From Prosthecobacter sp. (lineage in GTDB: Bacteria; Verrucomicrobiota; Verrucomicrobiia; Verrucomicrobiales; Verrucomicrobiaceae): a stretch of DNA of 44,608 nt. The number at the start of each line of letters is the position of its first letter. Position 1 is the first letter of the stretch. Positions 1-44,608 of this stretch are shown here, piece after piece. The notes under the pieces are model-generated. The model was not told where the DNA came from and made no database searches. It saw only the letters and a program-made list of their open reading frames with translations. Position numbers and translations under genes: made by a program. Where the stretch lies: the NCBI GenBank assembly GCA_030827515.1, contig JAUREI010000010.1:1-44608 (forward strand), read 5' to 3'.

Positions 1-606
1 GCCAAGGCGATTCTGGAGGAGGCGGGCTATGAAGTCCTCGTCTTCGCCGCCACCGGCACCGGAGGCCGCATCATGGAAAGCCTGATTGAAAGCGGCATGA
101 TCAGCGGCGTCCTCGACATCACCACCACGGAATGGGCCGACGAACTCGTCGGCGGCGTGCTGAATGCCGGCCCCCACCGACTGGAGGCCGCCGGCAAGGC
201 CGGTGTGCCGGCCATCGTCACCCCGGGCTGCCTCGACATGGTCAACTTTGGCGAACCGGCCAGTGTGCCGGAAAAGTTCAAGAACCGCCGCTTCTACGCG
301 CACAATCCGCAGGTCACCCTGATGCGGACCAACGCCGGGGAATGCACCGAACTCGGGCGCATCCTGGCCGAAAAGCTCAACGCCTACAGCGCCCCGGTCA
401 CCGTCCTCATCCCGCGCCGGGCGATCAGTGTCATCAGTGCCCCCGGTCAGCCCTTTCACGACCCTGAAGCCGACGAGGCCCTGTTCGGCAGCCTGAAGGC
501 GCACCTGAGTGTCGACATCCCCGTGGTCGAAATGGACTGCGAGATCAACGCCCCCGAATTCGCCGCGGCCTGCGCGCACACCCTGTTGGCCCAGTTGGGC
601 CGCTGA
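1..606 (+). CDS. Tm-1-like ATP-binding / UPF0261 family protein (5' truncated)
   Basis: The reading frame is open from the first base, so the gene begins upstream of the window and only the C-terminal ~201 residues are present. The stretch has features I associate with the UPF0261/Tm-1-like family: a glycine-rich GTGGR near the left edge, a TTTEWADELVGGV segment, the TPGCLDMVNFG segment, and a C-terminal PVTVLIPRRAISVIS strand followed by an alpha/beta tail. Members are related to the N-terminal domain of the tomato Tm-1 resistance protein and bind ATP, but their bacterial role is not settled. The gene ends 48 nt before the NagZ-like gene on the same strand, so the two may be cotranscribed. 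Family assignment is from recognition of the sequence; the function is unknown. Confidence 0.8.
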   Translation, partial: AKAILEEAGYEVLVFAATGTGGRIMESLIESGMISGVLDITTTEWADELVGGVLNAGPHRLEAAGKAGVPAIVTPGCLDMVNFGEPASVPEKFKNRRFYAHNPQVTLMRTNAGECTELGRILAEKLNAYSAPVTVLIPRRAISVISAPGQPFHDPEADEALFGSLKAHLSVDIPVVEMDCEINAPEFAAACAHTLLAQLGR

Positions 607-654
607 GGAATCTCAGGTCTCAGATTCTCCAATCTTCGATCCCCCATCTCCCCC

Positions 655-1752
655 ATGTCCCTCGGCCAACTTCTCCTCACTGGCGTTCCAGGCCCCGTCC
701 TTGATGCTGAAACCGCCGCGCGCTTCAAGAAACTGCAGCCCGGTGGCTTCATCCTGTTCGGCCGCAACATCCAGTCGCCCGAGCAACTGCGAAAACTCAT
801 CGACGACCTGCGCGATCTCTCAGAGATCGAGCCCTTCATCACCATCGACCAGGAAGGCGGCCGTGTCTCGCGCCTGCGCCTGATCGGCGAGGAACCCCCG
901 AACGCCCAGCAACTGCGCGACAAGGGCGATCCCACCCTCATCAAGCAGCACGGCCGCCTTACCGGCCAGCTTTTGCGCCTGTTCGGCTTCAACCTCGACC
1001 TCTGTCCGGTGCTCGACATCTCCTACGACGATGCCGCCGACAACTCGCTCAAGGGTCGCTGCTGGGGACGGGACCCGCAGCAGGTCATCAGCAACGCCGG
1101 CACCTTCAACCGCGCCCTGCGCAAAGAGGGCATTCTCTCCTGCGGCAAGCATTTCCCCGGCTACGGCCCGGCGGAGTGCGATCCCCATGAATTCCTGCCC
1201 GTGATTGCGAAGAGCCGCGAGGAGATGGCGATGAGCGAACTGCTGCCCTACAGCGCCCTTCTGCCGGAACTCGACAGCGTGATGACCTGCCACAGCAACT
1301 ACACCGCCTACGACCCCGACCGCGGCCGCTGGCCGGCCAGCCTCAGCCACAACGTCTGCACCCGACTGCTGCGCGACCAACTCGGCTTTGAAGGCCTCGC
1401 CATGACTGACGACCTCGACATGGGTGCGATCCTCAACGAGGTCACCTTCGAGCAGGCCATCCAGGAGGCTGTGCGCGCCGGCAACGATCTCGTCATGATC
1501 TGCCACCGGCTCGAGATGGTCGAACTTGCCCGCCAGCACCTCGAGGGCGTCGAACACCCCATCCTTCACGACGCCCTGCTGCGCATCGAGAAAACCAAGA
1601 AGCGCCTGCGGGCTCCCGATGTCTTCAGACTGGACCGCTTTGCGGAACTCAACCGCGAGATCTGGGACCTGCGGGTCGCCACACTCGGCGAGGAGCGCGC
1701 CAGCATCCTCAGCGTCGAGGACGGCAAACGCTCGCCGGTCGAACTCTACTGA
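655..1752 (+). CDS. nagZ: Beta-N-acetylhexosaminidase, glycoside hydrolase family 3 (NagZ-like)
   Basis: A 365-residue protein with the single-domain GH3 layout of NagZ, which removes N-acetylglucosamine from muropeptides or chitooligosaccharides. Visible motifs are DQEGGRV (residues 65-71), KHFPGYG (165-171, usually KHFPGHG), DPHEFLP (176-182, with H178 at the place of the general acid/base His) and MTDDLDMGA (250-258, with D252 as the expected nucleophile). No signal peptide is evident, which fits a cytoplasmic muropeptide-recycling enzyme. The start follows the previous gene by 48 nt, and the stop is directly adjacent to the stop of the convergent glycosyltransferase gene (1752/1753), so no terminator space exists between them. 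Classification as GH3 is firm; peptidoglycan recycling as the substrate pathway is inferred. Confidence 0.88.
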   Translation: MSLGQLLLTGVPGPVLDAETAARFKKLQPGGFILFGRNIQSPEQLRKLIDDLRDLSEIEPFITIDQEGGRVSRLRLIGEEPPNAQQLRDKGDPTLIKQHGRLTGQLLRLFGFNLDLCPVLDISYDDAADNSLKGRCWGRDPQQVISNAGTFNRALRKEGILSCGKHFPGYGPAECDPHEFLPVIAKSREEMAMSELLPYSALLPELDSVMTCHSNYTAYDPDRGRWPASLSHNVCTRLLRDQLGFEGLAMTDDLDMGAILNEVTFEQAIQEAVRAGNDLVMICHRLEMVELARQHLEGVEHPILHDALLRIEKTKKRLRAPDVFRLDRFAELNREIWDLRVATLGEERASILSVEDGKRSPVELY

Positions 1753-2757
1753 TCAGGCCACCAGCAGGAAGTCCTGCCCTTCCCGCCAGCCGCGTTCCCG
1801 CAGGTGGTCATGGATCTGCGCGCGCGCTCCGCGGGCAGCGACCCCGGCCAGAAGAAAACTCGTCGCCGGGTCCGGCAAATCATCGGCGAGCCGCACCGGC
1901 CGGCCATCGCGGTGGCGACCGCGCTTCGCCGGATCGACATCGATGAAGCCGGCCAAGCGCAGGCCCTCGGCCTCCAGCGCGTCGAAACGGCGGCGCGTGA
2001 CCCGGCCCGCGCCCCACAGCCAGAGCGCCCGTCCGGGAGCGACCTCACGGCGCAGCCAACGCGCCAGGTAACCCGCCTTGATCCGGTAGAACGCCTCCAC
2101 CGCATAACGCGGATCGCGCCGCGACAGCCGCTGCGGCGGATCGTTCCAGACCAGCAGTTCCTCCGGGCACTTGGCAAAGCGCACCCCCGCCTCCAGCCAG
2201 CGCAGCCAAAGCTCATAGTCCTCCGGGAAATACCCTTCCCGCCAGCCGCCATGACGCTCCAGCAGCTCGCGCCGGAACAGCACGCTCGGGTGCGCCACCG
2301 GTGCCTCAACAAACCGCCGCAGGCTCATCCGCTCGGCACTGTCCTGCGCGTTGATCCAGTCGACATGCTCCGCATAACCCGCCGCCGCCCCACCGTAGCG
2401 GACGCGACAGGACACCAGCCCGGCCGCCGGTTCGTCTTCCAGCCACGCCACCTGGCGGGCGAGTCGCTGCGGATGCATCAGGTCATCCGCATCCATGCGC
2501 GCCAGATAACGCCCCTGACAAGCCGCCGCCCCCGCCTGCAGCGCCCCGGCAATGCCCTGTGGCGGCGTCTGCAGCACCCGCACCCGCGGATCGGCCGCGG
2601 CCCAGGCTTTGAGCAACTCCGGCGTCGCATCGACCGAGCCGTCATCGACCGCGACCAATTCCCAGTCCCCCAGCGTCTGCGCACGGATCGAGTCCAGCGC
2701 CGCCGGCAGCGTCGCCGCCCCGTCCCGCACCGGCAAAAGAATGGACACAAGCGCCAT
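1753..2757 (-). CDS. Family 2 glycosyltransferase with C-terminal Rossmann-like domain
   Basis: A 334-residue GT-A fold glycosyltransferase: the SILLPVRD start strand, DDG (residues 38-40), the metal-binding DAD (89-91) and the acceptor-side EDYELWLRW (from residue 179) are all in place. After about residue 235 comes an additional ~100-residue segment opening with WLWGAGRVTRR and GFIDVDPAKRG, which reads like a small nucleotide-binding Rossmann unit similar to the C-terminal domain of some sugar C-methyltransferases. No transmembrane segments are seen. The sugar donor and acceptor cannot be told from sequence. The gene stands alone; it converges on nagZ with no gap between stop codons. Confidence 0.85.
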   Translation of the reverse strand: MALVSILLPVRDGAATLPAALDSIRAQTLGDWELVAVDDGSVDATPELLKAWAAADPRVRVLQTPPQGIAGALQAGAAACQGRYLARMDADDLMHPQRLARQVAWLEDEPAAGLVSCRVRYGGAAAGYAEHVDWINAQDSAERMSLRRFVEAPVAHPSVLFRRELLERHGGWREGYFPEDYELWLRWLEAGVRFAKCPEELLVWNDPPQRLSRRDPRYAVEAFYRIKAGYLARWLRREVAPGRALWLWGAGRVTRRRFDALEAEGLRLAGFIDVDPAKRGRHRDGRPVRLADDLPDPATSFLLAGVAARGARAQIHDHLRERGWREGQDFLLVA

Positions 2758-2864
2758 GCCTTACCGTGGCGAGCCTATGAGCCCTGCCAAGTCCGGCGCG
2801 CTGCTAACGTGCAGGCTGCTATTACCGCGTGTGGAGTGAACCCCTCTACCACCTTGCTGGCTGA

Positions 2865-3173
2865 CTAGGACCAAACGATGCCAATGCTGAAAAGCACCAC
2901 CATGAACAAATTGGTGGAGACGAGCACCAGGCTGCCCATGCGTTTTGGATGACCGCTCATGAGACCGCGCCAACCTGTGAAGAGCATGATCAAACTGCCT
3001 GCAATGACGGTCAGATTGAAGTTGAGGGGAGGCAAATAATCACGAGGCATAGCCGAGATTGCTGCGAAAATCAGCAGCCATTCAATGCAGGCGAGGGTCA
3101 AGCTCCATTCTGCCAAGAAAGCATTCCGAGGATCATTCGCTGAAATGAGCAGCCATTGAGTCTTCATGATCAT
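2865..3173 (-). CDS. Small three-helix membrane protein of unknown function
   Basis: The open frame extends to 3203 but its first residues look non-membrane; starts at 3173 or 3167 (the latter giving MKTQWLL) are more likely. The ~100-residue product has three hydrophobic stretches (around SLTLACIEWLLIFAAI, LTVIAGSLIMLF and LVLVSTNLFMVVLFSI) separated by short polar loops, so it is probably an inner-membrane protein. I do not recognise a family. The surrounding bases (about 2860-3290) are visibly richer in A+T than the rest of the window, which may mean recent acquisition or relaxed composition. No strong ribosome binding site is visible. The membrane pattern argues that the frame is real. 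Confidence 0.55.
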   Translation of the reverse strand: MIMKTQWLLISANDPRNAFLAEWSLTLACIEWLLIFAAISAMPRDYLPPLNFNLTVIAGSLIMLFTGWRGLMSGHPKRMGSLVLVSTNLFMVVLFSIGIVWS

Positions 3174-3388
3174 GCCAAATGGTTCAGCTGCTCTGCATGA
3201 CAAACTGCCCCAACAACCACGTCAATCATGCAACGAAACCGAAGATAATCCGTCAAGAAAAATGAGAGGCGGCGACGAAGAAGGGGAGTGTTTACCCCTA
3301 GTAACATGCGGCCCCTCAACATCTCCCCCGTTTCCATGATCCCTCATTCCCCGTTGCCTTCTCTCCCGTCCCGGGCATTTCATCCCTC

Positions 3389-4696
3389 ATGTCCGAAGTC
3401 GTAGTCATCGGGGCCGGTCCGGCCGGTTGCACCCTTGCCGCCCTGCTCGCCCAGAGAGGCATCGCCTGCACGGTGTTTGATGACGATCAACGCCCCGACC
3501 TGCTGGTGGGGGAATCGCTCATTCCGGGAGTCGTTCCCGTGTTCCGCCAGCTCGGCATCGAGGACCAGGTGGCGGCGATGTCGGTGCGCAAGCCGGGTGC
3601 CTCGTTCTTCGATGGCGCCGACGGCCCGCGCATCCACTTCAGCTTCACCAACGTCGCCGACCACCTCCCGCCCTACGCCTTCAACACGCCGCGGCCCGAA
3701 CTCGACAACCTGCTGCGCCGGCGCGCGGAGGAACTTGGAGCGCGCTTCCTCCATGCCCGCGCCCAACTCGAGCCGTGTGAGCGCGACGGCCAGCCGTCGG
3801 TGCGACTGAGCGCGGCGGACCGCTCCCTCCTCGGCCTGTCCGACGACGCCGAACCCTTCCTCGTGGATGCCTCAGGGCGTGCGCGGCTGCTGGCCCGCTT
3901 CCTGAACCTTCCAGCGCAGCGCGGAGGCCGCGACGATGTTGCCCTGTTCGCCCACTTCGTGGACTTTACCCACGACGAAGTGCCGGAGGGCCAGGTGATC
4001 ATCTCGCTGCTGCGCGCCGGCTGGAGCTGGCGAATCCCCCTGCCGGGCCGGTTGTCAGTGGGCGTGGTCCTGCCCAAGGACGTGGCCCGCTCGCTCGGGG
4101 CCACGCCGGAGGAGCGTCTCGAACGCATCCTCCGCGAGGATCCGGCCTTCGGCGGCCGCGGTGCGCAGGCCCGGCGCGTGACGCCGGTGATGACCTACAC
4201 GAACTACCAGTTGATCTCGAAACGCAGCCACGGCCCCGGGTGGGCCCTGCTGGGCGACGCCTTCGGCTTCAACGACCCCATGCTGTCGCCCGGCCTGTTC
4301 CTGTCGCTGCAGGGCGCGCGCGAACTCGACGCCTGCGTTTTCCGGCATGGCACGCGGTTGCTGCACCAGCCGGCTGCGCTGGCACGGGCACTCGACACCT
4401 ACAACCGGCGCATGACCGACTGGCATGAGGCCTGGAGCGAACTCATTGCCTACTTCTACGACGGCCGCATTTTCCGAATGCACCTGGCGGGCCGACACCT
4501 GGCGGAAAAGCCCTCGCCCTTCAAGGTGGCGAGCCACATGGAACGGCATTCCACGCGCCAGATCGCCAGCATGGCCTCGGGCGGGCGCACCCGTTCCGGC
4601 TACAGCCGTTGGCTGATTCGCCTGCTTTCCAACCACCTGATCTGGGGCGTGCCTCCAGCGGAGAACTTCGCGGTGCGCAACACGCTGTCAGCCTGA
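3389..4696 (+). CDS. FAD-dependent oxidoreductase of the flavin halogenase / geranylgeranyl reductase superfamily
   Basis: A 435-residue flavoprotein. The N-terminus carries the dinucleotide-binding GAGPAG motif (residues 8-13) preceded by a beta strand, then GESLIPG (41-47). GWSWRIP occupies residues 211-217 and matches the GWxWxIP signature of FADH2-dependent halogenases; a second FAD-binding GDAFGFNDP element follows further downstream. K68 in RKPGASF sits in the region where halogenases carry the lysine that activates hypochlorite, but I cannot verify the alignment. Similar proteins occur both as aromatic-polyene-cluster oxidoreductases and as true halogenases. No carrier protein or aromatic-substrate gene is adjacent; the ketosynthase pair in this window lies 36 kb away. 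Superfamily is firm, halogenating activity is unproven. Confidence 0.8.
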   Translation: MSEVVVIGAGPAGCTLAALLAQRGIACTVFDDDQRPDLLVGESLIPGVVPVFRQLGIEDQVAAMSVRKPGASFFDGADGPRIHFSFTNVADHLPPYAFNTPRPELDNLLRRRAEELGARFLHARAQLEPCERDGQPSVRLSAADRSLLGLSDDAEPFLVDASGRARLLARFLNLPAQRGGRDDVALFAHFVDFTHDEVPEGQVIISLLRAGWSWRIPLPGRLSVGVVLPKDVARSLGATPEERLERILREDPAFGGRGAQARRVTPVMTYTNYQLISKRSHGPGWALLGDAFGFNDPMLSPGLFLSLQGARELDACVFRHGTRLLHQPAALARALDTYNRRMTDWHEAWSELIAYFYDGRIFRMHLAGRHLAEKPSPFKVASHMERHSTRQIASMASGGRTRSGYSRWLIRLLSNHLIWGVPPAENFAVRNTLSA

Positions 4697-4704
4697 TCCG
4701 GGTC

Positions 4705-5346
4705 TCAGAGTTCCTTGATCCGCAGGTTACGGAACCAGGTCTTGTCCTTGTGATCGGTCAGCATGATGCGGCCCTTGCCGGGCGCGAAGCCCACCTTGGA
4801 CTTGAACTTGCTCTGGGCAATCTTGTCCTTCCAGTCCGGCGAGGTGGTGTCGGCCTCGCCGACCAGCACGCCGTTGAGCCAATGCTGCAGCTTGCCATCC
4901 CTGGCGACGATGCGGCTGGCGTTCCACTGGCCGGGCGGGTTGACCGGGGTCTTCACCGCCGTGGCCTGGATGTCGTAAAACGAGGCGGTCAGGCGCTTGG
5001 CACCGTTCTTGGAATCCGGATGCTTCTGGTCGTCGAGCATCTGATACTCGATGCCGAGCCACTCCTTGCCGCCAATCTGGGTGACCCAGTACTTGACGCC
5101 ATTGTTGCCGGCCTCGGCGATCTTCCACTCCCATTCGAACTCAAAGTTCGTGTATTCCTTGTCGCTGATGAGGTTGCCGCCCACTCCGTCGAGCACGAGA
5201 ACGCCATCCTCGATTTTCCAACCCGAACCGGGCGCCTTGCCGTCGGCGCCGCTCCAACCGGCGAGGCTTTTGCCGTCAAAAAGCGACACAGGTTCGGCGG
5301 CATGCAGGCCAAGGGCAAGCAGGGGGAGGAGGAACAGCGACTTCAT
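4705..5346 (-). CDS. Secreted DUF1080 (3-keto-disaccharide hydrolase-like) protein
   Basis: A 213-residue protein with a short signal peptide (hydrophobic MKSLFLLPLLALGLHA) followed at once by the hallmark LFDGKSLAGW start of DUF1080 domains. The whole mature part is one concanavalin-like beta-sandwich of normal length for the family, ending in TWFRNLRIKEL, also typical. Some members hydrolyse 3-keto-glycosides after a sugar dehydrogenase has oxidised the substrate; PVC bacteria often encode many paralogues. The neighbouring genes give no sugar dehydrogenase partner here. The gene converges on the flavoprotein gene with an 8-nt gap and lies 33 nt downstream of the aminotransferase on the same strand, so it may be its operon partner. 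Confidence 0.87.
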   Translation of the reverse strand: MKSLFLLPLLALGLHAAEPVSLFDGKSLAGWSGADGKAPGSGWKIEDGVLVLDGVGGNLISDKEYTNFEFEWEWKIAEAGNNGVKYWVTQIGGKEWLGIEYQMLDDQKHPDSKNGAKRLTASFYDIQATAVKTPVNPPGQWNASRIVARDGKLQHWLNGVLVGEADTTSPDWKDKIAQSKFKSKVGFAPGKGRIMLTDHKDKTWFRNLRIKEL

Positions 5347-5379
5347 GGGCTCGCATCCATGGCCGGGCCGGCGTTCCGG

Positions 5380-6213
5380 TCAAGCGCCGAGGTGGGCGGC
5401 GTAGGCGGCCTGCACCGCAAGCGTCACCGGCCCGGGCGCGGCCAGCGTGCGACCGTCAATCTCGGCAATCGGATGGACGTCGCGGGTCGAGGAGGTCAGA
5501 AAGGCCTCCTCGCAGCGCGTCAGCACCTCCGCCGGCAGGGCGGTTTCCGCACAGGCGATGCCGGCTGCCGCGCAGGCCTGCAGCACCAGCAGGCGGGTGA
5601 CACCCGCCAGGCAGCCGGAATCCAGCGGCGGGGTGTGCAGGCGTCCCTCGAGCACAACGAAGACGTTGGAGCCGGTGCCCTCGCAAAGTTCGCCCCGGGT
5701 GTTCGCCACCAGGGCTTCGCCGCAGCCACGGCGTTTCGCCTCGGCGAGGGCGATGACGTTCTCGGCATAGGAAATGCTTTTCACACCGGCGAGCGCGCCC
5801 TTCTCGTTGCGGGTCCAGGGCACGAGGCAGACCTTCTCGGTCGCCGCCCAAGTGTTCAGCGGCATGGCAGCGACCAACCGGGTCCCCTGCCCCGCCCCGC
5901 GGTCCGAGCCGAGCGGTCCGTCGCCACTGGTCTGGGTGACCCGCACGCGCGCCTCAATCAGGCCGTTGGCCGACAGCGCCGCCTGGATGGCCGTCGCAAA
6001 CTCCGTCTCGTCCATGGCGGACAGGCCAAGGGCCTTGCAGGAACGCACGAGCCGTTGCCAGTGCTCGTGCAGGCCGATGACGCGGCCGCCGCGCACGGCC
6101 AGGGTCTCGAAGACACCGTCGCCAACCAGCAACCCGTGTTCGAAAGGCGAGATCCTCGCTGCCTCGGCGGGCAGCAGACGGCCGTTGAGCCAGATCTGGA
6201 CGGGGGTGGACAT
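5380..6213 (-). CDS. Class IV PLP aminotransferase (aminodeoxychorismate lyase / branched-chain aminotransferase-like)
   Basis: A 277-residue fold-type IV PLP enzyme. The start reads VWLNGR-like (QIWLNGRLLP), followed by GLLVGDGVFETLAVRGG, the standard substrate-side loop. The PLP lysine is expected at K145 in GVKSISYAENV; ELCEGTGSNVFVV around residues 176-187 is the family's cofactor-phosphate binding signature, and GCLAGVTR supplies the last phosphate contact. Length matches PabC, IlvE and D-amino-acid transaminases, which cannot be separated confidently by eye. HEHWQRL at residues 49-55 replaces the more common HLxRL. No pabA/pabB or ilv genes are nearby, so I leave the symbol blank. It diverges from the GNAT gene. 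Confidence 0.85.
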   Translation of the reverse strand: MSTPVQIWLNGRLLPAEAARISPFEHGLLVGDGVFETLAVRGGRVIGLHEHWQRLVRSCKALGLSAMDETEFATAIQAALSANGLIEARVRVTQTSGDGPLGSDRGAGQGTRLVAAMPLNTWAATEKVCLVPWTRNEKGALAGVKSISYAENVIALAEAKRRGCGEALVANTRGELCEGTGSNVFVVLEGRLHTPPLDSGCLAGVTRLLVLQACAAAGIACAETALPAEVLTRCEEAFLTSSTRDVHPIAEIDGRTLAAPGPVTLAVQAAYAAHLGA

Positions 6214-6296
6214 GCCCGGACATGACGCAGCCCGGGCTTTCCTTCAAGCGGCGAAAACAGTTCATGACATCGGCGCCGACTGTGAAATGGGTGACC

Positions 6297-6884
6297 ATGC
6301 TCCGTCTGGAAAACGTTCACGGCCCCCGCCTCGCCCCGCATCTCGATGCCCTTGGCGCCCTGCGCATCGCCGTGTTCAGGGATTACCCCTACCTGTACGA
6401 CGGCACGCTGGACTATGAACGCGACTACCTGCGCACCTACCTGACCAGCCCGGACAGCCTCGTGGTGCTGGTGATCGATGACGAAACCTTGGTGGGTGCC
6501 AGCACCTGCCTGCCGCTGGCCCAGGAGGGACCGGAGTTTCAGGCGCCCTTCGGTCAGGCCGGCCTCGAGATTGACGGCATCTGCTACTTTGGCGAGTCCA
6601 TCCTGCTGCCTGACTACCGCGGCCGCGGCATCGGCAAGCGCTTCTTCCAGCGCCGTGAGGAACACGCGCAAAAACTCGGAGCCCGCCTGACGACCTTCTG
6701 CGCGGTCGATCGGCCCGACGACCACCCTTTGCGCCCCCCGGGCTACCGGCCGCTCGACGAGTTCTGGACGTCGCTCGGCTACCTCAGGAGGCCCGAGTTG
6801 CGGGCCGAGTTTGTCTGGAAGGAAATCGGCGAGGCGGCGGAATCGCCCAAGCCGCTGACCTTCTGGACCCGGGACTGGCCGTGA
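6297..6884 (+). CDS. GNAT family N-acetyltransferase
   Basis: The open frame starts at 6222, only 8 nt from the divergent aminotransferase start, leaving no room for a promoter; the ATG at 6297 (or 6264) is more plausible and gives a ~195-residue GNAT protein. The acetyl-CoA pyrophosphate loop is visible in LLPDYRGRGIGKRFF, preceded by the FGESI beta-4 strand and followed by a helix and an ALR-free C-terminal region with a GYRPLDEFWTSLGY segment. The long substrate side between the first helix and beta-4 is typical of single-domain acetyltransferases of unknown substrate. Ends 4 nt before the stop of the convergent glgE gene. Confidence 0.78.
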   Translation: MLRLENVHGPRLAPHLDALGALRIAVFRDYPYLYDGTLDYERDYLRTYLTSPDSLVVLVIDDETLVGASTCLPLAQEGPEFQAPFGQAGLEIDGICYFGESILLPDYRGRGIGKRFFQRREEHAQKLGARLTTFCAVDRPDDHPLRPPGYRPLDEFWTSLGYLRRPELRAEFVWKEIGEAAESPKPLTFWTRDWP

Positions 6885-6888
6885 CCCC

Positions 6889-8844
6889 TCACTGGCGCAC
6901 CGCGAACAGGTGCATGGAGGTGCCCTGCGGGTTCAGTTTGACGTAGTTGTCGGCACCCAGCCATTCATAGGTCTGGCCGTGCATCAAGTCCTGAACCTGG
7001 TAAGGGCGAGCTGAATCCAGGCCAAGTGCGGCGAGGTCGAGATGAACCAGCCCTGCGACGGTTTGATGACCATCCAGACTGACGACGCAGAGCAGGCGAT
7101 CCTCGAAGCCCGGCGTGCACTTGCTGTAGCAGAGCATCTCGCCGTGGTCGGCGCCGTGGAAGATCAGGTTATCGTAAAGCTGCAGGGCGCGGTGCTCGCG
7201 GCGAATGCGGTTAAGCCGTCCAATGAAGCCCTTGATGTTGCCTGGCGCGTCGTAATCGCGCTGCTTCAATTCGAACTTCTCCGAATCGAGATACTCCTCC
7301 TTGCCGGGCAGGGGTGCATTCTCGCAGAGCTCATAACCGGCATACATGCCCCAGGACGAGGACAGGGTCGCCGCGAGGGCGGCGCGCAGGCGGAAGACAC
7401 TGGCGGGCGCGTTCTGCAGGTAATAGGGATGAATGTCCGGCGTGTTGGGCCAAAAGTTGCCCCGATAAAACCAGCGCATCTCTCCCTGGCTCAACTCGCT
7501 GGCATACTCGGTCAGGCCAGCCTTGTCCTCGCGCCAGGTGAAGTAGGTGTAGCTCTGGCTGAAGCCGATCTTGCCCAGAGCGCGCATCATCTTTGGCTTG
7601 GTGAAGGCCTCAGCCAGGAAGATGACCTCGGGATCCTTGCGGTGCACGGTCTTGATGAGTTCCTCCCAGAACGCCACCGGCTTGGTGTGAGGGTTGTCGA
7701 CCCGGAAAATCTTGACGCCCTGGGCGACCCAGAACAGCACGACGTCGATCAACTCACGCCAGAGGTTCTTCCAGTCGGCACAGTGGAAGTTGAGCGGGTA
7801 GATGTCCTGATACTTCTTCGGCGGATTTTCCGCGTAGCGGATGCTGCCGTCGGGCCGCTGGTAAAACCATTCGGGATGCTCCTTCACGTAAGGATGATCC
7901 GGCGAGCAGTTGATGGCGAAGTCGAGGGCGATTTCCAGGCCGCGTTCCCTGGCCTCGCCCAGCAGCCAGACAAAATCCTCCAACGTGCCCAGCCGCGGCT
8001 CGATCTCGCGATGACCGCCGGCCGGACCGCCAATCGCCCAGGGACTGCCCACGTCATCCGGCAGGGCGGTCAGGGTGTTGTTGCGACCCTTGCGCGCGGT
8101 CACGCCAATCGGATGGATGGGCGGAAAATAGATGATATCAAAACCCATCGCCTTCGCGTCGTCGAGACGCGGCAGGCAGTCGCGGAAGTTGCTGTGCTTG
8201 TCGGCCCGGCCCTCGGCTCCGCGCGGGAAGAATTCATACCAGGCGGAAAAACGGGCACGCTCGCGCTCAACAATGACCCCGAGCGGCGCGGAGGCCGTGG
8301 ACAGCGAGCGATCGGCATAGGCATCCATGAGCACCTGCAGTTCTTCCGACTGGAGGACGCCGAGCAGGCCGGCAGCGGGCCTTCCGGCCAGCAGATCGGC
8401 GATTTCCTCCAGTTGCACGGCAGCCTCCGGACTGCCCGCTCCACGGGCGCGGCCGGCGGCCTCGCGCAGGAGGCGCGCGCCCTCCAGCGCCTCGACCGGC
8501 ACGTCGGGATCGGCCGCCTCGACTCGAACGGCAAAGGTCTTCTTCCAGCCCTTGAAGGTGTCGGCCCACGCCTCGACGACGTATTCCCAGCGACCCGCCT
8601 TGCCAAACTCACAGCGCCCGTGCCAGCGATCGTTGTCGATCGGCTTCATCGGGGCCTCGAACCAGCGGCGTGTGCCCTGCAGACGCCAGCGCAGGACGGC
8701 GCTCATCACCACATGGCCGTCCGTGAACGCATCGCACCAGACATCGAGCGGTTCGCCAACGACGCGTTTGACGGCGTGGCGACCGCCCTCCAGGCAGGGA
8801 TAGAAATTTTCGAGAACGACGGTGGGTGCGTGGGCGGCTGGCAT
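6889..8844 (-). CDS. glgE: Alpha-1,4-glucan:maltose-1-phosphate maltosyltransferase (GlgE)
   Basis: A ~651-residue GH13 enzyme that transfers maltose from maltose-1-phosphate onto a growing alpha-1,4-glucan. The N-terminal beta-sandwich contains the conserved VVGEPLDV and GRWEYVVEAWADTF elements; the catalytic barrel has FPPIHPIG, KGRNNTL, ALDFAINCSPDHP, the nucleophile Asp in FRVDNPHTKP, the acid Glu in FLAEAFTKP and QSYTYFTWR, all GlgE-specific. The frame opens at 8856; the ATG at 8844 starting MPAAHAP is an equally good start. The usual partners of the GlgE pathway (treS, a maltokinase, glgB) are not in this window, so they are presumably elsewhere. Convergent with the GNAT gene. Confidence 0.95.
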   Translation of the reverse strand: MPAAHAPTVVLENFYPCLEGGRHAVKRVVGEPLDVWCDAFTDGHVVMSAVLRWRLQGTRRWFEAPMKPIDNDRWHGRCEFGKAGRWEYVVEAWADTFKGWKKTFAVRVEAADPDVPVEALEGARLLREAAGRARGAGSPEAAVQLEEIADLLAGRPAAGLLGVLQSEELQVLMDAYADRSLSTASAPLGVIVERERARFSAWYEFFPRGAEGRADKHSNFRDCLPRLDDAKAMGFDIIYFPPIHPIGVTARKGRNNTLTALPDDVGSPWAIGGPAGGHREIEPRLGTLEDFVWLLGEARERGLEIALDFAINCSPDHPYVKEHPEWFYQRPDGSIRYAENPPKKYQDIYPLNFHCADWKNLWRELIDVVLFWVAQGVKIFRVDNPHTKPVAFWEELIKTVHRKDPEVIFLAEAFTKPKMMRALGKIGFSQSYTYFTWREDKAGLTEYASELSQGEMRWFYRGNFWPNTPDIHPYYLQNAPASVFRLRAALAATLSSSWGMYAGYELCENAPLPGKEEYLDSEKFELKQRDYDAPGNIKGFIGRLNRIRREHRALQLYDNLIFHGADHGEMLCYSKCTPGFEDRLLCVVSLDGHQTVAGLVHLDLAALGLDSARPYQVQDLMHGQTYEWLGADNYVKLNPQGTSMHLFAVRQ

Positions 8845-8908
8845 GCGTGAGCACATGGAGCGCCGGCGCGCGCGGGTCGCAAGCGCGGAAATGCAGGGGA
8901 TGCCGCGC

Positions 8909-10375
8909 TCAGCGACCCGTCAGACGGTTCCAGAGCTTGCGCGCTCCCGTGGGGGCCGACCTGGCCGGGGCGGAGGCGGAGCGACCCGAAGATGCCGGGC
9001 CACGCGGTTTGTCCTGACGAGGCTTGTCGGAACGCGCCTCGGACTCCGGGCGCGAACGCCCACCGTCGCGAACGCCACGACCGCCCGAGCGACCTGACTC
9101 GGCTTCGCCCGAACGCCCGCGCTGGCCGTGGCGTCCGCCACTTCCACCCTGGCGACCACCACCGCTTCCCTGGCGTCCCCGCGGTCCGCCGCGGCGCTCC
9201 TCGCGCTCCGCTTCCGCGGCTTCACCCGCCGGCGCTGATGCGCGATAGTCAAAGCCCTCGAGTTTCTTGCGCACGAGACCGCGACCAATGAACTTCTCGA
9301 GTTTGCGCAGGTCGTCCATCTCGTCGGGACTGACGAAGCTGATGGCATCGCCAATCGCCTGGGCGCGGCCGGTGCGGCCGATGCGGTGGACATAGTCCTC
9401 GACGACATGCGGGAAATCGTAGTTCACCACGTGCGAAATGCCGTCGACGTCAATGCCGCGGGCGGCGATGTCGGTCGCCACCAGCACACGCACCTTCCAG
9501 TCCTTGAAGTCGGCCAGCGCGCGCAGGCGCTGATTCTGCGAGCGGTTGGCGTGCAGGGTGGCGCAGGTGACCCCGACCCTGCCGAGTTTGCGCGCGATCT
9601 TGTCGGCCCCGTGCTTGGTGCGGCTGAAGACCAGCACCATCTGCATCTTCTCATCCTCGAGCAGGCGTTCGAGCAGGGCCTGCTTCAGGTGGCGGGGCAC
9701 CTCGTGGACAAACTGGGTGACCGTCTCCGCGGGGTTGGATCGGCGACCGACCTGCACCAACTGCGGCTGCTGCTGGAACTCGCGGGTGAGCGACTCGATC
9801 TCCTTCGACAGGGTCGCCGAAAACAGCAGGGTCTGGCGTTTGGCGGGCAACTGCCGGATGATGCGGCGGATGTCCGGCAGGAAGCCCATGTCAAGCATGC
9901 GGTCCGCCTCGTCGAGCACAAGGTGCTGCAGGCCGGTGAAGTCGGCGCAGCCCTGGCTCATCAGGTCGAGCAGGCGCCCCGGGCAGGCAATGACGATGTC
10001 GGCCCCGGCGCGCAGGGCGTCCTTCTGCGGCTTCTCGCCGACGCCGCCAAAGACACGGGCGATGCGCAGCGGCAGGTGACGGGCGTAGGCCATCACATTC
10101 TCCTCGATCTGGGCCACCAGTTCGCGCGTCGGCGCCAGGACCAGCACCCGCGTGCGAGAACGGCCGGCGGCCGGCGCCGCTTCGGCGAGGCGGGTGAGGA
10201 TGGGCAGCGTGAAGGCGGCGGTCTTGCCGGTGCCCGTCTGGGCGATGCCGATGACGTCGCCGCCCTTGAGCACGGCGGGGATCGCCGCGGTCTGAATGGG
10301 GGTGGGCTCCGTGTAGCCGGCCTCCTGAATGGCTTTCAGGATGACAGGGGCGAGACCGAGGGCGGAAAAGGGCAT
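8909..10375 (-). CDS. rhlE: DEAD-box ATP-dependent RNA helicase, RhlE type
   Basis: A ~488-residue DEAD-box helicase starting at the internal ATG that gives MPFSALGL. All core motifs are readable: Q motif TEPTPIQ, motif I AQTGTGKT (45-52), Ia PTRELVAQ, II DEAD (155-158), III SAT (186-188), IV to VI ending in HRIGRTGRAQ. After the core (about residue 385 on) there is a low-complexity basic tail rich in Gly, Arg and Ser, as in RhlE/CsdA-type proteins acting in ribosome assembly, RNA decay or cold adaptation; the tail likely binds RNA nonspecifically. The gene follows the transglutaminase-trio genes on the same strand after about 59 nt. Confidence 0.92.
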   Translation of the reverse strand: MPFSALGLAPVILKAIQEAGYTEPTPIQTAAIPAVLKGGDVIGIAQTGTGKTAAFTLPILTRLAEAAPAAGRSRTRVLVLAPTRELVAQIEENVMAYARHLPLRIARVFGGVGEKPQKDALRAGADIVIACPGRLLDLMSQGCADFTGLQHLVLDEADRMLDMGFLPDIRRIIRQLPAKRQTLLFSATLSKEIESLTREFQQQPQLVQVGRRSNPAETVTQFVHEVPRHLKQALLERLLEDEKMQMVLVFSRTKHGADKIARKLGRVGVTCATLHANRSQNQRLRALADFKDWKVRVLVATDIAARGIDVDGISHVVNYDFPHVVEDYVHRIGRTGRAQAIGDAISFVSPDEMDDLRKLEKFIGRGLVRKKLEGFDYRASAPAGEAAEAEREERRGGPRGRQGSGGGRQGGSGGRHGQRGRSGEAESGRSGGRGVRDGGRSRPESEARSDKPRQDKPRGPASSGRSASAPARSAPTGARKLWNRLTGR

Positions 10376-10434
10376 GCGCGCCCATACCCGCAAGCAGCTG
10401 CCCGCGCCAGCCGGGATTTGCCAAAGTGCGGGGC

Positions 10435-11325
10435 TCAGTCGAGCAGCCGGACCATCACCTCAACCTCGATACGGCGGCCCGAAGTGCCGCGGAAGCGACC
10501 ACTGACCGGCTTGGCATCGTCGTAGTCGCGGCCGATGGCGAGCTTGACGTAGCGCGTGTCGGCTTCGCGGGCATGGGTCGGATCCCAGGCCTTCCAGCCA
10601 AAGCCGGGCAGGAACACCTCGACCCAGGCATGCGAAGCCTCGTTCTCCTCGCCGCTGCGGCCGCCGTAAAAGTAGCCGCTGACATATCGCGCCGGGATGC
10701 CCTTGCTGCGGCAGAGGGCGATCATGACATGGGCGTAGTCCTGGCAGACGCCGCGACGGTCCTTGAGCGCGTCGGCCGCGTCGGTGTGAACATGGGTCCA
10801 GTCCGGATCATAGGCGAACGTGTCGTGGACATGACGCCCCAGACGCACCGCATCGCCCCACAGATCACCGGCATCGCCCGTGATCACATCCATCGCCTCG
10901 CGCCAGATGGCGACGTTCTGAGGCACGAATCTGGATTCGACTACGAAATCAAAATAGTTCTCGCGCACTTCGGGGGCCTCAAGGCTTGCCAGCGTCAGCC
11001 CCTTCGGCGGAAGACCGCGTGGATCCGGACGCGTCTCGACAACCGCGACCGATTCCACCTCGAGCCGGTCATGGGGTTCGTGCACCTCGAAGTGGTCCAC
11101 CCGGTTGAGAAAAAAATCGTGATGGGTGTGGACCGGCACCGGCGGGCGCAGGACCAAGTGAAACGACTCGCTGCGCTGCAGGGGATCGGAGACCGGACAC
11201 AGTCGGACGTCGTTGTAGCTGTCATGCACGACGCTTTCGTAGAGAAAGCGCGTCAGGTGCCTGACCCGCAGACGCTGGCCGGCGGGCTGAATCGGGGATT
11301 CGGACGGAGACAAGGGAGGAATCAC
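10435..11325 (-). CDS. Transglutaminase-like cysteine protease family protein (ATP-grasp/alpha-E cassette)
   Basis: The family-like sequence begins near a GTG at 11325; the frame upstream of that is only a shadow of the preceding gene. The resulting 296-residue protein has an N-terminal beta region with the RVRHLTRFLYE opening of bacterial transglutaminase-like proteins, then a papain-fold core with C194 in RGVCQDYAHV, H232 in SHAWVEV and D248 in WDPTHA, a complete catalytic triad. A cytoplasmic location is expected because no signal peptide is seen. It is the third gene of the run ATP-grasp, alpha-E, transglutaminase, 52 nt after the alpha-E stop. In this conserved neighbourhood the enzyme is proposed to cleave or exchange amide bonds made by the ATP-grasp partner; no substrate is known. 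Confidence 0.88.
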   Translation of the reverse strand: MIPPLSPSESPIQPAGQRLRVRHLTRFLYESVVHDSYNDVRLCPVSDPLQRSESFHLVLRPPVPVHTHHDFFLNRVDHFEVHEPHDRLEVESVAVVETRPDPRGLPPKGLTLASLEAPEVRENYFDFVVESRFVPQNVAIWREAMDVITGDAGDLWGDAVRLGRHVHDTFAYDPDWTHVHTDAADALKDRRGVCQDYAHVMIALCRSKGIPARYVSGYFYGGRSGEENEASHAWVEVFLPGFGWKAWDPTHAREADTRYVKLAIGRDYDDAKPVSGRFRGTSGRRIEVEVMVRLLD

Positions 11326-11377
11326 GTGGCTACTCAACCATGCCGCGCGCGCGGCGACGTGCAGGTGAAAAAGTGCG

Positions 11378-12454
11378 TCAGCAGGCCTGCTGCTGCTGTT
11401 CCTGCTGTTGGTGGAACCGGATCTCCGCCTGCAGGTCGACCGGCGGAGCAAACATGAAGGTGTTGTAGAGGTGGGAACCGAAGGCACCAATCTCGTCCTG
11501 CACCTCCATGAGAAACTCGTGCAGACCCTGCTGGATGATATCCTGCACCGTGGTGAAGTGCAGGTTGTTGAGGAACTTGCCGAAGCGGCGCTCACCCGGA
11601 CTGCGGTATTCGTCCTCCGGCACATCGGCGATCAGGTGGGCGAAGTGATCCATCTGCTGCAGACAAAACACCAGGGAGCGGGGAAAGCTGTCCTGGAAGA
11701 TGAGGAACTCGATGACCTTGGCGAAGAGGATGTCGGCGACGTAAAAACGCCGGTAGGCCTCTACCGCGCTCGCGGAACGCAGCACGGCATGCCACTGCGC
11801 GGCATCGACCGCCCCACCCACATCGGTGACCTTCGGCAGCAGGATGTGATACTTCATGTCGAGCAGGCGCGTCGTCTTGTCGGCCCGCTCCAGATACTTG
11901 CCAAACTGGATGAACTCAAAGCCCTCGCTGCGCGAGAAGGTTGAGACCGTGATGCCCTGAAAGAGGTGGGAGTAGCGCTTGATCTGGTCGTAAAAGGCGC
12001 TGGCTCCATCGTGCCAGACCCGGGTGGCGTCAGCGCTCTTGATGAAGTGGTAGGCCTCGTTGAGCACCTCCCACATCTCGCTGGAAATCTGGTCGCGTAC
12101 CTGGCGGGCGTTCTCTCGCGCGCTGGAGATGCAGGAAAACAGCGAGTTGGGATTTTCCGGCCGGAAGGTGAGGAACTCGGTGACGCTTTCGCTGTCGGCG
12201 TTTTCGTACAACTGGAAGAAGAGGTCCTCGTCGTCGGTCGAGCGCAGGATTGGCAGCCAGTGCTCCTTGAGGGTTTCGTCGGAGACCTGGCCAAAATCGA
12301 GCAGGATCTGCAGGTTGACGTCGACAAGGCGCGCCACATTCTCGGCGCGTTCCAGGTAGCGACTCATCCAGTACAGGCTGCCGGCGACCCGGGACAACAT
12401 GATGTTGGCCTGCTTGTGGCGGGCGACTTGTTCTTGCGAAAAAGGCTGGGGCAT
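11378..12454 (-). CDS. Alpha-E domain protein (DUF403)
   Basis: The frame opens at 12610 but overlaps the upstream gene; the ATG at 12454 gives a 358-residue protein whose first conserved block, MLSRVAGSLYWMSRYLERAENVARL, is the classic beginning of alpha-E/DUF403 proteins (shown here in part: SLYWMSRYLERAEN). The body is almost entirely alpha-helical with scattered conserved Arg, Glu and Tyr residues, and it ends in a glutamine-rich tail. No enzymatic motif is known for the family; it is consistently found beside circularly permuted ATP-grasp and transglutaminase genes, as here (23 nt after the ATP-grasp stop), and probably acts in the same complex or pathway. Confidence 0.88.
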   Translation of the reverse strand: MPQPFSQEQVARHKQANIMLSRVAGSLYWMSRYLERAENVARLVDVNLQILLDFGQVSDETLKEHWLPILRSTDDEDLFFQLYENADSESVTEFLTFRPENPNSLFSCISSARENARQVRDQISSEMWEVLNEAYHFIKSADATRVWHDGASAFYDQIKRYSHLFQGITVSTFSRSEGFEFIQFGKYLERADKTTRLLDMKYHILLPKVTDVGGAVDAAQWHAVLRSASAVEAYRRFYVADILFAKVIEFLIFQDSFPRSLVFCLQQMDHFAHLIADVPEDEYRSPGERRFGKFLNNLHFTTVQDIIQQGLHEFLMEVQDEIGAFGSHLYNTFMFAPPVDLQAEIRFHQQQEQQQQAC

Positions 12455-12477
12455 GACGGGTTGGGATTCAGATCGAT

Positions 12478-13929
12478 TCAGCGGACGCCATGACGGAGCA
12501 CCCAGGTGTCCTTGGATCCGCCACCCTGCGAACTGTTGACCACGAGGGAACCCTTGCGCAGGGCGACCCGGGTCAGACCGCCGGGCGTGACCACGATCTT
12601 TTCGCCGCAAAGGATGTAGGGGCGCAGGTCGATGTGGCGACCCTCAAAGCGGTCGTCCACCCAGGTCGGGTGACGGCTCAGCGAGATCGGATGCTGGGCG
12701 ATGAAGTTGCGCGGGTTGGCCTCAATCTGGACGCGGAAGTCGGCGATTTCCTGACGGCTGGCCCAGGGACCCATGAGCATGCCGTAACCTCCGGCCTCGT
12801 TGGCGGACTTGACGACAAGCTTGTCGAGGTTGTCGAGGATGAAGGCGCAGTCCTCCGGCTCGGAGGCAAGGTAGGTGTCGACGTTCGGCAGGATGGGTTC
12901 CTCGCCAAGGTAGTAGCGGATCATGCGCGGCACGAAGTAGTAAACCACCTTGTCGTCGGCGACACCGGTGCCGATGCTGTTGGCCAGACTGACGTTGCCG
13001 GCTCGATAGGCGTTGACCAGGCCGGGAACGCCGAGCAACGAATCAGGACGGAACACCGAGGGATCGAGGAAGTCGTCGTCGATGCGCCGGTAGATGACAT
13101 CCACCTTGACGAGACCGGCGGTGGTGCGCATGAAGACCTTGAAGTCACGCACGACGAGGTCGCGCCCCTCGACGATGGGAATGCCCATCTGGCGCGCGAG
13201 GAAGGCGTGCTCAAAGTAGGCGCTGTTGAAGACCCCCGGCGTCAACAGCACGCACTGCGGCGCGTCACGGCCGTCGAAGTTCTTCGGTGCGCAGTGCTGC
13301 ATCGCCTTGAGCAACTCGGCCGGGTAATGACTCACCGGCCGCACGCCGCTGGCCTGAAACAACTCGGGGAAAGTTCGCTTCAGGGCCGCGCGGTTCTCCA
13401 GCATGTAACTGGCGCCCGACGGACAGCGGAGGTTGTCCTCCAGCACGAGGTACCGGCCGTCGCGGTCGCGGATCAGGTCGCTGCCGCAGATGTGGACATA
13501 AACGTCCTTGGGCACCTCGAAGTGCATGAACTCGCGGCGAAAATGCTTCGCGGTGAGCAGATACTGCGGCGGGATGACTCGGTCCTTGAGGATTTTCTGC
13601 TCGTGATAAATATCGTGCAGGAAGAGGTTGAGCGCCGTGAGACGCTGGATCAGACCGCGCTCGACCACGTCCCATTCCTCGGCGGAAATGACCCGCGGCA
13701 CACAGTCGAAGGGAAAGATGCGCTCGGTGCCCTGGGCATCGCTGTACACGGTGAAGGTGACGCCGCCGCGCATGAAGGCCGCCTCAACAGCCGCCTGCTT
13801 GTTGCGGAACTCGCCGGGATCCACCGGATTGAGGGCGTCGGCGACGCCGCGGTAATGAGGCCGAACGGATCCGTCGGCGGTGAACATCTCGTCAAAGAAG
13901 TCCTCCGGCTGGTAGTTGTCGAAAAGCAT
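12478..13929 (-). CDS. Circularly permuted ATP-grasp type 2 family protein
   Basis: Start chosen at the ATG giving [15 protein letters not shown] (13929), the usual family N-terminus; the frame itself opens at 13962. The 483-residue product shows [11 protein letters not shown], the [13 protein letters not shown] block, [10 protein letters not shown] with the metal/phosphate-binding acidic and Asn residues, [15 protein letters not shown], and the C-terminal [11 protein letters not shown] and [14 protein letters not shown]. These belong to the DUF404/DUF407-type enzymes predicted from comparative genomics to ligate amino acids or peptides through an acyl-phosphate. It leads the cassette with alpha-E and transglutaminase genes downstream and probably supplies the ATP-dependent amide-forming step. 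Product unknown. Confidence 0.9.
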
Positions 13930-14016
13930 GAGGATGAGTCGCTTGGGTTGGTAATTCAGCAATAAGCAGGACTGAGGCCAACTCCCCGTCGCGATTTGCC
14001 GCCCCTGCGTCTGAAT

Positions 14017-15066
14017 TCAGAAAAGCTCGTTCTGACCGCTGACCGGCGGCACGAGACCGAGCTTGCGCCAGGCGGCGGGCATGGCGACCCGGCCGCGCGG
14101 CGTGCGCTTGAGGTAGCCCTGCATGACCAGGTAGGGTTCGTGCACGTCCTCGAGCGTGCTGGCGTCCTCGCCGACGGCAACGGCGACGCTGCCGAGGCCG
14201 ACCGGGCCGCCCTCGAACTTGTGGATGACCGCCTCAAGGATGCGCAGGTCCATCTCATCGAGTCCGGTCTCGTCGATGTCACGCATTTCCAGGGCCTGGC
14301 GGGCGACGTCACCCGTGACCCGGCTGTCCGCACGCACCTGGGCATAGTCGCGGACCCAGCGCAGCAGGTGGTTGGCAATGCGCGGCGTGCCGCGGGCGCG
14401 GCGGGCGATCTCATGCAGACCCTCGGCATCGGCGGCGACGCCGAGCAGGCGGGCCGAGCGCTCGAGGATGCAGCCGAGTTCCTCGGTCGTGTAGTAATCG
14501 AGCCGGTTGGGGATGCCGAAGCGCGAGCGCATTGGCGCGGTGAGCATGCCGGCGCGCGTGGTGGCGCCGACGAGGGTGAAGGGGGGCAGGTCGAGCCGGA
14601 TCGTCCGCGCCTTGGGCCCCTGATCAATGATGATGTCGAGACGGAAGTCCTCGATGGCCGGGTAGAGGTATTCCTCGACGCTCGGGTGCAGGCGATGAAT
14701 CTCGTCGATGAAGAGGATGTCGCGCTCCTGCAGGTTGGTGAGGATTCCGGCCAGGTCGCCGGCGCGCTCAATCTGCGGGCCGCTGGTCGTGTGCAGGCGC
14801 GAGCCCACCGCACCCGCAATGAGATTGGCCAGCGTGGTCTTGCCGAGGCCGGGCGGACCGCACAGAAGCACGTGATCGAGCGATTCGCCGCGCAGCCGGG
14901 CCGCCTCCACCATGACCAGGAGTTGCTCCTTCACCTTGGCCTGGCCGTGAAACTCCGCAAAATCGCCGGGACGCAAGGCCAGGTCAAAAGGGGTGTCGGC
15001 TTCGTTGAGTTCGGGATTCACGGCTCCCCTGCCATTAGCGCGGCCCGGTGCACGTGGCAATCCCAT
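14017..15066 (-). CDS. ruvB: Holliday junction branch migration ATPase RuvB
   Basis: A ~349-residue AAA+ ATPase beginning at the ATG giving MGLPRAPG. It has the RuvB N-terminal block [14 protein letters not shown], Walker [10 protein letters not shown], Walker B with DEIHRLH, the DNA-side [21 protein letters not shown] sensor region (seen in pieces), and the winged-helix C-terminus ending in [11 protein letters not shown]. RuvB drives branch migration of Holliday junctions with RuvA, and RuvC resolves them; neither ruvA nor ruvC is adjacent here. The gene lies 87 nt upstream of the ATP-grasp gene start on the same strand and diverges from the kinase gene with only 72 nt between start codons, so both promoters must be in that short interval. 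Confidence 0.96.
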
Positions 15067-15138
15067 GATTTGGTGTCCGTCCTGGCTTTTGCGAAATCCC
15101 GCGCTCGCGGAGACGTTGTAATCCACTCGCTCCGCCTC

Positions 15139-17703
15139 ATGAACGATCGCTACCAAATCCTATCCAAGCTGGCAGCCGGAGGCAGCGGGACGGTGTTCCG
15201 CGCCTTCGACACCTCGCAAAACCGGGATGTCGCATTGAAGCGACTGCATGCCGAAGGCGTCGGCAAAGAGGACCTGCTTCGCGAGGCGCGCAGGCTGTAT
15301 GGCATCCGCCACCCCAACATCGTCACCGTGCACGACTACGGCGAGGACAACGAGGGCGCCTATCTGGTCATGGAAATGATCAAGGGCGAAACCCTGGAAA
15401 ACCACCTCCGCAAAGGCCCCCTGCCCCTGGGGGAATTTCGCGAACTTGTGCGCCAGACCCTTGCCGGCATCGGCGCCGCGCACGAGGCGGGTGTGCTGCA
15501 CCGAGACCTCAAGGCCGGCAACATCCTCGTCCTCTGGGACGTCCACAACGCCTTCAAGATCAAGATCGTCGACTTCGGCCTCGCCCAACCGCTGGCACCC
15601 GGCGGCGCCCCCAACGAATCGAACGCCGGCTCGGTGCACTCCATGGCCCCGGAACTGTTCGACGGCAGCCTGCTCGATGCCCGCACGGACCTGTACGCGC
15701 TCGGTGTCATCTATTACCAGGCCCTCACCGGTCGCATGCCCTTCGAGGGCGGGCATCCGGCCATAATCGCCGCCGCTCACCTGCACCATGATCTGACACC
15801 CCTCGCCGAACTCCGGCCCGATCTCTCCACCGGCTTCTGCGCCTGGGTCGAAAGCCTGATCAGCCACCATCCGGCCGATCGCCCGGCCGATGCCGGGTCC
15901 GCCCTGCGCCGCTTCGAGGCCCTGCCGCCCGAAACCGGTCTGATGGAAGCCGCGGAAGTCATCGAGGATGCCGTGCCACTGATCGCCCTGGCCGAACCCG
16001 CCGACGCCGTGCTCGAAGTTGCCGAGGCCCCTGCACCCTTCCTCACCCAGGCCGACACGACTCCCCTCGTTTCTCCGGCCGAGACCGCGGCCCTCGTTTC
16101 TCCGGCTGACACGTCTCCACTCGTGGCACCGAGTGACACAGCCCCGCTTTTTTCCCCGGCCGACACCGCCCCGCTGGTAGCTCCGGCCCTGATCGACGAT
16201 TCCCCCGCCCTGCGCCGTTCGCCTCCTCCCCGCCCACAGGCACCCAAGCCAAAGCGCTCGGCCCTGCAGATCATTCTGGTGGCCTTTGCGCTCATGCTGG
16301 TCGCCCAGTTCGCCTTCATCAGCTGGTACAAGCACAGCAAGCGCGAGGAACGCGCGGCCCGCTTCGCCGAATTGGCCGCCCAGGACGCTCCGACCGGCTC
16401 TGATCTCGATGTCCGGCTGCTGCTGGAGTTCCTGGATGATCCCGACTCCCAGGACACCGCCGCAACCACGCTGGCCCATCTGCAGGGGGGGGACTACATC
16501 AACTCCCTCGTCCTCGAACATCTGGACCGGGTTCGCAACTTCCCCGCCTGCGAGAAGCTGATTCAGGTCATCGGCCAGCGCCGGGCCAGCGCGGCTTTCG
16601 ACACCGTGATCGGCTTTCTGGAGGACGCCCGTGGCCCGGTGCGCCAGGCAGCCTGGATCGCGCTCGGCTCGCTCACCTCGACCGCCAATCTGCCGCGCGT
16701 GCTCGCCGCCGTGCCCAAGGCTTCGCCGCGCGATCATGAGGCCGTCGGCAAGGGCCTGATGGCCGCCGTGCAGAATGCCGAGGACCGCCGCAACGCCACG
16801 CAGGCCGTCATTGCCGCCTGGCAGTCCGCCCCCGGCGAGGCCCCCCATCGCACTCTGCTGTTCAACGTGCTCACTCGCGTCGGCGGGGCCGACACGCTCG
16901 CCATCATCACCAGCGCCATCGCCGATCCCTCCGAACAGGTTCGCCGCGCGGCCATCACCCTGCTCGCCGAGTATCCCACCCACGACCCGCTGCCGGCCAT
17001 CGCCGCCCGCTTCCCCGCCGAAGCCAACGACACCTGCCGCACCTACCTGCTGATCGCCGCGATCGAGCTCGTGAACCGGCCTGGACCGCTGTCGCAGCAG
17101 TCCCTGTTTGCGCACGCCCAGGAACTGTGGAGCCAGGCGCGCGACAGCGCGGAACAGCGCTATGTCCTGAGTCTGCTGGGCCGCATCGTCACGCCGGAAA
17201 CGGCCGACTTCTTCGAGCGCTACGCCGAAACCCTGCAGGGCGGCCAGCGCCGCGAGGCGCGCGCCCTGGCCAAGTCCTACCGCGACAAACTGGCGGACAT
17301 CATCGCCATCGCCCCCGGCAGCGATCCAACCGTGCTGCCGGCCGATCGCGCCGAGTATCGCCTGGGAGCCCAACTCACCCATCGGGACGGCGCCCTCGTC
17401 GACTGGAGCGACACAGCCGACTGGGCCGCCTGGCTGATCGAACTTCCCGCCCCCGGCAAGTATGAGATCCTCATCCATCAGGCCCAAGAAGGCGCCGCCA
17501 CCGGCACCTACGAAGCCCAGTTGGGCGAAAGCGTGCTGCCCGCCGCCGTGGTCGACACCGGCGGCGAGTTCAAGGGGTTCATCCTCGGCGAGGTGGAGAT
17601 GGCCAAAGCCGGCACCTACAAGGTCTTCCTGCGCCCGCGCCAGCTGCCGGCCAGCGGTGAACTGTTCCGCGTCCAGAAGCTGTCGATCAAACCCGCCGGC
17701 TGA
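15139..17703 (+). CDS. Transmembrane Ser/Thr protein kinase with HEAT-like and C-terminal beta-sandwich-like regions
   Basis: Start at the ATG giving [10 protein letters not shown] (15139); the frame upstream runs antisense through ruvB and is not coding. The 854-residue protein has a complete Hanks-type kinase domain (Gly loop GGSGTV at 14-19, K34, HRDLKAGN at 121-128, DFG at 145-147, APE at 170-172), a linker with five 9-residue repeats (305-349), a proline-rich stretch, one membrane helix (~375-396), a long alpha-helical region that looks HEAT-like (~420-720) and a final ~120-residue domain (735-854) resembling the beta-sandwich appended to fucosidases and sulfatases in PVC bacteria. The kinase would be cytoplasmic and the rest periplasmic. 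Ligand and targets are unknown. It precedes the haem-protein gene by 42 nt. Confidence 0.85.
16051..16185 (+). repeat. Five tandem 27-bp coding repeats (9-residue units) in the kinase linker
   Basis: The linker between kinase domain and membrane helix encodes five consecutive units of the pattern [A/S][D/E]T[T/A/S][P/A]L[V/F][S/A]P, residues 305-349. Every unit keeps the Thr at position 3, Leu at position 6 and Pro at position 9. The spacing is exact with no insertion. Ser/Thr beside Pro or acidic residues makes these candidate phosphorylation or phospho-reader docking sites, which is inference. Confidence 0.9.
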
Positions 17704-17745
17704 ATCGCGCTGGAACCCGCGGCCGAGCGGCGTAGTCTGCCGTAC

Positions 17746-20700
17746 ATGCGTTCCTTCTGCCTGCTGCTCGCCCTCGCGCTGCCCGCCATCGGCGCCGACT
17801 TTCCCGAACCGTTCGACACGGAAACCAAGCTCGAGAAATTTCTGCCGCCCGCCGAGGCCCTGGCCCGCCTGAGCCTGCCCCCGGGCTTTGAAGCCGTCCT
17901 CAGCGCCGCCGAACCGGACGTGCGCAACCCGGTCGCCATGGCCTGGGACGGCCGCGGCCGGCTTTGGGTGGCGGAGTGTTACAGTTATGGCGAGCAGGCC
18001 TTTGATCCGACCCTGCGCGACCGCATCCTGATCTTTGAGGACCGCGACGGCGACGGCCGCTTCGACTCCCGCAAGGTCTTCACCGATGAACTGCAGCAGC
18101 TCACCGGCCTCGAGGTTGGCCGCGGTGGCGTCTGGGCGGCGACCCCGCCGCGCATCGTCTTCATTCCCGACGCCGACGGCGACGACATTCCGGACGGCGC
18201 ACCGGTGCCGCATCTGGAGGGCTTCAAGGTGCCGCCGGACAGCTATCACAATCTCGTCAACGGCCTGCGTTTCGGTCCCGACGGCTGGCTCTATGGCCGC
18301 TGCGGCGCCACCGGCGCGGCCGAGGTCGGCGTGACCGGCACGCCGGAGGAACAGCGCATCCCCGTGCGCGGCGGCATGTGGCGCTACCACCCGCAGAGAC
18401 GCGTCTTCGAAACGATCACTTCCGGCAACACCAACCCCTGGGGCCACGACTGGAACGAGGTCGGCGAACTCTTTTACGTCAACACCGTCAACGGCCACTT
18501 CTGGCATGCCACCCACGGCGCCCACTTCGTCCGCGCCCACACCCTCGACCCGAACCCTCGCGCCTACGCCCTCATCGACCTGCATGCCGACCACTGGCAC
18601 TTTGACACCGCCCTCGGCTGGCAGGACACGGCGCGGCGCAAGGACGCCAACCTGTCCGACTCGCTCGGCGGCGGCCACGTCCACATCGGCGGCATGTTCT
18701 ACCTGGCCGACAACTGGCCGCGGGAATACCGTGGCGAGTTCTTCACCCTCAACCAGCACGGCCGACGCTCCAATCAGGAGCATGTCGAACGGCACGGCTC
18801 GGGCTATGTCGCCCGCCACCGGCCCGACTTCTTCCGCACCGGTGACAGCTGGTTCCTCGGCATCGACCTCGGCTACGGCCCCGACGGTGGTGTCTTTGTG
18901 CTCGACTGGAGCGACACCGGCGAATGCCATGAACGCGACGGCGTGCACCGCAGCAGCGGGCGCATCTACAAGATCCAGCACGGCAAGCCCAAACCCGTGC
19001 AGACCGACCTGGCACGGATGTCCGCGGCCGATCTCGCCGCCCTGCACACCCACGCCAACGAATGGTTCCCGCGCCGCGCCCGCATCGAACTCGCCGGCCG
19101 CGCCGATGCCGCCGATGCCCGCGCCCCGCTGCGCGAGCTTCTCGAAAACTCGAAGGATCCCGTCCTCCGACTGCGCGCCCTGTGGACCCTGAACGTGATT
19201 GGCGGTGCCGACGAAGCCCTGCTGCGCGGCCTGCTGCGCGATTCAAACGAGCACCTGCGCGTCTGGGCCCTGCGCCTGCTCGCGGATGCCTGGCCGCTCG
19301 ACACGCTGATGAGCGCCCGCCCGGCGAACTTCGGCGCCCAACCGGTCGCCAACGTCCCCAACCCCGAAACCCTGCTTCCGGAACTGGCCCGACTGGCTCG
19401 CGAGGACGGCTCGTCGCTGGTCCGCCTCACCCTGGCCTCCCTGCTCCAGCGCCTGCCGGTGGACAGGCGCGCCGAGATCGCCGCCGGCCTGGTCGCCCAC
19501 GCCGAAGACGCCGCCGATCACAACCTGCCGCTGATGATCTGGTATGGCCTCATCCCGGTCGCCAACGACCATCCCCAGCATCTGGTCGACCTCGCCCGCA
19601 CCTGCAGCCTGCCGGTGACCCGCCAGTGCCTGGCCCGCCGTATTGCCGAGGACATCGAGAGCCGACCGCAGCCGCTTGAGGCCCTGCTCACTTTCGCGGC
19701 CGTTGCCGACACCGCCGTGCAGGCCGATCTGCTCGCCGGTCTCAGCGCCGCCTTCACCGGCTGGCGCAAGGCGCCGAAGCCCTCCTCTTGGGATGCCCTG
19801 GCGGGCAAGCTTGCCCGCCGTGCCGAGCTGGCCGACACGGTGCGCGAACTCAGCGCGCTTTTTGGAGATGGCCGGGCGCTCGACGAGGTGAAACGCATCG
19901 CCTACGACACCAAGGCGTCCATGCCGCAGCGTCAGGCCGCCCTGCGCACCCTCATCGACAGCCGCCCGCCGGACCTGCGCGCGATCTGCGAAAAGCTGCT
20001 CAACGAGCGCTACCTGAATCCGGTCGCCGCCGCCGGCCTCGCCCAGTTCGGCGACCCGAAATCGGCCGACCTTCTGGTCAAGGCCTGGCGCAAGTTCCAT
20101 CACACCGAGCGCGGTCAACTGCTGGAAGTTCTGACCACCCGTCCGGTCTTCGCCGCAGCCCTGCTCGATGCCGTCGCCGCCAACGCGATTCCGCGCAGCG
20201 GGGTCACCGCCTACCACGCCCGGCGCATGCGTGAGTTGGGTGACAGCACCTTGGCCGACAAGGTGTCCGAGGTCTGGGGTGAAACCCGCGAGAGCGCGGC
20301 AGACAAGAAGGCGCGCATGGCCGAACTGGCCGCAGCCCTGACGCCCGAGGTGCTGGCGAAGGCCGATCGCTCCAACGGTCGCCTGTTGTTCAATGCCGCC
20401 TGCGCCACCTGCCACCGACTGCACGGCCACGGCGGCGCGCTCGGACCCGACCTCACCGGTGCCGGGCGTGACAGCCTGCATTACCTGCTGGAGAACCTCG
20501 TCGATCCCGGTGCCCAGGTCGCCGCCGACTTCCGCCTCAACGTCGTGACGATGAAGGACGGCCGCGTTCTCAGCGGCGTGCTTGGCCCGCGCAACGGTCG
20601 CACCCTGAACCTGCGCACGATGACGGAAACCCTGACGCTGGAGCAGGGCGAAGTCGCCGAGTCACGTGAACTGCCGGTGTCGATGATGCCCGAGGGCCTG

Positions 20701-20787
20701 CTCAACGCGCTCGCTCCGGAACAGGTTCGCGATCTGATCGCCTACCTCATGCACCCGAGCCAGGTGCCGCTGCCCGCGGGCCCGTGA
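17746..20787 (+). CDS. PVC-type haem-binding CxxCH protein (membrane-bound dehydrogenase-like)
   Basis: A 1013-residue secreted protein with signal peptide (MRSFCLLLALALPAIGA). The first ~400 residues form a propeller-like dehydrogenase-type domain with repeated FGPDGWLYG / RILIFEDRDGDGRFD-style blades; the middle is helical and HEAT-like; the C-terminus has a c-type cytochrome domain with CATCH at residues 886-890 and a likely Met axial ligand in SMMPEG near 980. This order is the PVC-specific architecture of proteins annotated as membrane-bound dehydrogenase plus putative haem-binding domain. Substrate is unknown; sugars or alcohols are usual guesses. It sits 42 nt after the kinase gene on the same strand and probably shares its transcript. 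Confidence 0.93.
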   Translation: MRSFCLLLALALPAIGADFPEPFDTETKLEKFLPPAEALARLSLPPGFEAVLSAAEPDVRNPVAMAWDGRGRLWVAECYSYGEQAFDPTLRDRILIFEDRDGDGRFDSRKVFTDELQQLTGLEVGRGGVWAATPPRIVFIPDADGDDIPDGAPVPHLEGFKVPPDSYHNLVNGLRFGPDGWLYGRCGATGAAEVGVTGTPEEQRIPVRGGMWRYHPQRRVFETITSGNTNPWGHDWNEVGELFYVNTVNGHFWHATHGAHFVRAHTLDPNPRAYALIDLHADHWHFDTALGWQDTARRKDANLSDSLGGGHVHIGGMFYLADNWPREYRGEFFTLNQHGRRSNQEHVERHGSGYVARHRPDFFRTGDSWFLGIDLGYGPDGGVFVLDWSDTGECHERDGVHRSSGRIYKIQHGKPKPVQTDLARMSAADLAALHTHANEWFPRRARIELAGRADAADARAPLRELLENSKDPVLRLRALWTLNVIGGADEALLRGLLRDSNEHLRVWALRLLADAWPLDTLMSARPANFGAQPVANVPNPETLLPELARLAREDGSSLVRLTLASLLQRLPVDRRAEIAAGLVAHAEDAADHNLPLMIWYGLIPVANDHPQHLVDLARTCSLPVTRQCLARRIAEDIESRPQPLEALLTFAAVADTAVQADLLAGLSAAFTGWRKAPKPSSWDALAGKLARRAELADTVRELSALFGDGRALDEVKRIAYDTKASMPQRQAALRTLIDSRPPDLRAICEKLLNERYLNPVAAAGLAQFGDPKSADLLVKAWRKFHHTERGQLLEVLTTRPVFAAALLDAVAANAIPRSGVTAYHARRMRELGDSTLADKVSEVWGETRESAADKKARMAELAAALTPEVLAKADRSNGRLLFNAACATCHRLHGHGGALGPDLTGAGRDSLHYLLENLVDPGAQVAADFRLNVVTMKDGRVLSGVLGPRNGRTLNLRTMTETLTLEQGEVAESRELPVSMMPEGLLNALAPEQVRDLIAYLMHPSQVPLPAGP

Positions 20788-20788
20788 G

Positions 20789-21181
20789 TCAGGTGCGCGG
20801 CTTCGACGACGGCTGGTAAGGGGCGCCGAAGGCCTGCTCGAAGTCGTAGCCCCCGGCAAAGTCCTCGAGGCTGTCACCGTCCTTCTTGCCGAAGTAACCG
20901 GTGCCGATGAGGTTGTAGACGATGTTGCCAATGTCCTCGCCCCGCTGGATGCCCCAGTCGTGCAGCAGGTGCAGGGCCATCGGACCGTATTCCTCGAGTG
21001 CGTGCAGGCGCACGCCCTCGAGCACTTCCTGACCGGTGACATGCTGGTCCTCCTGCCCTTCGCGGAAGTGCTTGACCGCGACATGCAGCGCCTCGCGCAC
21101 GAACTCGTAGGCGTGCGGATCGTAGCGGGGGTCCTTGGCGACGGCCTCCTGGACAGCCTGAAGGAACATCAGATCGGTCAT
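20789..21181 (-). CDS. Minf_1886 family protein
   Basis: A 130-residue soluble protein. The order DPRYDPHAYEFVREAL, then VTGQEVLEGVR, EYGPMALHLLHDWGI and a final GYDFEQAF block corresponds closely to the Minf_1886 family, a short conserved protein of verrucomicrobia, planctomycetes and relatives with no assigned biochemical function. No catalytic motif is apparent. It converges on the haem-protein gene with a 1-nt gap between stops and lies downstream of the TIM-barrel gene, with a strong palindrome just 15 nt before its start codon. Confidence 0.85.
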   Translation of the reverse strand: MTDLMFLQAVQEAVAKDPRYDPHAYEFVREALHVAVKHFREGQEDQHVTGQEVLEGVRLHALEEYGPMALHLLHDWGIQRGEDIGNIVYNLIGTGYFGKKDGDSLEDFAGGYDFEQAFGAPYQPSSKPRT

Positions 21182-21195
21182 GATTGGAACGGGAA

Positions 21196-21222
21196 GCGGC
21201 GCGGAGTCGGACTCCGCGCCGC
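21196..21222 (-). promoter_or_regulatory. Perfect 13-bp inverted repeat between the TIM-barrel and Minf_1886 genes
   Basis: Arms at 21196-21208 and 21210-21222 are exact reverse complements around a single G. As RNA it would fold into a very stable GC-rich hairpin between the TIM-barrel stop (21244) and the Minf_1886 start (21181). There is no T-run after it, so it is not a canonical intrinsic terminator; it could instead stabilise the upstream mRNA 3' end, attenuate expression of the next gene or bind a dimeric protein. Confidence 0.75.
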
Positions 21223-21243
21223 GGCTTGCCGAACGACGGAAAC

Positions 21244-22275
<1,032 letters not shown>

Positions 22276-22346
22276 GGTGGGTGGGAAGTGGGGATGAATT
22301 GCCCGAGGGCGGGCAAATGATAACGAACCGAACGCCCAAGGCACGC

Positions 22347-22385
22347 AAAAAAAGCCGCCCCGGGGCAAGATGACCGGGGGCGGCT
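22347..22385 (-). terminator. Intrinsic terminator downstream of folC
   Basis: On the minus strand AGCCGCCCC (22385-22377) pairs perfectly with GGGGCGGCT (22361-22353), and the stem is followed directly by a run of seven T residues (22353-22347). It lies about 240 nt past the predicted folC stop and 72 nt before the TIM-barrel start, so it should end the rsmE-folC transcript and separate it from the next gene. Confidence 0.88.
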
Positions 22386-22472
22386 GGCCGAACGCCCCGC
22401 AGGCCAAGCCCCCCTTGGAGCGTTCCCATGAAAAGTTGGACAGGTCATAAGAACCCGGCAGGACGGTCGTTC

Positions 22473-22519
22473 CGCTGGAATGCGCAGCAGAAGCGGAGCC
22501 GTGGCGGAGCATTCCAGCG
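22473..22519. repeat. Palindromic intergenic element (11-bp arms, 25-nt loop)
   Basis: CGCTGGAATGC at 22473-22483 is repeated as its exact reverse complement GCATTCCAGCG at 22509-22519. A nested pair TCCGCT/AGCGGA shares the left arm, so alternative folds are possible. Its size and location downstream of a gene resemble REP-type intergenic palindromes, but only one copy is visible in this window. Confidence 0.6.
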
Positions 22520-22623
22520 GTCGCGCCTCCCCTACCGTACGCTCCAGAGCGCTGCGAGCGGTCGTGGGGCATTTCGGTTCAATCCGCCATCCTTGTTCCC
22601 TGCCCCGGGACTGAGCGCACCCC

Positions 22624-23855
22624 TTACTGCACGCTCGGCTGATGGGCGGAAAGTTCCTGCAGGGCGAGGAATTCGCCGGCGAGGAAGAGGGAGCCGGTGA
22701 CGAGCAGCCGGAGGCCGTGGGGCGGGCGAGGGCCAGGGCTGCCGGCAGGCTGTCGGCGGTTTGGCAGAGCTGGGGGTCGCCACCGGCGGCGCGGTAGGCC
22801 TCGAGAATCTCGGCGGGCGGGACCGCGCGCGGGGAATCGAAGGCGGTGAAGATCCAGCGCGCGCCGAGGGGCAGGAGCGGGCGCAGCGTCTCGCTGTGGT
22901 CCTTGCCGCTGGAGCCGCCGAAGACGATGACGGCCGGCTCGCCGGGAAAGGCCTCCTGCCAGGCGGCGACCAGCGCCTGCGCGGCATCGGGATTGTGGGC
23001 GCCGTCGAGGATGAGTCGCCCCTCCTCCAAGCGCTGGAAGCGCGCCGGCCAGACGGCGTCGCGCAGGCCGGCCTCGATCACGGCCGACGACAGGTCGAAG
23101 CCGGCGACCTCAAGCAAGGCAACGGCGACGGCGGCATTCCAGCGCTGGTGCGGGCCGGCCAGACCGAGCGGCAGGCCGTCGAACGGCGTGTCGACAAGGC
23201 GCAGCGCCACGCCGCGCTCGGCGGCGGTGGCCTGCAACACGGCCAGGGCCTCGGGCTGCTGCGGACCGCTGACCGCCGGCACGCCGGGCTTGAAGATGCC
23301 GGCCTTTTCGGCGGCGATGGCCGCCAGGGTGTCGCCGAGCTGGGCCATGTGATCCAGGCCGATGCGGGTGATGGCGCAGGCCTCGGGCAGCAGCGCGTTG
23401 GTGGCATCGAGCCGGCCGCCGAGGCCGGTTTCCAGAATGACCCACTCGCAGTGGCGGGCGCGGAACCAGTCGAGGGCGAGCGCCAGGGTGAGTTCAAAAA
23501 AGGTCGGCGCCGGCTGCCAGTCGGCCACGCGCCCGCGCAGGAGGGACAGTCCGGCCTCGATCTCGTCGTCCGTGATCGCGCGCTCGGGGTCGCGGATGCG
23601 CTCGTTGAAGCGGATCAGGTGCGGCGAGGTGAACAGGCCGACCCGGAAACCGGCGGCGCTGAGCACGGCATGCAGGAAGGCGCAGGTCGAGCCCTTGCCG
23701 TTGGTGCCGGCGACGTGCAGGAACTTCATGCCCGGCGGGGGCAGCTCGAGCTCGGCGAGCAGGCGGTGCACGCCGTCAAGGCCGAGCTTGATGCCGTAGA
23801 CCTGGGTGCCGTAGAGCCAGGCGAGACCGGGCGACAGCGGGGCTTCGTCAGCCAT
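22624..23855 (-). CDS. folC: Folylpolyglutamate synthase/dihydrofolate synthase FolC with an apparent 1-nt frameshift
   Basis: Start at the ATG at 23855, preceded by a strong GGGGAGGAG ribosome binding site and overlapping the end of rsmE. The Mur-ligase-type P-loop GTNGKGST is at residues 50-57, with FTSPHL and RFNERI following, then LETGLGGRLDATN and the C-terminal DGAHNPDA. The frame is normal to about residue 375; around 22712-22727, within C-rich runs (coding strand), it must slip by one base to continue. In the shifted frame the protein ends with RLLVTGSLFLAGEF and a stop at 22624, giving ~410 residues, the expected family length. Without the shift an unrelated 120-residue tail would be read. 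FolC adds glutamate to folates. Whether the slip is a sequencing error, a mutation or programmed is unresolved. Confidence 0.82.
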
Positions 23856-24585
23856 GGCTCCTCCCCATTTCATGGACGAGCAGGGTCAGCGCCGCCAGCG
23901 AGGCCGTTTCGGCGCGCAGGATGAAGGGCCCGAGCGTCACCGGAAGAAACCCTCGGGCACGCGCCAGTTCCTCCTCGGCCGGGGTGAAGTCGCCCTCCGG
24001 ACCGATGACCACCCAGGCCTCGGTCGCCCCGGCCCCGAGGCCGTGCAGGGTGCGGCTGGCTTCCGCCAGCGAGGGCAGGATTTTCAGGGCGCCGGCGGGC
24101 GCGGCGGCGATGGCCTCCGCGAAGGGCTTGGGCGCTTCCAGCTGCGGCAAAAAGGGCGTGTGGCACTGCTTGGCGGCCTCGAGCATGTGGCGACGCCAGC
24201 GCGCCATCTTTTTCTCCAACTGCTCGCCGCCCGGCTGCACGACCGTGCGCGCGGTGAGGACGGGTCGCACCGAGGCGGCACCGAGTTCGACCGCCTTTTC
24301 GAGCAGCCACTCGAAGGGTTCGGTCTTGATCAGGGCCGGCAGCAGGTGCACGGCCGGCGGGCGCGCCGGGGTGGGCAGCACCTCGACCACCGCCGCCGTC
24401 ACCGTCTCGCGGGCAACGGTGGTCAGGCGGGCGCGCACGACGCGGCCGGCGCCATCGAAGATCTCAATCTCGTCGCCTACCTGCCGGCGCAGCACGCGCG
24501 CGCAGTGGCGCGATTCGTCCTCGGGCAAGACGAGGTCCCCTTCCCGCCAGTGGCCTGGGGGCAGATGAAAACGCGGCAGCGACAT
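23848..24585 (-). CDS. rsmE: 16S rRNA (uracil-1498-N3)-methyltransferase RsmE
   Basis: Start at the ATG giving MSLPRFHLP (24585); the open frame extends upstream without family-like sequence. The 245-residue protein has the PUA-like N-terminal part (SRHCARVLRRQVGDEIEIFDG), KTEPFEWLLEKAVELGA, and the SPOUT trefoil-knot signatures VIGPEGDFTPAEEE and LGPFILRAETA that bind SAM. RsmE methylates U1498 of 16S rRNA. Its stop codon overlaps the folC ribosome binding region/start by a few bases, indicating translational coupling with folC. Confidence 0.94.
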   Translation of the reverse strand: MSLPRFHLPPGHWREGDLVLPEDESRHCARVLRRQVGDEIEIFDGAGRVVRARLTTVARETVTAAVVEVLPTPARPPAVHLLPALIKTEPFEWLLEKAVELGAASVRPVLTARTVVQPGGEQLEKKMARWRRHMLEAAKQCHTPFLPQLEAPKPFAEAIAAAPAGALKILPSLAEASRTLHGLGAGATEAWVVIGPEGDFTPAEEELARARGFLPVTLGPFILRAETASLAALTLLVHEMGRSHG

Positions 24586-24697
24586 GTCCGGCTTTTCGCA
24601 CGCGCGGGCGGCCTTGGCAACGGTCTTGAATTTCCCTTTGCGCCGGCGGGTCCCGCCCCTACTTTCCACTTCCCCCAAATCACTCCATTGAAACATC

Positions 24698-25009
24698 ATG
24701 CCCACTTACGACTACCAGTGCCAGACCTGCGGCCATGAGTTCGAGGCCCGCCAGTCCATGAAGGACCCGCATCTGACCGACTGCCCCGTCGCCGACTGCG
24801 CCGGTCCAGTGAAGCGCAAAATCGGCCTTGGATCGGGATTCATCTTCAAGGGCAGCGGTTTTTACATCACCGACTACCGCAGCGACTCCTACAAGGCGGC
24901 CGCCAAGCAGGACAGTGCCTCGGCATCTTCCAGCACCTCCAGCACCTCCAGCACCTCCAGCACCGCCACGCCGGCGCCCAGCCCAGCGCCAGCGGCCAAG
25001 ACCCCCTGA
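24698..25009 (+). CDS. FmdB-type zinc ribbon protein
   Basis: A 103-residue small protein starting MPTYDYQC, the characteristic FmdB opening. Four cysteines form a zinc ribbon: CQTC (8-11) and, about 20 residues on, CPVADC. The central KRKIGLGSGFIFKGSGFY segment is also typical. The C-terminal third is a low-complexity Ser/Thr then Pro/Ala tail encoded partly by 9-bp tandem repeats. FmdB-like proteins are putative regulators of unknown mechanism. Divergent from rsmE (112 nt apart) and 62 nt upstream of rex on the same strand. Confidence 0.88.
   Translation: MPTYDYQCQTCGHEFEARQSMKDPHLTDCPVADCAGPVKRKIGLGSGFIFKGSGFYITDYRSDSYKAAAKQDSASASSSTSSTSSTSSTATPAPSPAPAAKTP
24931..24966 (+). repeat. 9-bp tandem repeat in the FmdB-type gene
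   Basis: Three perfect copies of CAGCACCTC (24931-24957) are followed by one 8/9 copy (24958-24966). They encode a Ser-Thr-Ser-like linker in frame, so copy-number change would alter only linker length. Confidence 0.9.
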
Positions 25010-25037
25010 GGTGGGGGCCCGGGTTGACGCTGTTGCA

Positions 25038-25069
25038 TTGACAATCCCCATATTGTCGTGAATTTTCAC
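25038..25069 (+). promoter_or_regulatory. Candidate promoter/operator region of rex
   Basis: A perfect -35-like TTGACA at 25038-25043 lies 17 nt before AATTTT (25061-25066), a weak -10. If used, transcription would begin at or next to the GTG start at 25072, producing a leaderless mRNA. Two dyads overlap it: GACAAT/ATTGTC (25040-25045 and 25052-25057) and GTGAA/TTCAC (25058-25069). The second resembles half-sites of the Rex operator but its spacing is two bases short of the common TTGTGAA-N4-TTCACAA form. Autoregulation is therefore only a possibility. Confidence 0.4.
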
Positions 25070-25071
25070 AA

Positions 25072-25689
25072 GTGCAGCAGCGAGTCGACATCCCCCGCAA
25101 ATCCATCTATCGCCTGTCCATCTACCAGCGCTGTCTGAGCCGGTTGAAGGAAAACGGCGTGGACACGGTATCCTCCGACGCCCTGGCCAAGGCGGCCGGC
25201 GTGAAGTCCACGCAATTGCGCAAGGATCTGACTTACTTCGGCCAGTTCGGCACGCGTGGTCTAGGTTACAACGTCGAGGTCCTCAGCAAGACGATCTCGG
25301 AAGTGCTTGGCCAGAACCGCCTGCAGCCGGTCATCCTCGTCGGCGTCGGCAATCTCGGTTCCGCCTTGCTCCGCTACGGCGGCTTCCGCAAGGAGGGTTT
25401 CGAAGTCATCGCCGCCTTCGACCTAGAACCGCGCCGCCTGCCCGGTCTAGGCATCCCGGTCCTTGGGATGGCGGAGATGGCCGAGTTCATCCGCGAGAAG
25501 CAGGTGAAAATGGCGATCCTCACCGTGCCCTCGAGCAGCGCCCAGAGCGTCACCAACGAAATGGTCGCCGCCGGCATGCAGGCCATCCTGAACTTCTCGC
25601 CGACCGTGCTCGACGTGCCGGAGAACGTGGTCGTCAACAGTGTCGACCTGGCGGTAGAACTAGAGAACCTCAGCTACTTCATTCGCTGA
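25072..25689 (+). CDS. rex: Redox-sensing transcriptional repressor Rex
   Basis: A 205-residue protein from a GTG start. The N-terminal winged helix has IPRKSIYRLSIYQRCL, then VSSDALAKAAGVKSTQLRKDL TYFG in pieces (recognition helix, residues ~33-56) and GTRGLGYNV. The Rossmann half has GVGNLG (91-96), an acidic AFD at the end of the second strand, and the C-terminal INxxxNFSP-type block (ILNFSPTVL) with VNSVDLAVELENLSYF domain-swapped helix. Rex senses the NADH/NAD+ ratio and derepresses fermentation and respiratory genes when NADH rises. No ribosome binding site is seen before the GTG, consistent with leaderless translation. It converges on the large secreted protein gene with a 6-nt gap. 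Confidence 0.95.
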   Translation: MQQRVDIPRKSIYRLSIYQRCLSRLKENGVDTVSSDALAKAAGVKSTQLRKDLTYFGQFGTRGLGYNVEVLSKTISEVLGQNRLQPVILVGVGNLGSALLRYGGFRKEGFEVIAAFDLEPRRLPGLGIPVLGMAEMAEFIREKQVKMAILTVPSSSAQSVTNEMVAAGMQAILNFSPTVLDVPENVVVNSVDLAVELENLSYFIR

Positions 25690-25695
25690 CTTGCC

Positions 25696-28317
25696 TCACT
25701 CGCGGGAGAACTCGCGTTCGAGGGCGTCCAGGTAGCGGGCGATCGGGTCCGTCCGTTCGGGCAACTCCTTCTGCAGGGTTTCCGGCAGCTTCAGGTAGTC
25801 CTCGAACACACCGGACATGAAGAGCGGCTCATTGGCCTCATGCAGGTCGAGCAGGTCACGCACAGCCCGGCAGCGTGTTTCCGCCTCACGGATGTGGCGC
25901 CGCAACTCGCGGATGCGCGCGTCCATGCCCTTGGTGCGCCCCTCGCTCAGGTCGCCCAGAAGCTTGCTGGCCTCGGTGACCACGGGGCGGAACAGGATGG
26001 CCGCGCGATTCTGCAGTGCGGCCAACTCGCGGATGTTGGCGTCCAGAATCCTCTTGGCATCGGGTCGCTTGAGCACGACGGAGTAATCCTCCAGCGCCAC
26101 CTCGGCGGCGACCAGGTCATCTGCCGCTGCGGTCGGTGGCTGGGCGGCCGGTTTCACCATCGGCATGACCGGACTTGCACTCGGTTCAGGCTCCGGCTTG
26201 CGGTCCTCCGGCTTCGACGCGTCCGTTTCCTCCGTCTTGCCCACTTCCTTGGAGCTGTCGCCCCAGAGCAGGCGACGGAACAGCGAGCGCTTGCGAGGTG
26301 CCTCGTCGGGGACCGACTCCTCCGTGGCGGGCGTCTCGGACGTGGCCTCGGCTTTCTTGTCCGCGGCCTTGGGCTCGGCCTCTGCCGGCTTCGACTCCGC
26401 CTTGGCAGCCGGTTCTTTCCCGGTCTTGGCCGGGGCTTCCGCCGATTCGTCCGGCTTCGGTTCTTCCGGAGTTTTGCGACCCTTGCGCAGACCGAAGAAT
26501 TCCATGACGAGCACCGGCTGTCCGGTGACCGCACCCACATCCGTCAGCCAGGCCGTCGTGCGCGGCATCGCGGCGGCTGCCGAGTCGCTGTCCCGAACGG
26601 ATTCGCGCGCGGTTTCGGTCTTGTACGCGGAAGGGGCGTCGTCCGCCTCGGGGGAATCACTGTCGTCCTTCGCCTTGCTGCGGCGGAACCAGTTGAGCGG
26701 ATTGAGGATCGTGGGTTTTTTCGCGGGACTCGCCTCCGGGTTGGGCTCGTCCGGCATGGGTTCGTTGGTGATGACCGTGACCGGCGCCTCGACCATCGCG
26801 GCGGCGTCTTCGTTTTTGGAGACAGGTTCATCCTGTTTGGGCTGTTTGCCCGCCCATGAAAAGAGACGGCGCAGGAAGGAGCGCTTGTCGAAGGTCTTCG
26901 CGGGAGCCGCCTCAGCCGGATCCTGCGGGTCCCCCTCCGCGGCCGTCACCCTGGCTTGGCGCGGCACTGCCGATTTTGTTGCGCCTTCTTTCGTCGCTTC
27001 CTCACCGGTCTCCTCCACTTCCGGAGTGACCCCGGTCATCGACACCTCTTCCAAGGCCGCGGCAATGACCTCATCGGGATTTTCCCTGCGGCTGCGGGAG
27101 AAAGGATTGAGCCGGCTCAGGAAGGAGCGCCTGGGTTGTTTGGTCTCCGTCGCTTCAACCGCCGCTGGCGGTTCAGCCTTGGGTTGAGATGTGGTCGCGG
27201 CGGGCTTGGGCGACTCCGACCGTGCCACCACCGGGCGCGGGCGCGGGATCTCGGCAGGCTTGGCCAGATAGCGGAAGGTCAGCGCGTGATCGAGTTGCTC
27301 AAGCGTGCCGTCGATGCTCATCGGCTCGTTGAGGGTGGGCGAGGCCAGCGTGGCGAGCTGCAGCGACCACCATTTGTTCAGGCTGCTCGGGCTGCCGGCG
27401 ATGGCGGGAAACTGTTGGTCGAGCAGTTCTCGCTCGGTGCTCGGGTCGGAGGCCAGGGCGCTGAGAAACTTGGCCATGCGCAGTCCGCCATCGGGCTGGT
27501 CGAGCAGGGCGAGCACCAGCGCGCAGCAGGAGGTTTGGTAGATGGTGCGCGAGAGCGCGTCCATGGCCACCGGCGAGGCTTCGATGATCTCCTCTATGCC
27601 GTAGATGCGACCGCTCTTGAAGATGGCGGCGAAGAGCGTGCTGGGGCGCGTGCGGCTGCGGTAATCGAGTGCTTCAAGGATGCCGGTGAACAGCCAGTCG
27701 GGCAGCAGCAGGGGGCGCTTGGCCTTGATCTCCTTCTGGTCGCGCAGGATGCGCTCAGCCAGCAGGGCGCGCACGATCTCGCGACGCGCGTCGGACTGCC
27801 GCAGGTCGGGCCGCAGGTGGATCGTCACCTGCAGGTGGAATCCGCCATGATCGATCTCGGACACCGAGGTGACCACGGGCTGGTTGGCCTTCATCGCGGA
27901 CTCGCCGCTGTTGAGCAGGATCACGATCGGGGTGTTCGAGGGGCGGTTGTCGCGCAGCAGCTTGCGCAACTCTTCGGCGATGTCCTCGCACTTGCTCGAG
28001 AAGGCGCTGCGCAGGGCAAGGTCATCGCCATGAACGATGAACTGGCCGCTGGTGCTGGTGGAACTGGTGGCGCGGGGGCGGGGCGGAGCCACGCGCGGCA
28101 CCTCACCGGGCAGTTCCGGACGCGGTGGCAGGGCGGTCGGGAGTGGCAGGGGCGCGGCTGGCGCGGCCTCGAGCTGTCCGGGCGCCGGGGGCGCGACCCG
28201 GGGTGCCGGCGCGGCGGCGGGTGCAACCAGCGGCGGCACCTCCTGCTGGGCCTGCAAGGTTGACAGGGCCGCGGCAAGGGGCAGAACAAAAAAGCGGGGC
28301 GAAAGCATGACCATCAC
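25696..28317 (-). CDS. Large secreted protein with degenerate gluzincin-like region and repeated basic motifs
   Basis: An 873-residue protein with signal peptide (to about residue 24), a Pro/Ala-rich linker, then a folded region (~92-350). There the order helix (ARREIVRALLAERIL, 177-191), PDWLFTGILEAL (206-217) and later helices resembles gluzincin peptidases (HExxH ... WLxEGLAE), but the HExxH is absent. From ~355 to 730 it is low-complexity Lys/Glu/Ala/Pro with short basic-aromatic segments repeated at 396-408, 478-490, 537-550, 606-615 and 676-687. The last ~140 residues form a charged, probably coiled-coil helix region. I recognise no named family. It overlaps the upstream 186-residue gene by 4 nt, so the two are likely co-translated. 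Confidence 0.7.
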   Translation of the reverse strand: MMVMLSPRFFVLPLAAALSTLQAQQEVPPLVAPAAAPAPRVAPPAPGQLEAAPAAPLPLPTALPPRPELPGEVPRVAPPRPRATSSTSTSGQFIVHGDDLALRSAFSSKCEDIAEELRKLLRDNRPSNTPIVILLNSGESAMKANQPVVTSVSEIDHGGFHLQVTIHLRPDLRQSDARREIVRALLAERILRDQKEIKAKRPLLLPDWLFTGILEALDYRSRTRPSTLFAAIFKSGRIYGIEEIIEASPVAMDALSRTIYQTSCCALVLALLDQPDGGLRMAKFLSALASDPSTERELLDQQFPAIAGSPSSLNKWWSLQLATLASPTLNEPMSIDGTLEQLDHALTFRYLAKPAEIPRPRPVVARSESPKPAATTSQPKAEPPAAVEATETKQPRRSFLSRLNPFSRSRRENPDEVIAAALEEVSMTGVTPEVEETGEEATKEGATKSAVPRQARVTAAEGDPQDPAEAAPAKTFDKRSFLRRLFSWAGKQPKQDEPVSKNEDAAAMVEAPVTVITNEPMPDEPNPEASPAKKPTILNPLNWFRRSKAKDDSDSPEADDAPSAYKTETARESVRDSDSAAAAMPRTTAWLTDVGAVTGQPVLVMEFFGLRKGRKTPEEPKPDESAEAPAKTGKEPAAKAESKPAEAEPKAADKKAEATSETPATEESVPDEAPRKRSLFRRLLWGDSSKEVGKTEETDASKPEDRKPEPEPSASPVMPMVKPAAQPPTAAADDLVAAEVALEDYSVVLKRPDAKRILDANIRELAALQNRAAILFRPVVTEASKLLGDLSEGRTKGMDARIRELRRHIREAETRCRAVRDLLDLHEANEPLFMSGVFEDYLKLPETLQKELPERTDPIARYLDALEREFSRE

Positions 28318-28874
28318 GGAAAACGGGGATCGAGAACAAGCCGGCCTTGGGCCACGCGCACCTGGTTCATCTGGAACAAAGCCCGGATCTCCTCGCCAAA
28401 CACCATCCCCAGCTGGGTGAGCAAGGGCTGCAGGGGGCGCAGCAGGCCGCGCGGCACGTTCAGACGGCCATAACTGCCGCCGACCAACTCCACTTGAAAA
28501 GCCTCCTCACCGCGTGCCGCCTGGAAGCGCAGACTCACCGTGCGCTCGGCCCCGCCAATGTCCCAGACCAGGGTCGCCTCCAGAACCTCGGGCCGCAGGG
28601 CCACGGCAAGCCGGCTGAACCGGGTCCAGCGATCGAGCGGCGGCCGGGTGCTGGATCCGAGAACCCGTGCCACATGCAGGTTGAGTTCCTGTTCGCTAAT
28701 CTCAAAGACGGCCGAGCGTTTGATGGCCGCCTGCTTGAGTTCATCGAGCACGTCGCGCGGACGCTTGGCGGGTTCACCCGCCTGCGGAACAGCCGCCGGT
28801 CGATGCGCCACCCAGGCGGCGCCGGCGAGGGCGGCGAACGCGACCAGGAGGAGACTATGGACCAGAAATTTCAC
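28314..28874 (-). CDS. Small membrane-anchored or secreted protein of unknown function
   Basis: A 186-residue protein with a strong N-terminal hydrophobic segment (MKFLVHSLLLVAFAALAGAAWVA), either a signal peptide or an anchor. The rest is a compact alpha/beta domain with alternating hydrophobic strands (LAVALRPEVLEATLVWDI, VSLRFQAARG, FQVELVGGSYG), reminiscent of lipid- or polymer-binding beta-sandwiches, but I cannot name a family. The 4-nt overlap with the 873-residue protein's start and its position after uppS suggest a cell-envelope operon. Confidence 0.65.
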   Translation of the reverse strand: MKFLVHSLLLVAFAALAGAAWVAHRPAAVPQAGEPAKRPRDVLDELKQAAIKRSAVFEISEQELNLHVARVLGSSTRPPLDRWTRFSRLAVALRPEVLEATLVWDIGGAERTVSLRFQAARGEEAFQVELVGGSYGRLNVPRGLLRPLQPLLTQLGMVFGEEIRALFQMNQVRVAQGRLVLDPRFP

Positions 28875-28940
28875 GACGGCGCACGGGTTGCGGGGGCTAG
28901 GCGTAGCACGAAAGCCGGGGTTTGGGAAGCGCGATCGCGC

Positions 28941-29660
28941 TCACAGGCCGCCGAAGCGCCGCTGGCGCCGGCCATACTCGCGCACGGCTTCCAGGAAGGT
29001 TTCGCGACCAAAGTCCGGCCAGAGGGTCGGCGTGATCCAAAGTTCGGTATAGCTGAGCTGCCAGAGCAGGAAGTTGGACAGCCGCAGCTCGCCGCTGGTG
29101 CGGATGAGCAGGTCGGGATCCGGGTAATAGCGGGTATACAGATGCTTGCTGAACACCTCGGTGTCGATCATGCCCTTGTCGAGATGCCCGCGCTCAATGC
29201 TTTCGAGCAGGCTCTTAACGCCGTCGAGGATCTCCTCACGCCCACCGTAACTGAGAGCCAGGATGAGGGTCAGACCGCTGTTCTGCGAGGTTGCCTCGAT
29301 GGAGCGGTGCAGCTGGTCCTGGCAGGACTTGGGCAGGTCGTTGAGCCGGCCGATGGCCTGCAGGCGGATGTTCTGCTCGATCATCTCCGGCGTCTTCTGG
29401 CGCAGAAACTGTTCGAGCAGCTTCATCAGCGCGGCCACCTCGCGCGCCGGTCGCTTCCAGTTCTCGGAGGAAAAGGCGTAGAGGGTCAGGAACTCGACGC
29501 CGATTTCCGTGCAGGCCTCGGTGACGCGGCGGACGGTCTCCGCGCCGGCGCGATGGCCCTCCGTGCGCGGCAGGCCGCGCTCACGCGCCCAGCGGCCGTT
29601 GCCGTCCATGATGATGGCAACGTGGCGCGGGATGGACTTGAAATCCTTGGCGGCGGGCAT
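28941..29660 (-). CDS. uppS: Isoprenyl transferase / undecaprenyl diphosphate synthase
   Basis: A 239-residue cis-prenyltransferase with HVAIIMDGNGRWA (catalytic Asp19 and the diphosphate-binding loop), GHRAGAE, TLYAFSSENWKRP, and the IPP-binding RTSGELRLSNFLLWQ. It condenses isopentenyl units onto farnesyl diphosphate to make the lipid carrier for peptidoglycan and O-antigen precursors. The gene starts 8 nt after the Ldh-family gene ends on the same strand and is followed by the two envelope-type genes of unknown function. Confidence 0.96.
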   Translation of the reverse strand: MPAAKDFKSIPRHVAIIMDGNGRWARERGLPRTEGHRAGAETVRRVTEACTEIGVEFLTLYAFSSENWKRPAREVAALMKLLEQFLRQKTPEMIEQNIRLQAIGRLNDLPKSCQDQLHRSIEATSQNSGLTLILALSYGGREEILDGVKSLLESIERGHLDKGMIDTEVFSKHLYTRYYPDPDLLIRTSGELRLSNFLLWQLSYTELWITPTLWPDFGRETFLEAVREYGRRQRRFGGL

Positions 29661-29668
29661 GGGCGGAA

Positions 29669-30790
29669 TCAGGCCTCGTAGACCGGCAGGGCGGCGGCGT
29701 CAAAGCCGGCCACACCGGCCTCGGCGGCGATTTCGTTGAGCGCCTCGACCTCGGCCACGGTGAACAGCAGGCCGCCAGCCTTGGCGGTGTGCGCGGCGTT
29801 CTGCGCCTCGGGCTGGCCGGGCAGCAGGCAGCCCTCGTTGCCATGACCGAGAATGTCATCGATCACCGCCTTGAGGTTTTCGGCAAAATTGCGTCCCTTG
29901 GCAAACATGCCACTGCTGATGGCATCCGGATGAATGACCTGGAAGTAGAAGCTGCTCGTGCGCTTCTCGCCGGCCGGGAAGGGCTGCCCCTTGATGTCGG
30001 GATGGGCGCCTCCGCCGCGCAGGGTCGGCAGGCTGCCGCCGATCATGGCGCCCATGAGTTCGATGAGCAGCGACAGACCGTAGCCCTTGTGCGCGCCGAA
30101 GGGCAGCAGCCAGGCTGCCTCGTTGGCGTCGGTAGTCGGCTTGCCGGCGGCATCGACCGCCGCGCCGGGCGGCAGCGGCTTGCCTTCGCGCTTGAGCTGC
30201 TGCACGCGGCCCATCGCCACGGTGCTGGTGGCCCAGTCAATGACGACCGGGAATCCACAGGCATCCTGGGTGGGCAATCCCCAGGAATGCGGGTTGGTGC
30301 CGAGCACCGGAAACTTGCCGCCGAAGGGCACGACCTCGCCGAGTGTCGAGGTGCAGTTCGTGTAGGCGATGTAGCCCTTGCGCGCTGCTTCCATCACGTA
30401 ACCGCCGCCCCAGAGATAGTGAAAGGCGTTGTCGACGCTGACCTGGCCGATGCCATACTGGTCGGCCATGGCCATGCAGCGGTCCATGGCACGGAACGCG
30501 ACGCTCTGGCCGAGCTTGAGCTGGGCGTCCCAGGCTTCGCTGGCGGCGAACTTCTTTTCAATGACCCGGATCTCGGCACCCGGCTTGCAACCGCCGGTGG
30601 CGCTACCAAAGAGGTGGTCCAGGTGCAGGGCCTTGATGGCGTTGTGCGTGCGAATGCCGTGCGCCGAGGCCATTTCGCAGAATCGGGCGGCGTCCTCGGC
30701 CTCGTCGGCGGTATAGCCGCGGTGCAGGTAGGCGGCACGGACAAGGGCGTTGTGGGCGTCGGTCGGGACGGTGAGGTAGGACGTGGGCAT
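29669..30790 (-). CDS. Ldh family NAD(P)-dependent oxidoreductase (malate/lactate/ureidoglycolate dehydrogenase type)
   Basis: Start at the ATG giving MPTSYLTVPTDA (30790). The 373-residue protein has the Ldh_2/malate dehydrogenase-type layout: GYTADEAEDAARF N-terminal helices, SHGIRTHNAIK-like (ASAHGIRTH) active-site His, the YVMEAARKGYIAYTNC strand-helix, GTNPHSWGLPT, and the C-terminal PFGAHKGYGLSLLIELMGAMIGG segment (in part). Family members reduce malate, 2-oxo acids or ureidoglycolate with NAD(P)H. Substrate cannot be chosen here; pairing with uppS 8 nt downstream looks like chance operon membership. Confidence 0.88.
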   Translation of the reverse strand: MPTSYLTVPTDAHNALVRAAYLHRGYTADEAEDAARFCEMASAHGIRTHNAIKALHLDHLFGSATGGCKPGAEIRVIEKKFAASEAWDAQLKLGQSVAFRAMDRCMAMADQYGIGQVSVDNAFHYLWGGGYVMEAARKGYIAYTNCTSTLGEVVPFGGKFPVLGTNPHSWGLPTQDACGFPVVIDWATSTVAMGRVQQLKREGKPLPPGAAVDAAGKPTTDANEAAWLLPFGAHKGYGLSLLIELMGAMIGGSLPTLRGGGAHPDIKGQPFPAGEKRTSSFYFQVIHPDAISSGMFAKGRNFAENLKAVIDDILGHGNEGCLLPGQPEAQNAAHTAKAGGLLFTVAEVEALNEIAAEAGVAGFDAAALPVYEA

Positions 30791-30867
30791 GGTCGGTGGA
30801 ACGAAGAAGGCACAGCTTGGGCGCGTTGCACGTTCTTTGCAAGCCGTCGGCGGATTTCCCGCGGCCG

Positions 30868-31752
30868 TCACAAACCCTTCGCGAGGATCTCGGCCGTCAG
30901 GTTGAGGGGCAGGCGCAGTGTCCCTCCCAGAGTGCCGCTGCGGTCCTCGTAGTGGAACACCCGGACCGGCTGCTGTCCTTCCTGACCACTGAGAACAAAG
31001 AAATCAAGCCTCAACAGGCGCTGCTCGCCCGCGGGAATTTCGACCGGCTTGAGCTCGAGCACCAGTTCGTTCGGACCGCTGCGCAGACCGCCGATGACGA
31101 AGATCTTCTCGGCATGATCGGTCATCACCGGATAGTCATGGCCGTTGATGCGCAGCTTGGTCTCGTAGCCAAAGGTCTGGAAGGTGCAGCCGGCCATGTG
31201 CTCGGGCGTTTCACAGAGTTTCGGCACGGCCGGCGGCGTGCCGGGCGGGGTGAAGTCCGGCCAGTCGAGAAAGTCGGGGCGACCACCCTCCTTGATCTGA
31301 CGGGCGATCTCCGGCTGGTCATTGAGGCGGAGGAGTTTGCTGCTGTCGAACTTCCAGCCGCCGCGCTCGCGGAAGAATTTCAGCATGAGCACGCTCTCGG
31401 GAATCTGTGCCGAATCACCGCCCATGTCGACCTTGCCAAACAGCAGCAGATGCGCCGTGTCACCTACGGCCTCCGCCTCAAGGAGACGCAGGTTATCGAG
31501 TGCCGGCGGCTGGACCGGCACCTCGAACACCGCTCCCGGGAAACTTTTCTTCTGGCTGACGATCAGGTTGCGCGTGACCACCTGACGGTAGGTGGTGATC
31601 GCCGAGGCCCAGACACGGGCATCCTTGGCGACCATGGCGCCGCGCCACCCCTCGTAGGCGCGCATCAGTTCGGCGGTCACCGCCCGATCCTGGGCGATGG
31701 AAGGAGCGACCGGCAACAGGAGCAGTGCGGCACAGAAAAGACGCGGGAACAT
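30868..31752 (-). CDS. Secreted protein of unknown function
   Basis: The best start is the ATG at 31752, which gives a signal peptide (MFPRLFCAALLLLPVAPSIAQ); the open frame upstream to 31848 adds a charged, non-signal extension. The mature ~270 residues begin with a helical EGWRGAMVAKDARVWASAIT region and strands resembling an NTF2/SnoaL-like fold (DTAHLLLFGKVDM, SVLMLKFFRERGGWKF), followed by a second beta-rich part with paired Cys (LCETPEHMAGC). No named family is recognised. It lies 77 nt upstream of the Ldh-family gene and diverges from the alpha/beta hydrolase gene. Confidence 0.65.
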   Translation of the reverse strand: MFPRLFCAALLLLPVAPSIAQDRAVTAELMRAYEGWRGAMVAKDARVWASAITTYRQVVTRNLIVSQKKSFPGAVFEVPVQPPALDNLRLLEAEAVGDTAHLLLFGKVDMGGDSAQIPESVLMLKFFRERGGWKFDSSKLLRLNDQPEIARQIKEGGRPDFLDWPDFTPPGTPPAVPKLCETPEHMAGCTFQTFGYETKLRINGHDYPVMTDHAEKIFVIGGLRSGPNELVLELKPVEIPAGEQRLLRLDFFVLSGQEGQQPVRVFHYEDRSGTLGGTLRLPLNLTAEILAKGL

Positions 31753-31856
31753 CGTGATCACCCGGCCATTAACCACCCGGCCGCCCACTCCTTCCAGGAA
31801 AAGATGTTGCCGCCGAAGGCTTTTTCGCAAAGGTCGCATCTTTGCCACATTGATTC

Positions 31857-32726
31857 ATGGAAACTCCCGGCGCAGGTCCCCACAAACCGCCCCCCCTCGA
31901 CCGCAATCGGGAACTCCTGAAAACCGCCCACGAGACGGTTTACAAAATCATCGGGGATACCAAGCTGCCAGTTTATCTCTGGCAACCCGATCCGGACAAG
32001 ACCCCGGACGGACCGAAGGCGGTCGCCGCCTTCTTCTTCAGCAGTGGCTGGGACAACGGTCAGGTGGCGCAGTTCGCACCACACTGCGTCTACTTCGCCT
32101 CGCGCGGCATGATGACCATGGCCTTCGACTACCGCGTCGCCGCGCGCCACCAGGCCGGCCCGCTCGAAGCCATCGCCGATGCGCGTAGCGCCCTGCGCTG
32201 GATCCGCCTCAATGCCGCCGGCCTCGGCATCAATCCCGGCAAGATCGTCGCCGTGGGTGGCAGCGGTGGCGCCCACGCCATTACCTCCGCCGCCATGCTG
32301 GACGGCTACGACGATGCCACCGACGCCCTCGACTGCAGCCCGGCACCGAACGCCCTCGTCCTTTTTAATCCGGTCCTCGACACCTCCAAGCACGGCTTCG
32401 GCCTTGAACGCTTTCCCGACGCCGGCAGCGCGAAGAAGGCGAACCTGCTGCGCGCCATCCGCAAGGGCCTGCCGCCCATGATGATCATGCACGGCACCGC
32501 CGACCGCGTCGTGCCCTTCGCCGGCTCCAAGGTCTTCGCCAAGAAAAGCTCGCGCAAGAAGAACACCTGCCACCTCATTGAGTTCGAGGGACAGGGCCAC
32601 GGCTTCTTCAACTTCAACCTCTCGTTCGAAAACTACGAGGCCACGCTCATGGCCATGGACGACTTCCTGGTCAACCTGGGCTTCATCGCACCCGACCCCG
32701 ACGCCCGCCTCGGCAGCCTCGACTGA
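31857..32726 (+). CDS. Alpha/beta hydrolase (acetylesterase-like)
   Basis: A 289-residue cytoplasmic alpha/beta hydrolase. The nucleophile elbow is GGSGGAH with S136; D216 in HGTADRVVP and H248 in GQGHGFFN complete the triad. The oxyanion segment, normally HGGG in esterases of this kind, reads FFFSSGWDNG here, an unusual substitution. TMAFDYRVAARH precedes a lid-like insertion. Substrate unknown; acetylated sugars or small esters are typical of the group. The stop is 8 nt from the end of the convergent MBOAT-like gene. Confidence 0.83.
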   Translation: METPGAGPHKPPPLDRNRELLKTAHETVYKIIGDTKLPVYLWQPDPDKTPDGPKAVAAFFFSSGWDNGQVAQFAPHCVYFASRGMMTMAFDYRVAARHQAGPLEAIADARSALRWIRLNAAGLGINPGKIVAVGGSGGAHAITSAAMLDGYDDATDALDCSPAPNALVLFNPVLDTSKHGFGLERFPDAGSAKKANLLRAIRKGLPPMMIMHGTADRVVPFAGSKVFAKKSSRKKNTCHLIEFEGQGHGFFNFNLSFENYEATLMAMDDFLVNLGFIAPDPDARLGSLD

Positions 32727-32734
32727 CAAGCTCC

Positions 32735-34498
32735 TCACAGACGGTCGGCCGGCAGCAGCCAGACGATGAGTCGCTTGTTTGCAACCCGCCCCGGCTCCGC
32801 CAGCACCTCGGCCTCCGACGCTTCATCGAGGGATCGCGCCAGAAGGGCGGACAACTGGGCGGTGAATCCCGCCTCCTGCCGCCGCCCTTCCGGGTCGCCA
32901 AAGCTCAAGCCCGGATCGTCAAAGACCCGGCGCAGGTCATCGCCCACCACCAGCACGGGCGAATCCCGGTCCACCGGCAGACCGCTCAGGGCGACCAGGG
33001 TTGTTGCCTCGGCGGCATAACGCTTTTCGGCCCGCCCGCCAAGCAGGTCACGGGCAAGATCCCCGACCGCCTCGCGCTCCAGCACGCTGGCGTCCACCAG
33101 CGGCGTGGCCGACACCGCCAGCGATGGCAAGTCGCGCCGGACCCGTGCCGCCACGGCCAGGGCGGTCTGCTTCATCGCCTCGGGCGTCCAATGCCGCCCC
33201 TGGCGGAAGTAGGCGGATTGACGGCGGCGCTCCTCCCAGAGTCCTGACGCCGGATCCAGAACCTGTGCACCGGCCTGTTCAAGGGCTGCCAGACGCGCCG
33301 GCAGGTCAACCGCTCGCAGCGTCGCGGAAAACTTGGCCGGCACCAGCGCCTCCGGCTGCAGCCCCAGCTTGGAAGGCACCGGAACCACCATCAATGCGGT
33401 CCCCTGCCCCCGCCAGGCTTCCAGACGGGCGAGCAGGTCTGCGGAGCGACCGCGATCCGGCGGGCAGGTCAGGCGCTCAAGGTCGGCGACATCCAACAGC
33501 CAGCCCTCGCGTCCCGACACCACCACGCGATCGCCCTCGTCGAAGGTGTCGAGTTTCCATTCCGCGAGCCATCGGGCCGTTGCCGTGGCGGCCGGCAGAC
33601 CGGCAAGTGTGGGCGCGAGGAACAGCGCCACGGGAAGGAGCAGCAGTCCGAAACCCGGTTGCAACCAGGGCCGGCGCGGCAATGCCGGCAGCGCCACCGT
33701 CAACCAGGCGATCCAAAGCAAAGTGACCTCCCAGGCACCGCCCAGACGCGCGTCCAGCAGCAGGGTGTAAGCACTGGGCGCGCCATGGCCCAGCAACAAC
33801 CCCCACCTGGCCTGCAGGTCGGCGAGATCGGCCGACAACAGCAAAACCGTGGACAGGGCCCAAACGGCGGCGACCAGAACGGCGCGCAACGGTGGCGGCA
33901 CGGGACCGGCAAACAGGCTGCGCCCCCCGCGCGCCGCCTCGGCGGCCATCAGCAGGGCGTGCAGGATCATCCAGGCCAGCACCGGCGTGGACCACCCCCG
34001 CCAGGCCACGGCCGTGGCGGCCACCAGCAGCAGACCGGCCACCGCCTGACGACGCGGACTGCCGAGGCGGCGGCCCGGCAGACAGAAGCGCCGCCAGACA
34101 CCGGTAAAACTGCCGGCCCGGAAGGGCGCGCGCAGCAGGACGGGCAGGCGTCGCCGCAGCAGCAGGGCAAGCGCGCGCAGCAGATCGGTGCCGCCCGACA
34201 ACGCCAGCACGAGCTGGGCGGAAAAAGCGAGGGTTGAACCCCAGACCGACCATCCACTGCGGGCGAAGGAGGCCGCATCAAGGGCATCGCTGACCAACCC
34301 CTCCAGCGGCAGCACCAGCAGAAAAAGCTTGGCGACGCCGGCGCCGGCAAGTCCGCCGGCCGCCAGCAATTGGAGGGAACCTCGCGCGCGTCGCGCCAGC
34401 CACAGGCCGAGAAGGGCGAGCGGCAGCAGGGCAACAAGGGGGGGGACAGGGGGCACGGCAGCGACCGGTGGCCGGGCGGAGGCGGAGTGCAACCGCAA
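32735..34498 (-). CDS. Fused MBOAT-like membrane domain and AlgJ/AlgX-like SGNH domain with degenerate active sites
   Basis: A 587-residue protein. The first ~300 residues are strongly hydrophobic (about 8 helices) and follow the MBOAT O-acyltransferase pattern around residues 90-180: the DFSGYSD position reads ALSGGTD, the FWRRWH position reads VWRRFC, WHG reads WRG, but H180 in ILHALL is kept. Residues ~315-587 resemble AlgJ/AlgX: GREGWLL (329-335), VVPVPSKLGLQPE, GRHWTPEAM (434-442, H436), and VVGDDL (517-522) where GDSF is expected. Thus the SGNH Ser and the Asp of DxHW are missing. MBOAT and AlgJ proteins normally are separate partners that O-acetylate exopolysaccharides; here they are one chain. 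Starts 6 nt downstream of the AsmA-like gene. Confidence 0.65.
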   Translation of the reverse strand: MRLHSASARPPVAAVPPVPPLVALLPLALLGLWLARRARGSLQLLAAGGLAGAGVAKLFLLVLPLEGLVSDALDAASFARSGWSVWGSTLAFSAQLVLALSGGTDLLRALALLLRRRLPVLLRAPFRAGSFTGVWRRFCLPGRRLGSPRRQAVAGLLLVAATAVAWRGWSTPVLAWMILHALLMAAEAARGGRSLFAGPVPPPLRAVLVAAVWALSTVLLLSADLADLQARWGLLLGHGAPSAYTLLLDARLGGAWEVTLLWIAWLTVALPALPRRPWLQPGFGLLLLPVALFLAPTLAGLPAATATARWLAEWKLDTFDEGDRVVVSGREGWLLDVADLERLTCPPDRGRSADLLARLEAWRGQGTALMVVPVPSKLGLQPEALVPAKFSATLRAVDLPARLAALEQAGAQVLDPASGLWEERRRQSAYFRQGRHWTPEAMKQTALAVAARVRRDLPSLAVSATPLVDASVLEREAVGDLARDLLGGRAEKRYAAEATTLVALSGLPVDRDSPVLVVGDDLRRVFDDPGLSFGDPEGRRQEAGFTAQLSALLARSLDEASEAEVLAEPGRVANKRLIVWLLPADRL

Positions 34499-34504
34499 AG
34501 CGCG

Positions 34505-37183
34505 TCAGCGCTTGCTTCGCGACTCCGAACGGTTGAAGAACGAAGGCAGGGGCAGTCGCAGCAGGGGGGCTGGTTTGGATTCGGCGGCGGGTTCCTTGTT
34601 GCGGCTGCCGGTCTTGAGCAGGTTCGAAGTCCACTTTGTTTCCTTCACCGTGCCCGAGCCTCGAAACTCAAAGAGCTCGCTGAAGGGTCGCAGGACAATG
34701 CCGGGCAGGCCGCGCACACGCACCTGGGTGGTGAGGTCGACGGCATCCTCCATGAAGTTGATGCGTCCGGAGGAGGCGATCCGGAAGACGCTGGTGAGGG
34801 CCTCGAAATCCTCGGTCATGACAAATCCGTCGCCGATCTGGAAGGTGCAGTTGGCCTCGGTTGCCACATTGTAATCCTTGATCTTGCCCGGCAGCAGATT
34901 GTCGAGCAGCGGCGTCAACGGCCCAAGAATGGGCACGGCATACAGGTTGCCGTTAAGGATGATGGCTGCGCCCTCTCCCTTGAGCTCCTTCCAGTCCTCC
35001 TCCCGGCCATCGAAACGGAAGTGCCCGGTGAGATCCCCCTCGGTCTCGGAGTTGGCCGAGTAGATCTGTGCAAAGCGCTTAAAGCTGACGCCCTCCAACC
35101 GCATTTCACCGCGGTAGGGCCGGGGTGGATCCTGATCCTCGAGGCTTCCCTTCAACTCAAAAGTGCCGCCGAGCAGGCCCGCCCTGACGTCGAACTGCGT
35201 CGTCGTTCCAACACCCGCCACGGTCGCCCCAACGTCCTCAAAAGGCACGTTTTGACCAAACACCACGCGAGGAAAACGCGCGGCCTTCACCTCGACCGCG
35301 AACCCGTTGTCGTCCTCCGCAAGAATTGTGTGGCCACGCGCATTCATGGCGCCGCCATGCACCCGGCCCCTGACGTCAAAGTCGAGCCGTCCCGATTTGA
35401 TGTGGAGGTCCCCAACCGGGGAGGCAATCGCGTAGTCCTCACCCAGCACGGTGTAGTGACCCTCCCCCGTCTCGTGGGCGAACTTGACCCGGAAATCGCT
35501 TTTCTCACCGCCCCGGTAGTCAATCAGGCCCTCCAGTTCAACCACTGTGTCAGCCGGCAACCGGTACTTGGCGATGTGCGCTGCCGTTTTCTGCGCAAAG
35601 CAACCCGTCACCGCCACTGGGTCGACCCCCGATTTCAGGCCGGTCAGGCGCACCCAGTGCTCGTCGTCATCGACCTCGATGTGAGCAACCTCCGCCACCC
35701 CCTCTGGACGCTTCAGGCGAACATTGCGATAATGCTGCTTGGGATCCTGGAACTCGACTTCGGCGGTGAGCAGTTCAAGATCGACGCCGCGATACTTGAA
35801 GTTGCGCAACTCGCCGTGCCCGCGGTTGAGGCACTGCTGAAGGTCGGCCTCGGGCCCGGCACCCTCAAGTTCGAAAAAGATGTTGGACTGCGGGGTGAAC
35901 TCGAATCGACGGATGATCTCACGTGTCTTCTCCATTTGTGCGAAGGGCAGAAAGGCGTTGGGATCCATGCGCAGCAGCGCGCGGTAGCGAAACCCCTGCG
36001 TCTCATGCGCCAGCACCTGCGCGCCAAGCGTGCCGCTCTGGTGGCGCAGGACAAGGTCGCGGATATACACCCCCTCCGGAGCGACCCCGAATTTCGCCGA
36101 GAGACCGTCGAACACCGCTCCGCGCGTGCTGAAGCGACCGCAGTCGAGACTGCCGGTGACGCGCACCGGCCGCTTGTGCGACGCCAGTTCACCATCAACA
36201 AACCAGACACCGTCGAGTGCCAGGTTCGGACTCTCATAAAAAACAATCTCGCGCAGTTTGCCGCTGCTCAGGAAGGCCTGAGCGACCCCGGGCAGGTCGG
36301 CGCTGGAGGTCAGGCGGAACCTCAGCTCGGGCGAGGCCATGCGCCAGGTGGCGTTGGCGCTTACCTGCCCGGTGGCATCGCGCAGGTAGAACCTCGTCAG
36401 GTCCATCAATCCCGAGCGATACTCGGCCTCGGCAACGACCTCGCGGCAGGCATAGGTGCCGTAACTCATGCCGTCGGCCTCAAACAGCAGTCGGGCATTC
36501 ATCTCCAGCGGTCGGTCAATCTCGCCATGCACCTCCAGAGTCAGGCGCGGCGGCATGGCGAACTGAAAGCGCTGCAGCCACGCAAGACCCTTTTGCACGC
36601 GCTGCTGGTGATTGCGCAGCACCTGAATGCGATCCTGCAGCGTCGGCGTCGGCTTGTCCTCGGGTTTGTCCTTGTCCGGCGCGGGCAGCATGAGATCGCA
36701 CGACAGACTCAGGCGCACGCCGGACAGCAGACCCTCGGCATGACGCAGCTCCAATCGGCGGTCGCGCAGGAAGGCACGCGCATTCAGGTCTCTCACCTCG
36801 AGCATGGTCGGCCCACCGGGCTGCGACTCCGCGGACGACTCCACCGGGATACTGAGGCTGGCTTGAGTGAGTTCAAAACCCTGCACCTCGACACGCTTCT
36901 CAAGCAGGCGTCCGATCTCCACATCGATGCGCAGGCGGTCGACCGAGATCAGCAACTGCTTGCGGTCGGGCCTTGAATAGAGGCGAACATCGCGCGCGAT
37001 CAGGCCGCCGAAGGGATCGAGCACGAGACGGCGAAAATCCATGTGCAGGCCTCGTTCACCCAGACGGGCGATGACGAAACCGCGCCAGCGTTCCCCAAAC
37101 GCCTCGGAGCCGGCATAGACACCGGCGGCCAGCAGGGCGCTGGCAATCGTCAGGTTGAGCAGGCGCCGGAGAAACCGCTTCAT
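34505..37183 (-). CDS. AsmA-like / DUF3971-type envelope protein
   Basis: Start at the ATG giving MKRFLRRLLN (37183). The 892-residue protein has a single N-terminal membrane anchor (LTIASALLAAGVYAG) followed by an almost entirely beta-stranded periplasmic part, with the short two-strand repeats of AsmA/TamB-like lipid-transfer proteins and a C-terminal AsmA_2-like block (GNLYAVPILGPLTPLL, then FGDGFVMTEDFEAL-like strands and VDLTTQVRVRGLPG). Such proteins bridge the inner and outer membrane to move phospholipids. It ends in a short basic Ser/Arg-rich tail. The downstream MBOAT/AlgJ-like gene starts 6 nt later, suggesting co-expression. Confidence 0.8.
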   Translation of the reverse strand: MKRFLRRLLNLTIASALLAAGVYAGSEAFGERWRGFVIARLGERGLHMDFRRLVLDPFGGLIARDVRLYSRPDRKQLLISVDRLRIDVEIGRLLEKRVEVQGFELTQASLSIPVESSAESQPGGPTMLEVRDLNARAFLRDRRLELRHAEGLLSGVRLSLSCDLMLPAPDKDKPEDKPTPTLQDRIQVLRNHQQRVQKGLAWLQRFQFAMPPRLTLEVHGEIDRPLEMNARLLFEADGMSYGTYACREVVAEAEYRSGLMDLTRFYLRDATGQVSANATWRMASPELRFRLTSSADLPGVAQAFLSSGKLREIVFYESPNLALDGVWFVDGELASHKRPVRVTGSLDCGRFSTRGAVFDGLSAKFGVAPEGVYIRDLVLRHQSGTLGAQVLAHETQGFRYRALLRMDPNAFLPFAQMEKTREIIRRFEFTPQSNIFFELEGAGPEADLQQCLNRGHGELRNFKYRGVDLELLTAEVEFQDPKQHYRNVRLKRPEGVAEVAHIEVDDDEHWVRLTGLKSGVDPVAVTGCFAQKTAAHIAKYRLPADTVVELEGLIDYRGGEKSDFRVKFAHETGEGHYTVLGEDYAIASPVGDLHIKSGRLDFDVRGRVHGGAMNARGHTILAEDDNGFAVEVKAARFPRVVFGQNVPFEDVGATVAGVGTTTQFDVRAGLLGGTFELKGSLEDQDPPRPYRGEMRLEGVSFKRFAQIYSANSETEGDLTGHFRFDGREEDWKELKGEGAAIILNGNLYAVPILGPLTPLLDNLLPGKIKDYNVATEANCTFQIGDGFVMTEDFEALTSVFRIASSGRINFMEDAVDLTTQVRVRGLPGIVLRPFSELFEFRGSGTVKETKWTSNLLKTGSRNKEPAAESKPAPLLRLPLPSFFNRSESRSKR

Positions 37184-37224
37184 GAATTGATCAGCATAAC
37201 CGGCCACCCGTCAGTGACAAGGGG

Positions 37225-38724
37225 TCAAGCCGGTGAATCGGCGCGCTCTTTCGCCTCGAAGTTTTCCCGCGCCTGCTTGCGCGCCGCCGAGACGATGTGA
37301 TTGCAGGCCTCCATGCACAGCAGTGGAAGAGCGGACCCGCCGTCGCCTGCATGTCCCGCTGCATCACCGAGTTTGGCCGCGGCCGGACCGGACAGCGTCT
37401 GGCCTTCCGCCAGCGGGTAAACGATGCGGCGCAGGCACTTTGTCGCCGTGTCGCAGCAGCGACCCAGGATGGCGCAGGCCTGGTCATCGGTGATGCCGTT
37501 GGCAAAACGATACATGCCGGTCTGACGTCCCAGCAGGGCGCGCAGCGGCACCGGCTTAAGTGTGCCTCGTTCCTGTGCTAGCGCCATGCCGAGCGCGGCG
37601 GGATAGAAGAACTCCAGGGCCAGACGCACAGCGGCGAGATCTGGCAGCACCAGCCGCCAACCGCGCTTGAGGTCGGGCGCAGTCTTGATCGGCCGGAAGG
37701 CACCGGCGGCATCGTAGCGGGCGAGGGTGCGCGCGTCCTCCGGCTGGGTGTGAGTGATCAGACTCTCGCTGTCGCAGTCGTCCAAATGACGCAGCTCCCA
37801 GCCTCCGTCCACGGCGGAGATGACGACTTGGCCAATGGCGTGGCGACCCTGCTCGAGCCAGCGCGCCAGCGCCTGTTGCTGGGCCGAGACCTGCGCGACC
37901 GCCGACCCCTGCCCCGCCTCCGGGTGGCGACGGTCAAAATCGCGCACCTGGTCGAGGATGACCTCGGCCAAAAGCGGCTCGGTGCCGATCGCGCCGCTGT
38001 AGTAAAGATGCCGACCGTGCATCTCGATCGGGTTCTGGCGAAACACCTCCATCTCGCTGAGGGCCTTGCCCGGCTCCTTCTCCATGCCCAGCAGCACCGG
38101 GATGTCCTGGAAGCTGTGCAGGCCGTCGGCAATAAAGAACGGCACCACCACGACATTCGGTGCGCTCGTCAGTTGCACCCAGTCGGAAACCAGCGGCGCC
38201 TCCTCCATGTAGGCATCGAGCACCTCGGCAAAGCCGTAACCGCCCTCGCGGATCAGCCGCACCTGTTCCTGGATGGCCTTGGTCGAGTTCTCGTTGAGGC
38301 TGGTGCCGTGGCCCACAATGACCAGACTGGTCTGGTCGCGCGGCACACCCTGCGCCACCTCGTCGGCCCGCTGCAGCAGCAGGCGCGTCATGTTCGGGTG
38401 AATGCCGACCGGATCGCAGTAGCAGAAAGTGCGGCCGTCGCGGTGGGTCACCGGGCCGTCGAGGCGCAACTCGCGCGGCAGCACCTGCTGGCAGAAGTAG
38501 CCCTCGCTGATGAAGTTCGGCACGATGTAGACGACCTCGCCCTCCACCGATTCAAAAATCTCGCGCATCGTCGGCTCCTCCTTCCAGAAGCAGCAGGCGA
38601 CTTCACGAAAAACCCCAAGGCACCGGATCGTGTCGGCATGCTGATGGGTCGGCGCGCTGGAGTCGGGGTTCACGGTCGAACCGTGACCGACGATGATGAG
38701 TGAGGCGTGGGAATGAGAGTTCAA
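37225..38724 (-). CDS. CbiX-type chelatase fused to a DR2241-like 4Fe-4S domain
   Basis: No ATG fits; a TTG at 38724 gives MNSHSHASLIIVGHG and a 499-residue protein. Two CbiX-like halves are visible, each with VGHG (H14 and H139) followed by a family-like FISEGY or FIADGLHS segment, as in sirohydrochlorin cobalto/ferrochelatases. The C-terminal ~220 residues contain the cysteines C417, C423/C424, C430, C470 and C474, matching the iron-sulfur domain described for Deinococcus DR2241. The protein would insert Co or Fe into sirohydrochlorin, or act in Fe-S-dependent metal handling. It begins 22 nt after aat; ribosome binding site weak. Confidence 0.78.
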   Translation of the reverse strand: MNSHSHASLIIVGHGSTVNPDSSAPTHQHADTIRCLGVFREVACCFWKEEPTMREIFESVEGEVVYIVPNFISEGYFCQQVLPRELRLDGPVTHRDGRTFCYCDPVGIHPNMTRLLLQRADEVAQGVPRDQTSLVIVGHGTSLNENSTKAIQEQVRLIREGGYGFAEVLDAYMEEAPLVSDWVQLTSAPNVVVVPFFIADGLHSFQDIPVLLGMEKEPGKALSEMEVFRQNPIEMHGRHLYYSGAIGTEPLLAEVILDQVRDFDRRHPEAGQGSAVAQVSAQQQALARWLEQGRHAIGQVVISAVDGGWELRHLDDCDSESLITHTQPEDARTLARYDAAGAFRPIKTAPDLKRGWRLVLPDLAAVRLALEFFYPAALGMALAQERGTLKPVPLRALLGRQTGMYRFANGITDDQACAILGRCCDTATKCLRRIVYPLAEGQTLSGPAAAKLGDAAGHAGDGGSALPLLCMEACNHIVSAARKQARENFEAKERADSPA

Positions 38725-38746
38725 GCGAAGGTAATACGTGGGAAAG

Positions 38747-39349
38747 TCAGCGCAGGACGAGACGGAACGGCGAGGGCCGGTCATCAAAGGTTGCGGGCAG
38801 ACGAATGGCGCGCTCCAGCAGGTCGAGGTAGCGGGCGCAGGGAATCTCGTGGCCGCCGAACTGCGCGAGGTGCGGCGTTGTCCACTGGGTGTCGTGCAGA
38901 ATGAAGCCGCGCTCGCGCAGCCGCCACTGCAGATGCACGAGCGCCGTCTTCGAGGCCTGATGTTCGCGACTGAACATACTCTCGCCAAAGAAGGCACCGC
39001 CGATGGCGACGCCGTACACCCCGCCCATGAGCCGGCCATCGCGCCAGACTTCCGCGCTGTGGGCGAATCCGAGCTGGTGCAGCTCCTCGTAGCTGTCGAG
39101 AATGACGTCGGTGATCCAGGTTTCGGAACGGTCGGAACACCCCCGCATGACATCGCCAAAGGCGGTGTTCCAGCGGACCTCAAACGGACTGTGGCGCAGG
39201 AACTGGAGGAAGCGGCGGGGCACGTGAAAGTCCTCCACCGGCAGGATGCCGCGCTGGCGCGGCCGATACCAGGACACCGTTCCATCCTCCTCACCCATGG
39301 GGAAGGCCCCCTCGCAGTAGGCACTGAGCAGTTGGGCGGGGTCAAGCAT
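38747..39349 (-). CDS. aat: Leucyl/phenylalanyl-tRNA-protein transferase Aat
   Basis: A 200-residue protein from the ATG at 39349. Diagnostic blocks are LLSAYCEGAFPMG, WYRPRQRGILP, FGDVMRGC, and GGVYGVAIGGAFFGESMFS with ASKTALVHL after it, then DTQWTTPHLAQFGG. Aat adds Leu or Phe from charged tRNA to N-terminal Arg/Lys, creating N-end-rule degrons for ClpAP/ClpS. No clpS or clpA is adjacent. The frame that continues downstream into the chelatase gene is out of phase and not coding for Aat. Confidence 0.95.
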   Translation of the reverse strand: MLDPAQLLSAYCEGAFPMGEEDGTVSWYRPRQRGILPVEDFHVPRRFLQFLRHSPFEVRWNTAFGDVMRGCSDRSETWITDVILDSYEELHQLGFAHSAEVWRDGRLMGGVYGVAIGGAFFGESMFSREHQASKTALVHLQWRLRERGFILHDTQWTTPHLAQFGGHEIPCARYLDLLERAIRLPATFDDRPSPFRLVLR

Positions 39350-39399
39350 GGCGGGCGGCCCAAAAGGTAAAGACGCGCCCGCCCGAATGCAACCCCGGC

Positions 39400-40542
39400 T
39401 CAGCGGCCCAGCGCGCGCCGCAGCACGGGCTCAAAGATGTCGGCCTGGCGCATGAAACCGAGGTCGCTCGCATGGGAGGCATCAGTCGCGCCCTCGGTAT
39501 CCTCACCATAAAGCTTGTCGCCCTCGATGTAGTGCAGGTTCTTCACGCCCTCCCTGACCAGGCTGTCGTAGGCGGCGCGCAGGGCGGCATGGTTGTCGGT
39601 GTGAAACTTGTGCTTGAGCGGGGTGATCCAGTCGTTGGTGAAGCGGCGGTCCTCGACCAGCACGATCGGCGTCTCCGGCTTGGCGGCGCGCAGTTGGCGC
39701 ACCAGCGGCACGCACTTTTCGGTGACCTGCGCCGGCTGCATGTTCGGCAGGCAGTCGATGACATAGACCGCGGCGTCGAGCTGCACGAGGTAATCGCCAA
39801 CGGCGGCATCCATGCGGCCGTTGCCGGAGAAGCCGAGGTTGACCACCGGCATGTCGAAGCGGCGGCCGAGGATGCCGGTGTGCACCATGCCCGGACGACT
39901 GGCGCAGGCGCCGTGGGTGATGCTGGTGCCGTAGAACACGATCGGTCGCGGACGCGGTGCCTGGCCCTCGAACTTCGCGCCCTGGGGCACGCCGATCGAC
40001 AAAAATTCCACGCCGTTGTAGAGCGGCAGGTAGGCGGCGTATTCGCGGTAGCCGGGGGCCAGGTCCTTGATGATCTCAACCTTCACCTCCTGATGGGCCG
40101 GCTTGGTCACCTGCACCCACTTCCAGCGACCATCGCTGTCGCGCGCATACAGATCGACCCCGCTGACCCCGGTCGCCGGCATGTGAGCCAGACCGAGTTT
40201 CTCCTTCATCAGCTTGTAATGCACGTGAATGCTGGAGGCATCGGTCTTGAAGCGCACCATCATGCCGGCGCTGTCGCGGCTGAGGCTCCACACCGCCGGC
40301 GTCACCTTGCCCTCGGCACTCGCCGGCAGGCGATCGAACCAGCGCTTGCGCTCCTGGTCCGGCAGGATGCGACCCTCCACGCCCCAGGCGGTCACATCGT
40401 GCCAGTCCAGTTCGGCCGCCGCGGCCTTGTTGACGCCCATCGCCGGGTCGAGTTTGGCAATGTCGGGCTTGGTCGGCGCCTTTTGGGCGTGAACCACGGA
40501 AACGAAGAAGGGCAGCAGAAGCAGGGAACGCAGGGTTGGCAT
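39400..40542 (-). CDS. Secreted SGNH hydrolase with N-terminal GxDLY domain
   Basis: A 380-residue protein with signal peptide (MPTLRSLLLLPFFVSVVHA). The N-terminal beta domain carries the GVDLY motif (residues 128-132) of the GxDLY family; the esterase half has the block I GTSITHG (205-211, S207), GFSGNG (237-242) and the C-terminal TDASHASD with D354 and H357. All catalytic elements are present. Such periplasmic esterases deacetylate polysaccharides. It is 51 nt upstream of aat on the same strand but may have its own promoter. Confidence 0.85.
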   Translation of the reverse strand: MPTLRSLLLLPFFVSVVHAQKAPTKPDIAKLDPAMGVNKAAAAELDWHDVTAWGVEGRILPDQERKRWFDRLPASAEGKVTPAVWSLSRDSAGMMVRFKTDASSIHVHYKLMKEKLGLAHMPATGVSGVDLYARDSDGRWKWVQVTKPAHQEVKVEIIKDLAPGYREYAAYLPLYNGVEFLSIGVPQGAKFEGQAPRPRPIVFYGTSITHGACASRPGMVHTGILGRRFDMPVVNLGFSGNGRMDAAVGDYLVQLDAAVYVIDCLPNMQPAQVTEKCVPLVRQLRAAKPETPIVLVEDRRFTNDWITPLKHKFHTDNHAALRAAYDSLVREGVKNLHYIEGDKLYGEDTEGATDASHASDLGFMRQADIFEPVLRRALGR

Positions 40543-40607
40543 AGAAAGCAGAAAACGTCGCGGCCGCGGCGCTTCCTTCGCGCCGGTTTCAGACCGCTCG
40601 CCCTGCC

Positions 40608-42887
40608 TCAGGAGGCCGGCGCCGCAGGCACCAAGCGCAGACCGCGCACCGCCTCCCGGGCGCTGGAAATCAGTGCCACCGAGGCCCGGCCATCAGCCGC
40701 CGCCGACGCCGCCAGCACGAGTTGCAGGGCACCGGCCGCGCCCAGGCATTCACCGAGCACCGTGGCGGGCTGGAGACTGTCGAATGCAAGGCCGGCCAGG
40801 GCCGCGACTTCATCGGCCTCCAGCGACGGCTGGCCGTTGCGCCCCCCGACAAGCGTGGTCACCTGCCCGCGCCAGGCCTGCGCCAGGGCCGCCAAGGCAC
40901 GGGTCCGCTCGGAAGGCCCCCGCACCGGCTGCTCCACCGCTTCCGCCAGCACCGGCCCGCCCCCATCGGCACTCAGCAACAGGGCCGCCGCCCCTTCGCC
41001 CGCCACCAGACCGCGATGATGGTAGCGCAAGGCTTCGGCACCCAGCCAGTCGCACTCCTCGGCCGCCAGCACGAGACAGCGGTCGACGATCCCCTGCTCC
41101 AGCCATAGCCGCGCCATTTCGACGGCATCGAGAATCACCGAGGCATCACCGAGGAGGGTGGTCACCGGCCCGTCCGCTCCCAACTGGGCCGCCACGTGCG
41201 AGGCAGGGGCGTTGAACACGGTTTCAGGAAACAGCAGCGGACTGGCCAGTTCGGGCGTGTCGAGCACCTCCTGATAAAACCGGCCGGAGAACTGCACGCA
41301 GCCGTTGAACATGCCAACCACGAGGCCGAGTCGGCCGGCCCCATTCCCGCTTGGAAAACCGGCCTGCTCCAGCGCCTCGAGCGCGGCGGCGAGCGCGAAA
41401 CGACTGATCGGACTCGCCCGGCGCAGGCGCGGCACCCTGGGCAGTCGCTCCGGGGCCGGCAACGGCACACGACGCACGGGACAGACCTCCTCGCGCGAAC
41501 CGATCGTGCGCGGGCAGTCCTGCGACAGCAACGGCCGACCGGCGCGCACGGCGCCTTCTAGCTCGGCCAGATTCCAGCCGGCGGGCGACACCGCCCCGAG
41601 CCCGGCGACATGCAGCACCGGCAACGCCGCGGGCGCGAGCGATGCCGCCCGCGGGGCTTCGTCGGCGGCGCGAAACACGAGGCTGGCGTTGGTGCCGCCG
41701 AAGCCGAAGGAATTCGTCAGCACCGCCCGCAGCGGCGCCTCGCGAAAGTGTCTCACCAGATCAAAGCTAACCGCCGGATCGGGCTCGCGCACGTTCAGGC
41801 TGGCCGGCAGCCAGCCGCCGCGCAGGGCGAGCAGACTGATCACCGCCTCGACCGCACCCGCCCCGCCCAGCAGGTGGCCCATGGCGGATTTGGTCGAACT
41901 GACTGCGAGGCGCGCCGTGGCTTCTCCAGCCCAGCCCTGGATGGCCATGGCTTCGGCGACATCGTTGTGCGGCGTGCCGGTGCCATGCGAATTCACATAA
42001 CCGATCTCCGCGGGCGAGAGCCCGGCCATGGCGCAGGCACCCGACATGCTGCGCAGCGCCGCGCGCCCCTGCGGATCCGGCTGCGTCAGATGATGCAGAT
42101 CCGTCGTGGTGGCGTAACCCGCCGCCTCAGCCAAGGCGACCGCGCCGCGCTCAGCAGCCGCCTCGGCGCTTTCCAGAAGCACCAGCGCCGCCCCCTCACC
42201 AAGAGCCAGGCCGTCGCGCGTGGCATCAAAGGGTCGCGGCACACCGTCGGGCGCCAGGGCGCGCAGGCTGTCGAACCCGGCAAAGACCAATTCGGCAAGC
42301 GCGTCATACCCTCCGGCCACCACCCGCCGGGCGCGCCCGCTGCGAATCATGGCCATGGCCTCGCCAATGGCATTGGCACCGCTCGCGCAGGCATTGGAGA
42401 CGAGTCGCACCGGGCCGCGCCAGTCGTATTCCTCGGCAATCAACCGCATCTGCCGCCAGGGTTGGTAAAACTGCACGCGCGTCACCTGCCCCGGCACACG
42501 GCGCGGACTGCGGCGCGCCTCACGAAAATAGTCCTGCCCCAGAGGCATCGCCCCGGCCGAGGTGCCGATGACCATGACATCCACGCCCGCCAACCCACCC
42601 AGCCCGGCCGTTGCAAGGGTCTCGCGCAGGGCCAGCAGCAGCATGCACGTGCCGCGATCCGCCAGGTGCTGGCGCCGCAGCGGCAGTTGGGCGAAGAGAC
42701 GCTCGCCGGGCAGATCCACCTCCGCCGCCGTGCGCGCCACGCGTCGGCTCACGTCAAACAGGCTGACCGGCCGAAAGGCCTGTCGCTCCGCGCGCAGCGA
42801 CGCTTCATTCGCCCGGGCGTCCAGACCGAGCGGCGAGACAATTCCGGCGCCGGTGACGAAAACACGGGAGTCGGGGAATGTTGACAC
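40608..42887 (-). CDS. Fused active ketosynthase and degenerate ketosynthase (chain-length-factor-like)
   Basis: A GTG at 42887 gives a 759-residue protein starting MSTFPDSRVFVTGAGIV; an ATG at 42944 is an alternative. The first ~420 residues are a complete condensing enzyme: C167 in NACASGAN, H301 in SHGTGTPHND and H338 in MGHLLGGAGAVEA. Residues ~424-759 repeat the same fold in shorter form, but the Cys position is D581 (LLGDASV), and the second His is replaced (LGECLGAAGA, E713). Separate KS and CLF-like subunits normally form heterodimers in type II polyketide and aryl polyene systems. Divergent from an AMP-ligase-like gene (116 nt apart). Confidence 0.82.
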   Translation of the reverse strand: MSTFPDSRVFVTGAGIVSPLGLDARANEASLRAERQAFRPVSLFDVSRRVARTAAEVDLPGERLFAQLPLRRQHLADRGTCMLLLALRETLATAGLGGLAGVDVMVIGTSAGAMPLGQDYFREARRSPRRVPGQVTRVQFYQPWRQMRLIAEEYDWRGPVRLVSNACASGANAIGEAMAMIRSGRARRVVAGGYDALAELVFAGFDSLRALAPDGVPRPFDATRDGLALGEGAALVLLESAEAAAERGAVALAEAAGYATTTDLHHLTQPDPQGRAALRSMSGACAMAGLSPAEIGYVNSHGTGTPHNDVAEAMAIQGWAGEATARLAVSSTKSAMGHLLGGAGAVEAVISLLALRGGWLPASLNVREPDPAVSFDLVRHFREAPLRAVLTNSFGFGGTNASLVFRAADEAPRAASLAPAALPVLHVAGLGAVSPAGWNLAELEGAVRAGRPLLSQDCPRTIGSREEVCPVRRVPLPAPERLPRVPRLRRASPISRFALAAALEALEQAGFPSGNGAGRLGLVVGMFNGCVQFSGRFYQEVLDTPELASPLLFPETVFNAPASHVAAQLGADGPVTTLLGDASVILDAVEMARLWLEQGIVDRCLVLAAEECDWLGAEALRYHHRGLVAGEGAAALLLSADGGGPVLAEAVEQPVRGPSERTRALAALAQAWRGQVTTLVGGRNGQPSLEADEVAALAGLAFDSLQPATVLGECLGAAGALQLVLAASAAADGRASVALISSAREAVRGLRLVPAAPAS

Positions 42888-43003
42888 GGGAAGGAAACGA
42901 CGGGAGCGGGCGCGCGGATACCCGGGCTTGCAGTCGGGGCGCATCCGGGCAGGATGGCGGTTCCGCGCTCCACGCTGTAGCGGCGCGCGGCGCAGAGTGT
43001 CAA

Positions 43004-44212
43004 ATGTTTGCTGAAGTCTGGCAGAAAATCCTCGATGGACGGAGCGGCGACGCCGCGATCCGCCATCCCGGAGGGGTCTGGACCTTTGCCCAACTCGACC
43101 GCGCCGCACGAAGTCGTGAACCGGACACCTGCCCGGTGCTCGGCCCCTTCCATCTCGCCCGCGGCGACGCTCCCGCACTCGCCAGCGCCCTGCTTGCCGG
43201 ACTGATCCAGGGGCTGCCCGTCCAACTCGTCGAAGCCGACCGCCAGCGTCGCGTGCCGGCCTGTCCGCCACCCTCAGGCACGGCATTGGTCAAGCAAACC
43301 GTCGGCAGCTCCGGCCTGCGCCGCTGCCAGTTCTTCGGCCTCGCCCAACTGCAGGCCGACACCGATCGCCTGCACACGGCCCTGCGCCTGGCGGAACTTG
43401 ATGGCGTGCTAGCCCCGCTCAGCCTGGTCCATTCCTTTGGCCTGACCACGGCACTGTTGCCCCTGCTCTTGCATGGCCTGCCCCTGCACTGGCTGCCCTC
43501 CCCCTTCCCAGGCAGCCTGAGCGAGGCCCTTGCCAGCGCCGGTCGCGGGCGGCTGCTGCTGCCCGGAGCGCCCGCCCTCTGGAAAGCCTGGCTCGATGCC
43601 GGGATCGACTTCCGCTCGGTCGGCCGCGCGGTGAGTGCCGGCGCCCCGCTGCGCCTCGAACTCGAACAGCGCCTGCGCACCGCCGCAGGACTGAAACTGC
43701 ACAATCTCTACGGCACCAGCGAAACCGGCGCCGTCAGTTGCGACCTCGACGACGCCCCACGTACCGACCCCGACGACCTCGGGACGCTGCTGCCGGGCGT
43801 CAGCGCGGCACCCGGACCCGACGGCCGCCTGCGGGTCGCCAGCGACGCGGTCGGCCTCGGCTATGACGCCCCCAAATCGGGTGAAGTCTTTGGCGACGGC
43901 CAACACCTGACCTGGGACCGAATCGAGAGCGTCGCGGGTCGCCTGCTCTTCCGTGCCTGTCTTGGTGCCGGCATCCAAGTGGCCGGCCGCAAGCTCAGTC
44001 CGGGGGAGGTCGCCGACCGCCTGCGCGCCGCCTCCGGCGTCGCCGCCATCGAAGTCCGTGGCGAACCCAGCCGCGACCCCGAGCGCGGCCAGGAAGTGGT
44101 CGCCGTCATCGACCTGCCGCCCGACCAGCTCACGCGTGAGTTCAAGGCCCGCGCCTGCGCCGGTCTCGCCCCCTGGGAAACCCCGCGCCGCTGGGTCTCC
44201 AGCCTGGCTTGA
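43004..44212 (+). CDS. AMP-dependent acyl/aryl ligase-like protein, truncated at the C-terminus
   Basis: Start at the ATG giving MFAEVWQKIL (43004). The 402-residue product has the adenylate-forming fold: degenerate P-loop TVGSSGLRR (99-107, normally TSGTTGxPK), YGTSETG (236-242), GDG near 297-299 and GRKLSP (328-333). It stops about 70 residues after GRKLSP, before the A10 catalytic lysine segment that closes normal ligases (PR..SGKxxR), although RRWVSSLA marks its end. Thus the adenylation or thioesterification half-reaction may be impaired, or another protein supplies that role. Divergent from the KS-KS fusion, whose substrate it may prepare. Confidence 0.78.
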   Translation: MFAEVWQKILDGRSGDAAIRHPGGVWTFAQLDRAARSREPDTCPVLGPFHLARGDAPALASALLAGLIQGLPVQLVEADRQRRVPACPPPSGTALVKQTVGSSGLRRCQFFGLAQLQADTDRLHTALRLAELDGVLAPLSLVHSFGLTTALLPLLLHGLPLHWLPSPFPGSLSEALASAGRGRLLLPGAPALWKAWLDAGIDFRSVGRAVSAGAPLRLELEQRLRTAAGLKLHNLYGTSETGAVSCDLDDAPRTDPDDLGTLLPGVSAAPGPDGRLRVASDAVGLGYDAPKSGEVFGDGQHLTWDRIESVAGRLLFRACLGAGIQVAGRKLSPGEVADRLRAASGVAAIEVRGEPSRDPERGQEVVAVIDLPPDQLTREFKARACAGLAPWETPRRWVSSLA

Positions 44213-44240
44213 CCTGATTGACGCTCTTGACCTGATTGAC
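44208..44240. repeat. 18-bp-spaced direct duplication spanning the ligase stop codon
   Basis: CTTGACCTGATTGAC occurs at 44208-44222 and again exactly at 44226-44240. The ligase TGA stop (44210-44212) lies within the first copy. The duplication probably arose by slippage; the TTGAC cores also resemble -35 elements, so a promoter for the downstream gene is possible. Confidence 0.85.
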
Positions 44241-44357
44241 CCGACCCCCGCTTGCCAAATCCGACACAACTCTGGCGAATCACGCCATGGATACAGGGGA
44301 GGTGGTGACTAGGGTCCGGATCACCCAAACCAACCGCAACGACATACCCACACGACC

Positions 44358-44608
44358 ATGGCTGACATCCAGACCAGCGCAGCTGACAAGAAGGAAAAGG
44401 AATATTTCACCCACGTCCCCCAGGAGGCCCCCGGCTTCTTCCTCAAGGGCAGCCACCAGTATGACTGGGGCCTGAAGAACCGCCTCAGCAGGGTGTTCAA
44501 CCCGAAGGACGGCCGCACCGTCATGCTCGCCTTCGACCACGGCTACTTCCAGGGCCCGACCACCGGCCTGGAGCGCGTCGACCAGACCATCCTGCCGCTC
44601 GAGCCCTA
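44358..44608 (+). CDS. lsrF: LsrF-like class I aldolase/thiolase (3' truncated)
   Basis: The ATG at 44358 opens a frame that runs off the right edge, 83 codons visible. The sequence reads [14 protein letters not shown], then [34 protein letters not shown], which I quote only in part; [15 protein letters not shown] is the signature N-terminal region of LsrF, the thiolase that degrades phosphorylated autoinducer-2, and of related DhnA-type class I aldolases in PVC bacteria. The catalytic lysine lies beyond the window. The gene starts 145 nt after the ligase stop. Quorum-signal processing is not implied unless lsrK/lsrG homologues are nearby. Confidence 0.8.

Follow-up and report, generated by a model that had tools for sequence, protein, structure and literature searches.

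A protein encoded on the minus strand of the window (the whole 44,608-nt stretch of Prosthecobacter DNA that was analysed) joins a truncated, MBOAT-derived membrane half to an AlgJ/AlgX-type SGNH domain, and lacks the residue for each of the three known chemical stations of MBOAT/SGNH systems (the WHG His, the acyl-Tyr and the SGNH Ser). We favour, with moderate confidence, the view that it is a repurposed pseudo-acyltransferase, anchored in the membrane and reused as a periplasmic binding or scaffold protein. The family to which it belongs is homologous to both partners of the canonical pair, has lost their motifs, conserves these losses, is under purifying selection and has lineage-specific invariant residues. 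Judged by its sequence, it is very unlikely to be a normal O-acetyltransferase. The features of the window referred to below are:

32735..34498, minus strand: half-MBOAT/pseudo-SGNH fusion ORF, 587 aa from TTG at 34498, coding to 32738, stop at 32735
34456, minus strand: GTG at residue 15, likelier start of the fusion ORF by alignment with L032, giving 573 aa
33629..34348, minus strand: MBOAT-derived membrane half, residues about 51-290, from blastp to adjacent-pair MBOATs, alignment and a fold match to DltB (Z 9.8)
34082..34099, minus strand: VWRRFC, residues 134-139, remnant of FWRRWH with the first MBOAT His replaced by Cys; the RDYLYIPLGGNR segment due next is almost gone
33995..34003, minus strand: W166-R167-G168, remnant of WHG with the catalytic His replaced by Arg
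33959..33961, minus strand: H180, the His of the second (xHG) site, kept
32738..33535, minus strand: SGNH-fold domain (AlgJ/AlgX type), residues 322-587; PF16822; AlgJ Z 14.5, AlgX 13.4
33188..33199, minus strand: G434-R435-H436-W437, remnant of DTHW
32933..32944, minus strand: G519-D520-D521-L522, remnant of GDSF with the nucleophile Ser replaced by Asp
34505..37207, minus strand: AsmA-like gene upstream of the fusion ORF, a neighbour only; the adjacency is not conserved

The GTG at 34456 matches the GTG start of the closest homologue (L032) and is therefore the likelier true start. The distance between the fusion ORF and the upstream AsmA-like gene is then more likely 48 nt than 6 nt.

A Pfam search assigned the C-terminal half of the window protein to PF16822 (ALGX; E 1.8e-18, 67.6 bits versus a cut-off of 26.5), and a profile of the family matched the AlgJ sequence with E 8.6e-13. 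No MBOAT Pfam model, PF03062 included, matched the N-terminal half up to E 1, and NCBIfam gave no match to the protein up to E 0.01. The fused protein L050 from another genus reached only E 0.5 with PF03062. The N-terminal half did match, in blastp searches against the ORFs of relatives, MBOATs that are encoded beside intact SGNH genes. An AlphaFold2 model built with 12 homologues (mean pLDDT 70.5, pTM 0.63) gave two sets of fold matches. Residues about 8-276 matched DltB (Z 9.8), PORCN (9.1) and LPCAT3 (8.6), these three over residues about 9-238, and also HHAT, with a range of 6.8-9.8, and residues 332-587 matched AlgJ (4o8v, Z 14.5), AlgX (13.4 for 7ula, and 12.9) and PatB1 (12.8), with a range of 12.4-14.5. 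Foldseek placed AlgJ at ranks 1-2 and DltB at ranks 3-5 (E 0.05-0.065 for DltB). Z values below about 13 can be unspecific for helical proteins, although the MBOAT rows exceed the next unrelated row (4.9). Since these Z values are only moderate for a helical protein, the MBOAT assignment leans on sequence too, and the model points to a partial MBOAT fold with moderate scores. The initial annotation had proposed an MBOAT-like and an AlgJ/AlgX-like part in one chain, and the PF16822 match, the blastp matches to canonical MBOATs and the two sets of fold matches support this; of the two profile comparisons it had suggested, the one with AlgJ/AlgX gave the match to PF16822 and the one with MBOAT gave none to PF03062.

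In canonical relatives from the same family and order the two genes are intact and adjacent, encoding an MBOAT of ~473 aa and an SGNH partner of ~500-620 aa. Relative to these, the MBOAT half of the window protein begins at canonical residue about 196 and the first ~195 residues are absent (blastp, alignment), so that as aligned it is roughly the C-terminal half of an MBOAT and not a whole one. A tblastn search with residues 1-195 of L080, L072 and L091 against the window and 40 loci (L032-L071) returned only one chance-level match (E 0.052), and the idea that the missing N-terminal piece is encoded close by was rejected on this ground. The canonical MBOATs have, in 24/24, the three His (of FWRRWH, of WHG and of the second HG), RDYLYIPLGGNR and, at the C-terminus, FxYxx[FY]. 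Among the fused genus members (n=21), the FWRRWH His is kept in 6, the WHG His in 10 and the second HG His in 8. In four fused members (L037, L038, L043, L090) a His aligns with each of the two main MBOAT positions, which speaks against this half being dead throughout. The RDYLYIPLGGNR segment has 0-4 of its 12 residues left in 21/21 fused genus members and none in 17/17 halves that occur as separate ORFs (split halves, see below); the catalytic His of WHG was lost along with the core in all 17 of the latter. A scan of residues 241-345 found the acyl-tyrosine motif FxYxx[FY] in 0/25 fused proteins, and 0/17 split halves end in it, versus its presence in every canonical MBOAT. This tail motif is described as holding the acyl-tyrosine that passes the acyl group to the SGNH protein (PMC12148441). 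As the fusion runs on through the MBOAT end, the motif cannot stay a free C-terminus.

Loss of the nucleophile motif in the SGNH half extends over the whole genus. GDS is present in 0/43 readable genus rows versus 25/25 canonical SGNH proteins, which also have DTHW in 25/25; the 43 rows leave out G006 (no C-half) and G027 (two fragments), and the canonical set includes L167 from G046, a genome that belongs to this genus and also carries a degenerate fused copy. G046 is the sole genus genome found with a canonical-type MBOAT and SGNH protein (L167 on contig C211; DTHW, GDSF), and its degenerate copy lies on another contig. At the Ser position the 43 genus rows have E (18), D (17), G (2), S (2), A (2), Q (1) or P (1), and the two rows with an aligned Ser read RSS and GGS. 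The Asp of DxHW is kept in 40/43 rows, the His in 40/43 and both in 37/43. An acid stands at the Ser position in 35/43 members, and D434, H436 and an acid at 521 occur together in 31/43. The Asp of DxHW is absent in the window protein and in only two of the other 42 rows. The canonical SGNH protein continues for another ~130 residues at its C-terminus, an extension that the window protein does not have either; PMC4148444 describes the C-terminal domain of AlgX as a carbohydrate-binding module.

These alignments confirmed the residues singled out by the initial annotation (R167 in WRG, H180 kept, G434 and H436 in GRHW, D521 in GDDL). Its claim that both catalytic centres look dead holds for the SGNH motif throughout the genus, but not for every MBOAT half, as the count for the WHG His shows. 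The loss of the DxHW Asp is correct for the window and does not extend to the family: the homologue search revealed a conserved, genus-wide subfamily without GDS, in which the loss of that Asp is limited to three rows. Likewise, MBOAT and SGNH parts form one polypeptide in the window, but of the MBOAT only about the C-terminal half is there, and in roughly half of the genus adjacent ORFs encode the two parts. The losses that the annotation did not list are the ~195 N-terminal MBOAT residues, most of RDYLYIPLGGNR, the FxYxxF motif and the ~130-residue SGNH C-terminal extension.

An ortholog of the fusion, either fused or as two adjacent ORFs, was found in 45/48 genomes of the window's genus, which excludes chance; the three lacking genomes are 52, 81 and 91% complete. 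The best full-length fused homologue matched the window protein with E 2.4e-131. The gene is fused in 21 of the 45 genomes (G006 provides an N-terminal contig fragment only), split in 23 and broken over two contigs in one (G027). G021 was counted as split by its place in the tree, because its contig ends before the half-MBOAT. In the split form the half-MBOAT ORF directly precedes the SGNH ORF in 17/18 loci (L054-L071), L060 being without it because its contig ends. Fifteen of these ORFs have 221-257 aa and two are longer by start choice; L054:6582-7247 is such a stand-alone half-MBOAT ORF, with counterparts in 16 more of the loci L055-L071. In blastp comparisons with the canonical MBOAT, residues about 151-302 were matched in 17/17 split halves and residues about 383-473 also in 13/17. 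Between these two stretches ~115 residues, which include both main His, have been excised (blastp, alignment). Pfam gave no match for the three split halves tested (L054, L062, L064), and Foldseek gave no significant match for the model of a 229-aa split half (pLDDT 75.3, pTM 0.72; DltB at rank 3, E 1.3), so that the relation of the split halves to MBOATs rests on blastp to the canonical proteins. A search of 384 genomes, sampled evenly across the class, found no single OR­F outside the family that matched both halves with E up to 1e-30.

Both halves of the fusion family are under purifying selection, with dN/dS values of 0.08-0.24. The degenerate SGNH-bearing genes gave 0.09-0.20 (8 pairs of near relatives) and the split half-MBOATs 0.12-0.24 (5 pairs); calculated separately (4 pairs), the MBOAT half had 0.08-0.19 and the SGNH half 0.09-0.16. 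Neighbouring genes had values of 0.03-0.07 (6 comparisons). Two canonical control pairs gave 0.062 (L081/L086) and 0.62 (SGNH genes of L072/L162; dS only 0.088, related genomes, L162 cut by the contig end); the latter value departs from all other pairs and counts against the reading that we favour. To compare invariant residues at matched divergence, 22 rows from the genus (mean identity 0.43) were set against 21 from canonical proteins (0.42). The genus has six invariant positions whose residue occurs in fewer than half of the canonical proteins (W421, K443, T465, P466, A470, G506). Nine positions show the reverse pattern, among them D520, S521, F522 and N524, and P375, W437, G479 and D480 are invariant in both sets. 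Decay alone makes no new invariant positions, and these data therefore support the view that the family was repurposed rather than merely decaying.

The fused architecture probably arose more than once. In a tree of the SGNH domain (73 rows; motif columns kept in, the chosen outgroup not forming one side of a branch, L053 and L167 long rows, L167b left out), the 43 genus members form one clade (100/100) in which fused and split forms are sister groups. Two proteins from other genera, L161 (genus g6) and L050 (g11), are fused and have a gutted MBOAT half, yet their SGNH triad is entirely intact. L161 is placed among canonical pairs (100/100 and 96/90), and the sister of L050 is L160, the canonical pair of its own genus (99/98). 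L161 (3493-5367, minus strand; DTHW, GDSF) has the appearance of an intermediate. Since both branch separately, multiple origins of the fusion are probable; the trees suggest at least two and probably three independent fusions, in which the MBOAT would have been disabled first. The alternative that the fusion arose once and that L161 and L050 later exchanged their SGNH part with canonical copies by gene conversion is possible but less probable. It would fit the tree of the MBOAT half, which is compatible with one clade of all degenerate forms (62/93), and the W/F-[SC]-x-P motif that L161, L050, the window protein and L032 have in common at the deletion. However, placing L050 (p 0.35) or L161 (p 0.26) separately is not rejected by the MBOAT-half tree either, and the SGNH tree rejects a single clade of all degenerate forms with p-AU 2.4e-79, or 0.0038 without L161, the latter test having been chosen after the tree was seen.

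No operon partner common to the whole family was found, and contexts differ between the clades. A gamma-glutamyltranspeptidase gene lies upstream in 7 fused loci and a PAP2/phosphatase gene in 6, while a beta-eliminating lyase gene lies downstream in 18/18 split loci L054-L071 (about 9 kb away in L067). The initial annotation took the adjacent AsmA-like gene as a hint at an envelope lipid role. We rejected this link: the gene is single-copy in 47/48 genus genomes (G007 had no match) but adjoins the fusion gene in the window alone; in G010 and G036 it lies on the same contig as the homologue at a distance of about 7 kb, and elsewhere on other contigs. The AsmA-like gene of the window (34505-37207, minus strand) also weakly matches GspN of type II secretion. 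A 326-aa ORF without Pfam match at 30868-31848 (minus strand) is kept, with the neighbouring hydrolase gene, next to L032. Further ORFs of the window are one of 1235 aa at 13996-17703 (plus strand), which contains HEAT repeats and a protein kinase domain and overlaps a 1297-aa ORF on the opposite strand, and one with CbiX, DR2241 and Fer4_23 domains at 37225-39363 (minus strand). Pfam matched nothing in the first ~225 residues of the latter, which may have been added by a start set too far upstream.

The history that we propose for the window protein starts from an adjacent pair of a full MBOAT and an AlgJ/AlgX-like SGNH protein. The ancestral MBOAT would have moved acetyl from cytoplasmic acyl-CoA onto its C-terminal tyrosine, and the SGNH partner would have transferred it onto a polysaccharide. 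The MBOAT was then presumably trimmed to a bundle of membrane helices and either joined with the SGNH domain in one chain or kept as its neighbour; in the window's genus the SGNH nucleophile motif would have disappeared as well. The remnant would be a membrane-anchored SGNH-fold domain, probably facing the periplasm. Most likely it performs no acyl transfer and serves as a scaffold or receptor that binds a partner protein or a glycan of the envelope in the former active-site cleft, now remodelled. The initial annotation had already suggested a repurposed scaffold or pseudoenzyme instead of a normal acetyltransferase; the conserved motif loss and the purifying selection agree with this, and the periplasmic orientation, the absence of catalysis and the binding or scaffold role are the parts that we infer. 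The AlgX/AlgJ family offers a precedent for functions beyond catalysis, since deletion of algX compromises alginate secretion and AlgX acts in complex with AlgK (as reported in PMC9734138), and the predicted AlgI-AlgJ complex is held mainly by the transmembrane part of AlgJ (as reported in PMC10641220). The fusion protein is probably independent of an intact MBOAT. PF03062 was recognised in 25/48 genus genomes (19 of the 33 most complete ones), and G014 has a gene of the family but neither PF03062 nor AT3 (PF01757), which argues against a general dependence on an MBOAT.

A purely structural domain does not need a DxH dyad and an acid at the Ser position, and their frequent retention is a point against the reading that we favour. 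The joint presence of D434, H436 and the acid in 31 members leaves room for a new active or ligand site, in which Asp or Glu would replace the Ser nucleophile beside Asp-x-His, or two acids and a His would form a metal or ligand site. Alpha/beta-hydrolase dehalogenases and epoxide hydrolases, which use an Asp nucleophile, are comparable in principle. New invariant residues and purifying selection count in favour of this too, but 12/43 members, the window protein included (G434), do not have the set, and the exchange of Asp and Glu within the family, together with A, G, P, Q or S at 521, is unusual for a nucleophile. We therefore consider such new chemistry rather unlikely. A broader formulation is also unlikely: the family would be a new kind of SGNH protein of this type, with new chemistry or a ligand or metal site, whose MBOAT was repeatedly and independently reduced to a membrane anchor, the window protein being further derived by loss of the dyad Asp.

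It is quite unlikely that the protein still works as an O-acyltransferase or esterase which uses its residual His and obtains the acyl group from another membrane acyltransferase (AT3 or another MBOAT). Donors would be available, as AT3 is present in 47/48 genus genomes and the window's own genome has an intact MBOAT (PF03062) on contig C69, and L161 and L050 show that a fused protein can have the full SGNH triad. This is opposed by the absence of GDS from every genus row, by the loss of the acyl-Tyr motif and by G014, which has the gene without either donor. The MBOAT on C69 (L091:5544-6959) is followed by a 308-aa ORF, a possible partner. Some residual activity is conceivable, because mutation of the AlgJ triad left about 20% esterase activity in vitro, while the same change abolished the activity of AlgX (both as given in PMC4148444). 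This, the Ser at the aligned position in two members, and the lack of a conserved operon partner are points against the pseudo-acyltransferase that we favour. A decaying pseudogene that happens to be open is very improbable. The gene evolves fast (identity to the G009 counterpart is 46%, compared with 69% in the AsmA-like gene and 80% in the hydrolase next to it), and D434 and H436 were sporadically lost in further members. Nevertheless, there is no internal stop among the genus matches listed, the gene persists in nearly all genomes of the genus, and dN/dS is well below 1 in both halves, nowhere near 1.

Taken as a repurposed pseudo-acyltransferase, the protein belongs to a graded natural series that leads from the canonical pair to a gutted MBOAT fused to an intact SGNH domain, to the loss of both centres and to excision of the MBOAT core. 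The series ends in a conserved protein without any known chemical part of the two-protein transmembrane acylation machine, which suggests a role of the MBOAT/SGNH architecture that can be separated from acyl transfer, and isolates carrying the family make this role testable. In this group of stalked bacteria, a machine that acetylates surface sugars was reduced, stripped of its working parts and often fused; its preservation all the same suggests that it has taken on a new task in the envelope, probably a non-enzymatic one. Annotation based on PF16822 would name the genus proteins acetyltransferases, and this is probably wrong there. Literature searches (titles and abstract starts) revealed no earlier account of a fused MBOAT-SGNH protein or of this genus family.

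AlgI with AlgJ/AlgX, which O-acetylate alginate in Pseudomonas, are the same two kinds of protein, and the SGNH half has its best matches, in sequence as in fold, to AlgJ/AlgX. The window protein has the AlgJ/AlgX signature residues P375, K377, H436 and W437, the motifs being given as PxK and TDTHW in PMC4148444. AlgI and AlgJ/AlgX are, however, separate proteins with intact triads (D190, H192 and S288 in AlgJ, according to the same source), while in the window protein the MBOAT half is truncated and the Ser and the acyl-shuttle motif are gone. PatA and PatB, which O-acetylate peptidoglycan, follow the same MBOAT/SGNH logic, and the canonical relatives end in a FLYFQF-type motif like the FxYxxF of PatA. 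PMC12148441 describes PatA and PatB as two active proteins on separate chains, which work through steps at acetyl-Tyr, His and Ser, and the window protein has no residue for any of the three. DltB of the DltB/DltX/DltD system for D-alanylation is the best match to the model of the half-MBOAT (Z 9.8), yet the window protein is without the N-terminal part of the MBOAT chain, and no FxYxxF was found where its MBOAT half ends. AT3-SGNH proteins of the OatA type resemble the window protein in that one chain combines an SGNH part with a membrane acyltransferase, but their membrane part is AT3, not MBOAT, and both parts are active. In the account of PMC12148441, MBOAT and SGNH partners are separate proteins and the fused kind is AT3-SGNH. 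The window protein is thus a member of the AlgX/AlgJ family by profile and fold that lacks the triad of Asp-x-His plus Ser, and it is derived from an MBOAT but lacks the MBOAT profile, the WHG His and the tail motif. Eukaryotic pseudo-MBOATs such as HHATL/GUP1 likewise have an MBOAT fold without the catalytic His; unlike the window protein, they are near full-length MBOATs and have no SGNH domain. The fusion family is best called a probable bacterial pseudoenzyme made from an MBOAT-SGNH pair.
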